Below, piece after piece: positions 1 through 64,000 of a DNA stretch of 64,000 bases; position 1 is the stretch's first letter; the number at the start of each line of letters is the position of its first letter. Below the pieces are notes generated by a model. The model was not told the origin of the DNA. It saw only the letters and a list, made by a program, of their open reading frames with translations, and ran no database searches. Both the position numbers and the translations under genes were made by a program. Source of the DNA: Alistipes sp. (GTDB lineage: Bacteria; Bacteroidota; Bacteroidia; Bacteroidales; Rikenellaceae); NCBI GenBank assembly GCA_017937125.1, contig JAGBEH010000001.1, forward strand, positions 186,001 through 250,000, written 5' to 3'.

Positions 1-1761
1 AAGGTTTCCGACTCCGCATCGCTCGGCGTCGGCGGCATTGCGGGCGTGGCGGCAGGCAAGCTGGCCGACTGCTCTACGGGAGAGAAGATATTGAGCGTCA
101 GCACCGATATGTCGCGCAACGTATATTGCGGCGGCATAGCGGGTTATTCTACGGCTGCCGTGGAGAACTGCGTCAATGTAATGTCGGTCTCCAATACGCT
201 GTACCGCAGCGGCGACGCGGTTTACAACGAATATACGGGCGGTATTGTCGGCTATCAGGAGTTGGGCAGCGTTAAAGGCTGCACCAACCGCGGCTCGCTC
301 ATATCCTCTTCGAACCAGCAATACCTCTGTCTGGGCGGTATCGCGGGTACGTTTGCCAACGGCGAGGCCGAAAACAACGTCAATCTGGCCAAGATAGATT
401 TGCAGGGCGATGCGTCGGCGGCTATCAAGGGCGTGAGATACGCTAAGGTCGGCGGACTGTACGGCTCGTTCAACGCAGCGCAGGGCGCTTCCGACAACGA
501 CAGCAAGAACAGCGGCCCCATAACCGTAACCAATATCGAGAGCGCTACGAACAACTCGTCGCAATTGCAGTTGGGCGGTATTTTCGGCGACCTGAATTCC
601 AAAACGCCCGTTTCGTCATTGAGCAACTCGGGCAATATCACCGTAACCCTCATCGCCAACTTCAATCACTTCGCCATAGGCGGTATTGCGGGTGCAACCG
701 AATGCGGCGTGTCGGATTCGACCAACGAGGGAGCCGTACTGCTCAATAATGTCGCGGTAATTCATAATACCGCGAAGATCTACTACGGCGGTATCGCAGG
801 CTGGAACAATGCGGGGGAAAACAACATATATCTCAAATGCGTGAACAACGGCGAACTTGCCGTAGCCACGAAATCGACCGAGGTCAATGTGCTTCCTTCG
901 TTCGTGGGAGGTATTCTCGGATATACCGAGTATCCCGTCACGGTGAAAAGCTGCGACAATAACGGATACGTGAACAACTCGGGAGCCAATAACCGTTACG
1001 ACGGCCTGTTCTCGTCGGCTGGCGGCATCGTCGGCGCCATAGTCGATACGCCTGCCGAAATCGACGACTGCCATTCGACGGCCAATACCCGAAACTATGC
1101 TTACAACCGTACGGTCGCTATGGATAAGCCGAACACGATGTCGCATTGCGGCGGCGTGGTGGGATGTGCCTTAGGCGAGAGCTCTTCGGACATCGTACGT
1201 ATCAGCAACTGCTCCAGCACGGGAGTTCTCGAGAACAAGCGTTCGACGGCGGCGGGTATCGTCGGCTTCGCCCAATACGCCTCCGTTTCCGACTGCCGTT
1301 TCACGGGCAGAATCATCGGCAGCGGTCCTCACTTCGCGGGAGGTATCGCGGGATGTCTCAGCAACTCCACGGTCACGGGATGCGTCGTGAAGTCTACCGA
1401 TATGTACAGCCACAGCGGTTACGGCATCAACAACCTGAACTATTTCGGTGTTTCCGGTATCGCGGGATATATGTACGATAACTCGTCGATTACCGATTGC
1501 AAGGCGTTTGCCGTGCTCATCCAAAATGCGCAGTCTACGGCTACGCCCGACGAGCACCTCGGTATGGGGCTTATCGGCGGCATCACGGTTCCGACCGCCA
1601 CTGTCAGCAACTGCGGTCTGGGCGGCTCGTTCCACACGGGCGGCGGAGGCAATGCCGCGAACCTGATACTTACGGTCAATTCCGACAATTTCGGGACATG
1701 CATCATCGGCGACGGCAACGCCTCGACGAGCGGATGCTATTATTGGAACGGCCAGGAATGA
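1..1761 (+). CDS. GLUG-repeat surface protein, 5' part outside window
   Basis: The reading frame is open from base 1, so the true start and any signal peptide lie upstream of the window. The visible 586 residues are a series of roughly 25-45 residue repeats built on a GGI(A/V)G core followed by a (D/N)C-x-N-x-G-x-(V/I) strand, the pattern of the GLUG motif found in Bacteroidetes surface proteins and expected to form a beta-helix-like stack. The C-terminal half aligns almost repeat for repeat with the gene at 1947-5273 (shared stretches such as YYGGIAGWN, GPHFAGGIAG, GMG-L), so the two are tandem paralogues. It ends in CYYWNGQE. The next gene starts 28 bases later, so co-transcription is likely. 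Ligand unknown; an adhesin-like or surface scaffold role is inference. Confidence 0.85.
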   Translation, partial: KVSDSASLGVGGIAGVAAGKLADCSTGEKILSVSTDMSRNVYCGGIAGYSTAAVENCVNVMSVSNTLYRSGDAVYNEYTGGIVGYQELGSVKGCTNRGSLISSSNQQYLCLGGIAGTFANGEAENNVNLAKIDLQGDASAAIKGVRYAKVGGLYGSFNAAQGASDNDSKNSGPITVTNIESATNNSSQLQLGGIFGDLNSKTPVSSLSNSGNITVTLIANFNHFAIGGIAGATECGVSDSTNEGAVLLNNVAVIHNTAKIYYGGIAGWNNAGENNIYLKCVNNGELAVATKSTEVNVLPSFVGGILGYTEYPVTVKSCDNNGYVNNSGANNRYDGLFSSAGGIVGAIVDTPAEIDDCHSTANTRNYAYNRTVAMDKPNTMSHCGGVVGCALGESSSDIVRISNCSSTGVLENKRSTAAGIVGFAQYASVSDCRFTGRIIGSGPHFAGGIAGCLSNSTVTGCVVKSTDMYSHSGYGINNLNYFGVSGIAGYMYDNSSITDCKAFAVLIQNAQSTATPDEHLGMGLIGGITVPTATVSNCGLGGSFHTGGGGNAANLILTVNSDNFGTCIIGDGNASTSGCYYWNGQE

Positions 1762-1789
1762 TATGACACCATTGACTAAATCTAAACAT

Positions 1790-1918
1790 ATGAACAAGAA
1801 AACCAGTGCGTACGAGGCGCCGCAAATTTTATGGAAATTTGTCCTCGCTGAAGAGGGTTTCGCCCTCAGTAATGAATTCTCGCTCGAAGAAGTAGATGAA
1901 AAGGACGGGGAGTGGTAA
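1790..1918 (+). CDS. 42-residue conserved-style small peptide
   Basis: An uninterrupted 43-codon frame lies between two GLUG-repeat genes: it starts 28 bases after the first stops and ends 28 bases before the second starts. The product begins MNKKTSAYEAPQ, has a hydrophobic/aromatic middle (ILWKFVLAEEGFALS) and an acidic end (EEVDEKDGEW). This Lys-rich start, EAP, central GFA and acidic tail resembles short unannotated peptides I associate with Bacteroidales surface-lipoprotein operons; that recollection is not checked here. It has no signal peptide or Cys. It could be a regulatory leader peptide, a secreted or modified peptide, or a partner of the GLUG lipoprotein. Function unknown. The spacing and clean frame support a real gene. 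Confidence 0.6.
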   Translation: MNKKTSAYEAPQILWKFVLAEEGFALSNEFSLEEVDEKDGEW

Positions 1919-1946
1919 CGGATTGTCGAACAGAAAAAAAGAACAG

Positions 1947-4900
1947 ATGATGAAAAAGATTTTTATCGTATTGGGTTTGGCAGTCGGAGTACTGACATCC
2001 TGCACGCAAGACATTTCCGAAGATGCCGTTAAAACGGACGGCAAGAAGGAATTCTCCGTAGTTCTCGAATCTACGCGCACCCATCTCGGCGACAAGAACG
2101 ACGAGACGGGCAAATATAAGGTTTGCTGGTCGAACGGCGACAGAATCGTCGTGAACGGACAGCAAAGCAATTCCCTCTCGGGCATCGAAGAGGGTGCGAC
2201 TACCGCCACCTTCGGCGTGGAGGGGATAGTGAACGCTCCTTATGACATAATGTATCCCGCATCCGCCTATGAGGACGGCAATGCCGTGCTGCCTGCCGTG
2301 CAGGCTTTTGCACCCGCATCCTTCGCCGAGGGTTCCGCCGTGCTCGTCGGACGTTCGGCAACCGAGGAAATATCGCTGAAAAATGCATGCGGATTTATCA
2401 GACTGCAACTCACCAAAGGCAACGAGTTGTGCGGGATAGTCAAGTACGTTAAATTCTTCGGCAATGCCGACGAGGCCGTCTGCGGACGGTTCGCCGTCGA
2501 TTATGAGGGCGGAAAGCTCACTCTGCCCGAGACCGCGGCCGATGACGCCAAGGTCATTACGCTCGAATGCGGCAACGGCGAGGCCGTTACCGCCGATGCC
2601 AAATCGTTTATCGTGGCTGTCCCCGCGCAGACCTTCGCAAGCGGTTTCACTTTCGAAATCGTCGATACCGAAGGCCATCTTATGCGTGTAAAGAGCAACA
2701 AGGAGCAGATCGTCGAAGCGGGGTCCGTTCTCGCTATGCCGTCGGTGGCATTCAAACCTACCGAGACCCTTCTGGATATCGAGATCAGTACGGCTGCCGA
2801 TATGGTGGCGCTTGCGGATGCCGTTAAGGGCGGTTTCTACGGCGGCTCTTATTATCTTGCCAACGATATAGATATGTCTGAGGTGACGGGTTGGGAAGGT
2901 ATCGGCGTCAGGGACGATTCCGACGGTTTTGCGGGAACGTTCGACGGCCGCGGCCATTCGATCAAGAATTTCCGATCGTCGGCCCCGATCTTCAAGTTCG
3001 CACTCCGCAATTCGGTTATCAAGGATGTCGTTATCGACGAGTCGTGCCGTTTCGAACTCAATACGACCGTTACCGACGATAACGTATATCTGGCGCCGCT
3101 CGTAGGTATGGGCCGCGGCGTAGTCGAGAACTGCGTGAACAATGCCGAGGTGGTGTATACCGGTACGGCCAATCACACCGTTTACGTCGGCGGCATTATC
3201 GCACGTCTCTATCGCCAGGGCCGTGTCAGCGGTTGCGTGAACAATGCGGCCGTAAGCGCCGATTGTGTGGATACCGGTAAGGATGTCAATGTCGGCGGCG
3301 TTGCAGCGGCTTTCGACAGAAGTAATGACGGCGATTCGGCGGAATTCTACGGCAATACCAATAACGGAACGGTTACCAATAACGCCGATACCAAGACCCT
3401 GACGGTCGGCGGTGTCGTGGGACGCAATTCGCACTTGTCGTGTATCGTTACCGACTGCATCAACAAAGGAGAGGTCGTATCCGCTTGCAATGCCGTAAAC
3501 AATTCGAATATCAATTCAGCCAACTATATCGGTGGTGTTTGCGGCCGCAATACGGGTAAGATGCGCAACTGCACCAACTTCGGAAAGGTTCTCTCGTCGT
3601 CGAATTATTATCAGACCCGTATCGGAGGCGTCTGCGGTACAGGTTTCAGCAATACGCTGATCGAAGGCTGCGTCAATGAGGCCTCGGCTTCGGTAACGTA
3701 CAGCAACGAGCGTAAGAACTCGGCCGACGATAAAGTCCTGCTCAACGAGGAGCATTTGGGCGGTGTGATAGGCCAGTGCGAGGGCAGCATCGAGAACTGT
3801 ACGAACAAAGGTGCCGTAAATTCGATGTCGGGCTGCGTCAGCGCCAACGTCGGCGGTGTCTGCGGATATGTAAGAAATGCGGCTACCGTTCTCTCGGGCA
3901 ATGTCAATGAGGGTGCGGTTACCGTCGAAAACGATGTGACCAACAACACCGTGGGCGGCGTTTACGGTTCGTTCGGCAAGGCGCAGACCGTTACCGATGC
4001 CGTAACGGGCAACAGCGGAACGGTTACCGTGAAGAAAGTATATGGGGCAAATAACTCCTATCTGCGCTGCGGCGGTATCGTCGGCTTCGTTTACCCGACG
4101 ACCACGCTCGCGAACATCAAGAACTCGGGTGCGATTACGGTAGATTTGCAGGCGGCATTCAACTACTATGCCGTAGGAGGTATTGCGGGAGTTGTCGAAA
4201 GCGGTGCTTCGAACGTTACCAACGAGGGCAAGATTTCGGTAAACAACAATGTCCTGCTGACGAACAAGAACAGCAAGATATATCTCGGCGGTATAGCGGG
4301 CTGGAACTGGAAGGCTACTGCGAACCTCGTGGTTTTCGACGGATGCGACAACAATGCCGAGGTGGAGGTACTCACCTCCGACAAGGCGTTCAGCCTGCTG
4401 CCCGTATTCAACGGCGGTATTCTCGGCTATACGGGATTCCCCGTGGAGATAAAGGGTTGCAACAATACCGCATATCTGAATACGACGGGCGCCGATGCCA
4501 AGTACAACGGCATCTTCTCGGCTACGGGCGGTATTGTCGCTGCTGTAAACGGAGCTTCGGCTGCGATTACGGATTGTAACGTGACGTCCGATGTCCGCCA
4601 TTTCATATGGAACAATACATGGGACAATCCGGCCGCTTCGGCTTCGAGCGGCGGCGTTGTCGGCTGCGCCATAGGTGCGGACGATGCGAACAGGATAACC
4701 GTTACGAACTGCTCGTGCACGGGGTCGGTAGAAGGACGACGTGCAAGTGCGGGCGGTATCGTCGGGTATGCGAAATTCGTTTCGGTGGCCGACTGCCGCT
4801 TCAAGGGCGAAATCATCGGTTACGGGCCTCATTTCCCGGGCGGTATAGCCGGTTCTCTCGTGGATTCGTCGATTGCGAACAGCTCGGTAGAATCGACCTG

Positions 4901-5273
4901 CATCTACTGCCATTCGGCAACCGATGTGACTGCCGATGATGTTACGGTTTCGTATTTCAATGTAGGCGGAATCGCCGCATATACTTCGGGCGTATCGTCG
5001 ATTTCGGAGTGCAGCGTGGTTGCGACGCTCGTTCAGAACTCGGCTTCGAAAGTGACCGTCGATAACCATCTCGGAATGGGTATGCTCGTCGGCTGGGTTG
5101 CAGGCGGAACGACCACGATCTCCGACTGCGGCTTCGGCGGCTCCTTCTATACGGGAGACAAGAAACCGCAGAATCAGATACTGGTGCTCGACGGACAGAA
5201 CTATGAGTCTTGCGCTGTAGGCAGAGGAACCGCGACGCTGAACAGCAACTATTACTGGGGCGGTCAGGAGTAA
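1947..5273 (+). CDS. Lipoprotein with fimbrillin-like N-terminus and GLUG-repeat stalk
   Basis: 1108 residues from the first of two adjacent ATGs (1947, 1950). An ATG at 1896 in the same frame would add 17 residues in front of a perfect lipoprotein signal and overlap the small peptide gene, so I reject it. The signal ends at lipobox LTSC (Cys19). Residues about 30-285 look like a fimbrillin/Mfa-like domain (TRTHL, a W-x-N-GDRIVVNG segment, alternating strands). A linker with NDIDMSEVTGW and GTFDGRGHSIKNF, usual before GLUG stacks, follows. From about 360 to the end there are roughly 18 GGI/GGV repeats ending in NYYWGGQE. Expected to be anchored in the outer membrane. A hairpin at 5288-5318 separates it from the phosphoesterase downstream. 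Confidence 0.88.
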   Translation: MMKKIFIVLGLAVGVLTSCTQDISEDAVKTDGKKEFSVVLESTRTHLGDKNDETGKYKVCWSNGDRIVVNGQQSNSLSGIEEGATTATFGVEGIVNAPYDIMYPASAYEDGNAVLPAVQAFAPASFAEGSAVLVGRSATEEISLKNACGFIRLQLTKGNELCGIVKYVKFFGNADEAVCGRFAVDYEGGKLTLPETAADDAKVITLECGNGEAVTADAKSFIVAVPAQTFASGFTFEIVDTEGHLMRVKSNKEQIVEAGSVLAMPSVAFKPTETLLDIEISTAADMVALADAVKGGFYGGSYYLANDIDMSEVTGWEGIGVRDDSDGFAGTFDGRGHSIKNFRSSAPIFKFALRNSVIKDVVIDESCRFELNTTVTDDNVYLAPLVGMGRGVVENCVNNAEVVYTGTANHTVYVGGIIARLYRQGRVSGCVNNAAVSADCVDTGKDVNVGGVAAAFDRSNDGDSAEFYGNTNNGTVTNNADTKTLTVGGVVGRNSHLSCIVTDCINKGEVVSACNAVNNSNINSANYIGGVCGRNTGKMRNCTNFGKVLSSSNYYQTRIGGVCGTGFSNTLIEGCVNEASASVTYSNERKNSADDKVLLNEEHLGGVIGQCEGSIENCTNKGAVNSMSGCVSANVGGVCGYVRNAATVLSGNVNEGAVTVENDVTNNTVGGVYGSFGKAQTVTDAVTGNSGTVTVKKVYGANNSYLRCGGIVGFVYPTTTLANIKNSGAITVDLQAAFNYYAVGGIAGVVESGASNVTNEGKISVNNNVLLTNKNSKIYLGGIAGWNWKATANLVVFDGCDNNAEVEVLTSDKAFSLLPVFNGGILGYTGFPVEIKGCNNTAYLNTTGADAKYNGIFSATGGIVAAVNGASAAITDCNVTSDVRHFIWNNTWDNPAASASSGGVVGCAIGADDANRITVTNCSCTGSVEGRRASAGGIVGYAKFVSVADCRFKGEIIGYGPHFPGGIAGSLVDSSIANSSVESTCIYCHSATDVTADDVTVSYFNVGGIAAYTSGVSSISECSVVATLVQNSASKVTVDNHLGMGMLVGWVAGGTTTISDCGFGGSFYTGDKKPQNQILVLDGQNYESCAVGRGTATLNSNYYWGGQE

Positions 5274-5287
5274 CCGTCCCCGTTACG

Positions 5288-5318
5288 GAAGCGGGCGAGG
5301 GTGATGCCTCCCCGCTTC
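5288..5318 (+). other. Intercistronic stem-loop
   Basis: GAAGCGGG and GAGG pair with CCTC and CCCGCTTC around a six-base loop, with one unpaired C. No T-run follows, so it is more likely an mRNA stability or processing hairpin between the GLUG gene and the phosphoesterase gene than a terminator. Confidence 0.5.
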
Positions 5319-5348
5319 ACTGAAATAAAAACCTGAAACGAACCATTT

Positions 5349-6920
5349 ATGCGAAAACTGTTTTATACCTTAATAACCGCGCTGTTCTTCATTGCCTGCA
5401 CGGGCAGCAACGACCAGCTCGCATCCCGCGACCCGTTCAATGTCCCCGATAAGGCGGGATATTGCGTCAAGGGCGTGGTGTTCGACGAGTATTACAATCC
5501 GATCGAGGGGGTTGTCGTGAGCGACGGGCTCCTGACGACCAAGACCGACCGCAACGGCTGGTTCTGGCTCGACAGCGATTTGTCCGTACGCCGTTTCGTG
5601 TCGGTGACGGTGCCTTCGGGTTTCGAGGTGCCGAGCGAGGACGGGGTGCCGCGCTTCTTCGAGCGCATACCCGACGGTGCGACCTCGTACCGTGCGGAGT
5701 TCCACCTCCAAAGCCGTCGCGACAACGGCGACCGCTATACGATATTTATGGTCGGCGACCCCCAAATCCGCAGGCGCACTGCGGGCTACGACAAGTTCGC
5801 CTACCATTCGATAGATATGTTCGAGGATATGTGCCGCGATATGAACGAAGTCTGCTCCACTATCACCGACCGTCCCGTGTACGCCATCGGTTTGGGCGAC
5901 CTGACGCACGAGGATGCGTCGATGTGGGAGACGTATCTTCAGGGTATGAAGACCCTCAAGTTCCCGATGTTCGGCGTGATAGGCAACCACGACCATAATA
6001 CCTACGCTATGACCGAACCCGAAGCCATACGCCCCTACGAGGACAATATCGGGCCTACGAACTATTCGTTCGATTTGGGCAGGCTCCATTTCATCTGTCT
6101 CGACAATATCATTATGAAGTGCGACGGCTCGCGCGGATATACCGACGGCCTTACGGACGAGGTATTCACCTATCTGTGCAACGACCTGAAGTACGTGCCC
6201 AAGGACAAGATAATTATGATATGCAGCCACAGCTCGATGTTCGGCAAACCGGGGAAGGATCCCGTGGACGGGGACAAACACGGTCAGGACTATGCGCGCG
6301 TGCTGTCGCAGTACAAGTACGTGCACTCGTGGGCGGGGCACTCGCACATCAATTTCAACAAGGTATATTCCAAGGTCGAAAACCGCCTGAGCAATATCGA
6401 GGGGCATATCGTTGCGCGCGCTACGGGGGCCTTGTGGCTCAACGAATGGGTCTGCTCCGACGGTACGCCGCGCGGCTATTACGTAGTCGATGTGGACGGC
6501 GAGGATATACGGTGGTACTATCACCCCTGCGGCAACCAGTTGGGGGTGGCCAACGGTTTCGACGACGAATACCAGATGAGGGCCTATGCACCGGGCGATT
6601 ACGACGACAATTACGTGTATGTCAATGTGTGGGGCTGGGATGCCCTGTGGGGCAACGTGTCGTATTCGGACAACGGCAAGGCCGGACGGCCTATGGCCAA
6701 GATAGTCACTTATGACAAGGCGTACAAGGATTGTTGCGATCTGAGCAACTCCAAACCGGGCAATCTGGCCAAGGAGGAGTTTAAGCCCGACAAGAATGTA
6801 CAGCATATTTTCCGCATAATACCTACGAGCGGCGCCACGTCGTGCGACATCGAGGTCACCGACCGTTTCGGCCGCACCTATTCCACGTCGCTCGACTGGG
6901 GTTCCGATTCCGCGAAATAA
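5349..6920 (+). CDS. Secreted calcineurin-like phosphoesterase, lipoprotein
   Basis: 523 residues with a lipoprotein signal (FFIAC, Cys17). Residues about 38-122 form a carboxypeptidase-regulatory-like beta domain (GVVFDEYYNPIEGVVVSDG) typical of the N-terminal module of Bacteroidetes metallophosphoesterases. The central domain has the dimetal motifs in order: GDPQ (Asp137), GLGDLTHED (Asp184), GNHDHN (Asn213-His214), MICSHSSMF and SWAGHSH. A C-terminal beta domain follows. A hydrolytic, two-metal phosphoesterase at the cell surface is well supported; the substrate (phosphosugar, phosphodiester or phospholipid) is not identifiable. A paralogue lies at 8789-10249, each preceded by a GLUG gene, which points to duplication of a two-gene unit. 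Confidence 0.9.
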   Translation: MRKLFYTLITALFFIACTGSNDQLASRDPFNVPDKAGYCVKGVVFDEYYNPIEGVVVSDGLLTTKTDRNGWFWLDSDLSVRRFVSVTVPSGFEVPSEDGVPRFFERIPDGATSYRAEFHLQSRRDNGDRYTIFMVGDPQIRRRTAGYDKFAYHSIDMFEDMCRDMNEVCSTITDRPVYAIGLGDLTHEDASMWETYLQGMKTLKFPMFGVIGNHDHNTYAMTEPEAIRPYEDNIGPTNYSFDLGRLHFICLDNIIMKCDGSRGYTDGLTDEVFTYLCNDLKYVPKDKIIMICSHSSMFGKPGKDPVDGDKHGQDYARVLSQYKYVHSWAGHSHINFNKVYSKVENRLSNIEGHIVARATGALWLNEWVCSDGTPRGYYVVDVDGEDIRWYYHPCGNQLGVANGFDDEYQMRAYAPGDYDDNYVYVNVWGWDALWGNVSYSDNGKAGRPMAKIVTYDKAYKDCCDLSNSKPGNLAKEEFKPDKNVQHIFRIIPTSGATSCDIEVTDRFGRTYSTSLDWGSDSAK

Positions 6921-6947
6921 CTGTGTCAATCCAAACTGTAACCATAT

Positions 6948-8774
6948 ATGAAAAAAACACTCTTCTTATTCGTCGTTTCGGCATTCCTGTTCGTCGGGAC
7001 GGCAGTGGCCGAAGGAATTTCGTCGGCCAAGGATTTTGTCGCATTCGTGACTGCGGCGAATGCGGGCGAGGACATTACCCCGTGGGCAGACCGCGACGGG
7101 GCGATATGTCTCAAGTCGGACATAGATATGGGCAAAGTCAAGAATTTCGTACCCGTAGCCTTGTTCGAGGGCGTATTCGACGGTTGCGGGCACGCAATCA
7201 AAAACTGGAAAACGACTGCCGGACTGTTCCACATAGTCTCCGAACACGGCATAGTGCGCAATCTCGTGATCGACGCCTCCTGCTCGATGAAGTGCGTGGA
7301 CCCGAGCGGCGAGGAGGAGTTTTATGCGGGATTCGTCGCCGATGTGAACCACGGGACGATAGAGCACTGCGTAAATCGCGGCGCTATTTCGCACCGTTCC
7401 GCCAAGTCGCTCAAGACCAATTATGTCGGCGGCATATGCGGTATGAACCGATATGTCATAATATATTGCGACAATTACGGCCAGATTTCGTCGTCGGGCA
7501 GTTTCGGCGGCAATCTCGATAACAGCAACGCGGCCATCTATTTCGGCGGCGTCGTGGGCGGCAGCCCCAATCGTCCGCTGCCGTGTGCCTTCATCGGTTA
7601 CTGCAACAATTACGGGGTCGTGACGTACAGCGGCTCGTTCCCCCAGAACCATATTGGCGGCGTGATAGGCAACAGCCTGCGCACGAAGGTGAAATTCTGC
7701 GTCAATCGCGGCAATGTCACCGTTGCCGCCAAGTCGATTTCGGAGTCCGATGTTCCTCAGGGCTTGCAGGTCGGCGGCGTGTGCGGTATTACCAAGGGCG
7801 ATATAGTATGTTGCGACAACTTCGGCGAAGTCATTACGCGCTGCGACATCTTCTCGATGGTCGGCGGCATCGTAGGCTCCACGCACTATGCCCTTACGGT
7901 CGGCGATTGCGTCAATTATGCCGATGTGACGGCTTCGGGCTACAAGGGAGCTGCCGTCGGCGGCATAGTGGGGCAGGCGGCGCGTCCTATCGTAGCCGCA
8001 CAGTGCCTGAACAAGGGCAATGTCAAGTTTACGGGCGAAAGTCCGAAAGGCCGCACCGCATTGGGAGGCATAATCGGCAACGGTTTCATACGCGATGATT
8101 CGAAATGGGCTATCGCGGTTGTCGAGTGCCGCAACGAGGGCGATATTTCGTGCGGCTATGCGAACAACACCTACAACAGCGTCCGCGGCATACATGTCGG
8201 CGGCCTGTGCGGGTATCTTGCGGGCAATGAGCAGATCAACGCCGTGTTGCGTTACAGTGTCAATACGGGATCGGTGAAGAGCGAAGCGGGACGTATGGCG
8301 GGCATCGCGGCTCTCTCGTCGTTCTGCGACATTCAGGAGTGCGTAAATGAGGGTTCGGTAACCGGCTCGGCAGAGGTCGGCGGAGGTATTTGCGGCGTAT
8401 TCGAAGCAGGCGAGATGCGCGATTGCACCAACAAGGCCGATGTATTCGTGAAGAGCGTCGGGAATGCGGGCGGTATCGTCGGCAGCACGAAGGCCGCCAA
8501 GCCGACTTCGATCGTCGGCTGCCGCAACAGCGGTGTAGTGTGCGGCCGCTTCGGCTTTACTGCCGCCATTCTCGGGCAGAGCGTCAATGCTACCGATTGC
8601 GTGGACGGCTGCGGTGTCGGCGGTGCGGTCGGCACGCCGTCGCAGAATGCCGAGACCGCCCCGCGCATAACGGAGGAGAATTACAAGCTTTTCATCCTCG
8701 GACGCAATATCGAGCGCAACAAAGCTGCGGTCGGCAAAAATAAACCTTGCTATTATTGGAACGGAAAAGAATAA
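6948..8774 (+). CDS. Secreted GLUG-repeat protein
   Basis: 608 residues with a classical signal peptide (cleavage likely after VGTAVA), not a lipoprotein. Residues 23-120 hold the DIDMGKVKNF...FDGCGHAIKNW segment that precedes GLUG stacks, followed by about 14 GGI/GGV-centred repeats (YVGGICGMN, MVGGIVGST, and so on) with the CVN-x-G/V return. It ends in CYYWNGKE, matching the ends of the two GLUG genes upstream. It lies 27 bases after the first phosphoesterase gene and 14 bases before the second, so all are probably one transcript. Compared with the 1108-residue paralogue it lacks the fimbrillin-like domain and lipid anchor, so it may be released or held by partners. Confidence 0.87.
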   Translation: MKKTLFLFVVSAFLFVGTAVAEGISSAKDFVAFVTAANAGEDITPWADRDGAICLKSDIDMGKVKNFVPVALFEGVFDGCGHAIKNWKTTAGLFHIVSEHGIVRNLVIDASCSMKCVDPSGEEEFYAGFVADVNHGTIEHCVNRGAISHRSAKSLKTNYVGGICGMNRYVIIYCDNYGQISSSGSFGGNLDNSNAAIYFGGVVGGSPNRPLPCAFIGYCNNYGVVTYSGSFPQNHIGGVIGNSLRTKVKFCVNRGNVTVAAKSISESDVPQGLQVGGVCGITKGDIVCCDNFGEVITRCDIFSMVGGIVGSTHYALTVGDCVNYADVTASGYKGAAVGGIVGQAARPIVAAQCLNKGNVKFTGESPKGRTALGGIIGNGFIRDDSKWAIAVVECRNEGDISCGYANNTYNSVRGIHVGGLCGYLAGNEQINAVLRYSVNTGSVKSEAGRMAGIAALSSFCDIQECVNEGSVTGSAEVGGGICGVFEAGEMRDCTNKADVFVKSVGNAGGIVGSTKAAKPTSIVGCRNSGVVCGRFGFTAAILGQSVNATDCVDGCGVGGAVGTPSQNAETAPRITEENYKLFILGRNIERNKAAVGKNKPCYYWNGKE

Positions 8775-8788
8775 AAATCCATACAAAG

Positions 8789-10249
8789 ATGAAACGATTG
8801 ATATTATCCATATTCATATTTGCGACGGCGTGCGCCGCCTACGCGCAAACCCCCAATGTCTCGGGACGTGTTACTTCGACCGACGGCAAACCCGTTGCGG
8901 GTGTCGTGGTCAGCGATGGCCTCAATTGTACGCAGACGGATGCGGACGGCCGTTATACTATGACGTGCGACCTCAAAAACAGACATTTCATAATGCTGTC
9001 GGTGCCTGCCGAGTACGAAATTCCCGCGCGCCACAGTCTGCCTACTGCCTTCAAGCGCATTCCGCGTTATGTGGAGACATTCACGGCCGATTTCGAACTG
9101 ACGCCACGCCGTGAGTCGGCCGACCACCATACGCTGATAGTGCAGGGCGACCCGCAGATAAAGGATTTCCATATCGACAATTCCGCCGAAGCATACCGCG
9201 ACGTGGTCATTCCCGATATGATAGAGACGCGCAAGACGATTACCACACCGTGCTACGGCATCGGGTTGGGCGACCTGATTTACAACGAGATGAACGTGTA
9301 TCCGATATATCTCCAGAATACCGACCGTATTGAAAATATGGTGCATTTCAACGTCATCGGCAATCACGACCACGACCAGACGACGCTGCTGAAGGACTCG
9401 TTGGGAACTATGCACTATGAAATGCATCTCGGCCCGACGTGTTATTCGGCGAATATCGGCCGCATACATTATATATTTATCGACGACATTCTCTACGACC
9501 GCAAGGACACCAAAGAGTCGTACCGTCACGGCATTTACGACGAGACGGCGCACTGGCTCGAAGAGGATTTGAAGTTTGTGCCCAAAGACAAGATAATTAT
9601 GATTTGCGCTCACGCTCAGATGTTCAACAAGCAGACGGTGCTGGTACGCCGCAACAAGAATTTCGACCGTTACCGCAAGGCGCTTACGGAGTTCAAGTAC
9701 GTCTATTCGTGGGCGGGACACAACCACCATACCTATCTATATACGAGCGAGCCGGAAAAGAACTACGGCATCGACAACGTGACGTCGATTACGGTAACCA
9801 AATCTACGGGTGCGCTGCGTCTCAACCGTCTTTTGAACAACGACGGTGCGCCGCAGGGGTATTTCGTCGTGGATGTGAACGGCGAAGATGTATCGTGGTA
9901 CTACAAATGTTGCGGCAAGGATCGCAGCAGCCAGATGAATGTCTATTCGCCGCTGCGTTCGAACAGCGAGTTCGTTTTGGCTAACGTTTGGGCGCACGAT
10001 AACAAGTGGGGTGCCGTAGAATGGTGGGAGAATGGCGTGAAGGCAGGCGAAATGGAGGCTTGCCGCGCTTTGGACCCCGATTACGTGGATCTGTATGCGA
10101 CCGTGACGAACAAGACGACGCGCAAATACTGCAAGCCTATCGAGTCGTTCCATATGTTTAGAATCAAACCTTCGGAGGGCATACGCGAGGGCGAGGTGCG
10201 CGTTATGGACCGTTTCGGCAATCTCTATATTCAGAAAGTCAAGTGGTAG
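8789..10249 (+). CDS. Secreted calcineurin-like phosphoesterase (paralogue 2)
   Basis: 486 residues from the ATG at 8789. A longer in-frame start at 8747 would overlap the preceding gene and spoil the signal peptide. The signal peptide ends AAYA-QTPNVSG. It has the same architecture as the gene at 5349: N-terminal regulatory-like beta domain (VTSTDGKPVAGVVVSDG), dimetal catalytic domain with QGDPQ (Asp121), GLGDLIYNE, VIGNHDHD, MICAHAQMF and SWAGHNHHT, then a C-terminal beta domain. Unlike the first copy it is not a lipoprotein, which parallels the anchored versus soluble difference between the two neighbouring GLUG proteins. Substrate unknown. Confidence 0.9.
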   Translation: MKRLILSIFIFATACAAYAQTPNVSGRVTSTDGKPVAGVVVSDGLNCTQTDADGRYTMTCDLKNRHFIMLSVPAEYEIPARHSLPTAFKRIPRYVETFTADFELTPRRESADHHTLIVQGDPQIKDFHIDNSAEAYRDVVIPDMIETRKTITTPCYGIGLGDLIYNEMNVYPIYLQNTDRIENMVHFNVIGNHDHDQTTLLKDSLGTMHYEMHLGPTCYSANIGRIHYIFIDDILYDRKDTKESYRHGIYDETAHWLEEDLKFVPKDKIIMICAHAQMFNKQTVLVRRNKNFDRYRKALTEFKYVYSWAGHNHHTYLYTSEPEKNYGIDNVTSITVTKSTGALRLNRLLNNDGAPQGYFVVDVNGEDVSWYYKCCGKDRSSQMNVYSPLRSNSEFVLANVWAHDNKWGAVEWWENGVKAGEMEACRALDPDYVDLYATVTNKTTRKYCKPIESFHMFRIKPSEGIREGEVRVMDRFGNLYIQKVKW

Positions 10250-10271
10250 ACTAACGCAAAATCGTAAACGG

Positions 10272-12356
10272 ATGAAAAGAGTGACGATACTGGTTGCCGC
10301 CCTTGCAATGGTTTGGACGGCTTCCGCCCAACAGAAAATGAGTTGGGACGACGCCTATGCCAAGGCGGACGAGATAATTTCCCGATTGACGGTTGCCGAG
10401 AAACTGGAGATGACCCACGGCTATCGCAACTTCTTCTTCAACGGTGTGCCCGAAAAGGGTGTCCCGTACGTATTCCTGTCGGATGCCTCGCAGGGGGTGT
10501 GCCTGAACCGCGACCTGCGTGGCAGCGGACTTGTCGAGCAACTCGACAAATCGACGGCATTTCCCGCGCCGATAATGCTTTCGGCGACGTTCGACCCCGC
10601 GCTGGCTTACGATTATGCCGAGGCCGTAGGCGAGGAGTGTCAGGCGAATAACGTAAAGGTGCTGTTGGGGCCGGGGTTGAATATCTACCGCAACTCGCAG
10701 TGCGGCCGCAATTACGAGTATTTCGGCGAAGACCCGTTTCTGACATCGCGTATGACCGAGAATTATGTTCGCGGCATACAGTCTACGGGCACAGCGGCCT
10801 GCATCAAACATTTTCTGGGCAACAGCACCGAATTTTACCGCCGCCGTTCCAACTCGGTTATCGACGAGCGCGCCCTGCACGAAATATATATGCCGGGGTT
10901 CAAGGCAGGCGTGGATGCTGGCGTGGCGACCGTGATGACGGCCTATAACCAGCTCAACGGCGAGTGGTGCGGCCAGAACCGCTATGTGATTACGGACTTG
11001 CTGCGCGGCGAACTCGGGTTCCGCGGCGGCGTGGTGTCGGACTGGTCGTCTACTTACGACTGGGAGAAGATCATCCGCTCGGGGCAGAACATAGATATGG
11101 GCGGAACACCGAAATTCTATATCGAAAAGGTCGCCAAAGACCTCTATGCCGAAGGCAGGGTGAGCGAGCGGGAGATAGAGGATATGATCCGCCCCATAAT
11201 CGCCACGAGTCTGGCTTTCGGCCTTTACGAACCGAATAATTACGCCAAGCCTCTGGATGCTATGTTCGCCCGCAGTGCCGAGGTGGCATACAGGGTGGCG
11301 TGCGAAGGCGCCGTGCTGCTCAAGAACGACGGTATTCTCCCCATCGATGCCGCTAAGCGTCGCAATATTCTGCTGACGGGACGGTTCGCGACCGAATGTC
11401 CGCGCGGCAAGGGCTCGGCCGAAGTTATAGGTTTCAACAGCGTTACGATGACCGATGCCCTGCGCGAAAAGTTCGGCAACGATCTCACTGTCGCCAAGAA
11501 CCCGACTGCGGAGATGATAGCGGCGGCCGATGTCGTGATATTGAGTGTCGGGACGATCGATGCCGAGAGTACCGAGCGCCCGTTCGCACTGCCGTCGGCC
11601 GATGAGAATTTTATCAGGATGTGCGTCGAAAACAATCCCAATACGGTCGTGGTCGTCAATTCGGGTTCGGGCATCCGTATGACCGGCTGGGCGGATAAGG
11701 CCGCAGCGATACTCTACGACTGGTATCCGGGACAGAACGGATTGACGGCTATGGCCGATATCCTTGTCGGCAGGATCAATCCGTCGGGCAAGCTGCCTAT
11801 GACCATCGAGAAGAATTTCTCCGACTCGCCCGCGAAAAACAGCGTGCCGAAGGGCGCGAAGATGATGCGTAATGTAAACGAGTATTTCTTCCGCGTTTAC
11901 GACGTCAATTACGACGAGTCGGTTCTGGTCGGCTACCGCTGGTACGAGACCAAAGGCATCGAACCGCTCTATCCGTTCGGTTTCGGGTTGTCGTACACCA
12001 CTTTCTCGCTCGGGAAGGCCAAACTGTCCGCAAAGAGCCTGAGCGAAGACAAACCGCTGAAGGTAAGTGTTATGCTGACGAATACGGGCGACAGGGAAGG
12101 CGCCGAGGTCATACAGCTTTACGTGTCGGAGAAACATCCGACCGTTTTGCGCCCGAAAAAGGAACTGAAGGGCTTCAGGAAAGTAACGCTTGCGCCTAAA
12201 GCGAAGACCGTAGTGGAGTTCGAAGTGGAACGCAAAGACCTTGCGTTCTGGTGCGACAAGACCCACGACTGGAAGGTCAATGCGGGCGAATACGTGATTT
12301 CGCTCGGCACATCTTCGGCCGATATAGCCTGCGAACTTGCGGTCGCGGTCGAATAG
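10272..12356 (+). CDS. Exported glycoside hydrolase family 3 (beta-glycosidase)
   Basis: 694 residues with a signal peptide cleaved after about Ala19 (TASA-QQK). The GH3 N-terminal barrel (about 30-300) shows LTVAEKLEM, GRNYEYFGEDPFLT, the KHF motif (Lys179-His180) and the nucleophile in VVSDW (Asp257). The second GH3 domain spans about 310-560 and a fibronectin-III-like domain the last 110 residues (PFGFGLSYTTF, GDREGAEVIQLYV). Length is normal for periplasmic GH3 beta-glucosidases and beta-xylosidases; the exact sugar cannot be read from the sequence. It starts 22 bases after the phosphoesterase gene, so it belongs to the same transcript as the GLUG/phosphoesterase locus. Confidence 0.93.
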   Translation: MKRVTILVAALAMVWTASAQQKMSWDDAYAKADEIISRLTVAEKLEMTHGYRNFFFNGVPEKGVPYVFLSDASQGVCLNRDLRGSGLVEQLDKSTAFPAPIMLSATFDPALAYDYAEAVGEECQANNVKVLLGPGLNIYRNSQCGRNYEYFGEDPFLTSRMTENYVRGIQSTGTAACIKHFLGNSTEFYRRRSNSVIDERALHEIYMPGFKAGVDAGVATVMTAYNQLNGEWCGQNRYVITDLLRGELGFRGGVVSDWSSTYDWEKIIRSGQNIDMGGTPKFYIEKVAKDLYAEGRVSEREIEDMIRPIIATSLAFGLYEPNNYAKPLDAMFARSAEVAYRVACEGAVLLKNDGILPIDAAKRRNILLTGRFATECPRGKGSAEVIGFNSVTMTDALREKFGNDLTVAKNPTAEMIAAADVVILSVGTIDAESTERPFALPSADENFIRMCVENNPNTVVVVNSGSGIRMTGWADKAAAILYDWYPGQNGLTAMADILVGRINPSGKLPMTIEKNFSDSPAKNSVPKGAKMMRNVNEYFFRVYDVNYDESVLVGYRWYETKGIEPLYPFGFGLSYTTFSLGKAKLSAKSLSEDKPLKVSVMLTNTGDREGAEVIQLYVSEKHPTVLRPKKELKGFRKVTLAPKAKTVVEFEVERKDLAFWCDKTHDWKVNAGEYVISLGTSSADIACELAVAVE

Positions 12357-12419
12357 ACGAAACGGCATCGCACAGCGATGCAGCCAAACGATACCCGGAT
12401 TTAGTTAGTGTGTTGGGGA

Positions 12420-12462
12420 GAACGCCGTAGTGCGGTTCGTCCGTCCTGCGGCGTTCGTTTTT
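12420..12462 (+). terminator. Rho-independent terminator after the GH3 gene
   Basis: GAACGCCGTAG (12420-12430) pairs with CTGCGGCGTTC (12446-12456), with one G-T wobble, followed directly by GTTTTT. It lies 60 bases past the GH3 stop and separates the GLUG-GH3 transcript from the GH38 gene. Confidence 0.75.
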
Positions 12463-12549
12463 AAGAATCGTGCCGACATACTGCTGCGGATGCTCGGCGT
12501 CCGATATTCGGAGACGTTTTTTTGCGAATAACCGAAAACTGCTTTACCG

Positions 12550-15500
12550 ATGAAACTTAAGAATGTTGCGACTGCGGCCCTTGCGGCCGTGTCCGTGATT
12601 GCGGCTTACGGTGCTGCGCCGCAAACCGACGGCAATCCTGCCGAAGCGGCGAAACCCTACACCGTTTATATGGTGTCGAACTCCCATCTCGATACCCAGT
12701 GGCGCTGGGATATTCGGCTCACGATCGACGAATATCTCTACAATGCAGCCGTGCAGAACCTCGCACTGCTCGATCGTTATCCTCACTATGTCTTCAACTT
12801 CGAGGGAGCGGTGAAATACAAGTGGATAAAAGAATATTATCCCGATCTGTATGCCCGCATCGGCGAGTATGTCCGTCAGGGGCGCTGGAATCTTTCGGGA
12901 GCATCGTGGGATGCCAACGACCCCAACATACCCTCGTCGGAGTCGTTCATCCGCAATATCCTGCTGGCGCAGGAGTTCTACAAGCGGGAGTTCGGCAAGG
13001 TGTCGAGGGACCTGTTCCTGCCCGATTGCTTCGGGTTCAGCCAGACTATTCCCACTCTCGGCAGCCACTGCGGCTTGATAGGACTTTCGACGCAGAAACT
13101 GTCGTGGCGCTCGCAGCCGCTGGTCGGCGACCGCAAGGCTCCGTTCGCCGTGGGCTTGTGGCAGGGCGTGGACGGCTCGCGCATAATGGCTGCGCTGGAA
13201 CCCGGCGGGTATTGGTGGCGCGACCTCCCCGAAGGCGACCTGACGCAGAACGAGACGTTCATAAAGAATGCGCAGGCGTCGCCTGACGGAAAGGCTTACC
13301 GCTATTTCGGCAACAGTCTGGCTAACGGCAAGGGGGATCGCGGCGGTTCTACGGCGCCCCGCAGCGTCGAAATCATAGGCGAGGCCATCGCCGACGGCAA
13401 AGGTCCCGTGCGTGTGGTGTGTGCCACCTCGTCGCAACTTTATGAGGAGTACCTGCCCTTCGACAAACATCCCGAGCTGCCCGTTTTCGACTGCGAAATG
13501 CCGCTCGACGTGCACGCCCCCGGGTGTTATACGGCGCATTCGGAGATGAAACGCTATAACCGCCGCAACGAGCAGCTTGCCGATGCGGCCGAACGTTCGG
13601 CCGTTATGGCCGATTGGCTCGGCGGCGCAGAGTATCCCAAGACCGAAATCAACGATGCTTGGCAGCGTTTTCTGTGGCACCAGTTCCATGACGACCTGAC
13701 GGGTACGAGCATATGGCAGGCATATACTTATTCGTGGAACGACGAGTATCTCGCCCAGAGCCGTTTCTGCGATGCGATAGATGCATCGACCGCAGCCGTG
13801 GCGTCGGTGTTGGATACGCAGACGCAGGGTCTGCCGATTGTGGTATATAATCCGACGGCGTACGAGCGGCGTTCGGTCGTCGAGGCCGAGATCGAGCTGG
13901 ACCCCGCAGTCGCCGATGTGACGGTGTACGATGCGGACGGGCGGCGTACGGCATCCCAAATCATCGCGCGCGAGGGCCGTCGTGCGAAGATACTTTTTGC
14001 TGCGCGGGTCCCCTCGGTGGGGTATGCGGTTTACGAAGTGCGCGAAGGGGCGGCCGAACTCAAAGGGCGTTTGAAGGTCTCGGGAAATGTCATCGAGAAT
14101 GCCGTTTACAGAGTGACTGTAGACAGGGTTACGGGCGACATATCGTCGGTGGTGGATAAACGCTACGGCCGCGAACTCGTAGCTGCGGGCAAGGCGTTCG
14201 GTTTGCAGGTGCTGACGCCGAACGTGTCGGACAAATATCCCGCTTGGGAGATACGCAAGGAGACGCTCGACCGGGAACCCGAACGCGTGGCGGACGGTGT
14301 GAAGATTACGGTAGCCGAACGCGGTGCGGTGCGCGCCGCCCTGCGTGTGGAGCGCCGCTACGGCGACTCGCGGTTCATCCAGCTTATTCGGCTGACGGAC
14401 GGCGGCGACGATGACCGCATAGACATAGTGACGGATGCCGACTGGCGCACTCCGAATGCACTGCTCAAGGCCGCTTTCCCGACGAGCGTATCCTCTGACG
14501 AGGCCGTTTACGATGTGGGCATAGGTGTTCAGCATCGTCGGACCAATACGCTGCGGGCACACGAGACGTTCGCCCACCATTGGGCCGACCTGTCGGACGG
14601 AAAGTACGGCGTCGCGGTGCTCGACAACTCGAAATACGGCTGGGATAAGCCGAATGCGAATACCTTGCGGCTCAGTTTGCTGCATACGCCGTCGGCAAAA
14701 CGCAGATTTACCGACCAGGCCGAACTCGATTTCGGTCTGCATACGATGACATACTCGATAGTTTCGCATCGCGGCGATTATGCCGCCGCCCGATTGGCCG
14801 AGAAGGGCGAGGCGCTCAACTGTCCGCTTATGGCGTTCGTGGCGTCGAAGCACGACGGAAAGGTCGGACGCCGCTTCTCGTTCGTCGCTTCGGCCTCCGC
14901 GCAGCTCGCCGTCAAGGCCGTTAAAAAGGCCGAGAACGGCGACGGGTATATCGTGCGTCTGTATGAAACTGCGGGCAGGGCGGCCGATAATGTCGCCGTG
15001 ACGTTTGCCGCGCCGATAGTTTCGGCCGAGGAGGTGAACGGCATAGAGGAGCGCAAGGGCGATGCCCGTTTCGACGGCAACAGACTCTATGTTTCGACAG
15101 GAAAGTTCGCTCCCGTAAGTTTCAGGGTGCGGCTGGCCGAAGCGGGTTACGGTGTAACACCTGCCGAACATCGGTTCGTCGGGCTGCCTTATAACCGCAA
15201 TGCCATATCGAGTGACCAGTTCAAGAGCCTGGCTGGTATGGATGCCAGATACAATTCGTTCGCGGCCGAGATAATGCCCGAGATCATTACCTATATGGGC
15301 GTACCGTTCCGCCGCGGCAGGGCCGACGTGAAAAACGCCCTCAACTGTGCTGAAAGCGTCGTCATACCCTTGCCCGACGGCAAATACGACAAGGTGCACA
15401 TACTTACCGCCGCTACCGACGGCGACCGTGCGGCGACATTCGAGATAGACGGCCGCAAATACGAAGTCGTCGTTCCGCAATACGACGGTTTCCGTGCACA

Positions 15501-15774
15501 ATGGGCGTGGAGCGACAGAACGTCGTCGTTCGTCAAAGAGGGCAGGATAGCCTATATAGGCGACCACCGCCACAAGATGAACGGACGCAACGAGGCTTAT
15601 GCGCAGACCTATCTGTACGATTTGGTGCTCGATGTCGATGACGGCGCCCGTGAACTGTGGTTGCCCGAGGACAAGAATATCACCGTCTTCGCGGTAACCG
15701 TGTCGCGCAGCGGTTTCGACGATGTCGAGCGGGCGTGCGAACCCCGTGCGCTGCCGATGACGGAGTTGAAGTAG
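12550..15774 (+). CDS. Exported glycoside hydrolase family 38 alpha-mannosidase
   Basis: 1074 residues with a signal peptide (cleavage near AAYGA). The GH38 catalytic domain begins with the zinc-binding SNSHLDTQW (His46, Asp48). LFLPDCFGFS carries the expected nucleophile (Asp159), and TAHSEMKRYNRRNEQL and WHQFHDDLTGTSIW add the other metal/substrate histidines. The remainder (about 420-1074) is the beta-sandwich region usual for this family, so the length is normal. Likely a periplasmic exo-alpha-mannosidase acting on host or dietary mannosyl glycans. No SusC/SusD pair or other mannan enzyme is nearby. A terminator precedes it, so it probably has its own promoter in 12463-12549; I see no clear TAnnTTTG there. 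Confidence 0.93.
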   Translation: MKLKNVATAALAAVSVIAAYGAAPQTDGNPAEAAKPYTVYMVSNSHLDTQWRWDIRLTIDEYLYNAAVQNLALLDRYPHYVFNFEGAVKYKWIKEYYPDLYARIGEYVRQGRWNLSGASWDANDPNIPSSESFIRNILLAQEFYKREFGKVSRDLFLPDCFGFSQTIPTLGSHCGLIGLSTQKLSWRSQPLVGDRKAPFAVGLWQGVDGSRIMAALEPGGYWWRDLPEGDLTQNETFIKNAQASPDGKAYRYFGNSLANGKGDRGGSTAPRSVEIIGEAIADGKGPVRVVCATSSQLYEEYLPFDKHPELPVFDCEMPLDVHAPGCYTAHSEMKRYNRRNEQLADAAERSAVMADWLGGAEYPKTEINDAWQRFLWHQFHDDLTGTSIWQAYTYSWNDEYLAQSRFCDAIDASTAAVASVLDTQTQGLPIVVYNPTAYERRSVVEAEIELDPAVADVTVYDADGRRTASQIIAREGRRAKILFAARVPSVGYAVYEVREGAAELKGRLKVSGNVIENAVYRVTVDRVTGDISSVVDKRYGRELVAAGKAFGLQVLTPNVSDKYPAWEIRKETLDREPERVADGVKITVAERGAVRAALRVERRYGDSRFIQLIRLTDGGDDDRIDIVTDADWRTPNALLKAAFPTSVSSDEAVYDVGIGVQHRRTNTLRAHETFAHHWADLSDGKYGVAVLDNSKYGWDKPNANTLRLSLLHTPSAKRRFTDQAELDFGLHTMTYSIVSHRGDYAAARLAEKGEALNCPLMAFVASKHDGKVGRRFSFVASASAQLAVKAVKKAENGDGYIVRLYETAGRAADNVAVTFAAPIVSAEEVNGIEERKGDARFDGNRLYVSTGKFAPVSFRVRLAEAGYGVTPAEHRFVGLPYNRNAISSDQFKSLAGMDARYNSFAAEIMPEIITYMGVPFRRGRADVKNALNCAESVVIPLPDGKYDKVHILTAATDGDRAATFEIDGRKYEVVVPQYDGFRAQWAWSDRTSSFVKEGRIAYIGDHRHKMNGRNEAYAQTYLYDLVLDVDDGARELWLPEDKNITVFAVTVSRSGFDDVERACEPRALPMTELK

Positions 15775-15820
15775 TTACGGACCGTTCGGGGATAATAGCC
15801 CTCCGAACGTCGGAGACAGC

Positions 15821-15852
15821 AAAACGGTCGGTGCATCCGCACCGACCGTTTT
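15821..15852. terminator. Bidirectional terminator between GH38 gene and prs
   Basis: Perfect 14-base inverted repeat (AAAACGGTCGGTGC and its complement) around an ATCC loop. A-runs and T-runs flank both sides, so it serves the two convergent genes. Confidence 0.9.
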
Positions 15853-15871
15853 ACGTATCCGTTATATTTCG

Positions 15872-16813
15872 CTATTTGAAGAACAGCGACGAGATTTCCC
15901 TGTAATTGTGCACCCGCTCGATTACATTGGCGAAGATGTCCGCAACCGAAAGCACGGTGAATTTGTGCAAATCCTTTTCGGGGTTGAGCGGAATAGTGTC
16001 CGTTACGATCACCTCCTGCAAGGCGCTGTCGTTTATGCGCTCGTATGCCTGACCCGACAGAATGGGGTGGGTGATTGCCGCGCGTACGCTCTTGGCTCCG
16101 CGCTCCATAAGCATATTGGCTGCCATACATATCGTACCCGCCGTGTCGATCATATCGTCCACTATTATGATGTTGCGCCCTTCGACCTCGCCGATAGCCG
16201 TCATACTGCCCACGACATTGGCCTTAGCACGCTCCTTGTGCGAGATGATGATAGGCGTCTGCAACAGTTTGGCGTATGTACCCGCACGCTTGGCACCTCC
16301 CATATCGGGTGCGGCTATCGACAGGTCCTCGATACCCAGCCCCTTGATGTAGGGGATGAATATGCCGCTCGCGTAGAGACCGTCTACGGGCACGTCGAAG
16401 AATCCCTGTATCTGGTCGGCGTGGATATCCATCGTCATCACGCGGTCCACGCCCGCCGAAACGAGCATATTGGCCACGAGTTTGGCCGTAATCGGCACGC
16501 GCGGACGGTCCTTGCGGTCCTGACGCGCCCAACCGAAATAGGGCATTACGGCTATCACCTTGTAGGCCGATGCACGTCGCGCGGCGTCGATCATCATCAG
16601 AAGCTCCATAAGATTGTCCAACGGCGGGAACGTAGACTGTATGATGAATACCGTACAACCGCGTATCGACTCGTTGAAGCAGGGCTGGAACTCGCCGTCG
16701 CTGAATTGCAGCACGTCGCTCTTTCCCAAAGTCGTCCCGTAACATTCTACGATTTTTTCGGCGAGGTAGCGCGATCCGCGACCCGCGAAGAACTTGATTT
16801 TGTGGATAGCCAT
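15872..16813 (-). CDS. prs: Ribose-phosphate pyrophosphokinase
   Basis: 313 residues from the ATG at 16813 (MAIHKIKFFAGRGS); upstream in-frame codons read through the promoter and a terminator and are rejected. It makes PRPP from ribose 5-phosphate and ATP for nucleotide, NAD, His and Trp synthesis. Diagnostic features are FSDGE, YFGWARQDRK in the ATP loop, MDIHADQIQGFFD (catalytic His) and the PRPP-binding NIIIVDDMIDTAGT. Full length for the family. A -7 element at 16835-16842 gives it its own promoter. Confidence 0.97.
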   Translation of the reverse strand: MAIHKIKFFAGRGSRYLAEKIVECYGTTLGKSDVLQFSDGEFQPCFNESIRGCTVFIIQSTFPPLDNLMELLMMIDAARRASAYKVIAVMPYFGWARQDRKDRPRVPITAKLVANMLVSAGVDRVMTMDIHADQIQGFFDVPVDGLYASGIFIPYIKGLGIEDLSIAAPDMGGAKRAGTYAKLLQTPIIISHKERAKANVVGSMTAIGEVEGRNIIIVDDMIDTAGTICMAANMLMERGAKSVRAAITHPILSGQAYERINDSALQEVIVTDTIPLNPEKDLHKFTVLSVADIFANVIERVHNYREISSLFFK

Positions 16814-16834
16814 ATAATTGTGTTTTTGGATGTA

Positions 16835-16842
16835 CAAAGATA
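16835..16842 (-). promoter_or_regulatory. -7 element for prs
   Basis: TATCTTTG on the minus strand matches the Bacteroidetes TAnnTTTG consensus and ends 22 bases before the prs start codon. Confidence 0.7.
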
Positions 16843-16856
16843 AGTCATATATATGG

Positions 16857-16884
16857 AAAAATCGGACTGTTCGTCCGATTTTTT
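16857..16884 (-). terminator. Terminator after engB
   Basis: AAAAATCGGAC (16857-16867) pairs with GTCCGATTTTT (16873-16883). Read on the minus strand it ends in a T-run just after the engB stop codon, upstream of the prs promoter. Confidence 0.85.
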
Positions 16885-17480
16885 CAACATTCGGCCAAAC
16901 ATTCGCCGATGCAGTCCAGTATCTCTTCTCGTCCGCGCCCGTTGCTGCTCGACGAGAGGAGCATCGGAGGCAGCTCTTCCCACTGTTCGGCAAGGGTTTG
17001 CGAGTAACGTTCGACGTTACGGCGCAGCTGCGCGGCCGAGAGCTTGTCGCATTTGGTGAAGATTATCCCGAACGGTATGCCGTGTTCGCCGAGCATCCCG
17101 ATGAAACGCAGGTCTATCTTCTGCGGTTCGAGACGCGAGTCTACCAAAACGAAGAGCATATGCAGCTTTTCGCAGCGGAGCACGTAGTCGGTGATGATCT
17201 TCGAGAATTCGTCGCGCTGCGATTTCGAGGTGCGGGCATATCCGTAACCGGGCAGGTCTACCAGATACCACGCGTCGTCTATGCGGAAATGGTTTATGAG
17301 CCGCGTTTTCCCCGGGGTGCCCGATACCTTGGCCAGCCCTTTGCGCCCCGTCAGCATATTTATCAGCGACGATTTCCCGACATTGCTGCGCCCGATGAAC
17401 GCGATGTCGCGCAGGTCGTCTTTCGGAACCTGCGATATGCGTTCGGAACTGCATTTGAATTCTGCCTTTCGTATCTGCAT
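16884..17480 (-). CDS. engB: Ribosome-biogenesis GTPase EngB/YsxC
   Basis: 198 residues, a TrmE-Era-EngA-EngB-type P-loop GTPase needed for 50S subunit assembly. It shows G1 GRSNVGKSS, G2 with GTPGKT, G3 DLPGYGYA and G4 FTKCDK. Length matches bacterial EngB. It starts four bases after the stop of the truncated glmS-like gene, so the two are co-transcribed from the promoter at 18143-18150. Confidence 0.96.
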   Translation of the reverse strand: MQIRKAEFKCSSERISQVPKDDLRDIAFIGRSNVGKSSLINMLTGRKGLAKVSGTPGKTRLINHFRIDDAWYLVDLPGYGYARTSKSQRDEFSKIITDYVLRCEKLHMLFVLVDSRLEPQKIDLRFIGMLGEHGIPFGIIFTKCDKLSAAQLRRNVERYSQTLAEQWEELPPMLLSSSSNGRGREEILDCIGECLAEC

Positions 17481-17484
17481 AGCG

Positions 17485-18162
<678 letters not shown>

Positions 18163-18195
18163 TTAAAACAGGGGTATCGGCATCGATTTTTTGCA

Positions 18196-18571
18196 TATCT
18201 TTGACTGTGTCGAAGATACTCCGTCTCGGCATAATCAAGCTGGTGCTTGTTTCTGCGCTCGACTTTTCGCACTTTGGCTTGCGTCGAAGATACTCCCGCT
18301 CGGCAATGCTCGAATAAATTTGGCATTGCTCTCGCTTATTCGTATCTTTGACTGTGTCGAAGATACTTCGTCTCGGCATAATCAAGCTGGCGCTTGTTTC
18401 TGCGCTCGACTTTTCGTACATTGGCTTGCGCCGAAGATACTCCCGCTCGGCAATGCTCGAATAAATTTGGCATTGCTCTCGCTTATTCGTATCTTTGACT
18501 GTGTCGAAGATACTCCGTCTCGGCATAATCAAGCTGACGCTTGTTTCTGCGCTCGACTTTTCGTATCTTTG
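18196..18571 (+). repeat. Tandem array of five hairpin/promoter repeat units (family A)
   Basis: Direct repeat of 147 bases: the landmark TATCTTTGACTGTGTCGAAG recurs at 18196, 18343 and 18490. Each 147-base period is two diverged copies of a 73/74-base unit; CTCGGC landmarks fall at 18225, 18299, 18372, 18446 and 18519. A unit reads GAAGATACTCC(C/G)(G/T)CTCGGCA, then a short inverted repeat, then TGC(T/G)CTCG(C/A), and often ends in TTCGTATCTTTG, a -7 promoter match. The last copy of that element (18564) sits 23 bases before the NTP-PPase-like gene. Related units are at 30470-30592 and 49970-50047. Confidence 0.9.
18564..18571 (+). promoter_or_regulatory. -7 element for NTP-PPase-like gene, inside the last repeat unit
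   Basis: TATCTTTG, matching TAnnTTTG, formed by the end of the fifth repeat unit and placed 23 bases upstream of the ATG at 18595. Confidence 0.65.
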
Positions 18572-18594
18572 CCCGATATTAAATCTACCGAATT

Positions 18595-19002
18595 ATGAAA
18601 AAGGAGTGGAACGATGTTCGCGAATTTCAGGAGAAATTCGGTCATCCCGTTGCCGACGCGCCGCGAATGATCGATCGCAAAAGGGCTTTGAGCCGAGGAA
18701 AGTGGATGAACGAGGAGGTTGCCGAGTTTCTCGTCGCCGATTCGATTTACGAGCAGGCCGATGCGATGATAGACCTTATGTATTTCGCGCTCGGAACTAT
18801 GGTGGAAATGGGACTCGAAGCCGACGAACTGTTCGACATAGTGCAGAAAGCCAATATGGCCAAGTTGTGGCCCGACGGCAAACCCCACTACAATCCTAAG
18901 GACGGCAAGGTCATCAAGCCCGAAGGGTGGGAGGACCCCGCTCCGAAGATCCGTGCCTATATCGACGGCGTGATAGCCGTTGCGGCCGAGAAAAAACGAT
19001 AG
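18595..19002 (+). CDS. MazG/phosphoribosyl-ATP pyrophosphohydrolase-like NTP pyrophosphatase
   Basis: 135 residues, mostly helical, with the metal-binding pattern of the all-alpha NTP-PPase superfamily: NEEVAEF (EExxE) followed about 20 residues later by EQADAMIDLMYF (ExxxD). Such enzymes split nucleoside triphosphates to the monophosphate and pyrophosphate. The protein starts with WNDVREFQEKFGHP and ends with a Lys-rich tail. There are no histidine-pathway neighbours, so a housecleaning or nucleotide-sanitation role is more likely than HisE. It is followed after three bases by a cation exchanger gene. Confidence 0.75.
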   Translation: MKKEWNDVREFQEKFGHPVADAPRMIDRKRALSRGKWMNEEVAEFLVADSIYEQADAMIDLMYFALGTMVEMGLEADELFDIVQKANMAKLWPDGKPHYNPKDGKVIKPEGWEDPAPKIRAYIDGVIAVAAEKKR

Positions 19003-19005
19003 GCT

Positions 19006-19953
19006 ATGTTGCTGTTGGCATATGCGGTCGTCGCGTCGCTGGTTGTCTACGCGTCGATCAAGGCGTCGTGCTATATCGATATGATCGACCGCACGACGAA
19101 GTTGTCGGGCGCCTTTCTCGGGGGAGTGCTGCTGTCGGCCGTAACGTCGCTGCCCGAACTGTTCACCAGCCTTTCGGCTACCGTCTTTCTCGATAAGCCC
19201 GAGCTCTGCATAGGCAATATCCTCGGCAGCGACCTGTTCAACATAGCTATGCTGTCGGTGGTCATGCTGTTCTGCATTCGCAGCGCGGGGCGTATGGCCA
19301 TAGCCCGCGGGAATATCCTCGTCGCGTGCTATCTGGTTGCGATATACGGTATTATGTTGCTCGACTACAAGGGTATCATCGATTTCGGCATAGGCGGTAT
19401 CAATATAATCACGTTCCTGTTCATCGGCATATATGCCCTCGCGGTCAGGCATCTGTCGGAGGGTAATGCCGAACCGTCGGAGTGCGCCGCCGAGGAGGTG
19501 TCGCTGTCGCCGAAAGCCATAGCGGTGCGTTTCATAATCGCGAGCATAGCCATAATAGCATTGAGCATCGTGCTGACGTATATAACGGACGATATAGCGA
19601 CCGAATATTCTTTGGGCAAGGGTTTGGCGGGGGCGCTGTTCCTCGGGGTGGCGACCTCGCTGCCAGAGGTGTCATCGACGATAGCCCTTTTCCGTATTAA
19701 GAATTACGACATAGCGGTCGGGAACATCGTCGGCAGCAACCTGTTCAATTTTTTGGTGCTCTGCATCGCCGATATAATCGGCTTCCGCAGTTCGGTCTAT
19801 GTCTATGATGATGCGAAGATAGTGGGGCTGCTGGTCTTCGGCGCCGTCGCCGCGCTCATAACGCTGCCGCTGCTTACGGTGCGCAACAAATGGGTGAGGA
19901 TAGTCTGCGGTGCGGGTATCGCGGCCTGTTACGTCGCTTTCTTGGTGTCGTGA
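19006..19953 (+). CDS. CaCA-family sodium/calcium exchanger-like membrane protein
   Basis: 315 residues, about ten hydrophobic segments, with two inverted alpha repeats: GVLLSAVTSLPELFTS with GNILGSDLFN in the first half, GVATSLPEVSSTIALF with GNIVGSNLFNF in the second. These are the ion-binding signatures of YrbG-like exchangers. It overlaps no neighbour and follows the NTP-PPase-like gene by three bases, so they share a transcript. A strong terminator follows. Ion specificity is inferred from family only. A second, more canonical family member is at 35897-36844. Confidence 0.88.
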   Translation: MLLLAYAVVASLVVYASIKASCYIDMIDRTTKLSGAFLGGVLLSAVTSLPELFTSLSATVFLDKPELCIGNILGSDLFNIAMLSVVMLFCIRSAGRMAIARGNILVACYLVAIYGIMLLDYKGIIDFGIGGINIITFLFIGIYALAVRHLSEGNAEPSECAAEEVSLSPKAIAVRFIIASIAIIALSIVLTYITDDIATEYSLGKGLAGALFLGVATSLPEVSSTIALFRIKNYDIAVGNIVGSNLFNFLVLCIADIIGFRSSVYVYDDAKIVGLLVFGAVAALITLPLLTVRNKWVRIVCGAGIAACYVAFLVS

Positions 19954-19964
19954 CGGTATGCAGG

Positions 19965-20008
19965 CATACGAAAAAGTGCCCGCCTTCCGGCGGGCACTTT
20001 TTCGTATG
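19965..20008. terminator. Bidirectional terminator
   Basis: A 20-base perfect inverted repeat whose core is GTGCCCGCC-TTCC-GGCGGGCAC, flanked by A5 and T5. It ends two convergent genes, the exchanger (+) and the POT transporter (-). Confidence 0.92.
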
Positions 20009-20018
20009 TAATATGGCG

Positions 20019-21602
20019 TTATGCGGTAACCCGTTCCAGCCATTTCACCATCGACAGCATTATGCCCATCGAGATGAGGCATATGACGAAAAATACCGTC
20101 CAGCAAATCCATATCGGCCAGGCGTTGTACATCAGCGGGCCGATGAAGATGAACAGGTTGCCTATGGCCGTAGCTCCGAGCCACAGACCCTGGCACAGTC
20201 CGACCATATGTCTGGGGGCCACTTTCGATACGAACGAAAGACCCAGCGGCGAGATGAACAGCTCGGCGACCGTAAGGAAGAAATAGGTTACTATGAGGAC
20301 CCACGGGCCTGCTTTGGCCAATCCCATAGAGTTCATCTGCTCGGTACTCAGCGAGCGGAATTCTTCGCCCGACGGATAGCCGCACACATATGAATATATC
20401 ATCAGGAACAGATACGCCAGCCCTGCGATGAACATACCGATTGCGATCTTGCGCGGTGTGGATATGCTCTTCCCTTTGGCGGACAGGGCGCCGAAGATGA
20501 ACATAATGACGGGGGTGAGGATGATTACGAAGCCGGGGTTCAGCGCCTGCCATATTTCGGGGGCTACGGAATCGGTCTGCACGAAGTCGCGGGCGAATAC
20601 CGACAGCGACTGCCCGTTCTGGTGGAAAGACAGCCAGAAGAATATGGCTATGCCCAGCACTGCGAACAGTGCGTACAGACGTTGTTTGATCTCTTTGGCC
20701 ATCGCCTTTTTTTCTTCTTCGGTGTATGCCTCCGTCGCGGCCTGCACCTTCTTGGCGGGCTGCGGGAAGATATGTTTGGTGGCGATGAATATCGCGAGCG
20801 AGATGAGCATCGCAGCTACCGAGGCGAAGAACGAGAAGTGTATGCCGGTGTTGAACACTTCGATGTATTGCGAGCAGAATTGCGTGAGATTGTCGTATGC
20901 CGTGTTCGTTACGAGCGCCATAGTCTCGGCGAACTTGGCGGTTTCAATCCCGTCGGCGAGATACTGATGGCATAATGCGGGCATATCGGCATTGTATACG
21001 AACCCGTGGACGTTGAGCCACCACTCGCGCAGCAGCGGTGCTACGAACGGGGCTATGAGGCCGCCGATGTTGATGAAGACATAGAAGATCTGGAATCCCG
21101 AGTCGCGTTTGTCCTTGGCGATTTTCAGGGCTTCGGGACCGCGTTTCGCAGCCTCAGCTTCGAACTCGTCGTACATTTTGCCGACGATGGCTTGGAGGTT
21201 GCCTTTGAACAGGCCGTTTCCGAAAGCGATGCAGAATAGCGCGAGGCACGTGAACACGAGGATTCCCCACCATTCGCCACCACCGTCGAGAATGATGCTG
21301 TCGGTGCTTTTGCTGAAGAGGGGAACTGCGAGGGCGACATATCCCGCCGCCATAATTATAAGTCCCCACTGGATGGTCTTGTTGTAGTTTTGCGTTTTGT
21401 CGGCTATAGCTCCGCCGACAAGGCTCAGCACGTAAATGCCGCAATAGAAAACGGAATAGATGATTCCCGCCGTCGTATCCGACAGACCGAACTTCGAAAC
21501 GAGAAACAACAGCAGGACGGCATTCATAATATAGTAGCCGAAGCGTTCGCCCATATTACTCAATGCAGCCGCCAGCAGACCTTTAGGGTGTCCTTTGAAC
21601 AT
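20019..21602 (-). CDS. Proton-dependent oligopeptide transporter (POT/PTR2 family)
   Basis: 527 residues with about 14 membrane segments, the bacterial POT size. The N-terminus carries the POT signature GERFGYYIMNA (ExxERFxYY) in TM1. GIIYSVFYCGIYVLSLVGGAIADK gives the inner MFS motif, and FINIGGLIAPFVAPLL and SPLGLSFVSKVAP are typical later segments. It imports di- and tripeptides with protons across the inner membrane. It is divergently transcribed from glgB; the -7 element at 21635-21642 lies 33 bases upstream of its start. Confidence 0.95.
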   Translation of the reverse strand: MFKGHPKGLLAAALSNMGERFGYYIMNAVLLLFLVSKFGLSDTTAGIIYSVFYCGIYVLSLVGGAIADKTQNYNKTIQWGLIIMAAGYVALAVPLFSKSTDSIILDGGGEWWGILVFTCLALFCIAFGNGLFKGNLQAIVGKMYDEFEAEAAKRGPEALKIAKDKRDSGFQIFYVFINIGGLIAPFVAPLLREWWLNVHGFVYNADMPALCHQYLADGIETAKFAETMALVTNTAYDNLTQFCSQYIEVFNTGIHFSFFASVAAMLISLAIFIATKHIFPQPAKKVQAATEAYTEEEKKAMAKEIKQRLYALFAVLGIAIFFWLSFHQNGQSLSVFARDFVQTDSVAPEIWQALNPGFVIILTPVIMFIFGALSAKGKSISTPRKIAIGMFIAGLAYLFLMIYSYVCGYPSGEEFRSLSTEQMNSMGLAKAGPWVLIVTYFFLTVAELFISPLGLSFVSKVAPRHMVGLCQGLWLGATAIGNLFIFIGPLMYNAWPIWICWTVFFVICLISMGIMLSMVKWLERVTA

Positions 21603-21634
21603 TTTTTTACAGTTTAGAATTAGATGAATATTCG

Positions 21635-21642
21635 CAAATATA
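21635..21642 (-). promoter_or_regulatory. -7 element for POT transporter
   Basis: TATATTTG on the minus strand within the 82-base divergent spacer. Confidence 0.65.
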
Positions 21643-21654
21643 AGAAAAAAATCG

Positions 21655-21662
21655 TATATTTG
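21655..21662 (+). promoter_or_regulatory. -7 element for glgB
   Basis: TATATTTG, 22 bases before the glgB start codon. It lies back to back with the POT promoter, only 12 bases away. Confidence 0.7.
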
Positions 21663-21684
21663 ACCTACAAGTAAAGATAAGACT

Positions 21685-23718
21685 ATGACCGAGAGCGAAA
21701 AAAAACTCCTGCCCGTCGTCGAACGCGACGAATGGCTGCATCCCGTAGCCGGTGAGATGGCTCGCAGGCACGATGATTATCTGCGCGTATTGTCGGAGAT
21801 CGAACGCTCGGCGGGAACGCTCGTAGACTACGCCAACGGTTACAGGTATTTCGGCTGGCAGCGGGACGATGACCTCTCGGGATGGTGGTTCCGCGAATGG
21901 CTGCCCGAGGCATACGACGTCTATGTTTTCGGCGATTTCAACGGCTGGCAGCGTACGCAGCTGCGGCTGGACAAGTCGGCGGACGGCGTGTGGAGCGCGT
22001 TTTTCCCCGATGCGATGTACGCGGACAGGCTGACCGACGGTTCTCTGTATAAGATACACGTGCACGGACGCAACGGCTGGCATGACCGCATTCCCGCCTA
22101 TGCGCGGCGCGTGGTGCAGGATGACGAGACCAAGAACTATACGGCGCAGTTCATCGTGCCGAAACCCTTCGCGTGGAGCGACGAGGGGTTCGACATCGCC
22201 GGCAACGGCAGCCTGCTTATATACGAAGCGCATGTCGGTATGGCCCAGGAACGCGAGGGCGTGGGCACCTACGTCGAGTTCGCCGACCGAATCCTGCCCG
22301 TCATCAAGGCCGACGGTTATAATGTCGTGCAGCTTATGGCCGTCGCCGAACACCCATATTACGGTTCGTTCGGTTATCACGTGTCGAGCTTTTTCGCCCC
22401 GTCGTCGCGGTTCGGGCGCCCCGAGGATCTCAAATATCTCATCGACCGCGCCCATTCTATGGGCATTGCCGTCATTATGGATCTGGTGCACGCCCATTAC
22501 GTGAAAAACATCAACGAAGGCATAAACGAACTGGATGGCTCGGATCACCTCTATTCCAAAGCGGGCGAGGCGGGATACCAGAAATACTGGGACTCGATGA
22601 CTTTCGATTACGGGAAGTGCGAGGTGCGCCATTTCCTGCTCTCGAATGTGAAATACTGGCTCGACGAGTACCATTTCGACGGATTCCGTTTCGACGGCGT
22701 GACGTCGATGATATATCATCATCACGGCTATGGGCCTATGGGTTCGCGCGAGGCTTTTTTCGGCGACGGCGTGAATGTCGATGCTATTACATACCTGACG
22801 CTGGCCAACCGACTTATACACGATTTCCGCCCTTCGGCCGTGACCGTAGCCGAGGATGTCAGCGGAATGCCGGCTATGTGCGCAACTGTCGATGACGGAG
22901 GCATAGGGTTCGATTACAGGCTCGGGATGGCCATCCCCGACTTTTGGATAAGGCTGCTCGAAGATGTTCCCGATGAGGAGTGGAACATATGGGAGATGTG
23001 GTCGGTGATGACCGACCGCCTGCCCGAGGTGAAGACCGTGGCGTATGCCGAATCTCACGACCAGGCGCTCGTCGGCGACAAAACCATAGCTTTCAGACTG
23101 ATGGACAAGGAGATGTATTTCTCGATGAACCGCGATTCGCAGAACATAATCGTCGATAGGGGTATGGCGCTGCACAAGATGATACGTCTGATGACCATCG
23201 CCGCGGGCGGCGATGCGTATCTCAATTTTATGGGCAACGAGTACGGGCATCCCGAATGGATAGACTTCCCGCGCGAGGGGAACGGCTGGAGCTATGCCCA
23301 CGCGCGGCGTTTGTGGTCGCTGTCTACGGACGGACTGTTGAGGTATTCGCAACTGGGGGCTTTCGACAAGGCGATGATAGCTCTCGTGCGTGAATACGGG
23401 GTTTTGTCCGACGGCTATCCTTACAATCTGCAAATGGACGAGGGGGCCAAGACTATGGCTTTTGCGCACGGGAATCTGCTGTTCGTGTTCAACTGGCATC
23501 CGTCGGAGTCGAAACCCGACTATGCCGTGCGGGTGCAGGCTGCGGGCAAATACAAACGCGTTCTGTCCACCGATGACACCGATTTCGGAGGGCTCGGGCG
23601 CGAAGACGCGTCGGTCGAGCATTTTTCGTATCCGTGCGAAACGGACGGCGAGACGAGGCATTATATACAGATATACAATACCGCGCGGACGGCTACCGTC
23701 TATCTGCGGCTGGATTGA
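21685..23718 (+). CDS. glgB: 1,4-alpha-glucan branching enzyme (GH13)
   Basis: 677 residues. An N-terminal CBM48-like domain (about 60-165, WWFREWLPEAYDVYVFGDFNGW) is followed by a GH13 barrel (about 175-560) with nucleophile Asp337 in FDGFRFDGVTSM, acid/base Glu390 in TVAEDVSG, and YAESHDQALVGDK for the third carboxylate, then a C-terminal beta domain. The YHHHGYG insert and overall length resemble the eukaryote-like branch (GH13_8) rather than E. coli GlgB, which is usual in Bacteroidetes. It introduces alpha-1,6 branches into glycogen. No other glycogen gene is adjacent. Confidence 0.94.
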   Translation: MTESEKKLLPVVERDEWLHPVAGEMARRHDDYLRVLSEIERSAGTLVDYANGYRYFGWQRDDDLSGWWFREWLPEAYDVYVFGDFNGWQRTQLRLDKSADGVWSAFFPDAMYADRLTDGSLYKIHVHGRNGWHDRIPAYARRVVQDDETKNYTAQFIVPKPFAWSDEGFDIAGNGSLLIYEAHVGMAQEREGVGTYVEFADRILPVIKADGYNVVQLMAVAEHPYYGSFGYHVSSFFAPSSRFGRPEDLKYLIDRAHSMGIAVIMDLVHAHYVKNINEGINELDGSDHLYSKAGEAGYQKYWDSMTFDYGKCEVRHFLLSNVKYWLDEYHFDGFRFDGVTSMIYHHHGYGPMGSREAFFGDGVNVDAITYLTLANRLIHDFRPSAVTVAEDVSGMPAMCATVDDGGIGFDYRLGMAIPDFWIRLLEDVPDEEWNIWEMWSVMTDRLPEVKTVAYAESHDQALVGDKTIAFRLMDKEMYFSMNRDSQNIIVDRGMALHKMIRLMTIAAGGDAYLNFMGNEYGHPEWIDFPREGNGWSYAHARRLWSLSTDGLLRYSQLGAFDKAMIALVREYGVLSDGYPYNLQMDEGAKTMAFAHGNLLFVFNWHPSESKPDYAVRVQAAGKYKRVLSTDDTDFGGLGREDASVEHFSYPCETDGETRHYIQIYNTARTATVYLRLD

Positions 23719-23753
23719 TCGCCGCTGTCTCGGACCCTGCGATTCCGATATGT

Positions 23754-23780
23754 CCGCCCTTGCGAAAGGGCGGTTTTTTG
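23754..23780 (+). terminator. Terminator after glgB
   Basis: CCGCCCTT-GCGA-AAGGGCGG followed by T6, 36 bases past the stop codon. Confidence 0.9.
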
Positions 23781-23874
23781 TTTCGGACATATGAATTCGC
23801 TTTGTTGAATATTTTATTTTGCTTAAAAACTGTTGAAAATAGAAAACTTTTATTGTTTTTTAAGTTTTCTGCTT

Positions 23875-23882
23875 TAACTTTG
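23875..23882 (+). promoter_or_regulatory. -7 element of the efflux operon
   Basis: TAACTTTG matches TAnnTTTG, 21 bases before the tetR start, in an AT-rich stretch. A TTG about 20 bases upstream could be the -33 box. Confidence 0.65.
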
Positions 23883-23903
23883 CAGCCGAAATAAAGAGGA
23901 ATT

Positions 23904-24548
23904 ATGTCTCAACGCGATTACATAATCGATAAGGCGACGGAGATGTTCGTCTCGCAAGGCATCAAGTCTGTGCGAATGGACGACATAGCCCAATCGCTCG
24001 GCGTGTCGAAACGTACGTTGTATGAGATGTTCGGAGACAAGGAGGAGCTGTTGTTCCTTTGTCTGGAAAAATATCATTCGTCGGTGCAGGCGCAGATCGA
24101 GGAGCAGGCGCGTACGGGTTCGAGCAAACTCGAAAGTTTGTTGATAGGTTTTCTCGAAATGACACAATATTCCGAGACGAATAGCCGTATTATGAATAAT
24201 TTGCGCAAGTTTTATCCTTCGGTGCACGAAAGGCTGACCGTACCTGCGGGTGAAAACGGCGTAAAGCGCTTGAAAGATGTGATTCAGGAATGTATGAGGG
24301 GGGGGATGCTCGATAGCAGCTTCAATATCGATTTGGCTATTACGGTGCTGTATTATACGGCGATCGGTATCGTCGCCCGCAGGAATATCTCTCTGCCCGA
24401 AGGGGTGTCGGTACACGATGCTTTTATGCACATAGTCGTATGCTTCTTCAGAGGCATCGCTACGGAGAAGGGCATTCGCATAATCGACGATTTCATCAGG
24501 AGCGAGCGTTACAAGCGTTACAAAACGGAACGGAAAACAATTATTTAG
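23904..24548 (+). CDS. TetR/AcrR-family regulator heading an RND efflux operon
   Basis: 214 residues. The N-terminal HTH (about 5-50) has the TetR pattern: ATEMFVSQGIKSVRMDDIA, SLGVSKRTLYEMFGDKEELL. The C-terminal ligand domain is helical and diverged. The next gene starts seven bases after its stop, so it most likely regulates the tolC-adaptor-RND-PII-like operon it heads, probably as an autoregulated drug- or bile-sensing repressor (family-based inference). Confidence 0.92.
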   Translation: MSQRDYIIDKATEMFVSQGIKSVRMDDIAQSLGVSKRTLYEMFGDKEELLFLCLEKYHSSVQAQIEEQARTGSSKLESLLIGFLEMTQYSETNSRIMNNLRKFYPSVHERLTVPAGENGVKRLKDVIQECMRGGMLDSSFNIDLAITVLYYTAIGIVARRNISLPEGVSVHDAFMHIVVCFFRGIATEKGIRIIDDFIRSERYKRYKTERKTII

Positions 24549-24555
24549 TGAGTTT

Positions 24556-25899
24556 ATGAATATGAGAAGATTGGTTTTATTATTGGGCGCGGCAGCCGCC
24601 GTCTTCAGTCTTTCTGCCCAGGAGCAGGGGGATGCGGCGCTGACCCTGTCCTTGGAGAAGGCCCTGGAGATCGCTTTGAGCGAGAACCCGACGATCAAGG
24701 TCGCCGATCAGGAGATCGAGATCAAGCGTTACGCGAAACAGGGAACCTATGCGAGCCTTTACCCGCAGATCGACGCTTCGGCTTCGTATCAGCGCGTTAT
24801 CGAGAAGCAGACGATGAGTATGGATTTCGGCGGACAGACGCAGACCATAAAAGTCGGTTCCGACAACTCTTTCAACGGCGGCATTACGGCTGCGATGCCT
24901 ATTATCAACGCGCAGTTGTGGACCAGTCTCAAGGTGTCGGCTCTGGATGTCGAACTGTCGGTCGAGAAGGCGCGGTCGTCGCGTTTGGATATGATCGAGG
25001 AGGTGACGAAAGCCTACTATTCGGTGCTGCTCGCCAAGGAGTCGTTGGCGGTTTACAAGAGCGTTTACGACAATGCGGTAGAGAACAACAAGAATGTCAA
25101 GAAGAAATACGATGTCGGTTCGGTATCGGAGTACGACCTGATAACCTCCAACGTGTCGGTGCAGAACGCCATTCCGAACGTCATTTCGGCCGAGAACAGC
25201 GTTACGCTGACGCTGTGGCAGCTCAAGGCGCTGTTGGGCATCGACCTTAACAGAAATATCGACGTCGAAGGTTCGCTGATGGATTACGAGTCGATGATGG
25301 CGAAGGCGTACGAACTTTCGCAGCTCGATCTGGAGAACAACTCGACGATGAGGCAGTTGGATATTCAGGAGGAGCAGTTGGCGAAGGCGATAAAGATCAC
25401 CAAGATGGCCAATGTCCCCACGCTTTCGGTAAATGCCGCCTATCTGTACACTGCACTGGGCAACGACGGGAAGTTCTTTAAGAAAGAGGCCTGGAATCCC
25501 TATTCCTATGCGGGCCTTCAGTTGAATATCCCCATTTTCGCCGGTAATGCCAAGCGTGCCGCGACGCGTCAGGCGCGTCTGAACCTCTCCAACCTGCAAT
25601 TGCAGCGCGAGAATACCGAGCGCCAGTTGCGTGTGGCGATGATTCAGTGCATCAACAATATGCAGACCAGCGTGAAGCAGTTCAGCTCGTCGGCCGCGAC
25701 GGTGGACCAGGCGCAGCGCGGTTACGAAATAGCCGTCAAGCGTTATGAAATCGGCAGCGGCACCCTTGTCGAGGTGGACAACTCGCAGCTGGGCCTGACT
25801 CAGGCCGAGTTGAGCCGCAATCAGGCTATTTACAATTTCCTGACCTCCAAAGTCGCACTCGACAAGATTTTGGGTGATTACGAATACGAATACAAATAA
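24556..25899 (+). CDS. TolC-family outer-membrane efflux channel
   Basis: 447 residues with a signal peptide (cleavage after FSLSA). A start six bases further on (MRRLV) is equally possible. It has the two-fold outer-membrane-efflux-protein pattern of long helices: LSLEKALEIALSENPTIK near the start, VTKAYYSVLLAKESL, KYDVGSVSEYDLITSNVS, then again YEIAVKRYEIGSGTLVEVDNSQ in the second half. Trimeric exit duct for the RND pump encoded downstream. It starts seven bases after tetR and ends 20 bases before the adaptor gene. Confidence 0.95.
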   Translation: MNMRRLVLLLGAAAAVFSLSAQEQGDAALTLSLEKALEIALSENPTIKVADQEIEIKRYAKQGTYASLYPQIDASASYQRVIEKQTMSMDFGGQTQTIKVGSDNSFNGGITAAMPIINAQLWTSLKVSALDVELSVEKARSSRLDMIEEVTKAYYSVLLAKESLAVYKSVYDNAVENNKNVKKKYDVGSVSEYDLITSNVSVQNAIPNVISAENSVTLTLWQLKALLGIDLNRNIDVEGSLMDYESMMAKAYELSQLDLENNSTMRQLDIQEEQLAKAIKITKMANVPTLSVNAAYLYTALGNDGKFFKKEAWNPYSYAGLQLNIPIFAGNAKRAATRQARLNLSNLQLQRENTERQLRVAMIQCINNMQTSVKQFSSSAATVDQAQRGYEIAVKRYEIGSGTLVEVDNSQLGLTQAELSRNQAIYNFLTSKVALDKILGDYEYEYK

Positions 25900-25919
25900 C
25901 GAAGAAGAGATAGAAGATT

Positions 25920-26939
25920 ATGAAAACAGTTGTAAAGTCATTGCTTATCGTATGTATGGCTGCCGGTGCCGTGGCGTGCTCCGGCGAGAAGAAAAAACAG
26001 CAGGAGCAGCAGCAGGAGTCGCTGCCGAAGGTCTCCGTCGAGACGGCCGTACGTCGCGACGTGGTGCAGCAGACCTCGTTTACCGGTACCGTGGAGGCTT
26101 ATGTAGTCAATAATATCGCGCCCCAGCAGCCGCGCCGTATCCTCGACATTCTGGTCGATGTCGGCGATCACGTGCAGGCGGGACAACTGCTCGTGAAGCT
26201 CGACAATTCGGCGCTCGTGCAGGCGAAAGCCCAGTTGCAGAATGCCAAGGACGAGTACGAGCGTGCGAACGAACTCTACGAATTCGGCGGCACGTCGAAG
26301 TCTGATAGGGATGCCCGCAAGATGTCGTACGACGTGGCGAAATCCACATACGAGAACCTTGTGGAGAATACCACTCTCGTAAGCCCCGTTGCGGGCGTAG
26401 TGTCGGCACGCAACTACGATAACGGCGATATGGCGGGCAATCTCCCCGTACTGGTCGTGGAGCAGATACGTCCCGTGAAGATTATGGTAAACGTTTCCGA
26501 GAGTCTGTTCTCGAAGGTCAAGCGCGGGATGGCCGTATACGTGACGTTCGACGCTTACGGCGATGAACAGTTCTCGGGCAAGGTTACCCGCATCTATCCG
26601 ACCATCGACAATGCGACGCGCACGTTCCAGGTGGAGATCTCGATACCCAACAACGACGAGCGCATCCGCCCGGGTATGTTCGCACGTGTTACGATGCCTT
26701 ACGGGACGGCGAATCGCGTGGTGATTTCCGACCGTGCGGTGAACAAGCTTATGGGTTCGGGCGACCGCTACGTTTATATTTATAATCCCGAAGACGGCAG
26801 CGTGCGTTACAGCAAGGTCGAAACGGGGCGCCGTATGGACGACGAGTTCGAGATAATCTCGGGTGTCGAGAACGGCGATATGGTCGTCGTAAAGGGACAG
26901 AACGGCGTCACCAACGGCTCGATTGTGGAACTTAACTAA
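25920..26939 (+). CDS. RND efflux periplasmic adaptor, lipoprotein
   Basis: 339 residues with lipobox AVAC (Cys20) followed by a Lys/Gln-rich linker. A lipoyl-like half (about 60-90) is followed by a helical hairpin (QAKAQLQNAKDEYERANEL), the second lipoyl half (TLVSPVAGVVSARNYDNGD), and beta-barrel and membrane-proximal domains (FSGKVTRIYPTIDNATRTF, RPGMFARVTM). It bridges the inner-membrane pump and the TolC-like channel. It ends 11 bases before the RND gene. Confidence 0.95.
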   Translation: MKTVVKSLLIVCMAAGAVACSGEKKKQQEQQQESLPKVSVETAVRRDVVQQTSFTGTVEAYVVNNIAPQQPRRILDILVDVGDHVQAGQLLVKLDNSALVQAKAQLQNAKDEYERANELYEFGGTSKSDRDARKMSYDVAKSTYENLVENTTLVSPVAGVVSARNYDNGDMAGNLPVLVVEQIRPVKIMVNVSESLFSKVKRGMAVYVTFDAYGDEQFSGKVTRIYPTIDNATRTFQVEISIPNNDERIRPGMFARVTMPYGTANRVVISDRAVNKLMGSGDRYVYIYNPEDGSVRYSKVETGRRMDDEFEIISGVENGDMVVVKGQNGVTNGSIVELN

Positions 26940-26950
26940 AGAAGACAACG

Positions 26951-29900
26951 ATGAATATTTATAAAACAGCCGTCAATAATCCGATAACGACGATACTCGT
27001 TTTCGTCGCCGTCGCGATATTCGGTATATTTTCGCTGGTGAAGTTGCCTATCGACCTCTTCCCGCACATCGAAACCACACAGATTATGGTCATTACGGCC
27101 TATCCCGGTGCGAGTGCGGTGGATATCGAGGAGAACGTCACCAAACCTCTCGAAAACAGTCTCAACAGTGTCGATGACCTGAAGCATATCACCTCGCAGT
27201 CGAAGGAGAACATATCGGTCGTAACGCTCGAATTCGAGTACGGTACCGATGTGGAGGTGGCTACGGCAAATATCCGAGACAAGCTCGACGTGGCCATAAA
27301 CAACCTTCCCGATGATGTCCAGACGCCTATTATTTTCAAGTTCAGTACCGATGAGATACCTATTCTCCTTATGTCCATCAAGGCCGAGGAGAGTTGGAGC
27401 GGTCTGTACAAGATCATAGACGACCGCATCTCCACACCGCTGGCACGTGTGAACGGTGTGGGTACCGTGTCTGTGACCGGTATCCCCGAGCGCCAGATCC
27501 AGATCTACTGCGACCCGTACAAGATGGAGGCCTACGGCATCACCATCGAGGGTATCGCTCAGGTAATAGCTTACGAGAACCGTTCGATACCTGCCGGCTC
27601 TATGGACGTGGGTTCGAATACGTACAACCTGCGTGTGGACCAGGAGTTCGACAATGCGGACGAAATGCTCGACATCGTTATCGGCACGCGCAACGGCGCC
27701 AATATCTATTTGCGCGACGTGGCTACGGTGCACGATACCGAGGAGGAGCGTACGCAGGAGTCTTTCAACAACGGAACCCGCAGCGGTTTGATGATCATCC
27801 AGAAACAGACGGGTGCCAACTCGGTGCAGATATCGAGGAAAGTAAAGGAGAAACTCGCCGAGCTTACTCCCACATTGCCGTCGGATGTTACGGTTACGCC
27901 GTTCATCGACACGTCGGACAACATCCTCGATACGGCATCGTCGCTGCTCGAAACCATTCTTACGACATTCATCGTGGTGATGTTCGTGGTGATGATGATG
28001 CTGGGCCGCTGGAGAGCGATGATCATCATCGTGCTGACGATCCCCATATCGATGCTTTCGGCGTTGATTTATCTGCTGGCTACGGGCGACTCGCTCAACA
28101 TCATTACGATGAGTTCGCTGTCCATATCTATCGGTATGGTCGTCGATAATGCCATCGTGGTATTGGAGAATATCACCAGCCATGTCGATCGCGGTTCGCG
28201 CGTGAAGCAGGCCGCTATCTTTGCTACCAAGGAGATGGGTGTGTCGATCATCGCTTCGACTCTGACCACGCTGGCCGTGTTCCTGCCTCTGACTATGATC
28301 GACGGTATGGCGGGCGTGCTCTTCAAGCCTATGGGCTGGATGGTGACCATCACCCTTACGGTATCTATGGCCGCCGCGCTGACGTTTACCCCCGTGCTCT
28401 GCTCGCTCATTATGAAGCAGAATCCCAAGAAGTCGTCGTTGCAGAAGTATGTCGATGCCGCTATGGACTGGCTCGGAGATAAGTACAAGGCGGCTCTCAA
28501 CTGGTCGATACACCATCGCAAGACGTTCCTGCTCGCCGCATTGATACTCTTCGTAGGCGTATTCGTCGGCATAGGCCCCAATGTCAAGACCGAGTTCTTC
28601 CCGACGCAGGACAACGCCCGTATCAGCGTGAAGGTCAAACTTCCGGTAGGTACCCGTCAGGAGATTACGCGCGACCTGGCACTGCGCATCGACAAGCAGT
28701 TCCGCGAGCAGTTCCCCGAAATCAAGACGATAGGTCTTACCGAGGGTACGGCCGATTCGGACAATACGTTCGCCGCGATTCAGGAGAACGGTACGCACTA
28801 CATATCGCTCAATGTCTCTTTGGTGAAGAAGACGGAGCGCGACCGCTCGCTGACCGAGATCGCCGATATTATGCGTGCCGATCTGGACGCATATCCCGAA
28901 ATCCGTACGTTCGAGGTTATCGAGACGGGACAGAAGGGCGGTGCCGGAGGTCAGTCGTCCGTCGATGTGGAGCTTTACGGCTACGATCTGGCCGAAACCG
29001 ACCGCATCGCGCAGGAGATAAAGGAGATGATGCTCGGCATCGAGGGTTGTACCGAGGTTATTATCTCGCGCGACGAGTATACCCCCGAATATCAGGTGGT
29101 ATTCGACCGCGAGAAACTGGCGATGAACGGACTCAATGTGGCTACGGCCGCGACGTTCCTCCGCAATCGCGTCAATGGCAATGTCGCTTCGTACTATCGC
29201 GAGGACGGTGAGGAGTACGACATTCTGGTGCGCTATGCCAAAAAGTTCCGCGAATCGGTGGATGATATAGAGAATATTACGCTCTACAATACGTCTACGG
29301 GAGCCGCTATCAAGGTGCGCGACGTGGGCGAGGTGGTCGAGACCTATACGCCGCCGACTATCGAGCGTAAGGACCGTTCGCGTTACGTGAAGATTTCGGG
29401 CGCTATCGGCCACGGATATGCGATGTCGCAGATCGTCGAGGCTACCGTTGCGGGTCTCAACAAAATGGATCTGCCTGCGGGTATCACATGGGGTCTCGGC
29501 GGTTCGTTCGAGGATCAGCAGGATACGTTCCGCGACTTGGGTATGTTGCTGGTGCTGATGATTATTCTCGTATTCGTGATTATGGCATCGCAGTTCGAGT
29601 CTCTCGCCTATCCGTTCGTAATTATGTTCTCGCTGCCGTTCGCGTTCGTGGGCGTGCTGTTGGGATTGTGGATTACGGGGACGCCGCTCGGCGTTATGGG
29701 TCTGTTGGGCGTGCTGATGCTCGTCGGTATCGTGGTGAACAACGGTATCGTACTTGTGGACTACACGCGTTTGTGCGTCGGCCGCGGGTTGCCCATATAC
29801 GAGGCGGTGGTTACGTCGGGACGTTCGCGTATGCGTCCTATCCTTATGACCACGCTTACGACCGTCTTGGGTATGGTGCCTATGGCTGTAGGCTCGGGCG

Positions 29901-30058
29901 TCGGTTCGGAGATGTGGAATTCGCTCGGTATGACGGTGGCGTGGGGTCTGTCGTTCTCGACTCTCATTACGCTCTTCCTCATTCCCGTGCTCTTTACTTG
30001 GCTCGCATTGCGCAACGAACGCAAACAGGCCGAGAAACTTGCTAAACTTAATGCGTAA
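26951..30058 (+). CDS. RND multidrug efflux pump, inner-membrane subunit (HAE1/AcrB type)
   Basis: 1035 residues, 12 membrane helices and two large periplasmic loops. It starts MNIYKTAVNNPITT. Porter-domain motifs PGASAVDIEENVTKPLE and GVGTVSVTG are present. TM4 reads SISIGMVVDNAIVVLENI, with one Asp where AcrB has the DD pair, a variant common in Bacteroidetes pumps. The C-terminal half repeats the pattern (GLLGVLMLVGIVVNNGIVLVDY, RMRPILMTTLTTVLGMVP). Drives proton-coupled export of lipophilic compounds. Substrate not predictable. Confidence 0.96.
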   Translation: MNIYKTAVNNPITTILVFVAVAIFGIFSLVKLPIDLFPHIETTQIMVITAYPGASAVDIEENVTKPLENSLNSVDDLKHITSQSKENISVVTLEFEYGTDVEVATANIRDKLDVAINNLPDDVQTPIIFKFSTDEIPILLMSIKAEESWSGLYKIIDDRISTPLARVNGVGTVSVTGIPERQIQIYCDPYKMEAYGITIEGIAQVIAYENRSIPAGSMDVGSNTYNLRVDQEFDNADEMLDIVIGTRNGANIYLRDVATVHDTEEERTQESFNNGTRSGLMIIQKQTGANSVQISRKVKEKLAELTPTLPSDVTVTPFIDTSDNILDTASSLLETILTTFIVVMFVVMMMLGRWRAMIIIVLTIPISMLSALIYLLATGDSLNIITMSSLSISIGMVVDNAIVVLENITSHVDRGSRVKQAAIFATKEMGVSIIASTLTTLAVFLPLTMIDGMAGVLFKPMGWMVTITLTVSMAAALTFTPVLCSLIMKQNPKKSSLQKYVDAAMDWLGDKYKAALNWSIHHRKTFLLAALILFVGVFVGIGPNVKTEFFPTQDNARISVKVKLPVGTRQEITRDLALRIDKQFREQFPEIKTIGLTEGTADSDNTFAAIQENGTHYISLNVSLVKKTERDRSLTEIADIMRADLDAYPEIRTFEVIETGQKGGAGGQSSVDVELYGYDLAETDRIAQEIKEMMLGIEGCTEVIISRDEYTPEYQVVFDREKLAMNGLNVATAATFLRNRVNGNVASYYREDGEEYDILVRYAKKFRESVDDIENITLYNTSTGAAIKVRDVGEVVETYTPPTIERKDRSRYVKISGAIGHGYAMSQIVEATVAGLNKMDLPAGITWGLGGSFEDQQDTFRDLGMLLVLMIILVFVIMASQFESLAYPFVIMFSLPFAFVGVLLGLWITGTPLGVMGLLGVLMLVGIVVNNGIVLVDYTRLCVGRGLPIYEAVVTSGRSRMRPILMTTLTTVLGMVPMAVGSGVGSEMWNSLGMTVAWGLSFSTLITLFLIPVLFTWLALRNERKQAEKLAKLNA

Positions 30059-30063
30059 AGATT

Positions 30064-30357
30064 ATGAAAGCGATATTTCTGGCTTGCAATCAGGCACTCT
30101 ACGATGAGGTGCTGCAAAAGATGAAGGAGATAGGCCTGCGCGGCTACACCTCGTGGGAGGAGGTTGCGGGTTGCGGAATGAACGACGGAGAACCGCACTT
30201 GGGCGATTACGTGTGGCCGACTATGAACTCTGCGATATTCGCTGTCGGCGAAGAACCGAAAGTAAGCGAGTTTTTGCAGGCGGTTCGTGCGATAGACGAA
30301 GCCAATCCGCAGCTGGGCCTGCGTGCCTTTTGGTGGGAGATAGGCGGAACGATTTGA
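30064..30357 (+). CDS. Small PII-like protein of the efflux operon
   Basis: 97 residues, starting five bases after the RND gene and ending the operon. It has no signal peptide or membrane segment. It begins MKAIFLACNQALYDEVLQKM and contains a GYTSWEEVAGCG loop, a Gly/His/Trp-rich centre (GEPHLGDYVWPTMNS) and a RAFWWEIGG end. The alternating strand-helix-strand layout suits a PII/ACT-like ferredoxin fold, and small PII-like proteins are encoded with some RND pumps; assignment rests on this resemblance. It may sense a ligand or metal and modulate the pump. Its function is not established from sequence. Confidence 0.6.
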   Translation: MKAIFLACNQALYDEVLQKMKEIGLRGYTSWEEVAGCGMNDGEPHLGDYVWPTMNSAIFAVGEEPKVSEFLQAVRAIDEANPQLGLRAFWWEIGGTI

Positions 30358-30376
30358 TTCGTCCCGCGATGTTTCG

Positions 30377-30411
30377 GGGCTGCCGCGCTTTTGCGCGGCA
30401 GCCCTTTTTTT
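30377..30411 (+). terminator. Terminator of the efflux operon
   Basis: GGGCTGCCGCGC-TTTT-GCGCGGCAGCCC followed by T7, 19 bases after the last gene of the operon. Confidence 0.95.
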
Positions 30412-30469
30412 GCGGGGACTATCGCCGTTTCAGTCGGAAACACCGTCGGGCGATTGCTCTCGTGCGCAT

Positions 30470-30592
30470 CGACATACGCTCCCGCTCGGCAATGCCCTCG
30501 CTCAATTGCACATTGGCTGCGCTGAAAATACTCTCGCTCGGCAAAATCGCAAACAAGTTTGCTTTTGCCCTCGCTTAATCGTATATTTGCAT
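30470..30592 (+). repeat. Family A hairpin/promoter repeat, two units
   Basis: CTCGGC landmarks at 30485 and 30537. The second unit reads ATACTCTCGCTCGGCA, hairpin, TGCCCTCGCTTAATCG, then TATATTTG at 30582-30589. The first unit is shortened. The inverted repeat of the second unit (GGCAAAA with TTTTGCC, inner GCAAAC with GTTTGC) differs in sequence from the units at 18.2-18.6 kb but keeps the same layout. Confidence 0.85.
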
Positions 30593-30595
30593 AGG

Positions 30596-30866
30596 CAATT
30601 ATATACTGTTTTACACTGACCTTATTCCGAAACCCCTGCTGCCTTGCGGGTTTCTACCGAAAGCGACTCCTCGAGGGAGGGGTTGCGATGCAATAGTCGT
30701 TGCGGCCGTGGCGGCTCGGCAATCCGCAAGCGATTGCCCCCGACTGCGGCAGCAGGCGAGGGCAGGTTGGAATTGCAGACGCGGCTCTGCCGCGAGCGAC
30801 ACGACTGTCGGAAGCAAGAAAGGGTTATTAAAATCGATTCGGTGTAGAGTCGTATATAGTTACTTT
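30596..30866 (+). repeat. Dispersed repeat family B, copy 1
   Basis: Shares CAATTATATA, TTATTCCGAAACCC-CTGCTGCCTTGC, GGGTTTC, GGAATTG, ACGCGGCTC-GCCGCGAGC and ATAGTTAC, in that order, with the reverse complement of 51748-51938. This copy is about 80 bases longer in the middle. It contains no convincing coding frame. It lies directly after the family A unit and ends at the start of the MBL-fold gene. Confidence 0.8.
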
Positions 30867-30872
30867 GAATAT

Positions 30873-31649
30873 ATGAGACTCACTTTTTTAGGCACGGGCA
30901 CCTCGCAGGGTGTCCCCGTTATCGGCTGCCGTTGTGCGGTCTGCACATCGGCCGATGCGCACGACAATCGTCTGCGCACGTCGGCTATGGTCGAGACGGA
31001 TAACGGCCGCCGCTTCATTATCGATGCTGGGCCCGATTTCCGACAGCAGATGCTGCGGGAGGGCGTGCGGCATATCGACGCCATATTGCTGACGCACGGC
31101 CATACCGACCATATAGGCGGTCTGGACGACGTACGTGCCTTCAATTTCGTGGATTATCCGACAATACACACGATCGACATATATGCCGCGCCGTACACTG
31201 CGGCCTCCGTGCTGAAGGTCTTCGATTACGCCTTTGCCGCCGACAAGTATCGCGGCGCCCCCGAGATAAACCTGCATACCGTCGATCCCGCGCAACCGTT
31301 CACGGCGGGCGGTATAGAGATTGTCCCCGTTTCGGGAAAACATTCCCGCTTCGATGTTACGGGCTACAGAATGGGACGGCTGGCCTATCTGACGGATTTC
31401 AAGACGATTGCCGACGGGGAGGTCGAGAAGCTGCGCGGTGTCGAGGTGCTGGTGGTCAATGCCTTGCGCTTCGCACCGCACGATTCGCATTTCAATGTCG
31501 GGGAAGCGTTGGCATTGATCGAACGTGTCGCTCCGCGCGAAGCGTATCTTACGCATATGTCGCACGAAATAGGGCTGTACGCCGAGAGCGAAAGACGGAT
31601 GCCCGAGGGCGTTCATTTGGCTTATGACGGATTGAAAATAATCATATAG
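30873..31649 (+). CDS. MBL-fold metallohydrolase (PhnP-like)
   Basis: 258 residues from the ATG at 30873 (MRLTFLGTGTSQGVPVIGC); in-frame ATGs upstream lie inside repeat B and are rejected. The metallo-beta-lactamase fold begins with TFLGTGTSQG, has two Cys-containing stretches (GCRCAVC, as in PhnP zinc-knuckle types), and the metal motif LLTHGHTDHIGGLDD. Later conserved parts are GKHSRFDVTGYRMG, YLTDFKTI and YLTHMSHEIG. Such proteins are phosphodiesterases or RNase Z-like hydrolases acting on cyclic phosphates. No phosphonate genes are nearby, so the physiological substrate is open. The SDR gene follows after five bases. Confidence 0.85.
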   Translation: MRLTFLGTGTSQGVPVIGCRCAVCTSADAHDNRLRTSAMVETDNGRRFIIDAGPDFRQQMLREGVRHIDAILLTHGHTDHIGGLDDVRAFNFVDYPTIHTIDIYAAPYTAASVLKVFDYAFAADKYRGAPEINLHTVDPAQPFTAGGIEIVPVSGKHSRFDVTGYRMGRLAYLTDFKTIADGEVEKLRGVEVLVVNALRFAPHDSHFNVGEALALIERVAPREAYLTHMSHEIGLYAESERRMPEGVHLAYDGLKIII

Positions 31650-31654
31650 ATAAT

Positions 31655-32470
31655 ATGAAAACACTGAAAGACAAAGTTATAGTAATTACGGGCGCATCGT
31701 CGGGCATCGGCGAGGCTATGGCGAGAGTTTATGCGGCGCAGGGCGCGAAGGTCGTGCTCGGAGCGCGCAGCGGCGACAAGCTGGAAGCGATAGTCGGCGA
31801 AATACGCGCTGCGGGCGGCGATGCCGTGTGGTGCGCAATGGACGTCGTGAGCGAGGAGGATTGCAAGAGGTTGATAGACACGGCCGTGGAGGCATACGGC
31901 GGCATCGACGTTATGATATGCAATGCGGGCTTGTCGATGCGGGCGCTGTTCGACGACGTCGATTTGAAAGTCCTTCACCGACTTATGGATGTCAATTTCT
32001 GGGGCACGGTGAACTGTGCCAAATACGCATTGCCGTACCTTCAGGCGTCCAAAGGGTCGCTCGTCGGCATCTCTTCGGTCGCGGGGCTTCACGGGCTGCC
32101 GGGTCGTACGGGATACTCGGCGTCGAAATTCGCGATGACGGGATTTCTGGAGACCGTGCGTATCGAAAACCTGAAAAAGGGGCTGCACGTTATGGTCGCC
32201 TGCCCGGGTTTCACGGCTTCCAACGTCCGTTTCTCGGCATTGGTTGCCGACGGCTCGCAGCAGGGTGCCACGCCGCGCGAGGAGGCGAAGATGATGACGC
32301 CCGAAGAGGTCGCGCGCATCGTCGCCAAAGGCATACTCAAGCGCAAACGTCTGTGCCTTATGGAGATCGAGGGACGCGCCACGCACTTCGTGAAGAAATT
32401 CGCACCCGCATTCCTCGACAAGATGTTCTATTTGGTGATGTCCAAGGAACCCGACAGCCCGTTCAAATAA
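31655..32470 (+). CDS. Short-chain dehydrogenase/reductase
   Basis: 271 residues, a classical SDR: cofactor loop TGASSGIG (about 13-20), NAG at about 89-91, catalytic Ser in ISSVAG, and Tyr-x-x-x-Lys in GYSASKFAMTG. The Arg-rich GARSGDK after the second strand suggests NADP(H) preference (inference). The C-terminal extension (KKFAPAFLDKMFYLVM) is hydrophobic, as in members acting on lipid-like substrates at the membrane. Substrate unknown. Co-transcribed with the MBL-fold gene. Confidence 0.9.
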   Translation: MKTLKDKVIVITGASSGIGEAMARVYAAQGAKVVLGARSGDKLEAIVGEIRAAGGDAVWCAMDVVSEEDCKRLIDTAVEAYGGIDVMICNAGLSMRALFDDVDLKVLHRLMDVNFWGTVNCAKYALPYLQASKGSLVGISSVAGLHGLPGRTGYSASKFAMTGFLETVRIENLKKGLHVMVACPGFTASNVRFSALVADGSQQGATPREEAKMMTPEEVARIVAKGILKRKRLCLMEIEGRATHFVKKFAPAFLDKMFYLVMSKEPDSPFK

Positions 32471-32551
32471 CGGGCCGAGCGGCATTCGCTGTTTCGGCAA
32501 TGATACGGACGTTACTTGCAGATATGCCCTATGCGTCCGATTTTAACGATT

Positions 32552-32586
32552 TCACCCCTGTCGGTATAATCCGACAGGGGTGATTT
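32552..32586 (+). terminator. Probable terminator after the SDR gene
   Basis: TCACCCCTGTCGG pairs perfectly with CCGACAGGGGTGA around TATAAT. Only a short T-run (TTT) follows. Confidence 0.65.
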
Positions 32587-32680
32587 CCTGATTCGGGAGT
32601 TTGTCGGACGACCTTTTCGGGGCTGCCGCGACGAACCGTGCCTGCATCTGCTTCGTACGTACGGGCACCTAACGGGTACG

Positions 32681-33055
32681 TTACAGTCCCGTTTTCCACA
32701 AACCGTGTAGATTGCAGTACTCGTACACGGCCACGGGTTTGCCCGAGCAGGTGCAGATAACCGCTTCGGGTTTGTCTTTCAGGTCGATGCGGATGCCTCC
32801 GTTTTCGTTTTCCACGTAGATGAAAGCTATGTGATGTTCAGGAAGCATAGGGTGCGGTACGCTGCCGACCTCGACCTTTATTTTGCAGTCGTCGAGCCTC
32901 GTTACCACGGGAACGTGTTTCTCGTTGCTCGCATCGACCGTATTGGGTATCAGTTCCTCCATTTTTTCGCCGCAGCATACGACGGGAACCGTCGAATCCA
33001 CTACCTTCTCGATGACATTGCCGCAATGGCGGCATTTATAAAATTTCGTTGCCAT
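32681..33055 (-). CDS. dfx: Desulfoferrodoxin / class I superoxide reductase
   Basis: 124 residues. The N-terminal desulforedoxin domain has the rubredoxin-like Fe(Cys)4 centre: Cys8, Cys11, Cys27, Cys28 (CRHC, VVCCG). The catalytic superoxide reductase domain follows with EKHVP (Lys46, His47), PHP (His68), EHH (His74) and CNLHG (Cys114, His117). It reduces superoxide to peroxide without making oxygen, as expected for an obligate anaerobe. Single gene with its own -7 element at 33081-33088. Confidence 0.96.
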   Translation of the reverse strand: MATKFYKCRHCGNVIEKVVDSTVPVVCCGEKMEELIPNTVDASNEKHVPVVTRLDDCKIKVEVGSVPHPMLPEHHIAFIYVENENGGIRIDLKDKPEAVICTCSGKPVAVYEYCNLHGLWKTGL

Positions 33056-33080
33056 AACTGTGAGTGTTTATTGGTTTAGA

Positions 33081-33088
33081 CAAATATA
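33081..33088 (-). promoter_or_regulatory. -7 element for dfx
   Basis: TATATTTG on the minus strand, 25 bases before the start codon. Confidence 0.7.
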
Positions 33089-33155
33089 ATAAAATCTGAA
33101 TCCATATGCAACTTTACTGCTGTTTTATTTTGAATGCGGCGGATATTGTCGTTGC

Positions 33156-33345
33156 GGCCGATTTTACGGTGCCGTTGCGGCGCAGAAAATCGGCCGTCGG
33201 GCAGGCCCCGTTTTGCGGATGGGGCTTCCAATTTTCGTGACGAACCTGCCGACGGCCGAGCCCCAATATCTATTCGGCAATTATATGTTCTTGATTTTTC
33301 GGACGTTCCCGCCGCACGAGCGGAATGCGGGTGCGGCGGGCGTCC
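33156..33345. other. Highly structured noncoding segment of unknown function
   Basis: Within the 33089-33450 gap I see three long stems. GGCCGATTTT (33156) pairs with AAAATCGGCC (33186-33195). GGCCGTCGGGCAGG (33192-33205) pairs with CCTGCCGACGGCC (33245-33257), one bulge, enclosing a GCCCC/GGGGC hairpin. GGACG-TT-CCCGCCGCAC (33301-33317) pairs with GTGCGGCGGG-CGTCC (33331-33345). The first two stems share GGCC and exclude each other. There is no reading frame of note and no clear promoter. It could be a structured RNA, a leader or a decayed repeat; strand undetermined. Otherwise I see nothing in 33346-33450. Confidence 0.45.
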
Positions 33346-33450
33346 TGCACCGGCTTTTGTTATAAATACTTGTTATGGGTTGGTAGAAAACGGTGCATAA
33401 TAATGTTCTATATTCAGTTGTTCATTCAATTCAGCACCCCATAATAAATA

Positions 33451-33640
33451 AAAAAGGGCGCGGTGTCAGCCCCTTAGTACAGGTCTTGGAGAACCTTATC
33501 AAAAGAAGCCGTCCTACGCCCCAGCCACGTCCCGCCCGATATACGGGCAGGACATAACTGGGAACCGACAACTATTATACCTTTTGATAAACATCCTCCG
33601 AAGAGGTCTCCAAGTTTGTACTAAGGTATAAAGAGTTGTT
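33451..33640 (-). ncRNA. ssrS: 6S-like regulatory RNA
   Basis: A long, rod-like, interrupted hairpin. Closing stem 33472-33481 with 33617-33626 (CCTTAGTACA), next stem 33485-33492 with 33607-33614 (CTTGGAGA), next 33496-33505 with 33581-33590 (TTATCAAAAG), then a large central bulge and an apical arm (CCCAG/CTGGG, GTCC/GGAC, CCCG/CGGG). This is the shape of 6S RNA, which mimics an open promoter and binds RNA polymerase. Strand is chosen because on the minus strand a GGGC...GCCC hairpin plus T-run ends at about 33451 and a -7 element lies at 33686-33693. The 5' end may extend toward 33680. Confidence 0.75.
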
Positions 33641-33685
33641 TACCCTTTATATATTTTATCGGCTTGTGCCGAATTTATCCGAATA

Positions 33686-33693
33686 CAAATATA
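33686..33693 (-). promoter_or_regulatory. -7 element for the 6S-like RNA
   Basis: TATATTTG on the minus strand, about 60 bases upstream of the closing stem. No competing -7 match is seen on the plus strand. Confidence 0.55.
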
Positions 33694-33819
33694 GTATATT
33701 CTCTGCAATAATGAAATTTATATATGTAAAAATTAAATGACGGAGACGAATCGGCAGATTCCGTGGGCGACAAGTGCGTCGGATTCGGGCTTGGCGGCGA
33801 CGGCGTGCAGATCCCGAAC

Positions 33820-33858
33820 GAAAATCGCTGACGGTCGGATATCAACTCGTCAGCGATT
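33820..33858 (-). terminator. Terminator after tRNA-Leu
   Basis: AATCGCTGACG pairs with CGTCAGCGATT, followed on the minus strand by TT and CG. It starts eight bases beyond the tRNA 3' end. Confidence 0.7.
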
Positions 33859-33865
33859 CGCTTCG

Positions 33866-33949
33866 TACCCAGAGCCGGGGTCGAACCGGCACAGGGGTGA
33901 ACCTACTGGTGTTTGAGACCAGCGCGTCTACCGATTCCGCCATCTGGGC
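33866..33949 (-). tRNA. tRNA-Leu(CAA)
   Basis: 84-nucleotide class II tRNA. Acceptor GCCCAGA pairs with TCTGGGT (first pair G-T) plus discriminator A; CCA is not encoded. The D-arm GCGGAATCGGTAGACGC is leucine-type. The anticodon loop CTCAAAC lies in stem CTGGT/ACCAG, giving anticodon CAA (reads UUG). A long variable arm is present and the T-loop is GTTCGAC. Confidence 0.95.
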
Positions 33950-34038
33950 ATTCGACCGTAAAGTCCGCGACGCAGTATCGAAACAATCGGAAACCCGAAA
34001 TATCGACAGCCGATACGGAACAATAGCAATCGGGACAG

Positions 34039-34046
34039 CAAAGGTA
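34039..34046 (-). promoter_or_regulatory. -7 element for tRNA-Leu
   Basis: TACCTTTG on the minus strand, about 90 bases upstream of the tRNA 5' end. The intervening sequence holds no gene. Confidence 0.55.
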
Positions 34047-34086
34047 TAAAAAAAATCGATAACACAACCTTTTCGACGAAAAAAAT

Positions 34087-34094
34087 ATATCTTT
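34087..34094 (+). promoter_or_regulatory. -7 element for the SulP gene
   Basis: TATCTTTG, 48 bases before the start codon. It is divergent from the tRNA promoter. Confidence 0.65.
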
Positions 34095-34142
34095 GCGACC
34101 GATTTAGGTTAGTTAAGTTTTTTAATAATTATTTTCTCGCTT

Positions 34143-35840
34143 ATGGAAATGAAGAATACCATTGATTTCCACCCGAAACTGTTTTCTGCCCTGCGCAATT
34201 ACTCCCGTTCGCAATTGAGTTCCGATATTATGGCGGGCGTCATTGTCGGAATCGTGGCGCTGCCGCTGGCGATAGCATTCGGTATCGCTTCGGGCGTCAG
34301 CCCCGAAAAGGGACTCGTAACGGCAATAGTGGGCGGTCTTATCGTCTCGCTGTTGGGCGGCTGCAACGTCCAGATAGGCGGCCCGACGGGGGCGTTCATA
34401 GTGATCGTCTACGGTATAATCGCCAAATTCGGCATCGAGGGGCTTGCGATAGCCACGTTCATCGCCGGTATAATCATGCTGCTTATAGGGTTGCTGAAAC
34501 TCGGTACGGTGATAAAATTCATACCTTATCCTATCGTGGTCGGGTTTACGGGCGGTATCGCGCTGACGATATTCACTACCCAAATCAAGGACCTGTTCGG
34601 GATGCGGATTACGGATATGCCTGCCGATTTCCTGTCGAAGTGGGCCGTATATTTCCAAAATATCGGAACGACGGACCTTTGGTCGCTCGGCATAGGCTTG
34701 GCCAGCATCGTTATAATAGTCTTTACGCCCAAGCTGTCGCGCAGAATCCCCGGTTCGCTGGTGGCTATCGTACTTATGACTGTCGTTTCGTTCCTGCTGC
34801 GTAAATACGCGGGCGTAACCTCCGTGGAGACTATCGGCGACCGCTTTACTATCGATGCATCGTTGCCGATGCCGTCGGGTATAAGTTTCAATATCGAGAC
34901 CATAAATATGCTCCTGCCTTCGGCCTTTACCATCGCGATTCTCGGCTCCATCGAGTCGCTGCTCTCGGCGACGGTTGCCGACGGCGTTACGGGCGACCGT
35001 CATAACTCGAATACCGAGCTTATGGCGCAGGGTGCCGCGAATATCATCGTCCCGCTTTTCGGAGGCATCCCCGTTACGGGCGCCATAGCACGTACGATGA
35101 CCAACATCAACAACGGCGGCCGTACGCCCGTGGCGGGTATCATCCACGCTGTCGTGCTGCTGCTCATACTGCTCTTCCTCTCGCCGCTGACGAAACATAT
35201 CCCTATGGCGTGTCTGGCAGGCGTGCTGGTTATGGTGTCGTACAATATGAGCGAGTGGCGTACGATACGCTCTATGATGCACAACCCCAAATCGGATGTC
35301 GTCGTGCTGGTTACGACCCTTGTGCTGACCGTGGTTTTCGACCTGACGATAGCTATCGAGGTCGGACTGGTTATGGCCATCCTGCTCTTTATGAAACGCG
35401 TGATGGAGAGCACGCAGATCAAGGTCATACGCGACCAGATGGAGGTGCATCACGACGGGGAGCGCCACGACGAGCAGCTGTCGATACCTGCGGGAGTGGA
35501 GGTGTATGAAATAGAGGGCCCGTTTTTCTTCGGCATAGCCAACAAGTTCGACGAAGCTATGCGCCGCGTGGGCGACTTGTCGCCGATACGTGTGGTACGT
35601 ATGCGCAAAGTGTCGTTCATCGATTCTACGGGCATTCATAACCTCGAGATATTCATCCGCTCGTCGCAGAAGGAGAACCGCGTCGTGATTCTTTCGGGTG
35701 TGAACGATACCGTCCGTTCTGCACTCGAGAAGGCGGGCGTGTGCGCGATGGTCGGCGAGGAGAATGTTTGCGACCATATCCACAAGGCTCTGGCACGTGC
35801 CGAGGCTGTAGCTGCGGAGCTGAAGGCCGCGAAGGCATAG
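34143..35840 (+). CDS. SulP-family inorganic anion transporter with STAS domain
   Basis: 565 residues. About 12-14 membrane segments come first, with SulP signatures: DIMAGVIVGIVALPLAIAFG, GGCNVQIGGPTGAF, and GGIPVTGAIARTMTNINNGGRTP before the last helices. A cytoplasmic STAS domain (about 440-550) follows with VRMRKVSFIDSTGIHNLE. Family members carry sulfate, bicarbonate, dicarboxylates or chloride; the specific anion is not evident and no sulfur-assimilation or carbonic-anhydrase gene is adjacent. Single-gene unit with its own promoter and terminator. Confidence 0.94.
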   Translation: MEMKNTIDFHPKLFSALRNYSRSQLSSDIMAGVIVGIVALPLAIAFGIASGVSPEKGLVTAIVGGLIVSLLGGCNVQIGGPTGAFIVIVYGIIAKFGIEGLAIATFIAGIIMLLIGLLKLGTVIKFIPYPIVVGFTGGIALTIFTTQIKDLFGMRITDMPADFLSKWAVYFQNIGTTDLWSLGIGLASIVIIVFTPKLSRRIPGSLVAIVLMTVVSFLLRKYAGVTSVETIGDRFTIDASLPMPSGISFNIETINMLLPSAFTIAILGSIESLLSATVADGVTGDRHNSNTELMAQGAANIIVPLFGGIPVTGAIARTMTNINNGGRTPVAGIIHAVVLLLILLFLSPLTKHIPMACLAGVLVMVSYNMSEWRTIRSMMHNPKSDVVVLVTTLVLTVVFDLTIAIEVGLVMAILLFMKRVMESTQIKVIRDQMEVHHDGERHDEQLSIPAGVEVYEIEGPFFFGIANKFDEAMRRVGDLSPIRVVRMRKVSFIDSTGIHNLEIFIRSSQKENRVVILSGVNDTVRSALEKAGVCAMVGEENVCDHIHKALARAEAVAAELKAAKA

Positions 35841-35860
35841 CGCATACGGAATATATGCGG

Positions 35861-35893
35861 GCGGGACGTCGGACTAAGACGTCCCGCTTTTTT
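35861..35893. terminator. Terminator between SulP and exchanger genes
   Basis: GCGGGACGTC and its complement around GGACTAA, then T6. It stands between convergent genes. Confidence 0.9.
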
Positions 35894-35896
35894 ACG

Positions 35897-36844
35897 TCAG
35901 TTTATCAGCTGCCATATATATGTACCGTAGATTATGAGCATCATAACGCCTTCGATGCGATTGATGCTGTGGCCGCGGAACGTGAATGCGAAGATGAACG
36001 GCAATACGGCGCTGAGAAGTACCATAACCATATCGACGAGGCTTATGTCGCCGAGCGTGAGCGGTGAAATCATCGCGCTGCCGCCGAGGATGAAGAGTAT
36101 GTTGAAGATGTTGGAACCGAGCACATTGCCCAGAGCCATACCTTTGCGCCCCTTGATTACGGAAGCCAGACTCGATGCGAGTTCGGGCAGCGATGTCCCG
36201 CCCGCGACGAGCGTTATGGCTATTACCGCCTCGCTTATTCCCATCCTGTGCGCCAGAGCGGAAGCGCCGTCTATGAACAGGCGGCTGCCGCCTATGAGGG
36301 CCGCAAGCCCTGCTACCGTCCAGAATACGGCTATGGGGGTTTTCATTCGCGGCACCGTGTTTTCCGCATCGTCCCGTTCACGGTTCGACGAACGTATCGT
36401 ATAGACGATCAATGCGATGTACAGGATGAACATAATCACCCCCTCGATGCGGCCTATGCGGTCCGTGTCCCCCGTATGCAACAGGGTGTCCGAGGCGGCG
36501 AGGAACAACAGCACCGAGGCCAAAAGTGTTATCGGGATGTCGAAACGGATGTTGTTCCTCGTCAGGGGTAGCGGCGATACCGTTGCGCACAACCCCAGAA
36601 TCAGGAATACGTTGAAGATGTTCGAGCCTACAACGTTGCCTATCGCCATATCGCTGCTGCCGCGCAGTGCGGCGGATATGCTGACGACAAATTCGGGCAT
36701 AGATGTCCCGACGGCCACGATCGTCAGGCCGATAATGAATTCCGACACGCGGAATTTTTCGGCTATGGCCGCCGCGCCTTCGGTAAGTCGGTCGGCACCA
36801 GCCAATACGAGTGCCAGTCCGATAACGATAAACAGAATATCCAT
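35897..36844 (-). CDS. Calcium/sodium antiporter (CaCA family, YrbG-like)
   Basis: 315 residues, about ten membrane segments in two inverted halves. Alpha-1: GLTIVAVGTSMPEFVVSI with GNVVGSNIFNVFLILG. Alpha-2: ITLVAGGTSLPELASSL with GNVLGSNIFNILFILG. These are the paired ion-coordinating Glu motifs of the family. It is the last gene of the six-gene minus-strand operon beginning with the TonB receptor at 43809, four bases after the DUF2156-GNAT gene. Ion preference (calcium/sodium) is by family only. Confidence 0.93.
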   Translation of the reverse strand: MDILFIVIGLALVLAGADRLTEGAAAIAEKFRVSEFIIGLTIVAVGTSMPEFVVSISAALRGSSDMAIGNVVGSNIFNVFLILGLCATVSPLPLTRNNIRFDIPITLLASVLLFLAASDTLLHTGDTDRIGRIEGVIMFILYIALIVYTIRSSNRERDDAENTVPRMKTPIAVFWTVAGLAALIGGSRLFIDGASALAHRMGISEAVIAITLVAGGTSLPELASSLASVIKGRKGMALGNVLGSNIFNILFILGGSAMISPLTLGDISLVDMVMVLLSAVLPFIFAFTFRGHSINRIEGVMMLIIYGTYIWQLIN

Positions 36845-36848
36845 AATT

Positions 36849-38261
36849 TTATAGTTCGGGTAGGGTCGTTGCCGTATCTTCGAGCCTTAACCGCCCATCG
36901 TCCTGCGAGAGTGTGCGGGTATCGTCGAGACGGCATATCATAGCCGTGTTTCGGTCCGCATCGCCCGACCCGAAATCGAAGTCGGTGTCGAACTCGATGC
37001 GGGTTCCCGTCTCCTCGAATCCGAACTGCCCGTAGAACCGTTTTACTTCATCGCCGCTCGGAATGAGTGCAGCCGCATCGAACGTCCTGCGCACCGAATC
37101 CATAGCCATATGCATAAGTGCCGTTGCGAAGCCTTTGCGGCGGTGGCGCGGGTCGGTGGCTACGGCGTAAATGTAGGCGATGCGCATTCCGTTTCCGCTG
37201 CGTAGCGGAACGACATGCAGCATCGACGCCAGTTCCCCCTCTTCGTAGTGCAGGAACGACCGTACATGCGGGCGGCAATTTATCAGAAAATTATCGACGA
37301 ATGTCTCGTCGTCGCCGAAAACGTCCGTCCACAGCCGTTTTATTTCGCGCTCCTCCCTGTCGAGCACCGCAGCCGTGATTTTAGATTGCAGCATAACGGG
37401 GTGGTACGACATTTTCGAACGCCGCAGCCCTTCGACACCCATATCCTCCTCGCGGTTGATGTATTCGTACCGCTCGGGAATGCGGCAGGCGAAGAGCCTG
37501 TTTATGGCGGGAAATATGCCTTCGTAGGCGGTGTCGGCCTTTTCTATGTGGATTACGAAGGTGTCGTCGTTTACGGGCGAGCCGTATGTGAATGCCGCGA
37601 TACGCCCTCCGATGCGTATCGCACCGCCCGTCAGACCCAGCTCGTCGAATTTGTCGAATCCGCGTTGCATAGCACGCCGCTCGGCGGTAATCGAGCTGTC
37701 GTCGCAATTCTCGTGGTGCCTGCACCATTCGCGTTCGAGAGCCATACATTCGTCCTTCATATCTGCCGTCAGCGGTTCGTAGCTATAGTCGTACAGGTCA
37801 TTGAAACGGTTGAGGTGGTTGCGCTTGGGCTGGTACTTGCGCCCCGTGAGATTGCGGAGATCTGCGGCCGCATATATATAGTCCGCAGCGCTGCGGTTGT
37901 CGGCGAATACGAACTTTTCGGGATATGCCTGCCGCAATAAGGCGGCGGCTTCGGATGTGAGACCCGTTATGCGCAGCGGCTGCCCGAGCGAGGCGGCATC
38001 GGATTCGAGCAGCGGTATCAGGCGTGTGAAATCCTCGCTCCCGCCAGCTCTCACAGGCTGCATATATGCCGTCAGCCTGCCGCCGTTTATGCGGTATCTT
38101 ACTATCAGGAATCCGTCGGCCTCCGCCCATTCGCTGCGGTATGTTTCCTGCCAGCAATATATGTTGGCGAAGGCCATGTCGCAGTTGCGGATACGGCTGC
38201 CTTTTATGTATTTGTCGAATACGGCCTTAGTTTCAGCCGTTACGGGGTGGAACTGTATCAT
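36849..38261 (-). CDS. DUF2156 (lysylphosphatidylglycerol-synthase-like) fused to GNAT acetyltransferase
   Basis: 470 residues in two parts. Residues 1 to about 295 match the DUF2156/LPG-synthase C-terminal type, a double-GNAT-like fold (DMAFANIYCWQ, YQPKRNHLNRF, INREEDMGVEGLRRSK), in which related enzymes transfer an aminoacyl group to lipid. Residues about 300-440 are a separate GNAT domain with the acetyl-CoA loop (YAVATDPRHRRKGFATALM, FYGQFGFEETG). The first 29 bases overlap the end of the LTA-synthase-like gene, so the two are translationally coupled. Possible lipid or envelope modification is inferred from domain type and neighbours; the acyl donor and acceptor are unknown. Confidence 0.82.
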   Translation of the reverse strand: MIQFHPVTAETKAVFDKYIKGSRIRNCDMAFANIYCWQETYRSEWAEADGFLIVRYRINGGRLTAYMQPVRAGGSEDFTRLIPLLESDAASLGQPLRITGLTSEAAALLRQAYPEKFVFADNRSAADYIYAAADLRNLTGRKYQPKRNHLNRFNDLYDYSYEPLTADMKDECMALEREWCRHHENCDDSSITAERRAMQRGFDKFDELGLTGGAIRIGGRIAAFTYGSPVNDDTFVIHIEKADTAYEGIFPAINRLFACRIPERYEYINREEDMGVEGLRRSKMSYHPVMLQSKITAAVLDREEREIKRLWTDVFGDDETFVDNFLINCRPHVRSFLHYEEGELASMLHVVPLRSGNGMRIAYIYAVATDPRHRRKGFATALMHMAMDSVRRTFDAAALIPSGDEVKRFYGQFGFEETGTRIEFDTDFDFGSGDADRNTAMICRLDDTRTLSQDDGRLRLEDTATTLPEL

Positions 38262-40188
38262 CGATAGTGTAATTTTTCCGTTTGGCGTGGCCGTAATACT
38301 GCTGTATCATAGCCTTTGTGCGCCTTTCGATACTGTCGCTCGGAATTTTACATATGAGATTATCGTGCCGTTCCGTGTCGTCGAGCGCATATATCGACTT
38401 TACGGAGTTTTCGTCGAACGAATAGAGGTATTTGTCGGTGACTGCCTTGTAGTTGCCGTCGAAGACTATCGCCGTCGGTTCGTCGCACGGCTCGTTGAAC
38501 ACATCGCGTCCGTATGCGAAATACGGCTCTTCGTTGCCGATAATGCCCAAAAGCGTCGGCATAATGTCGGCTTGGCTCGCCGTATGGTCGTAGCGTCCGC
38601 GCAGCGAGCCGTCGGGAGTGTGGAAAAATCCGATGATGTGCAGGTCGAATGGCGATACGCGGGTGCGCGGGGCGAACTTCTCGCTCGACACGTGGTCGGC
38701 GACGAATACGAATATCGTACGGGCGAACCACTCCTTGTCGCCGTTCTCGGCGAAGAAGCGGCGGAATGCGCCGTCGGTATACGCTGCACAGCGTTGTATT
38801 TTCGTTTTTCCCTCGGGCAACTCGGCGCGTCTGTCGTCGGGAACCACGAACGGGTGGTGCGAACTGAGCGTGAATATCGATGCGAAGAACGGCTCGGGCA
38901 GCGAGTCGAGTTCTTCGCCCATATAGCCTAAAAACGGCTCGTCCCATATGCCCCAATAACCGTCGAAATCGCCTTTGCCGTGCTTCCGTTCGTAGTCTTC
39001 CATACTGAATTGACGCTCGATGCCTGCCGCATTGGCATATGCTCCGAAGCCCATAGACCCGCGTTCCGAACCGCAGAAAAATGCGGTCGCATAACCCTTG
39101 TCGCGCAATATGCGCGGCAGCGGGCGGCTTTCGCCGAGCGATTCGGGCATGAGCATAAACGGTTTGCGCAATGACGGAATCGAACTCCATATTGCGGGCA
39201 GCGCCTGTATCGAGCGCTTGCCGTTGGCGTACATTTTCGTGAATACCAGCCCGTTGCGCATCAGCGAGTCGAGGAAAGGCGTATAGCCCTTGACCTCTTC
39301 GTCGGCGTAGATGTCGCCGCAGAGGTATGCGGAGTGTTCGGCGGACATGCTTTCCATTACGAAAATGACGATATTGCGGCCTTCGAATGACTTTTCGGAC
39401 GATTTTTGCGGAGTGGGGTAATGGTATGGCGTATATATTTCGGCAAGTTCCTCCTCCGAAAAGAATACGGTGCGTCCGTTTACGCCCGCACCTGCGGTAC
39501 GCAGTATGCAGAACGGATTACTCAGGACGATATTGGCTTTAGCCCCATCGACGGCGTATCCCATAGCGTTGGGTATTGCTATCGGACGTGTCATACGGCT
39601 GAAACCGCCTCGGACGCCTCCTATGGCGAGCGTGACGGCCGCCAGGAGGACCAACGTTCCTGCCGAGTAGTAGATGATGCGGTTCTCCGTGTGTTCTATC
39701 CGCGCCTTGCGCCGATAGCCCCACGCAAGGAGTGCTATGAGGGCGATGCCTGCAAGGACGAGGTACCAGTTCTCGGCCGCGAACTTCAGTACGAGCGCAA
39801 CCGAGTTGGAGTTGTCGGCGAAAAATATCTCTTCGGACGTAAACCGTTTCTGGGTGTATCGGAAATAGACAACGTCGCCGAGATTGACGGCTATGACCGC
39901 TGAATTGACTACAACGTAATACCAATACAGCATTTCGCGGTACCATCTGCGTTCGCGTACCCGAAACGGCAGCAGCGACAGCACGAGCCACAATCCGTCG
40001 GCATAAACGAGCGAAGCGGTATCGAATTGCAGGGCGCCCGCCATTAACGACGGGATTTCGCTCCACTCGAAAGAGCCGAACGATGCGATGTTGTAGCCGA
40101 CGAATACGAGACGGCACAACATCATTACGATATACAGCAATGCCACTCGCCTGACGGTGAGTGCCGTATATGTCCTGAAAGGGTTCAT
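38233..40188 (-). CDS. LTA-synthase-like membrane phosphotransferase / sulfatase-fold protein
   Basis: 651 residues. About five membrane helices fill residues 10-215, followed by a periplasmic alkaline-phosphatase-fold domain: NIVIFVMESMSAEHSAY (metal Glu), NGKRSIQALPAIWSSIP with Ser in the position of the catalytic Thr of LtaS, TLSSHHPF and FVFVADHVSS for metal ligands. Family members transfer phosphoglycerol or phosphoethanolamine to envelope glycans or lipids. In a Gram-negative this would decorate an outer-envelope glycan or lipid; the substrate is unknown. It starts seven bases after nadC and overlaps the next gene by 29 bases. Confidence 0.88.
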   Translation of the reverse strand: MNPFRTYTALTVRRVALLYIVMMLCRLVFVGYNIASFGSFEWSEIPSLMAGALQFDTASLVYADGLWLVLSLLPFRVRERRWYREMLYWYYVVVNSAVIAVNLGDVVYFRYTQKRFTSEEIFFADNSNSVALVLKFAAENWYLVLAGIALIALLAWGYRRKARIEHTENRIIYYSAGTLVLLAAVTLAIGGVRGGFSRMTRPIAIPNAMGYAVDGAKANIVLSNPFCILRTAGAGVNGRTVFFSEEELAEIYTPYHYPTPQKSSEKSFEGRNIVIFVMESMSAEHSAYLCGDIYADEEVKGYTPFLDSLMRNGLVFTKMYANGKRSIQALPAIWSSIPSLRKPFMLMPESLGESRPLPRILRDKGYATAFFCGSERGSMGFGAYANAAGIERQFSMEDYERKHGKGDFDGYWGIWDEPFLGYMGEELDSLPEPFFASIFTLSSHHPFVVPDDRRAELPEGKTKIQRCAAYTDGAFRRFFAENGDKEWFARTIFVFVADHVSSEKFAPRTRVSPFDLHIIGFFHTPDGSLRGRYDHTASQADIMPTLLGIIGNEEPYFAYGRDVFNEPCDEPTAIVFDGNYKAVTDKYLYSFDENSVKSIYALDDTERHDNLICKIPSDSIERRTKAMIQQYYGHAKRKNYTIDDTVPPRNG

Positions 40189-40195
40189 ATTCCAG

Positions 40196-41047
40196 CTAAC
40201 AAGCCTTGAGCGACATATCGAGCGACTTTATCTGGTGCGTCAGTGCGCCCACCGATATGAAATCGACACCCGTTTCGGCGTATTCGCGCAGCGTGTCGAG
40301 CGTTATGCCGCCGCTCGATTCGGTCTCGCAGCGCCCTGCGACCTTGGCTACGGCCTTGCGCGTCATTTCGGGCGAGAAGTTGTCGAACATTATGCGGTCC
40401 ACGCCTCCTGCGGCGAATACCTCGTCGATGTCCTCCAGCGAACGTACCTCGCATTCGACGGGAATATCGCGCCCCGTTGCCGCCAGATACTCTTTGGCTT
40501 TCGTCACGGCATTGCGTATCCCGCCCGCGAAGTCGATGTGGTTGTCCTTCAACAGTATCATATCGAAAAGCCCCATACGGTGGTTCTCGCCGCCGCCGAT
40601 CTTCACGGCCATCTTGTCGAGAACCCGCATCCCCGGGGTGGTTTTGCGCGTGTCGAGAACTTTGGTATGCAATCCTTTCAGCCTGTCCGCATATACGGCA
40701 GTCTGCGTAGCCACGCCGCTCATACGCTGCATAACGTTGAGCACTATGCGCTCGGCCTGCAACAGCGAACGTTCGCTGCCCGAGACGTAGAACGCTACGT
40801 CTCCCGCCTTTACGCGGTCGCCGTCCGAAAGTATCTGCTCGAAATTCATTTTCGGGTCGAGGCGTTCCAGTATTATGCGGGCGATCTCTATTCCCGCGAT
40901 TACCCCTTCCTGCTTGCACAGCAGTCGCATACGCCCCTGCTGTCCGGCGGGAATGCAGCAGAGCGAGGTGTGGTCGCCGTCTCCTATGTCTTCCTTGACG
41001 GCCAGTGCGATGAGTTCATCGACGAAAGGTCTGTATTCGGGTTTCAT
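40196..41047 (-). CDS. nadC: Nicotinate-nucleotide pyrophosphorylase (carboxylating)
   Basis: 283 residues, full length. It converts quinolinate and PRPP to nicotinate mononucleotide in de novo NAD synthesis. Motifs: LVKEDIG-like start (LAVKEDIGDGDHT), LNVMQRMSGVAT, DTRKTTPGMR, GGGENHRMGLFD, ILLKDNH, VECEVRSLED, ESSGGI and ISVGALTH. It lies within an otherwise envelope-related operon, six bases after the small lipoprotein gene. nadE is also in the window (51984-53906); nadA and nadB are not. Confidence 0.97.
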   Translation of the reverse strand: MKPEYRPFVDELIALAVKEDIGDGDHTSLCCIPAGQQGRMRLLCKQEGVIAGIEIARIILERLDPKMNFEQILSDGDRVKAGDVAFYVSGSERSLLQAERIVLNVMQRMSGVATQTAVYADRLKGLHTKVLDTRKTTPGMRVLDKMAVKIGGGENHRMGLFDMILLKDNHIDFAGGIRNAVTKAKEYLAATGRDIPVECEVRSLEDIDEVFAAGGVDRIMFDNFSPEMTRKAVAKVAGRCETESSGGITLDTLREYAETGVDFISVGALTHQIKSLDMSLKAC

Positions 41048-41053
41048 ATTCCT

Positions 41054-41497
41054 TTATCTTACTAAACTGCCTCTGTATCTGACATCGTATTTCATACATC
41101 TGAACTTTACGTTTACGGCCTCCTCGTCGGTCTCGCACTTGAAGTCGTAAAGCGTATAGTTCGGCATCGCCACTCCGTTGTGGTAGGGTATTGCCTCGGG
41201 CGTGTCGTTCTTGAAGAAATCGTCGTTGAAGCTGGCGTCGTACTGGTTTTCGAGGTTGCGCACCTCCATATCGAGATACGGCATACCGTCTATGAAACGC
41301 GTCTTGTCCATATAGAGCGTGTATTTCCCGTCGGGGTTCTCCATTAGACGCCATTCTACGCCGCTTTCGTGATAAACGTTCCTGCCTTCCGAATCGTAGA
41401 CCTCGATAACGTCTATCACGGGTATCAGATTGGGCTCTTTGTCGTCGCACGCCGTCATCGTCAGGAATGCGATGCCTAAAAGGATAAGTTTTTTCAT
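41054..41497 (-). CDS. Small lipoprotein of unknown function
   Basis: 147 residues from the ATG at 41497; the frame extends far upstream but that part only shadows the TonB receptor gene. Lipobox MTAC (Cys17) is followed by DDKEPN. The remainder is beta-rich and acidic with no recognised domain (VIDVIEVYDSEGRNVYHE, YLDMEVRNLENQYD). It lies 14 bases after the TonB receptor gene and six before nadC. The pairing with the receptor suggests a surface or periplasmic accessory to uptake; this is inference. Confidence 0.75.
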   Translation of the reverse strand: MKKLILLGIAFLTMTACDDKEPNLIPVIDVIEVYDSEGRNVYHESGVEWRLMENPDGKYTLYMDKTRFIDGMPYLDMEVRNLENQYDASFNDDFFKNDTPEAIPYHNGVAMPNYTLYDFKCETDEEAVNVKFRCMKYDVRYRGSLVR

Positions 41498-41511
41498 CGG
41501 TATCTGTGTCT

Positions 41512-43809
41512 TTATAAAATAATACTCAGCGTAATGCCGAACATACGCGGTTTGCCGCGCTGCAAAAATCGGTGCGAAATCGACTCGAAGTGGAATACGT
41601 CGTATTTCGTGCCCGTCAGGTTCCGCCCCCATATCTCTACGGCGTAATGCTTCTGCGAGAATTTCACCGAGCAGTCGAGCAGCGAATAGTACGGTTGCGA
41701 GAGGGTGTTTTCCTCGTCCCAGTAAATCCGCCCCGTGCCTTTGTATCCTGCGCTGAACGTTATGCGTTCGAGCCACGTGCTGTTTATCGCCAGTCCGTAC
41801 GAGATCCGTGCCGACGCGGTATGCTGCGGCGCATACGGTACCGTTTTGCCTGCATAGTCGTTTTTGCCGTTGCGGAACTCCGTGAACGAAGCATTCGTAT
41901 AACCGTAAGACAAATATACGTCGAAATTTTCGAACGGAGAAATCCGTGCCGACATTTCGCCGCCGAAACTCCGCGATTTGCCTGCGTTGGTCATCATCCG
42001 TCCCGTTGTCTGCCCTTCGGGGAAGACCGTCAGCTGACGGTCGCGGCAGTCGATGTAGAACAGTGCGAGGTCCGCCGCGAACCGTCCGTCGGCGCTCGAC
42101 AGATGCGAGCCTATTTCGAAATTCCAACTGTATTCGGGCTTGTACGACACCACCTTGTCTATGTCGAAATCGCGCGTCCAGTAGACGCCCATCTCGGCCA
42201 TCAGCATAGATTGTATCACCTCCGAGAACATTTGCGTGTTGAATCCGCCCGCCTTGTATCCCTTGCTTGCCGACGCATAGACCGAATTGCGGGCATCGGG
42301 GCGGAACGTGACGGTCAGTTTGGGCAATATCTCGAAGAACGATTTGCGCAGCGAGCCTTTCTTTGCGAAGGGTACGATGTGCGTCTGTCCGAACTGCGCA
42401 TCGGCATCGCTGCTGCAATCGTATCGCAGGTGCGCCTGCTCGAAATCGAAGCGTATGCCCGCCGCGATATCGAATTTCCCGAGCCGGACGTCTGATTCGT
42501 GGTAGACGGCCGCACCGTAGGACGGCATATCGAATCGGGAGTCGAACAACAGCTCGTCCGATGTGAATACGGGGCGTGGCATATATTCGGGTATATTGTT
42601 GATTATCAACTCTTCGATTCCCGTCTTCCTGAACCGTACGGGGGCATTCATATCGGTATGCCTGTAAAAGCCGAATGCTCCGCACAGCCAGCTGTACCGC
42701 CCCTTGCTTTTCGACCGCATCACGATCTCTTCGGTTACGGCGTGCTCGGTGCGGTCCTGCACGAGCGTAAAGTATGGCAGCGGCGTAAAGTCTTGGTCGA
42801 GAGTCATCTTGTCGTCGAGATACTGGTAGCCCGTGACGCTCGCCAGAGAAAATGCGGGTGTATCGTAGCGGAATGTCAGGCCGTTGCCGAGCGTCGTGCG
42901 GTCGTAGCCGCACGGGTCGTCGTAGCTTATCTCGCCGACCGACACGACATCGTCTACGACATCGTCGCCGTCGTTGCTCCGCCCCGCATAGGCATACGGG
43001 TAGCCGTCCTGCCGCGTAATCGAGAATGAGAAGGTGTTGTCGAGAGAGATGTTCCGCATATTGCGCCATTGGAGGCGGAAGCGTCCGCCGCCCTGCCGCT
43101 CGCCGTCGCAAAGCGAGTTGTCGAACATATTGCGGTAGAACCCGTCGGATCTGGAATAATAGGCCGCGACGGCCGTGCCGAATCGTTCGCCTATCTTATT
43201 GTATACCGATGCGCGGAATTTCATCGAGTTGGCCGATGCGTACTCGGCACCGATACGTATGCCGTTGAATGTGAACGGGGATATGGTGTATATGTTGATT
43301 ACTCCGCCCATAGTGTTGCGTCCGTAGAGCGTCGATTGCGGGCCGCGCAGGATCTCTATGCGCTCGACGTCGTTGAGGTCGAAATCGTAGGCATCCTTGT
43401 TCATCACGGGCAGGTTGTCTATATTCATTCCTATGACGGGCTGGTCGATGCGCGCTCCGAGCCCGCGGACGTAGACCGAAGAAGTCATACGCGAGCCGTA
43501 GTCGGGTATGAAGAAATTGGGGACCGTGAGCGATGCCTCTTTGAGTGCCGTGATGCGTTCGCGTTCGATGTCCGCAGAGTTGAAGAGCGAGATTGCTGCG
43601 GGCTGGTTGCGCAGTACGGCACTCTGCTTGACGGCCGTAATCTGGATGTGCTCTACCGTAATCATTGTATCCACGGGCGCGTGCAGCCCTTCGGCGGGAG
43701 TGCCTTTCCCTCCGACTGAAATATGCGATTTGTCGGCAGGCGTGCACAGCCCTGCGGCAGCGGCGCATAACGGCAGGAGCGCGAGCGGTATGGCGAGCAA
43801 TCTTTTCAT
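41512..43809 (-). CDS. TonB-dependent outer-membrane receptor
   Basis: 765 residues from the ATG at 43809 (MKRLLAIPLALLPLCAAAA signal). Plug domain about 60-190: EHIQITAVKQ (TonB box region), SSVYVRGLGARIDQPVIG, DVERIEILRGPQSTLYGRNTMGGVINI. The 22-strand barrel follows (SKGYKAGGFNTQMF, NFEIGSHLS, LSYGYTNASF), ending GITLSIIL. It has no carboxypeptidase-like N-terminal extension and no SusD partner, so it belongs to the siderophore/haem/cofactor type rather than the glycan SusC type. First gene of a six-gene operon including nadC. Ligand unknown. Confidence 0.93.
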   Translation of the reverse strand: MKRLLAIPLALLPLCAAAAGLCTPADKSHISVGGKGTPAEGLHAPVDTMITVEHIQITAVKQSAVLRNQPAAISLFNSADIERERITALKEASLTVPNFFIPDYGSRMTSSVYVRGLGARIDQPVIGMNIDNLPVMNKDAYDFDLNDVERIEILRGPQSTLYGRNTMGGVINIYTISPFTFNGIRIGAEYASANSMKFRASVYNKIGERFGTAVAAYYSRSDGFYRNMFDNSLCDGERQGGGRFRLQWRNMRNISLDNTFSFSITRQDGYPYAYAGRSNDGDDVVDDVVSVGEISYDDPCGYDRTTLGNGLTFRYDTPAFSLASVTGYQYLDDKMTLDQDFTPLPYFTLVQDRTEHAVTEEIVMRSKSKGRYSWLCGAFGFYRHTDMNAPVRFRKTGIEELIINNIPEYMPRPVFTSDELLFDSRFDMPSYGAAVYHESDVRLGKFDIAAGIRFDFEQAHLRYDCSSDADAQFGQTHIVPFAKKGSLRKSFFEILPKLTVTFRPDARNSVYASASKGYKAGGFNTQMFSEVIQSMLMAEMGVYWTRDFDIDKVVSYKPEYSWNFEIGSHLSSADGRFAADLALFYIDCRDRQLTVFPEGQTTGRMMTNAGKSRSFGGEMSARISPFENFDVYLSYGYTNASFTEFRNGKNDYAGKTVPYAPQHTASARISYGLAINSTWLERITFSAGYKGTGRIYWDEENTLSQPYYSLLDCSVKFSQKHYAVEIWGRNLTGTKYDVFHFESISHRFLQRGKPRMFGITLSIIL

Positions 43810-43998
43810 CGTTTCGAACGGTGCAAAGTAACGGTTTTTCCGTGTGCCTTGCAATCCTTATTTATGAGGATTTCGGTATGCGGCCTGCGGGGGAGGCGGC
43901 AAGGGGCAGCCGACGGAGACATATGGCGAGAAACGGCCGACGCAGGAGGGAACGTCCCGCCCCCTGCCAGATGCGGCAGGGCAATCGCTGCCTGTCCG

Positions 43999-44589
43999 TT
44001 ATATCTCGTCGATGCTTACATATCCGTGCATTACGGCGTATATCGTAAGTCCCGAGACCGATTTGATGCCCAACTTTTCGACTATGTTGCGGCGATGCGA
44101 TATGACGGTCGTAAGACCGATATTGAGACGGTCGGCAATCTCCTTGTTGAGCAGCCCTTTGACGACAAGCGCAAGCACCTCCGTCTCCCGCGCCGACAGC
44201 ACCTCCCCGCCCGAACGCACCGTCGGGACATCGGCAGGATAACCTCCGTTATGCGCGGCCTGATGGAGCCGCAATATCGATTTTACGAGTTCGGTTTCGC
44301 TCTGACCGATATTCAGGCACGGTATGCCCGACATAGGCAAGGCGGTCGCGGCATCTGTCAGAATTATCGGTTTATGCCTGCAATCGAGGAAATATCGGCT
44401 CTCCTCGGCGAATATCTGCGCCGAAACGAAATGGTGGAAAAATACGTCGCCGACCGTGCGCAGCTCGGCGACCGACGAGAACGTACATACCTCCGCCATC
44501 GGAATAATGCGTTCGAGAATCGCTTTCAACCCGATGTTCATCAATACGTTTTGAGTAACTACTGCTATTTTCGGAGCCTGTTCGTGCAT
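43999..44589 (-). CDS. LuxR-type regulator with degenerate receiver domain
   Basis: 196 residues. The C-terminal LuxR/NarL HTH (about 130-190) is clear: LSARETEVLALVVKGLLNKEIADRLN, TTVISHRRNIVEKLGIKS. The N-terminal 120 residues have receiver-like length and order (IAVVTQNVLMNIGLKAILE) but lack the acidic pair and the phosphorylated Asp (that strand reads DVFFHHFVSA), so phosphorylation control is unlikely. It abuts the rlmH stop and is the last gene of the GH2-like/rlmH transcript. It ends 189 bases upstream of the TonB receptor start, so that operon is a possible target (inference). Confidence 0.85.
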   Translation of the reverse strand: MHEQAPKIAVVTQNVLMNIGLKAILERIIPMAEVCTFSSVAELRTVGDVFFHHFVSAQIFAEESRYFLDCRHKPIILTDAATALPMSGIPCLNIGQSETELVKSILRLHQAAHNGGYPADVPTVRSGGEVLSARETEVLALVVKGLLNKEIADRLNIGLTTVISHRRNIVEKLGIKSVSGLTIYAVMHGYVSIDEI

Positions 44590-45063
44590 CTATTCGTGGT
44601 GATAGGGGTCGTTGTGCAGTATTGCGAATGCGCGGTACAGCTGCTCGGTGAATATGGCGCGTACGATCTGGTGCGAGAATGTCATTCGCGACAGCGACAG
44701 TTTGCCGTCGGCGCGTTCATAGACCGCATCCGAAAATCCGTAAGGGCCGCCTATGACGAGCACCAGCCGCCGTATCCCGCTGTTCATCCTCTTCTGGAGC
44801 CACGCGGCGAACTCTAACGAACGCATCTCTGCACCTTTCTCGTCGAGCAGAACCACATAATCGCCCTCGCCGATCTGACGCAGTATGGCCTCGCCCTCGG
44901 CCGTGCGCTGCTGCTTTACGGATATGTTTCGCGTATTGCGTATGTCGGGCAGTATGGTTATCGAGAACTTGCAGTAAAAGTTTATCCGTTTGGAGTACAT
45001 CGACACCAAACTCTCGACTTCGGCCATATCGGTCTTCCCGACCGCAATGAGTTCGACGTTCAT
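44590..45063 (-). CDS. rlmH: 23S rRNA (pseudouridine1915-N3)-methyltransferase
   Basis: 157 residues from the ATG at 45063 (MNVELIAVGKTD); an in-frame ATG 33 bases upstream lies inside the preceding gene. SPOUT-fold methyltransferase acting on helix 69 of 23S rRNA. Characteristic LLDEKGAEMRSLEFA, LVIGGPYGFS and the C-terminal SLSRMTFSHQIVRAIFTEQLYRA-type tail, ending YHHE. Normal length. One base separates it from the GH2-like gene upstream, so translation is coupled. Confidence 0.96.
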   Translation of the reverse strand: MNVELIAVGKTDMAEVESLVSMYSKRINFYCKFSITILPDIRNTRNISVKQQRTAEGEAILRQIGEGDYVVLLDEKGAEMRSLEFAAWLQKRMNSGIRRLVLVIGGPYGFSDAVYERADGKLSLSRMTFSHQIVRAIFTEQLYRAFAILHNDPYHHE

Positions 45064-45064
45064 A

Positions 45065-46372
45065 TTACAAATCGGTGTTCCATTCTCCGTGCGCATCTTC
45101 GTATATCACGGGGCGCGACGGTTCGAGCGACTTGAGGTGCTGGTAGGCCTTGTACATAGCGTAGCCGTTGCCCGATTTGCCGCCGAGCATAAATCCTATG
45201 ACGCACGGATGGTTGCGCATACGGAAATACATAGCGTCGATACGCGTAAGATACTCGCCGAGCATCGCGGGGTCGTTCGACGGCGTACCGCCCGTGCCGC
45301 GATCGTCGCGACCGGTCGGGGCGTTTATCGCCGCACGGTCGATGACATACATACCCGTTTTGTCGCAAAGGGCGTAGAACCATTCGGGCTGCGGAAAATC
45401 GGGCACCACAGTATTTATGCCTTCGCGTTTGAGCGTAGCTATTTCGCGCTGCGCGGTCGCCGCGTCGGCCGCCGCATTGTAACGGTGGCGGAACAATTCC
45501 GTCGGAGTGCCGAAGCGGATGATACGCCCGTCGGCAAGTTCGCTCTTGCCGAAGCCGACCTTGAACGGTATATATTCGTATACCAGTCCGTTGCGCTTGG
45601 TATACAGCATCACGGAATACAGAGGTGCGTTCCCCTTGTTGCCGCCCCACCTGTTTTTATAGGCATCGTATATGTCGGCAGTGATGCGCAGAGTATCCCG
45701 CGAGCGCCCCGCAACCGTCATTTCGCGGACGGCATAGTCCGCCAGCTTGCCGTCGGGAGAGTAGATGTCATAGCCGACCGCTATCGTCTCGGCGAAATTG
45801 AATGCGTTCTCTACGATGACGTCGAGGTGCAGGATACCGTATTTGCGGGTGGAATCGGGGACTATCTCCGCCGCGAAATCGTCTATATGCAGTTTGCGCT
45901 GCGCGAAGATGTAACTCCCCTCGAACCGCTTCTGTTTCGCCGCGGGCACTCCCTCCTGCAACTGCGGTGTGCGGCTTTCGCGCAAGGCGAGGGTCAGGGT
46001 ATTGGCACCCTGCTTCAGATAGGGCGAAATCATAAACTCGGCGGGGGAGCGGTCGTCCTCGACGTCGGCGACGATGCGGCCGTTCAGCACCAGCGTATAG
46101 GCCGAACCGACGCTGGCCAGATGCAGATATGCGTTATAATCGCCCCACGACGCATCGGTATCGAACTCCTGAGTGAAAAACTCGACTCCCTCCCGCACAC
46201 CGTCGGCTGCGGGCGACACGACGATATGGCGCGCCGTTGCGGAACGGTCGCCTTTCACGGCAGCCTGACGCGTATCGTAGGTTACGAACTCCGTGCGGTT
46301 CACGCGCGGGGACTGTGCAGAGACGGCGGTTGCGGCCGTCAGTGCGAATATGATTGAAAACACTCGCTTCAT
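45065..46372 (-). CDS. GH2 beta-galactosidase-like protein, truncated and lacking the acid/base residue
   Basis: 435 residues from the ATG at 46372, with signal peptide (cleavage after AVSA-QSP). It has a sugar-binding jelly-roll (about 30-165, ISPYLKQGANTLTLAL), an immunoglobulin-like domain (about 170-280), then the first half of a GH2 barrel (RHRYNAAADAATAQREIATLKREGIN...). The GH2 signature appears as RNHPCVIGFMLGGKSGNG: the catalytic Glu of the usual LGNE is Lys (codon 45176-45178). The protein stops shortly after (EWNTDL), before the nucleophile would occur. It is therefore predicted to be non-hydrolytic: a decayed enzyme or a binding protein. It heads the transcript with rlmH and the LuxR-type regulator. 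Confidence 0.85.
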   Translation of the reverse strand: MKRVFSIIFALTAATAVSAQSPRVNRTEFVTYDTRQAAVKGDRSATARHIVVSPAADGVREGVEFFTQEFDTDASWGDYNAYLHLASVGSAYTLVLNGRIVADVEDDRSPAEFMISPYLKQGANTLTLALRESRTPQLQEGVPAAKQKRFEGSYIFAQRKLHIDDFAAEIVPDSTRKYGILHLDVIVENAFNFAETIAVGYDIYSPDGKLADYAVREMTVAGRSRDTLRITADIYDAYKNRWGGNKGNAPLYSVMLYTKRNGLVYEYIPFKVGFGKSELADGRIIRFGTPTELFRHRYNAAADAATAQREIATLKREGINTVVPDFPQPEWFYALCDKTGMYVIDRAAINAPTGRDDRGTGGTPSNDPAMLGEYLTRIDAMYFRMRNHPCVIGFMLGGKSGNGYAMYKAYQHLKSLEPSRPVIYEDAHGEWNTDL

Positions 46373-46409
46373 AAATTTCGCAGGCCTTAAAATACGCGGC
46401 GCAGCAGGA

Positions 46410-46417
46410 CAAAGGTA
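46410..46417 (-). promoter_or_regulatory. -7 element for the GH2-like/rlmH operon
   Basis: TACCTTTG on the minus strand, 37 bases before the start codon. Confidence 0.6.
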
Positions 46418-46447
46418 CTTTTTTTTTGCCAAATCGCAAATAAAACC

Positions 46448-46455
46448 TATCTTTG
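46448..46455 (+). promoter_or_regulatory. -7 element for asnS
   Basis: TATCTTTG, 45 bases before the asnS start, divergent from the GH2-like/rlmH promoter. Confidence 0.65.
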
Positions 46456-46500
46456 TAGGTTACAATAGCAAAACGAATAAAATAACGAAATAATATCATT

Positions 46501-47880
46501 ATGAGGATAGCGGAATTACTTCGTACGACGGCTCACGGGCAGGATGTCGTCGTCAAGGGTTGGGTTCGCACCAAGCGCGGCAACAAGAACGTGGCATTCA
46601 TCGCATTGAACGACGGTTCGTGCGTGTCGAACATTCAGATCGTAGTCGATTTGGCTTCGTTCGACGAGGAGTTGTTGAAGCAGGTCACTACGGGTGCCTG
46701 CCTCCGTGTGGACGGCAAGCTCGTCGAGTCGCTCGGCTCGGGGCAGGGTGTCGAGGTGCAGGCCTCCGAAATCGAAATCTACGGCACGGCCGATCCCGAG
46801 ACATACCCGTTGCAGAAAAAGGGACATTCGCTCGAATTCCTGCGCGACATAGCTTATCTGCGTCCGCGCACCAATACGTTCGGTGCCGTTCTGCGCATAC
46901 GCCACGCTATGGCCTACGCCATCCACAAATATTTCAACGATCGCGGTTTCTACTATCTGCATACGCCCCTCATCACGGGTTCCGATGCCGAAGGTGCGGG
47001 TGCGATGTTCCAGGTAACGACGCTCGACCTGAACGATGTTCCCAGAACCGAGGACGGGAAAGTAGACTACTCGCAGGACTTCTTCGGCAAGTCGTGCAAC
47101 CTGACTGTCTCGGGCCAGCTCGAAGGCGAGTTGGGAGCGTTGTCGATAGGGCAGATATATACGTTCGGCCCCACGTTCCGTGCCGAAAACTCGAATACGC
47201 CCCGCCATTTGGCCGAATTTTGGATGATCGAACCCGAAGTGGCGTTCTACGATCTGGAGGACAATATGGCGCTGGCCGAGGATTTCCTCAAGTATCTGGT
47301 GCGTTATGCGCTCGATAATTGCCGCGAGGATCTGGAGTTTATGAACAAGATGTGGGACAACGAACTGATAGAGCGGCTGGAGTTCGTCGTGGCGAACGAT
47401 TTCCGCCGTTTGGACTACACCGAGGCCATCGAAATACTCAAGGCATCGGGACGTAGGTTCGAGTTCCCCTGCGACTGGGGATGCGACCTCCAGAGCGAGC
47501 ACGAGCGGTATCTCGTCGAGGAGCATTTCAAGCGCCCGGTCATACTGATAAACTACCCGAAGGAGATAAAGGCGTTCTATATGAAACAGAACGAGGACGG
47601 CAAGACCGTGCGTGCTATGGACGTCCTTTTCCCGAAAATAGGCGAAATTATCGGCGGTTCGGAGCGCGAGGCCGATTACGGCAAACTTTCTGCAAGGGTC
47701 GAGGAGCTCGGAATAAACGTAAACGATATATGGTGGTATCTCGATACGCGTCGCTGGGGTTCGGCACCGCATTCCGGTTTCGGATTGGGGTTCGAACGCC
47801 TGTTGCTGTTCGTAACGGGTATGACCAACATCCGCGACGTCATTCCTTTCCCGCGCACGCCGAAGAACGCCGAGTTTTAG
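46501..47880 (+). CDS. asnS: Asparaginyl-tRNA synthetase
   Basis: 459 residues, class IIb synthetase. The N-terminal OB fold (about 1-105) has [24 protein letters not shown]. The catalytic core carries motif 1 near [18 protein letters not shown], motif 2 [25 protein letters not shown] and motif 3 [15 protein letters not shown]. The AsnRS-type IYPKEIKAF-like segment ([12 protein letters not shown]) separates it from AspRS. Full length. Confidence 0.97.
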
Positions 47881-48003
47881 GCTTCTGCAGCGGGTATGCC
47901 GTGGCGGAGCCCGAGGGCGGGTCTGCTGCGGTCGGGACCGCGGAGGGCGGTCCGCGTCGGAGGACTTTGCGAATGAAGAACCTGAAAACGCAGTTTGTCA
48001 ATC

Positions 48004-48025
48004 GTTGCGGCCGCGGTGCCGCAAC
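48004..48025 (+). other. Leader hairpin before rpoN
   Basis: GTTGCGGC pairs with GCCGCAAC 20 bases upstream of the rpoN start. No T-run follows. It may be an mRNA structure or a weak terminator from asnS. Confidence 0.35.
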
Positions 48026-48045
48026 AGTATGAATTGTGAATAGCT

Positions 48046-49461
48046 ATGTCCATAAGTCAGAAACAGCAACTGTCGCTTCAGCAGAAGTTATCCCCCCAGC
48101 AAATTCAGATGATAAAGTTGTTGGAGCTGCCTACCGTGCAGCTCGAACAGCGTATTAAGCAAGAGATAGAGGAGAATATAGTTCTCGAGGAGGACGAGCG
48201 TCCCGACGAGGAGGAGCCTCGCCAGATTTCGGTCGAGGAGTATCTTCGCGAGGACGACACTCCGAGTTATAAAAGCCGCATAAACAACTATTCGAAGGAT
48301 GACAAGCAGCGTCCCGTCTACCTCTCGGGCGGACGGTCGTTGCAGGAGTATTTGGTCGAGCAGTTGGGTTACCGCAACCTGTCGGAACGCGAGATGCGTT
48401 TGGCGGTGTATATAGTCGGCAGCATAGACGAGGACGGTTATTTGCGTCGCGACCTCGTGTCCATAAGCGATGATATAGCGTTTTCGCTCGGCATAGAGTG
48501 CGATGAGCGTGAATTGGAGCGCCTCCTCGGAATCATACACGAACTGGAGCCTGCGGGTGTCGGGGCGCGCAATCTGCGCGAATGTCTGCTACTGCAAATG
48601 GGGCAGATGAATATCGACACTCGGGCACGGCGTTTGGCGCGCAGGATAGTTACCGATTATTTCGACGAGTTCGTCAAGAAGCATTACGAGAAACTTATGG
48701 CGCGTCTTCAGGTCGGCGAGGAAGATTTCCGCGAGGCGCTCGCCGAAATCAAGCGGCTGTCGCCCAAACCGGGCAATCTCTATTCCGAGGGCGGCACCGA
48801 CACGACGCCTTACGTGATACCCGATTTCATACTCGATTTCCACGATGATCGGTTCGAATTGAGTCTCAACTCGTACAATGTCCCCGAACTGCGTATCAAC
48901 CGCCGTTATATGGACATCATACGCGATATGGTCAGGTCGGACGGGACGGTCAAGAACGAAGACCGCGAGGCGGTGCAGTTCGTGAAGAGCAAGATAGACT
49001 CAGCAAAATGGTTCATATCGGCCATAAAGCAGCGCCACGATACGCTGATGCGCACGATGCAGGAGATACTCGACTATCAGCGCGAATATTTCAAGGATGG
49101 CGACAAAAGCAAGTTGAGGCCTATGATTCTCAAGGATATAGCCGATCGTACGGGGCTCGATGTCTCGACCATTTCGCGTGTGGTGAACAGCAAGTACGTA
49201 CAGACCTCGTTCGGGATAATACTGCTGAAATCGCTGTTCTCGGAGGCTATGCAGACCGAGAGCGGCGAGGAGGTGTCGAGCTATGAGATAAAAAACATTC
49301 TCCAGCAGTGCATCGATGACGAGGATAAGCGCCATCCGCTTACGGACGAGACGCTGATGGACATCCTCAACTCCAAGGGTTACCGCATAGCACGACGCAC
49401 GGTGGCTAAATACCGCGAAATGCTCAATATCCCCGTGGCGCGTCTTCGCAAGCAGATCTGA
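48046..49461 (+). CDS. rpoN: RNA polymerase sigma-54 factor
   Basis: 471 residues. Region I is Gln/Leu-rich (QKQQLSLQQKLSPQQIQMIKLLELP). An acidic region II (VLEEDERPDEEEP) follows, then the core-binding domain, the HTH (DIADRTGLDVSTISRVVNSKYVQT) and the RpoN box in the form ARRTVAKYREML near the C-terminus. It directs transcription from -24/-12 promoters with AAA+ activators. No enhancer-binding protein gene is in this window. It lies 165 bases after asnS with no obvious TAnnTTTG, so partial readthrough from asnS is possible. Confidence 0.97.
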   Translation: MSISQKQQLSLQQKLSPQQIQMIKLLELPTVQLEQRIKQEIEENIVLEEDERPDEEEPRQISVEEYLREDDTPSYKSRINNYSKDDKQRPVYLSGGRSLQEYLVEQLGYRNLSEREMRLAVYIVGSIDEDGYLRRDLVSISDDIAFSLGIECDERELERLLGIIHELEPAGVGARNLRECLLLQMGQMNIDTRARRLARRIVTDYFDEFVKKHYEKLMARLQVGEEDFREALAEIKRLSPKPGNLYSEGGTDTTPYVIPDFILDFHDDRFELSLNSYNVPELRINRRYMDIIRDMVRSDGTVKNEDREAVQFVKSKIDSAKWFISAIKQRHDTLMRTMQEILDYQREYFKDGDKSKLRPMILKDIADRTGLDVSTISRVVNSKYVQTSFGIILLKSLFSEAMQTESGEEVSSYEIKNILQQCIDDEDKRHPLTDETLMDILNSKGYRIARRTVAKYREMLNIPVARLRKQI

Positions 49462-49478
49462 CCGCGGCCGTACGGTTC

Positions 49479-49967
49479 CTACGGTTCGTTGCTGATGTCG
49501 GCGGTTCGGGCATTGACGAAATCTATGAGGGCTTTCGGTGCTATTTTTATCTGCAAGCCGCGCACTCCCGCGCTTATGAATATGTAGGGGTGTTGCGTTG
49601 CGGTGGTGTGGAAAAATGTGGGGAATGCCTTTTTCATACCTATGGGCGAACAGCCGCCGCGGATATATCCCGTGACGCCGAGCAACTCCTTGACGTGTAT
49701 GAGGTCGGCTTTCTTGTTCCCCGATATTCGGGCGGCCGCTTTCAGGTCGAGCTCGTGATGCCCCGGAATTACGCATACGAAATATCCCGAGCGGTCGCCT
49801 TTGAGCACCAAGGTCTTGAACACGAGATTTATATCCTCTCCCAGTTGCTCGGCCACGTGCGTAGCCGCCAGATGCTCTTCATCGACGGCGTAGGGTATCA
49901 GTTCGTATGCTATCTTGGCACGGTCGAGCAGGCGTGCCGCATTGGTTTTCTCGATTTTGTGAGCCAT
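49479..49967 (-). CDS. ybaK: YbaK/EbsC-type aminoacyl-tRNA deacylase
   Basis: 162 residues, matching YbaK, which removes cysteine wrongly attached to tRNA-Pro. Conserved pieces: KTNAARLLDRAKIAYELIPY, VFKTLVLKGD with the catalytic Lys, GYIRGGCSPIGMKKAFPTFF and ISAGVRGLQIKI. The family A repeat at 49970-50047 ends five bases before the start codon and supplies the only -7 element (49972-49979), so the transcript would be leaderless or nearly so. Confidence 0.93.
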   Translation of the reverse strand: MAHKIEKTNAARLLDRAKIAYELIPYAVDEEHLAATHVAEQLGEDINLVFKTLVLKGDRSGYFVCVIPGHHELDLKAAARISGNKKADLIHVKELLGVTGYIRGGCSPIGMKKAFPTFFHTTATQHPYIFISAGVRGLQIKIAPKALIDFVNARTADISNEP

Positions 49968-49969
49968 AT

Positions 49970-50047
49970 GGCAAATATACGAATAAGCGAGGGCAGAAGC
50001 AAATTTATTTGATTATGCCGAGCGGGAGTATATAAGGCGAAGCCAAA
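49970..50047 (-). repeat. Family A hairpin/promoter repeat, one unit, upstream of ybaK
   Basis: Read on the minus strand: TTTGGCTTCGCC, ATACTCCCGCTCGGCA, hairpin CAAAT-AA-ATTTG, TGCCCTCGCTTATTCG, then TATATTTG. It matches the units at 18.2-18.6 kb and 30.5 kb in order and has the same orientation relative to the downstream gene. Confidence 0.85.
49972..49979 (-). promoter_or_regulatory. -7 element for ybaK, formed by the repeat
   Basis: TATATTTG on the minus strand, four bases before the ybaK start codon. Confidence 0.55.
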
Positions 50048-50054
50048 TATAACG

Positions 50055-50082
50055 AAAAACCCCGATTCAGGTCGGGGTTTTT
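50055..50082. terminator. Rho-independent terminator
   Basis: AAAAACCCCGA-TTCAGG-TCGGGGTTTTT; suitable in either direction. On the minus strand it ends the gdhA transcript before the ybaK promoter repeat. Confidence 0.9.
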
Positions 50083-50114
50083 AAGAATTTATATACGAAA
50101 TATTTGCTGCTGTC

Positions 50115-50162
50115 CATCTTCTGCGGCTGCGGGGGCGGCCTTCGGCCGAGCCGCAGAAGATG
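50115..50162. other. Long hairpin downstream of gdhA
   Basis: Perfect 14-base stem CATCTTCTGCGGCT with AGCCGCAGAAGATG, apical GGCC-TTC-GGCC. It lies in the gdhA 3' region, before the terminator at 50055-50082. Apart from this hairpin I see no gene in 50083-50239. Confidence 0.6.
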
Positions 50163-50239
50163 CGCAATTTTTGATTGCGGAACTGTTTTCGACTTAAATA
50201 TTTTTCGGTTGCGTTCCGCGCGTTTCGTAGTTTGGACTA

Positions 50240-51595
50240 TTATACGCAACCCTGCGCCAGCATAGCGTTCGCGACCTTCATAAAGCCACCGATATTGGCA
50301 CCCTTCACGTAATTGACATACCCGTCCTCTTCGGTGCCGTATTGTACGCAGACGTCGTGGATGTTTTTCATTATGGAGTGCAGCTTCTCGTCCACCTCCT
50401 CGCGCGTCCACTTCAGACGCATAGAGTTCTGCGTCATCTCCAGACCCGATGTCGCCACGCCGCCCGCATTCGAAGCCTTGCCCGGCGAGTACAGCAGCTT
50501 GTGCTTTTGGAATATCGCTATCGCTTCGGGGGTCGAGGGCATATTGGCTCCTTCGGCCACGCAGATGCATCCGTTATCGACGAGTGCCTGCGCCTGCTCG
50601 CCGTTCAGCTCGTTCTGCGTCGCGCAGGGCATAGCTATGTCGCACTTGACGCCCCACGGACGTTCTCCCGCGAAGTATTTGGCCGACGGGTAACGATCCG
50701 CATACTCCTTGATGCGGCCTCGGAAGACATTCTTGAGCGTCATCACATATTGCAGTTTCTCGGCGTCGATACCGTCGGGATCGTAGATGTAGCCCGACGA
50801 GTCGGACATCGTTACCACCTTGGCCCCCAACTGCGTAGCTTTCTCGACGGCATACTGCGCCACGTTGCCCGAGCCCGAGACCGTTACGGTCTTGCCTTCG
50901 AAACTTTCGCCGCGCGTCGCGAGCATCTCCTGTGCGAAGTAGCAGGCGCCGTAACCCGTAGCTTCGGGACGCAGCGGGCTTCCGCCCCAGTCGAGGCCTT
51001 TGCCCGTGAATGTTCCCGTGAACTCGTCGCGCAGACGTTTGTACTGGCCGAACATAAAGCCTATCTCGCGACCTCCGACACCTATGTCGCCCGCAGGTAC
51101 GTCGGTATCCTGCCCGACGTGGCGGTGGAGTTCCGTTATGAACGACTGGCAGAATTTCATCACCTCGTTGTCCGATTTGCCTTTGGGGTTGAAGTCCGAA
51201 CCTCCCTTGCCGCCGCCCATAGGCAGTGTCGTAAGGCTGTTTTTGAATGTCTGCTCGAATGCGAGGAATTTCAATATGCTGAGGTTTACCGACGGATGGA
51301 AGCGTATGCCGCCCTTGTAGGGGCCTATCGCGCTGTTCATCTGGACGCGGAAACCGCGGTTTATCTCGATTTCTCCCTTATCGTTGAGCCAAGGCACGCG
51401 GAAGATGATTACGCGCTCGGGTTCGGCGATGCGTTCCAGAATTTTCATTTTCCTGAGCAGCGGGTCGGCTACGATATGCGGAGCCAGTGATTCGGCGACC
51501 TCCCTTACGGCCTGATGAAACTCGGGCTCGTTGGGGTTTTTGGCGATAAGCTGCGCCATAAAGTCGTCTACGAATTGTTGTGCCAGTTTTTCCAT
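50240..51595 (-). CDS. gdhA: NADP-type glutamate dehydrogenase
   Basis: 451 residues, the hexameric small GDH size. It assimilates ammonia onto 2-oxoglutarate. Motifs: RVQMNSAIGPYKGGIRFHPSV, catalytic Lys in LPMGGGKGGSDFNPKG, DTDVPAGDIGVGGREIGFM, nucleotide-binding VTVSGSGNVAQYAVEK, and PCATQNELNGEQA. The Ser after the second strand (SDSSGY) is usual in NADP-linked bacterial forms. Single gene with promoter at 51635-51642. Confidence 0.97.
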   Translation of the reverse strand: MEKLAQQFVDDFMAQLIAKNPNEPEFHQAVREVAESLAPHIVADPLLRKMKILERIAEPERVIIFRVPWLNDKGEIEINRGFRVQMNSAIGPYKGGIRFHPSVNLSILKFLAFEQTFKNSLTTLPMGGGKGGSDFNPKGKSDNEVMKFCQSFITELHRHVGQDTDVPAGDIGVGGREIGFMFGQYKRLRDEFTGTFTGKGLDWGGSPLRPEATGYGACYFAQEMLATRGESFEGKTVTVSGSGNVAQYAVEKATQLGAKVVTMSDSSGYIYDPDGIDAEKLQYVMTLKNVFRGRIKEYADRYPSAKYFAGERPWGVKCDIAMPCATQNELNGEQAQALVDNGCICVAEGANMPSTPEAIAIFQKHKLLYSPGKASNAGGVATSGLEMTQNSMRLKWTREEVDEKLHSIMKNIHDVCVQYGTEEDGYVNYVKGANIGGFMKVANAMLAQGCV

Positions 51596-51634
51596 AGAAG
51601 ATGTGCTTTAGAGTTCGTGAATGTGATCGATGCA

Positions 51635-51642
51635 CAAAAATA
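51635..51642 (-). promoter_or_regulatory. -7 element for gdhA
   Basis: TATTTTTG on the minus strand, 39 bases before the gdhA start. Confidence 0.65.
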
Positions 51643-51684
51643 ATTTTTTCGATTCGAAAAATCCCTGAACGTTATTAAAATTTT

Positions 51685-51759
51685 TTAACAAAAAGTGAAC
51701 AAACGAACTATGCCGCGATGTCCGTACGGGCGTCGTATGAAAATGGTAACTATGTACAT
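51685..51759 (-). CDS. Tiny open frame with a strong Shine-Dalgarno sequence (doubtful gene)
   Basis: 24 codons starting MYIVTIFIRRPYGHRG, preceded by AAAGGAGGTG six bases before the ATG. That is an unusually perfect ribosome-binding site for a Bacteroidetes genome. The frame begins at the end of repeat B copy 2 and ends 43 bases upstream of the gdhA -7 element. It may be a leader peptide, a remnant of the repeat, or chance. Confidence 0.25.
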   Translation of the reverse strand: MYIVTIFIRRPYGHRGIVRLFTFC

Positions 51760-51938
51760 AATTACACCTCCTTTGTTTTAATCTCCCGTTCTCGTTTCCG
51801 TTTGTCGGGTTGCTCGCGGCGGAGCCGCGTTTACAATTCCGACCCACCCCCGCACCCCCGCCTCAGGCAGGGGCTTCGGGTGAAACCCGCAAGGCAGCAG
51901 GGTTTCGGAATAAAGTCGGCGCAAATATGTATATAATT
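51748..51938 (-). repeat. Dispersed repeat family B, copy 2
   Basis: Reverse complement shares ordered blocks with 30596-30866, including CAATTATATA, TTATTCCGAAACCC, CTGCTGCCTTGCGGGTTTC, GGAATTG, ACGCGGCTCCGCCGCGAGC and ATAGTTAC. It is shorter in the middle than copy 1 and carries a G/C-rich run there (51841-51870). Not coding. Confidence 0.8.
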
Positions 51939-51941
51939 GAC

Positions 51942-51977
51942 AAAAAGAGCTCGGCAACTTTTTTGCCGAACTCTTTT
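51942..51977 (-). terminator. Terminator after nadE
   Basis: AAAAGAG(C)TCGGCAA pairs with TTGCCGAACTCTTTT, one mismatch, A-run on the exit side, directly past the nadE stop. Confidence 0.8.
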
Positions 51978-51983
51978 CCGAAC

Positions 51984-53906
51984 CTATTTTTCAATGCTTT
52001 CGAGCCACTCCCGTGCCGAAGCGTCGGACGGCATCCGCCAGTCGCCGCGCGGCGAGAGCGATACCGACCCCACTTTGGGACCGTCGGGTACAGCCGAGCG
52101 CTTGTACTGTTGCGCGAAGAAGCGCCGAATGAATATTTCGAGCCATTTGCGTATGGTCGCGTCGTCGTATCGTCCGCGGAAAGCGTTCCGCGCGAGAAAC
52201 TCGACCTTCGCGGGCGAGAACCCGTAACGCAATATGTTGAAGATGAAAAAGTCGTGCAGTTCGTACGGCCCTACCAGATCTTCGGTCTTCTGTGCGATTT
52301 CGCCGTTGTCGGCGGGCAGGAGTTCGGGGCTTACGGGCGTATCGACCACATCGCGCAGCGCCGCCGCGACTTTCGCGTTCGGTTCATTGTCGGCAACGTT
52401 CGAGACGAGTGCACGTACGAGCGTTTTCGGTATCGAGCAGTTTACGTTGTACATCGACATATGGTCGCCGTTGTATGTCGCCCAACCGAGTGCCGCCTCG
52501 CTCAGATCGCCCGTGCCTATGACCATACCGCCCTCCATATTGGCCGTATCCATAAGTATCTGCGTGCGTTCGCGCGCCTGCGAGTTCTCGTATGCCGCAT
52601 CGCGCCGCGACGGGTCGAGACCTATGTCGGCGAAATGCTGCTCGCACGCCTTGCGGATCGGTATTTCGCGCATAGTTATGCCCAGCTCGTGCATCAGTGT
52701 CAGGGCGTTGTTGTAAGTGCGGTCCGTCGTTCCGAAACCGGGCATCGTGACGCCTATGATACCTTTGCGGTCGAGCCCGAGACGGTCGAATGTCCTGACG
52801 GCGACCAGCAGGGCGAGCGTCGAATCGAGACCTCCAGATATGCCGATTACGGCGCATTTGCACCCCGTGTGCCGTAATCTTTGCGCCAGCCCGAGCGACT
52901 GTATTTCGAAGATTTCGCGGCAATGTTCGTTGCAGCGCGACTTGTTGGACGGAACGAACGGGTGAGCGTCTACCGTACGGTCGAATGCGTGCTTCGTGTC
53001 GGTATCGTTTTCGTATTCTATGGATTCTATCGTGTATTCCTTTTCGAATATCCCCGCCGAGAATGTATTGCGGCGGCGCCGTTCGTTGCCTGTGAGTTCT
53101 ATGTCTATGTCTGCGACCGTCAATCGCTCCCCGTCGGTGAAGCGCTCGCCCGATGCGAGTATGCGCCCGCATTCGGCGATTATCGTGTTGCCCGCGAAAA
53201 CGAGGTCGGTGGATGACTCGCCTTGCCCTGCCGAAGCGTAGACGTAAGCGGTCAGCGTCCGCGCGGACTGCTGCTCTATGAGCTGCCGCAGGTAGTCGTT
53301 TTTGCGTGCCGCTTCGGGCGATGCCGAAAGGTTGAAAATTACCTTCGCGCCGTTCAGCGCCATTTGCGACGACGGCGGTACGGGCACCCATAAATCTTCG
53401 CATATCTCGACGCCGCATCGTACGCCGCCGATGTCGAAGAGCAGGTCGCTGCCGAAGTCTGCATCCTCTCCGCAATAGGTTACGGTCTCCTTTTCGATGC
53501 CCGCGCCCGATGCGAACCAGCGCATCTCGTAAAATTCCGAGTAGTTGGGAATGTTGCTCTTGGGGACGATGCCCGCAATCTCTCCGCCTGCGATTACGGC
53601 GGCGCAATTATAGAGTTTGTCATTCACCGCTACGGGTATGCCTATGACGGCGGTTATAGGTATCTCGGCGCTCGCTTGCACTATCTTTCCTGCGGCTTCT
53701 TCGGCCGCCGCAAGCAGCGCAGACTGGTTGAACAGGTCGCCGCAGGTATAGCCCGTAACCGACAGCTCGGGGAATACCACCGCTTCCGCACCGCGCTCCG
53801 CAGCCTGACGCATCATCGCCGTTATCCGTTCGGCATTGTATCCGCAATCGGCGACGCGTACGTTCGGTACGGCTGCCGCCACTTTCATATATCCGTATTC
53901 GTTCAT
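51984..53906 (-). CDS. nadE: Glutamine-dependent NAD+ synthetase
   Basis: 640 residues, the long two-domain form. The N-terminal nitrilase-like glutaminase (about 1-280) carries its Glu (VFPELSVTGY), Lys (VPKSNIPNYSEFYE) and Cys (CGVEICEDLW). The C-terminal synthetase has the ATP loop VIGISGGLDSTLALL and GTGDLSEAALGWATYNGDHMSMYNVN. It amidates nicotinate adenine dinucleotide using glutamine. Start at 53906 (MNEYGYMKVAAAVP) fits the family; an internal Met7 is less likely. Last gene of the OPT-pepT-nadE operon. Confidence 0.97.
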   Translation of the reverse strand: MNEYGYMKVAAAVPNVRVADCGYNAERITAMMRQAAERGAEAVVFPELSVTGYTCGDLFNQSALLAAAEEAAGKIVQASAEIPITAVIGIPVAVNDKLYNCAAVIAGGEIAGIVPKSNIPNYSEFYEMRWFASGAGIEKETVTYCGEDADFGSDLLFDIGGVRCGVEICEDLWVPVPPSSQMALNGAKVIFNLSASPEAARKNDYLRQLIEQQSARTLTAYVYASAGQGESSTDLVFAGNTIIAECGRILASGERFTDGERLTVADIDIELTGNERRRRNTFSAGIFEKEYTIESIEYENDTDTKHAFDRTVDAHPFVPSNKSRCNEHCREIFEIQSLGLAQRLRHTGCKCAVIGISGGLDSTLALLVAVRTFDRLGLDRKGIIGVTMPGFGTTDRTYNNALTLMHELGITMREIPIRKACEQHFADIGLDPSRRDAAYENSQARERTQILMDTANMEGGMVIGTGDLSEAALGWATYNGDHMSMYNVNCSIPKTLVRALVSNVADNEPNAKVAAALRDVVDTPVSPELLPADNGEIAQKTEDLVGPYELHDFFIFNILRYGFSPAKVEFLARNAFRGRYDDATIRKWLEIFIRRFFAQQYKRSAVPDGPKVGSVSLSPRGDWRMPSDASAREWLESIEK

Positions 53907-53955
53907 ATACGAATGTCGTTTTTCTGTTTATCGGGCACCGCGTCGCCCGCCCGTC

Positions 53956-55173
53956 CTATTTCGCCCAAAGTTTCGCGAGATTGATGATGACCTTTACCGC
54001 CTTTTGCATCGAGTCGAGCGAGCAATACTCGAATTTGCCGTGAAAATTCATCCCGCCTGCGAAGATGTTGGGGCAGGGCAGCCCCATAAACGACAGGCGA
54101 GCACCGTCCGTGCCGCCGCGTATGGGACGCACTATCGGCTGTACGTCGGCCTCGCGCATCGCTTCGAGAGCCTTGTCTATCACCTGCGGATGCGGCTCGA
54201 CCATCTTGCGCATATTGTAGTACTGGTCTTTGAGCGTCAGCGTAATGGTCTCCTTGCCGTATCTCTTTTGCAGCAGATCGACGCAGCTCCATATATAGAC
54301 CTTCTTCTCCTCGAACTTCTCGGCGTCGTGGTCGCGTATGATGTAGCTTACCTGCGCCTGCTCGACGGTGCCGTTGAAACCCACGCAGTGGTAGAATCCC
54401 TCGTAACCATCCGTAAATTCGGGACGCTGGTTGCAGGGGAGCATCGAGTTGAGCTCGCAGGCGACCTCTATGGCGTTTATCATCTTGTTCTTGGCATACC
54501 CGGGGTGTACGTTGCGCCCCTGCACGGTGATCTTAGCCGATGCGGCGTTGAAGTTCTCGTACTCCAACTCGCCCTCGAAGCCGCCGTCCATCGTGTAGGC
54601 GAAGTCGGCGCCGAATGCCGCTACGTCGAAAAAATCGACCCCGCGGCCTATCTCCTCGTCGGGCGTGAAGCCTATGCGGATCCTGCCGTGCGGAATTTCG
54701 GGATGCGTCATAAGATACTCCGCAGCCGTCATAATCTCCGCTATGCCCGCCTTGTCGTCGGCACCCAAGAGCGTCGTGCCGTCGGTGTGGATAAGCGTGT
54801 GGCCGACGAACGATTTCAACTCCGGAAAGTCGGCGACGCGCATCGTCAGCGCATTGTTCAGAACTATGTCGCTGCCGTCGTAGTTCTCGATGATGCGCGG
54901 TTTGACATCGGCGCCGCTCATATCGGGCGACGTGTCCGCGTGGGCGATGAACCCTATGACGGGGGCGTTTTCGCAACCTTTACTCGCAGGTATCGTACCC
55001 ATAGCGTAGCCGTATTTGTCGATCGATACGTCGGTCAGCCCGAGCGACCTCATCTCCTCGACGAGCATATTCAGCAGGTCGAACTGTTTGGACGTCGAGG
55101 GGAAAGTTTCGCTCTCCTCGTTCGACTGCGTGTCGATCGCGACGTATTTCAGAAATCTCTCTTTAAGTTCCAT
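53956..55173 (-). CDS. pepT: Peptidase T (tripeptide aminopeptidase)
   Basis: 405 residues, M20 dizinc peptidase. Metal and catalytic motifs: FIAHADTSPDMSG, LLGADDKAGIAEIM, GFTPDEEIGRGVDFFD, and the Asp/His stretch at GGFEGELEYENFNAAS and RGGTDGARLSFMGLPCPN. It cleaves N-terminal residues from tripeptides in the cytoplasm. It starts three bases after the OPT transporter stop, a sensible import-plus-hydrolysis pairing. nadE follows 49 bases later. Confidence 0.97.
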   Translation of the reverse strand: MELKERFLKYVAIDTQSNEESETFPSTSKQFDLLNMLVEEMRSLGLTDVSIDKYGYAMGTIPASKGCENAPVIGFIAHADTSPDMSGADVKPRIIENYDGSDIVLNNALTMRVADFPELKSFVGHTLIHTDGTTLLGADDKAGIAEIMTAAEYLMTHPEIPHGRIRIGFTPDEEIGRGVDFFDVAAFGADFAYTMDGGFEGELEYENFNAASAKITVQGRNVHPGYAKNKMINAIEVACELNSMLPCNQRPEFTDGYEGFYHCVGFNGTVEQAQVSYIIRDHDAEKFEEKKVYIWSCVDLLQKRYGKETITLTLKDQYYNMRKMVEPHPQVIDKALEAMREADVQPIVRPIRGGTDGARLSFMGLPCPNIFAGGMNFHGKFEYCSLDSMQKAVKVIINLAKLWAK

Positions 55174-55176
55174 ATT

Positions 55177-57114
55177 CTATTCCTCTTTTTTAGCTTTCAG
55201 GGTGTGAACGGTGAAGTATGCGATAAGGGCTATGTAGACCGCAAGCGCAGTCCATTCGGCTGCATTGGATGCCGCCCAGTCGGCCATCCTCCAGTCTATC
55301 TCCGCAAAGTTGAGTATCGCGCTGACTACGCCCATAAGCGCTCCGCCCGCTATGAAGCCCGACGCAATGAGCGTACCGCGATCGAGCCGCGCCTTGTTCA
55401 GCGCCTCGTCTTTCGAGCGTGATGTTACGAACCACGCGACCAGACCGCCCACCACGAGCGGCGCGTTCAGCGACATCGGGATGAACATCCCGAGTGCGAA
55501 TGCCAGCGCGGGAACGCCTATCGCCGTGAGCATCAGCGCCAATGCGGCACCTGCGAAATAGAGTATCCAAGGCGTTTCGCCGCCCTCCATAAGGGGTTTG
55601 ATAACGGCCGCCATAGCATTGGCCTGCGGAGCCGTCAGGGCGTTTTCGCCTACGAAACCGTAGGTCTTGTTGAGGATTATCATTACGCCCGCAACGGTTG
55701 CGGCCGAAACTATCGTGCCCAAGAATTTCCACGTCTCCTGCTTGCGCGGGGTGGTTCCGAGCCAGTATCCGATCTTGAGGTCGGTGATGAAACCTCCCGC
55801 CATCGAGAGTGCCGTGCATACCACGCCGCCGATGATGAGTGCGGCGGTCATTCCGACCGTGCCGTTAAGTCCTATGCTGACGAGCACGAGCGAACTCAAT
55901 ATCAATGTCATAAGCGTCATTCCCGAGACGGGGTTAGAGCCTACGATGGCTATCGCATTTGCCGCTACGGTGGTGAAGAGGAAAGCTATGACGAAGACTA
56001 TGAGCGTGCCTACGGCTGTCTGCATCCAGTTGTCGAGAATGCCGAACTGGAAGAAGAATACGATTGCCGCCAGTGCGGCGATGATTATCGACAAAATCGT
56101 CTTCATCGGCAAATCGCGCTCGGTGCGGCTCTCTTCGGTTACGGATTTCTTGCTGCCCAACTCCTTGAAAGCCAATCCTGCGGCCTGCTTGATTATGCCT
56201 GACTGGCGGATTATGCCTATGAGTCCCGCCATAGCTATGCCGCCGATGCCTATCGGTCGGCCGTACATCGCGAAGAGTTCGGTCGGGCTCAGCGCTGCGG
56301 CATCGGCCGATGCGTAGCCGACGAGCGGAACGATAAGGAACCATACCAGACACGAACCCGCAGTGATTATGACGGCGTATTTGAGACCTATTATGTAGCC
56401 CAGACCGAGCAGCGTCGCACCCGTATTGAGCGAGAATTCGACCTTGAAACGGTCGGCGACCATAGTGCCCCAGCCGCAGATGCGTGTCGATACGTTCTCC
56501 GCCCACGCGCCGAATGTCGAGACGGCGAAGTCGTAGAGACCGCCGATAAGTCCCGCAACGGCGAGTATTACGGTCTGTTTGCCGCCTTTTTCACCCGATA
56601 CGAGGACTTCGGTGGTTGCCGTAGCTTCGGGGAACGGGTATTTGCCGTGCATCTCCTTGACGAAATATTTGCGGAACGGAATGAGCAGCGTTATGCCCAG
56701 AATGCCGCCCAACAGCGACGAGAGGAATACTTGGTAGAATTGCGCTTCGAGCCCGAGAATGTAGAGGGCGGGCAGCGTGAAAATAGCCCCCGCGACGATA
56801 ACACCCGAGCAGGCGCCTATGGATTGTATGATGACGTTTTCGCCGAGCATATTCTTCTTGCCCCGCAGATTGCCGACGCCTACCGCTATTATGGCTATCG
56901 GTATGGCGGCCTCGAATACCTGTCCGACCTTCAGGCCGAGAAATGCCGCGGCTGCGGAGAAGACGACGGCCATAATGACACCCATCGTCACCGAATAGGG
57001 CGTCGCTTCGGCAGGAGTGCTTGCTGCGGGCATCATCGGTTCGTAGACCTCTCCCTGCCTGAGTTCGCGATAGGCGTTTTCGGGCAGGGACGGGAGTTGC
57101 TTGTTCTGTTCCAT
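55177..57114 (-). CDS. OPT-family oligopeptide transporter
   Basis: 645 residues from the ATG at 57114 (MEQNKQLPSLPENAYREL); the in-frame extension upstream covers the promoter. About 14-16 membrane segments. Typical OPT features are TPYSVTMGVIMAVVFSAAAAFLGLKVGQVFEA, GANVIIQ-like GENVIIQSIGACSGVIVAGAIF, PFRKYFVKEMHGKYPFPEATATTEVLVSG (the NPG/PFPE-type region) and GNPVSGMTL-like GSNPVSGMTLMTLI. Likely imports short peptides, or siderophore-like conjugates in some relatives. Operon with pepT and nadE. Confidence 0.93.
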   Translation of the reverse strand: MEQNKQLPSLPENAYRELRQGEVYEPMMPAASTPAEATPYSVTMGVIMAVVFSAAAAFLGLKVGQVFEAAIPIAIIAVGVGNLRGKKNMLGENVIIQSIGACSGVIVAGAIFTLPALYILGLEAQFYQVFLSSLLGGILGITLLIPFRKYFVKEMHGKYPFPEATATTEVLVSGEKGGKQTVILAVAGLIGGLYDFAVSTFGAWAENVSTRICGWGTMVADRFKVEFSLNTGATLLGLGYIIGLKYAVIITAGSCLVWFLIVPLVGYASADAAALSPTELFAMYGRPIGIGGIAMAGLIGIIRQSGIIKQAAGLAFKELGSKKSVTEESRTERDLPMKTILSIIIAALAAIVFFFQFGILDNWMQTAVGTLIVFVIAFLFTTVAANAIAIVGSNPVSGMTLMTLILSSLVLVSIGLNGTVGMTAALIIGGVVCTALSMAGGFITDLKIGYWLGTTPRKQETWKFLGTIVSAATVAGVMIILNKTYGFVGENALTAPQANAMAAVIKPLMEGGETPWILYFAGAALALMLTAIGVPALAFALGMFIPMSLNAPLVVGGLVAWFVTSRSKDEALNKARLDRGTLIASGFIAGGALMGVVSAILNFAEIDWRMADWAASNAAEWTALAVYIALIAYFTVHTLKAKKEE

Positions 57115-57143
57115 ATCGAGTTCGAATTGTAGTTTACTATCCG

Positions 57144-57151
57144 CAAAAATA
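57144..57151 (-). promoter_or_regulatory. -7 element for the OPT-pepT-nadE operon
   Basis: TATTTTTG on the minus strand, 29 bases before the start codon. The rest of the 57152-57329 spacer holds two copies of AAAATAGTCGT and a weak CTCCGT/ACGGAG hairpin, but no convincing plus-strand promoter. Confidence 0.6.
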
Positions 57152-57329
57152 TTAAAAATATGGAAACTGTATGCAACAAGGTGCAAAGTAAAACATATTC
57201 TCCGTCGTAAAATAGTCGTACGGAGCGGCTTTGTGCGAAAATAGTCGTCGTCGCGTTCGGTTTTCGGTTTTCGTGTGTCTTTAATAATAGAGAATTAAAA
57301 CCTTTTAACTGCTAAACTTCATCATTATT

Positions 57330-59720
57330 ATGAAAACACAACCGTTTTTTGCGCATATCGCGAGGACCGTTTTTGCGGTCGCGGCGATGTTGTCGGTCGG
57401 AATGCTCTCTTCGTGTAAGGACGATGACGGTACGGGTGCCGATACGGAGCCTTTCTTCGAACTCTCGGATGAGGGCGGCACCCCCGTTTCCTCGTACGGA
57501 TTCTCGGGCGACGGCGGCGAGGTCTCTTTTGCCGTCGAGTCCGACGGCAGGTGGGAGATACTGCCCGTCGAGGAGTATGGCTGGCTCACGTTGTCCCCTT
57601 CGGCAGGCGACGGCAATGGTCGGATAACGTTGGTGGCCGATCCCAATCTCGGCGACAAGGCGCGGGAGGCGGTATTCGGAATTACGCTCGACGGCGCGGT
57701 TCTGCCGTCGTTCGATGTTACGCAGGCGGCGGCCGACGGTGTACCGGCGTTCGAGGTCGCTGCGAGCTGCGAGAAGGTCGCTGCCGAGGGCGGCGATGTG
57801 ACGCTGACGATAACTACCGCGCTCGACGAGTGGGACTGTGCGGTCGAGCCGTCGGGGATTTTTACGGAGAAGGCTCGGACGGCCGAGAGTCTGACGCTGA
57901 CCGTCGGCAAGAACGAATCCGTGCACGAACGGCGCGCGTCGGTCGTGTTTACGTCGCCTGTGCATTCGGGATTGCGCAAGGAGGTTGAGGTAGTGCAGGC
58001 TGCCGAGTCGCTCGACCTGCTTTTGGACGTAAGGTTCGCCAATGACGGTACTGCCGAGGACGTGTCGCCCTTGAAAAGTTCCGTAGAGGTCCTTTCCAGC
58101 CCGTTGATGACGACATATTATCACGATGTTTTCGGCGGGTATGCCGCGCGTTTCAACAATACGCCCGCAGTCGATACCAAGACGGGATTTTACAGAATAT
58201 CATATGCAGGCAACAAGCAGTTCTCCGACGGGCTGGCGGGCGGACATTCGCTCGAGGCCGTGTTTATGCTGGCTGTGGATCCGATGAAAAAGGAGCTCAA
58301 GATGTTGAGTTCGATGCAGTCGGGCGGTACGGGGCTTATGATAGACAAGGTCGAGGACCAGATTACGTTCCTGCCGTATGTGGGCGGCTCGTATGTCTGG
58401 ACCCGCAGCGGCGTGGTGCCGAAAAAGGGCGAGTATTATCATGTCGTAGGCGTGTGGGATAAGGACAAAGGCGAAACGCGCATCTATGTGAACGGCGAGA
58501 AGAGGGCGTCGATGCCCGTCAGCGGCGATTATAAACCTGTTGCGGATGCCGTGTGCCAGGCTTTTACCGTCGGAGCCGACCCGGGTGCGGGCGGCAAGGG
58601 TTCGAATGCGTGGAACGGCGATGTACTGCTGTCGCGCGTATACGGCCGTGCGCTGTCGGACGATGCGGTCGGGGAGTTGTGGCGCGATGTCGCGGACAGA
58701 ATGCCGTCGGCCAATACGCTTTCCGTTTCCGATGCGGCGTTCCTGTCCGACATAACAGTATCTGCGGGGATGACGTACAATATCGCGGGTAAAGGTTTCG
58801 CCGACGGCGACAGGATACGTTTCGAGTCTCTTTCCGATGCCGACCGCAAATACACCGCGGAGACAGTGAAAGGCGAGTTGTCGTTGAAGACGGTCATTCC
58901 GTCCGATTTCGTCGGCGATACGTACCGTCTGGTGCTGGTGCGCGACGGGCAGATGTGCCCGCTCGGAACGGCGAAACTGAATGTCGCTGCGGGGGCGGCC
59001 GCTGTCAGGATGCCCGAGGTGGTCGCGCATCGCGGGTTCCACCGCGACGGCGTGGCTGCGGAGAATTCCATAGGCTCGTTGGCTGCGGCACAGAACATCG
59101 GCGCTTTCGGCTCGGAAATGGACGTGTGGATAACTGCGGACGACGTACTTGTGGTGCATCACGACAAGAGCATAGGCGGCAAGACCATACAGAATGCGAC
59201 GTATGACGAGATAAAGGATATCGAGATCGGCGGCGGGGAGGTTATTCCCACATTCGAGGCCTACCTCGAGCAGGCGAAGAAATCGGCGGCGACCAAACTC
59301 GTCGTGGAGATCAAGTCGCATAGCGATGCCGCGAAGAATGCCCGTGCCTGCGATGCTCTGCTCGCAATGGTCGGGGAGCACGGAATGGAGAGCCGTGTCG
59401 AGTACATAGCTTTCAATTACGATACCTGCAAACGGCTGGTCGGCCTTGTCCCCGAGGGTACGCTCGTGGGGTATCTCAACGGCGACAAGACTCCCGCCGA
59501 GCTGGCGGCGGACGGCATTACGGCTATGGACTATAAGGCGGCCGTATTGCTGGAGCATCCCGAGTGGGTGGCGCAGGCGCATGACAACGGTCTGATTGTC
59601 AATGTGTGGGTCGCCAATACGGTGCAGGATATGTTGAAATTCATATCGCTCGGAGTAGATTATATCTCGACCGATAATCCCGATATGCTCCAAAATCTGA
59701 TCGAGGCCTTGAGCGAGTAG
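57330..59720 (+). CDS. Lipoprotein with BACON-like, LamG-like and glycerophosphodiesterase domains
   Basis: 796 residues with lipobox LSSC (Cys29). Two BACON-type domains (about 40-135, with ILPVEEYGWLTLSPSAG, and 140-225), a LamG/concanavalin-like domain (about 230-450, FRISYAGNK-like start; YYHVVGVWDKDKGETRIYVNGEK), an IPT/TIG-like strand region (about 462-555), then a complete GDPD barrel: VVAHRGFHRDGVAAENS (His567, Arg568), GSEMDVWITADDVLVVHHD (Glu596, Asp598, His611), KLVVEIKSH, and GVDYISTDNPD at the end. It should hydrolyse glycerophosphodiesters at the cell surface, with the beta domains binding glycan or acting as spacers. Monocistronic. Confidence 0.9.
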   Translation: MKTQPFFAHIARTVFAVAAMLSVGMLSSCKDDDGTGADTEPFFELSDEGGTPVSSYGFSGDGGEVSFAVESDGRWEILPVEEYGWLTLSPSAGDGNGRITLVADPNLGDKAREAVFGITLDGAVLPSFDVTQAAADGVPAFEVAASCEKVAAEGGDVTLTITTALDEWDCAVEPSGIFTEKARTAESLTLTVGKNESVHERRASVVFTSPVHSGLRKEVEVVQAAESLDLLLDVRFANDGTAEDVSPLKSSVEVLSSPLMTTYYHDVFGGYAARFNNTPAVDTKTGFYRISYAGNKQFSDGLAGGHSLEAVFMLAVDPMKKELKMLSSMQSGGTGLMIDKVEDQITFLPYVGGSYVWTRSGVVPKKGEYYHVVGVWDKDKGETRIYVNGEKRASMPVSGDYKPVADAVCQAFTVGADPGAGGKGSNAWNGDVLLSRVYGRALSDDAVGELWRDVADRMPSANTLSVSDAAFLSDITVSAGMTYNIAGKGFADGDRIRFESLSDADRKYTAETVKGELSLKTVIPSDFVGDTYRLVLVRDGQMCPLGTAKLNVAAGAAAVRMPEVVAHRGFHRDGVAAENSIGSLAAAQNIGAFGSEMDVWITADDVLVVHHDKSIGGKTIQNATYDEIKDIEIGGGEVIPTFEAYLEQAKKSAATKLVVEIKSHSDAAKNARACDALLAMVGEHGMESRVEYIAFNYDTCKRLVGLVPEGTLVGYLNGDKTPAELAADGITAMDYKAAVLLEHPEWVAQAHDNGLIVNVWVANTVQDMLKFISLGVDYISTDNPDMLQNLIEALSE

Positions 59721-59797
59721 CTGCGGCAGCGGCGTGGCCGACCGTCTCGGGGCGGGTATAGGCCGTGGCTTAAGGCGCAGGATGTGCGGCAAACAGT

Positions 59798-59835
59798 ATT
59801 CACCTCCGTAGAATATACCTGCGGAGGTGAATTTT
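59798..59835 (+). terminator. Terminator after the GDPD gene
   Basis: ATTCACCTCCG pairs with CGGAGGTGAAT, followed by TTTTG, 78 bases past the stop codon. Confidence 0.75.
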
Positions 59836-59881
59836 GTTTTCGGACGTTAGTCCGTCACGTTTTGCCGTCGGTATGCGTCCG

Positions 59882-60634
59882 TCAGTCGAGCAGGCCGTGC
59901 ATCGAGGCATAGCGTATGGCCTCCATCGAGTTGTCCGCATTCAGCTTTTCGAGGATGCGCTGACGGTGGGTATTGACCGTATGTACGCTTAAGGAGAGTT
60001 TGGCGGCTATCTCCTTGCTCAACATACCTTTGCCTACGAGTTGCAGGATTTCGCGCTCGCGAACGGACAATACGGGTTGTTCGTTTTGTATGGACGACGA
60101 TTGCCATTGCCTGTACACCTCCCCTGTCTTGTAATTGACCAAGCAGTTGCGCACTCCGTTTTTCGCCCGTTGGTCGGGCGAAATGTCGAGCGTGCTCAAT
60201 GTAAGCCATACATCGCCGTGTCGGTCGAATTCGAGTATCTGGAACTGCTCGATCACCCGAACGCACCCTTGCACGGTATTTATGCGATATTCGTTTATCA
60301 TCTTTATATCGCGTGCCGTCTCTTTGTGTTCGTTTGCGAAACGGACACCTTCGGCGCCGAGACGGTCGAGATCTTCGATGTCGTCGGGATGGATGTGCTT
60401 CGTGAAATATTCCGCATCTTCGCGCTCTATGGCCGCGAGGTCGTACCCGAACAGTTCCGTGAAATTGTACGATACGAAGGCGTGACGACGGCGGTGAGAG
60501 TCGAATACGGTAATGCCGCAGCCTGATATTTCGGCAATAGTCTTGAGCCGTTCGATATGATGGCCGAGGATGGTATAGTCGGGACCTTCGTCGTGAAGCT
60601 GCCGCAGGGGGTCGCCGTATGTCGGATAGTTCAT
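59882..60634 (-). CDS. PAS domain LuxR-type transcriptional regulator
   Basis: 250 residues. Residues about 30-160 form a PAS-like fold (GITVFDSHRRRHAFVSYNF, LFGYDLAAIE, FTKHIHPDDIEDL, LEFDRHGDVWLTLSTLDIS), as in signal-sensing modules. The C-terminal LuxR HTH (about 188-248) reads LSVREREILQLVGKGMLSKEIAAKLSLSVHT, TVNTHRQRILEKLNADNS. Its promoter (60688-60695) overlaps that of the divergent outer-membrane barrel gene, making that gene the obvious candidate target. Signal unknown. Confidence 0.9.
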   Translation of the reverse strand: MNYPTYGDPLRQLHDEGPDYTILGHHIERLKTIAEISGCGITVFDSHRRRHAFVSYNFTELFGYDLAAIEREDAEYFTKHIHPDDIEDLDRLGAEGVRFANEHKETARDIKMINEYRINTVQGCVRVIEQFQILEFDRHGDVWLTLSTLDISPDQRAKNGVRNCLVNYKTGEVYRQWQSSSIQNEQPVLSVREREILQLVGKGMLSKEIAAKLSLSVHTVNTHRQRILEKLNADNSMEAIRYASMHGLLD

Positions 60635-60674
60635 TTAATGAATTTTCAGTATTGCGGTATATTGCCGCCGCCCG

Positions 60675-60682
60675 TAATTTTG
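60675..60682 (+). promoter_or_regulatory. -7 element for the outer-membrane barrel gene
   Basis: TAATTTTG with TTG at 60652-60654 (20-base spacer), 27 bases before the start codon: a good full promoter match. Confidence 0.7.
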
Positions 60683-60687
60683 CAGCA

Positions 60688-60695
60688 CAAAGTTA
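60688..60695 (-). promoter_or_regulatory. -7 element for the PAS-LuxR regulator
   Basis: TAACTTTG on the minus strand. It reads toward and across the plus-strand -7 element at 60675-60682. Confidence 0.6.
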
Positions 60696-60709
60696 ATATT
60701 TTTTACGGT

Positions 60710-61258
60710 ATGAAAAAATCTGTATTTACATTGCTGCTGCTTTTTACGGCACTCGGAGCTTCGGCTCAATTCCACGCAGACCTGCGTGTCGGCGCTGCTG
60801 CCTCTACATTCGGAGACGAACACCTCAAGATGGGATTCCGCGGAGGTGTAGGCTTGTCGTATCTGTTCACGAAACATTGGGGCTTGCGGACGGGACTGTA
60901 TTATTCAAACAAAGGTATGACACGGTCCAACAACGTTTTCAACTACTCTTCCGACAAGGCCGCACGACTTTCGTATCTCGACCTGCCCGTTGAGGCCGTC
61001 GCCCGTTTCGGTATGTCGCCGCGTTCGGCATTCGAGATACACGGGGGCGTATACGTGGCTTGTTGTGTGATAGACAAGATGCCTTCGACAGTCGATTACA
61101 AGGCACGGCGGATAGATACCGGGGTCGGTGCGGGCTTCGATTTTGTCGTCGGGCATTTCATTGTCGGCCCCGAAATACAGTACGGCCTTACGCGGCTTAC
61201 GACTTCGGGCAATAACCATAACATAACCTATGCCCTTACGCTCGGCTGCCGTTTTTGA
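60710..61258 (+). CDS. Small outer-membrane beta-barrel protein (PorT-like)
   Basis: 182 residues from the ATG at 60710; the frame runs further upstream but through the promoter. Signal peptide MKKSVFTLLLLFTALGASA cleaved before QFHADL. The mature part shows alternating hydrophobic strands with Gly/aromatic girdles (GFRGGVGLSYLFTKHWGLRTGLYYSNKG-type; YLDLPVEAVARFG; ITYALTLGCRF) and ends in Phe, as expected for a barrel inserted by BAM. This matches the Bacteroidetes outer-membrane beta-barrel (PorT/OMP_b-brl) group of about eight strands. Function unknown. Confidence 0.88.
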   Translation: MKKSVFTLLLLFTALGASAQFHADLRVGAAASTFGDEHLKMGFRGGVGLSYLFTKHWGLRTGLYYSNKGMTRSNNVFNYSSDKAARLSYLDLPVEAVARFGMSPRSAFEIHGGVYVACCVIDKMPSTVDYKARRIDTGVGAGFDFVVGHFIVGPEIQYGLTRLTTSGNNHNITYALTLGCRF

Positions 61259-61285
61259 GTGCCGCAGTAAAACACCGCCCGAAAT

Positions 61286-61324
61286 ATTTATCGCCGTCCG
61301 AAGCAGTTTCGGACGGCGATAAAT
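61286..61324. terminator. Bidirectional terminator
   Basis: ATTTATCGCCGTCCGAA and its perfect complement around GCAGT, between the convergent barrel and GH13 genes. Confidence 0.9.
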
Positions 61325-61339
61325 CTATAGGTACGATGT

Positions 61340-63019
61340 CTACTCCACGTGCCAGATTACGGCCGAAACGGGTCGCATAGTAATCGTCGTGCGGCCTTTG
61401 GAGGTGGTGCATCGCGCCTTGTCCGTCGTGCCGTATACTATTTCGGCTTTGCCGTCGGCTACTGCCGCGAAGTCCGTTTTCACGCTCTTTGCACTCGGAT
61501 TGAATGCTACCAAATACTTTTCGCCCTCTTTCTCGCGCATATATACCATAGGATACGGACGCTCGGGGTCGCTGACGAATTTCCAAGTGCCGTCGGTGCC
61601 GAGTGCGGGCGTCGCAGCGCGCAGTGCGAGCAGCCCCTTTACGTAATTGAGTATCGAATTCGGGTCGGCCTGCTGCGTTGCGACGTTCGGACGGTCGGCG
61701 GCCGCGTCTATGGGCAGATAGAGTTTCGACGGGTCGGCCGTCGAGAAACCTGCGTTTTCAGAGGTGTCCCACTGCATAGGCGTACGGCACGAACTGCGGT
61801 TCTTGACATTGAGACTGCCTTCCTTGTCGGGGGCATCCTCGATGTTGCGCATACCTATCTCCTCGCCGTAGTAGACTATCGGCGGCATCGGGAGCGTGAG
61901 AAAGAGAGTCAATACGGTCTTCAACTCGGCGGGCGTATTGCGGTCGAAACGGTTCATACGCCAAATATCGTGGCTGCATACGGGCATCGAAGCGAAACCC
62001 TTGCCGCGAACGGCATCGCATACTTCTGCATAGGCTTCGGCGAAACTCCTGACCTGCCCCTGCCCCGCCTTGTCGAAATAGCAGGGCGTAGGTTCGCCCG
62101 AATTGGTCGTCTGACATACTAACGGACGATATATTTTTTCGCCTATGCCGTTGTGGATTATCAGGTCTACGTCGAACCCCGCATCTATGGAGAATTGCGG
62201 CTGCGACCACTCCGAGAGCATTATGTTTTCGGGGTATTTCTGTTCGTACCAAGCGAAAATCTCGTTCCACAGACGTTTTATACCCGTGCGCTGCGCATCG
62301 TCGTTCTTCACCAGCGACGGAGCCATATCGACGCGGAACCCGTCCACACCCTTGTCGCACCAGAAAGCTATTATGTTTTTCAGTTCGTTGCGAACGGCCG
62401 TCGGGCCGGGAGCGTCGTATGCCTGCTGCCACGGTTTCGACGGGTCGGGATGTGCATATCCGTAGTTCAGGGCGGGCTGTATGTCGTAATAGTTCTTGAG
62501 GTAATAACCGTTGCGCGGAGCGTCGTTATCGACGAACTTTTTTTCAGGCTTGCCGCCCTCCTTGCCGTCCGTCCATATATAGTAGTCGCTGTGTTGCAGG
62601 TTTTTGTCGGCAAGCATCGACTGGCGGAACCACGGATGTTTGTCCGACGTGTGCCCCGCCACCAAATCGAGGCATACGCGGATACCTTTGGCGTGTGCTT
62701 CGTTTATCATCTCTACCAATCCGCTGTTGGTTCCGAACCGCGGGTCTACCTCGTAAAAGTCGGTGATGTCGTATCCGCCGTCTTCGAAAGCGCTGCGGAA
62801 TACGGGGCTTATCCATATCGTGTTGAAGCCCACCTCTTTGATATAGTCGAGTTTCGAGCGTATTCCCGCTATGTCGCCGATGCCGTCGCCGTCGCTGTCT
62901 TTGAACGTTGAGGGGTAGATGTGGTAGATGCAGGCATCTTTCAGCCATTCGGGCGTGCGTTGGGCGCAGACCGATGCGCATATGCACATAGCTGCCGCCA
63001 ATGCCGTGATTTTTTTCAT
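61340..63019 (-). CDS. Exported GH13 alpha-glucosidase / alpha-amylase-type enzyme
   Basis: 559 residues from the ATG at 63019, with signal peptide (cleavage after SVCA-QRT). GH13 barrel motifs: WLKDACIYHIYPSTFKDSDGDGIGD, LDLVAGHTSDKHPWF, nucleophile Asp231 in GVDGFRVDMAPS, acid/base Glu270 in MLSEWSQ, Asp351 in CSHDIWR. A short C-terminal beta domain follows. The QIYPRSF-like start and DGDGIGD calcium loop resemble oligo-1,6-glucosidase/trehalose-type GH13 enzymes, placed here in the periplasm; exact specificity is open. Its ATG overlaps the murF stop (TAATG), so it is translationally coupled to murF, an unusual partner. Confidence 0.92.
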   Translation of the reverse strand: MKKITALAAAMCICASVCAQRTPEWLKDACIYHIYPSTFKDSDGDGIGDIAGIRSKLDYIKEVGFNTIWISPVFRSAFEDGGYDITDFYEVDPRFGTNSGLVEMINEAHAKGIRVCLDLVAGHTSDKHPWFRQSMLADKNLQHSDYYIWTDGKEGGKPEKKFVDNDAPRNGYYLKNYYDIQPALNYGYAHPDPSKPWQQAYDAPGPTAVRNELKNIIAFWCDKGVDGFRVDMAPSLVKNDDAQRTGIKRLWNEIFAWYEQKYPENIMLSEWSQPQFSIDAGFDVDLIIHNGIGEKIYRPLVCQTTNSGEPTPCYFDKAGQGQVRSFAEAYAEVCDAVRGKGFASMPVCSHDIWRMNRFDRNTPAELKTVLTLFLTLPMPPIVYYGEEIGMRNIEDAPDKEGSLNVKNRSSCRTPMQWDTSENAGFSTADPSKLYLPIDAAADRPNVATQQADPNSILNYVKGLLALRAATPALGTDGTWKFVSDPERPYPMVYMREKEGEKYLVAFNPSAKSVKTDFAAVADGKAEIVYGTTDKARCTTSKGRTTITMRPVSAVIWHVE

Positions 63020-64000
63020 TATAGCAATTTTATGATTTTTTCGAGTGAGATGCCGTGCGAACCCTTTATGAGAACGGTGTATCCCGTCGGCGGGTCGGCG
63101 GTCAGGCGGGCTGCCAAAGCATCCGCATCGGCGAATGTCTCGATGCGGCATTCGGGCGTACCGTCCGCCGCCGCGTACCGTTCGGCTGCCTTGCGGAAGT
63201 TCTCGCCGACGAGGTATATTTCGGCTCCGTCTATTTCGGCCGCGGCCCGCAGCACCGTGTCGTGCTCCTCGTCGCTCCACTGTCCGAGTTCGAGCATGTC
63301 GCCGAGAATGAGCAGCTTGCGGGCAGCCGTGTTTTTTCGCATATTCTCTATCGCCGCAGCCATACTCGACGGATTGGCGTTGTAGCAATCCGCGATAAGC
63401 GTATTGCGGCCGCTCTCGACGCGCTGCGAACGGTTGTTGGTCGGCTCGTAACTGCCTATGGCGTGGGCGATGCGCTCGCCGTCTACGCCGAAGTAGAGGC
63501 CCGTTTCTGCGGCCGCCGCGATATTTGCACGGTTGTATTCGCCTTCGAGACGGCTCTCTATGCCGTCGGCAATAGTCCGCGAGTAGTATTCTACGGCCAT
63601 ATTTGGCCGCTCGGCCGCCATTTCTGCCAGAACGGCGTCTTCGATAGGTACGAATGCCGTCCCGCCGTTCTCCTCCAGAAAATCGAACAGCTCGCCCTTG
63701 CCGCGGCGTATGCCCTCTACACCTCCGAAGCCTTCGAGATGCGAGCGGCCTATATTCGTGATTATTCCGTAGTTCGGCTCGGCTATCGATGCGAGGAGGG
63801 CTATCTCGCCGCAGGCGCTCGCCCCCATCTCGACCACGCCTATCTGCGTGTCGCGGGTCATAGAAAGCAGTGTCAGAGGTACGCCGATATGGTTGTTGAG
63901 GTTGCCGCGCGTGGCCGACACCTCGAATTTCTCGGCCAATACGCGTGTTACGAGCTCTTTGGTCGTAGTCTTGCCGTTGCTCCCGACGATGCCTATTATC
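63019..64000 (-). CDS. murF: UDP-N-acetylmuramoyl-tripeptide--D-alanyl-D-alanine ligase, N-terminus outside window
   Basis: The frame is open to the right edge, so the start is beyond 64000. The visible 326 residues begin inside the ATP loop (GSNGKTTTKELVTRVL, in frame from about 63999) and continue with TRGNLNNHIGVPLTLL, GVVEMGASACGEIALL, NIGRSHLEGFGG, DCYNANPSSMAAAI, LGDMLELG and a C-terminal ligase domain ending GSHGISLEKIIKLL. It adds D-Ala-D-Ala to the UDP-MurNAc tripeptide in the cytoplasm. Only the N-terminal roughly 100 residues are missing. Coupled to the GH13 gene downstream by a one-base overlap. Confidence 0.95.
   Translation of the reverse strand, partial: IIGIVGSNGKTTTKELVTRVLAEKFEVSATRGNLNNHIGVPLTLLSMTRDTQIGVVEMGASACGEIALLASIAEPNYGIITNIGRSHLEGFGGVEGIRRGKGELFDFLEENGGTAFVPIEDAVLAEMAAERPNMAVEYYSRTIADGIESRLEGEYNRANIAAAAETGLYFGVDGERIAHAIGSYEPTNNRSQRVESGRNTLIADCYNANPSSMAAAIENMRKNTAARKLLILGDMLELGQWSDEEHDTVLRAAAEIDGAEIYLVGENFRKAAERYAAADGTPECRIETFADADALAARLTADPPTGYTVLIKGSHGISLEKIIKLL

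What the first reader, a model, noticed from the sequence alone, without database searches (positions are those of the whole stretch)
1..10249. Alternating GLUG-repeat protein / secreted phosphoesterase module, duplicated in one locus
Seen: GLUG protein, small peptide, GLUG lipoprotein, phosphoesterase lipoprotein, GLUG protein, phosphoesterase, all same strand with gaps of 14-75 bases. In the first GLUG-phosphoesterase pair both proteins are lipoproteins; in the second both have ordinary signal peptides, so pairing seems to preserve localisation. I know of no described function for GLUG proteins working with calcineurin-like phosphoesterases. A surface complex in which a repeat scaffold presents a phosphoesterase to a phosphorylated glycan or lipid is a plausible new system; that function is inference.
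Basis: partly seen in the sequence, partly recalled or inferred. Interest (0 to 1): 0.72.

Follow-up and report, generated by a model that had tools for sequence, protein, structure and literature searches.

The report
Phosphoesterase uptake locus with GLUG proteins
A gut bacterium (Alistipes-like) carries a nutrient-uptake gene cluster built around two phosphate-cleaving enzymes, and one of these is so closely tied to a repeat (GLUG) protein that in many relatives the two are a single protein.

Summary
The genes, strand, gaps and signal peptides are as described, but they are the second half of a SusC/SusD-type uptake locus that starts 8.5 kb before the window: ECF sigma / FecR / SusC / SusD / BACON-GLUG / small peptide / GLUGa / MPPa / GLUGb / MPPb / GH3 / GH38. 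The GLUG-phosphoesterase partnership is well supported for one pair: GLUGb and MPPb are separate genes here but one ~945-residue protein in a second locus of the same genome and in 36 of 39 rows of the MPPb clade. The 'duplicated GLUG-phosphoesterase module' is not supported: the two phosphoesterases come from an old duplication, whereas GLUGa is closest to the BACON-GLUG protein, not to GLUGb. MPPa is a lipoprotein with acidic residues after the cysteine (probably surface); GLUGb and MPPb have ordinary signal peptides (probably periplasm). The metal ligands are kept. Some sister loci add an organophosphate antiporter and an exo/endo-phosphatase, once with NanE. Best reading: a PUL-like locus that captures and dismantles a phosphate-bearing glycan, with GLUG repeats as substrate-holding parts. 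Fold, activity and substrate are not shown; phosphorylated mannose or ManNAc is my leading guess. New variant of a known kind.

The parts
1..1761 (+). 3' part of the BACON+GLUG lipoprotein gene (whole gene C4:184450-187761, 1103 aa; the rest lies upstream of the window)
   Evidence: Pfam BACON and GLUG over cut-off
1790..1918 (+). small peptide, ends DGEW; of the same make as small ORFs upstream of GLUGa-type genes in other loci
   Evidence: sequence; expression unknown
1950..5273 (+). GLUGa: GLUG lipoprotein; its N-terminal part looks fimbrillin-like (recalled signature, no Pfam hit)
5349..6920 (+). MPPa: MetallophosN/C calcineurin-like phosphoesterase, lipoprotein
6948..8774 (+). GLUGb: GLUG-type repeat protein, ordinary signal peptide; fused to MPPb in relatives
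   Evidence: (no Pfam hit)
8789..10249 (+). MPPb: MetallophosN/C calcineurin-like phosphoesterase, ordinary signal peptide
10272..12356 (+). GH3 family glycosidase (55% identical to a GH3 after the fused gene in L056)
12550..15774 (+). GH38 family glycosidase (alpha-mannosidase family)

Best explanation
A SusC/SusD-type uptake locus whose catalytic core is a pair of metallophosphoesterases. Proposed path: (1) the BACON-GLUG and GLUGa lipoproteins and SusD hold a phosphate-bearing glycan at the cell surface; (2) the lipoprotein MPPa cuts phosphoester bonds outside; (3) SusC imports the pieces; (4) in the periplasm GLUGb, a repeat solenoid fused to or docked on MPPb, positions the pieces for a second phosphoester cut, and GH3 and GH38 trim sugars; (5) in some sister loci an exo/endo-phosphatase removes remaining phosphate or an organophosphate antiporter imports the sugar phosphate. 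An ECF sigma/FecR pair with an STN-domain SusC senses the substrate. Shown by sequence: gene content, conserved order, fusion, conserved metal ligands, two classes of N-terminus. Inferred: localisation, catalysis, substrate, solenoid fold, sensing. Some phosphoester-bearing glycan or other polymer as substrate: about 0.6. Phosphorylated mannose or N-acetylmannosamine in particular: about 0.3.
For: SusC, SusD, FecR, BACON-GLUG upstream and an ECF sigma factor. GLUGb and MPPb fused in locus C6 of the same genome and in 36 of 39 MPPb-clade rows. An MPPa-class gene stands upstream of GLUGb-MPPb in 33 of 37 GLUG-type loci read. The MPPa and MPPb branches of the tree show the same split into two locus types. 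Metal ligands kept in 39 of 39 MPPb and 35 of 35 MPPa rows. MPPa lipoprotein in 34 of 35. GH3 and GH38 in the window run. In sister loci: antiporter of the GlpT/UhpT/PgtP family in 5 of 37 runs and EEP phosphatase in 7 of 37, both also in C6 and G101; the C6 EEP is similar to PDB 4c1r, named mannosyl-6-phosphatase; NanE in C6.
Against: No activity, binding or expression data. The window's own run lacks the antiporter, EEP and NanE; the last was labelled only in C6. The C6 EEP is closer to 3g6s, of no named function, than to 4c1r. Only 14 of 95 MetallophosN genes in 12 genomes are near a GLUG gene, so these enzymes do not need GLUG in general. A strict lipobox rule also fired on 7 of 39 MPPb rows; I judged these false because the cysteine lies in the mature part. 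No structure model.
Confidence: 0.55

Rival explanations
1. A phosphate-scavenging system like the PusCD loci of Flavobacterium: organic phosphates are captured for their phosphorus, not for sugar.
For: SusC/D-like genes beside phosphodiesterases, including one annotated with PF00149 in PUSI, are described as low-phosphate-induced (PMC8115612, passages). EEP and organophosphate antiporter in sister loci.
Against: The window run has GH3 and GH38; the paper contrasts PUS loci with PULs that carry CAZy enzymes. ECF sigma/FecR/STN-SusC control points to substrate sensing (inference). The gut is usually not poor in phosphate (recalled).
Confidence: 0.15
2. A nucleic-acid or nucleotide uptake locus: the phosphoesterases cut phosphodiester bonds of DNA, RNA or nucleotides.
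For: [quoted passage not shown] PF03372 also covers nucleases.
Against: Sugar-side partners: GH3, GH38, NanE, sugar-phosphate-type antiporter. No nucleoside or nucleotidase family in the proteins scanned.
Confidence: 0.1
3. The locus degrades teichoic acids or bacterial capsules with phosphodiester backbones; glycerol-3-phosphate or ManNAc units are the products.
For: The antiporter's best PDB match is GlpT (1pw4, 5.3e-40) and NanE handles ManNAc-6-phosphate. The ManNAc-containing linkage unit of wall teichoic acid is recalled.
Against: The antiporter is below the GlpT cut-offs. No glycerophosphodiester phosphodiesterase family in the proteins scanned. GH38 does not fit.
Confidence: 0.12
4. 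One reading: pair 1 and pair 2 arose together from one pair.
For: Order and N-termini in the window look like two pairs.
Against: Window GLUGa is closest to BACON-GLUG, not to GLUGb. In relatives such as L022, MPPa follows BACON-GLUG and GLUGa stands after the fused gene. The MPPa/MPPb split is old.
Confidence: 0.05

Closest known systems
Polysaccharide utilization loci (SusC/SusD type) with ECF sigma/anti-sigma control
   Same: SusC with STN domain, SusD, FecR, ECF sigma, surface-type lipoproteins after SusD, glycosidases GH3 and GH38
   Different: Main enzymes are two metallophosphoesterases; the lipoproteins after SusD carry GLUG repeats; one GLUG unit is fused to an enzyme in relatives
PusCD phosphate utilisation systems of Flavobacterium (PMC8115612, passages)
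   Same: SusC/D-like complex beside phosphodiesterases
   Different: Here GLUG proteins, glycosidases and the sigma/FecR pair; phosphate control not tested
SusC/D loci with PF00149/PF01663 phosphodiesterases in a Bacteroidetes survey (PMC6499787, section 9)
   Same: SusC/D with PF00149-type enzymes; function open
   Different: The survey counted loci without CAZymes; the window has GH3 and GH38. GLUG is not mentioned in that section
Yeast alpha-mannan PUL of Bacteroides thetaiotaomicron (recalled; PDB 4c1r seen)
   Same: GH38 in the window; EEP enzyme in sister loci similar to 4c1r, named mannosyl-6-phosphatase
   Different: No GH76, GH92 or GH99 among the 10 window-locus proteins scanned; the main phosphoesterases are of the calcineurin-like fold family

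Membership tests
SusC/SusD-type PUL | adjacent SusC (TonB-dependent) and SusD genes | tested here: met
   Pfam
SusC/SusD-type PUL | glycan-active enzymes in the same run | tested here: met
   GH3 and GH38 over cut-off
SusC/SusD-type PUL | dedicated regulator | tested here: met
   FecR with C-terminal domain; ECF sigma by homology to the L097 gene, whose L021 counterpart is over the NCBIfam sigma70-ECF cut-off
SusC/SusD-type PUL | induction by and growth on a glycan | not testable with these tools
   needs culture
PusCD phosphate utilisation system | SusC/D with phosphodiesterase or phosphomonoesterase | tested here: met
PusCD phosphate utilisation system | induction by phosphate depletion | not testable with these tools
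   needs culture
Calcineurin-like phosphoesterase with MetallophosN/C | PF16371 and PF16370 over cut-off | tested here: met
   both window proteins
Calcineurin-like phosphoesterase with MetallophosN/C | metal-ligand residues (positions recalled for the superfamily) | tested here: met
   39 of 39 MPPb and 35 of 35 MPPa rows; first motif reads DPQ instead of DxH
GLUG protein (PF07581) | GLUG motif over Pfam cut-off | tested here: inconclusive
   met for BACON-GLUG and GLUGa, no hit at E<=0.001 for GLUGb; GLUGb is homologous to GLUGa
Yeast alpha-mannan PUL | GH76, GH92 or GH99 mannan enzymes (recalled) | tested here: not met
   none found in the 10 locus proteins scanned with Pfam

The most novel reading that the evidence does not exclude
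A dedicated phosphoglycan class of uptake loci in Alistipes and related Bacteroidales. A surface phosphoesterase and a periplasmic GLUG-solenoid phosphoesterase cut a phosphate-linked glycan into sugar phosphates, which an organophosphate antiporter imports intact (for example ManNAc-6-phosphate, then NanE), so the cell keeps the phosphoester. GLUG would then be a glycan-gripping solenoid that serves as an enzyme's substrate-binding half.
Probability: 0.25. Interest if true: 0.75.

Novelty: new variant of a known kind. Interest (0 to 1): 0.5.

Why it matters
I know of no described job for GLUG proteins in gut bacteria (recalled; the three literature searches that used the word, listed no paper on it by title). 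A natural fusion to an enzyme, in 36 of 39 clade rows, gives GLUG a testable role as the substrate-holding half of a phosphoesterase. The locus also turns the survey remark that 576 SusC/D loci without CAZymes carry phosphodiesterases (PMC6499787) into a concrete case with a predicted division of labour between surface and periplasm.

Tried and rejected
Paired duplication of GLUG and phosphoesterase: rejected. Degenerate, inactive phosphoesterases: rejected, ligands kept in all MPPa and MPPb rows; one of 14 rows with the fimbrillin-like part has a gap at the last two positions. Split GLUGb/MPPb as an assembly fault: rejected, the same split is in Alistipes montrealensis kh20 (L021, L098) and in G101. 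Close PDB relatives by sequence: none for GLUGb at E<=0.01; for the phosphoesterases only purple acid phosphatases at E about 0.002 over a short stretch. Structure prediction was off, so no fold, interface or complex test was made. The enrichment does not control for the general clustering of PUL genes; it used 12 of the genomes, chosen by me, each with at least two MetallophosN genes; 4 of the 12 had no GLUG match at E<=1e-10. The label MPP+GLUG on ~815-residue proteins comes from a shared N-terminal part that I call fimbrillin-like from memory, not from GLUG repeats. In one search, 132 of 133 phosphoesterase rows were used; one of 349 residues was dropped. That tree is a quick one (SH-aLRT support only) and warns of long branches. 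The loci are the best of a capped list picked for similarity to the window enzymes, so 36 of 39 is a figure within that clade, not across these enzymes at large.

Literature: 10 searches of an open-access library. None listed a paper on a GLUG-phosphoesterase pairing by title; searches used the word GLUG, (calcineurin-like phosphoesterase with polysaccharide utilization and SusD) found 0 papers. Seen beyond listings: passages of PMC8115612, PMC11216935, PMC12596196, PMC4021314; one passage and section 9 of PMC6499787. The yeast-mannan paper itself was not held and is recalled only.
Full report
What is there. The window is C4:186001-250000 of a 2.16 Mb genome in 12 contigs. Held genome G128, of the same genus, has a contig of the same length (752,845) and the same locus as Alistipes montrealensis kh20, so the organism is Alistipes-like. 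The genes of the finding are present with the stated strand and gaps. They are the second half of a longer run that starts before the window: an ECF sigma factor on the opposite strand (open frame L009 5465-6136; phmmer 2.5e-80 to the sigma factor of L097), FecR, SusC with STN, plug and barrel domains, SusD, and a BACON+GLUG lipoprotein whose 3' part opens the window. After MPPb come GH3 and GH38. This is the layout of a polysaccharide utilization locus.

A second locus of the same kind. Contig C6 of the same genome has FecR, SusC (54% identical), SusD (43%), BACON-GLUG, a small peptide ending DGEW, GLUGa, an organophosphate-type antiporter, an EEP phosphatase, NanE, MPPa, and then one 940-residue protein whose first half matches GLUGb (45%) and second half MPPb (50%). 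So the pair that is split in the window is naturally fused elsewhere in the same genome. Of the seven MetallophosN genes over cut-off in this genome, four lie in these two loci; the other three lie in two further loci without GLUG.

Relatives. A genome-contig scan with the four window/C6 phosphoesterases gave 76 loci from a capped list. I read 37 of them (L020-L053, L056, L059, L065) as the GLUG-bearing type. The other 39 are largely Chitinophaga and kin, many with SusC and SusD beside the phosphoesterase; only one (L094) has a gene labelled GLUG. In 33 of the 37 an MPPa-class gene stands upstream of GLUGb-MPPb, in 4 of these with one or two further phosphoesterase genes between; two lack it with flank held (L023, L051) and two begin at their contig edge (L020, L035). 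SusD is in the same run in 21 of 37; 12 of the other 16 runs reach the edge of the held stretch first. EEP is in 7, the antiporter in 5 and GH3 in 2 of the 37 runs; downstream flanks are often cut, so these are lower bounds. In G101 and in A. montrealensis the order is FecR-SusC-SusD-BACON/GLUG-MPPa-GLUGb-MPPb-sigma-EEP-antiporter, with the same split as in the window and no GLUGa (SusC of G101 reads as two frames). In G087 a different GLUG-like lipoprotein precedes a different MetallophosN enzyme and SusC, and an EEP and an antiporter lie about 1-4 kb away on the other strand: a possible second, independent pairing.

Tree. In a quick maximum-likelihood tree of 132 phosphoesterase rows the 36 GLUG-fused rows form one group (99*), sister to the three split rows (window, L020, L021; 99*). 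The MPPa side shows the same split: window and L021 against C6 and the rest, which include 14 rows with another N-terminal part. So MPPa and MPPb separated before the two locus types did, and have travelled together since. BLASTP among 11 GLUG proteins gives three classes that match across loci: BACON-GLUG, GLUGa, GLUGb. Window GLUGa scores 499-501 bits with window BACON-GLUG (over its repeat part), 456 with C6 GLUGa (over its whole length) and 145 with GLUGb. Repeat proteins are hard to place, and local exchange between the first two is likely, but this does not fit a duplicated GLUG-phosphoesterase pair.

How exclusive is the pairing. The GLUGb profile (A4) at E<=1e-60 matched 19 of 268 genomes of the family, all in the window's genus, and only the window's own genome among 393 of the order and 395 of the class. 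Several of the 37 loci come from records titled only 'Bacteroidales'; their genus was not checked. Of the 41 matches, 34 have an open frame of 890-985 residues, the length of the fusion. Three shorter ones (in L100, L105, L106) also hold parts of both domains; three are split with MPPb as next gene (window, G101, G128); one (L096) runs off its contig and cannot be told. For most of the 34 the phosphoesterase half was not read one by one. Over GLUG genes at large in 12 chosen genomes, 14 of 33 lie within 5 kb of a MetallophosN gene against 1.49 expected; seen from the other side, only 14 of 95 MetallophosN genes are near a GLUG gene. So GLUG is the partner of one branch of these enzymes, not of all.

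Enzyme and localisation. All MPPa (35) and MPPb (39) rows keep D, D, N, H, D, H, H, H at the expected positions; the first motif reads D-P-Q, where the three other MetallophosN enzymes of the genome have D-x-H. By a lipobox rule MPPa is a lipoprotein in 34 of 35 (the other lacks its N-terminus), with an acidic residue within seven positions after the cysteine in 34 of 34. The same rule fired on 7 of 39 MPPb-class rows, and a looser one on 18 of 39; on inspection the cysteine lies inside the hydrophobic stretch or in the mature part and an A-x-A-type site is present, so I read these as ordinary signal peptides. Surface versus periplasm is inferred from this (lipoprotein export signals of Bacteroidota are recalled).

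Function. Sister loci carry proteins that handle phosphorylated sugars: an antiporter of the GlpT/UhpT/PgtP family, below each family's cut-off so its ligand is open; an EEP protein similar to PDB 4c1r, named mannosyl-6-phosphatase, though closer to 3g6s, which has no named function; NanE, over its cut-off, in C6; and in L056 a mannose-6-phosphate isomerase three genes after the fusion, which may be unrelated. Antiporters of this kind also occur away from these loci: 12 of the 16 closest (E<1e-100) in 10 genomes are not beside the GLUG-phosphoesterase loci described here. The window adds GH38 and GH3. Together these point to a phosphate-bearing glycan, perhaps with mannose or ManNAc phosphate. 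A phosphate-scavenging (PusCD-like, PMC8115612) or nucleic-acid reading (PMC6499787) is not excluded.

Verdict. I rate it a new variant of a SusC/D uptake locus with a GLUG-phosphoesterase unit as its hallmark.

Noticed in passing
window 1790-1918; L015 up to 15880; upstream of GLUGa-type genes in L022, L025, L026, L028, L029, L030, L031, L036, L037, L038, L039, L044, L046, L053, L056: A small ORF of about 40-60 codons of one make (an early Y-x-x-P, a later S, an acidic tail usually ending near W) stands just before GLUGa-type lipoprotein genes. A narrow rule found it before 8 of 24 such genes; by eye 8 of 9 further regions looked at have one. Its role is unknown.
   Followed up: partly
L100 (G214:C47:1-9769): Three GLUGb-MPPb fusion genes in tandem, the third cut by the contig edge: the fusion itself multiplies.
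   Followed up: no
L022 14842-17283, L027 14822-17242, L056 6086-8545 and others: MPPa-like phosphoesterases of about 815 residues with an N-terminal part shared with GLUGa (fimbrillin-like, recalled): 14 rows in the tree, a second kind of fusion in the same loci.
   Followed up: partly
G137, G122, G146 and others; G091: MetallophosN genes are strongly multiplied in some genomes of the genus (up to 19 in a 1.9 Mb genome, G137), and G091 has them in open frames of 1,483-2,104 residues, so still other fusions exist.
   Followed up: no
own genome C6:414557-417139 (L018 8558-11140): Another EEP gene directly before a MetallophosN gene in a locus with a SusD-like gene nearby and no GLUG: EEP-phosphoesterase pairing does not need GLUG.
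   Followed up: no
L057-L092, Chitinophaga-type loci: A recurring run sigma-FecR-SusC-SusD-(~505 aa, DUF5689 in L067)-phosphoesterase, the enzyme with an RR-type (Tat-like) N-terminus.
   Followed up: no
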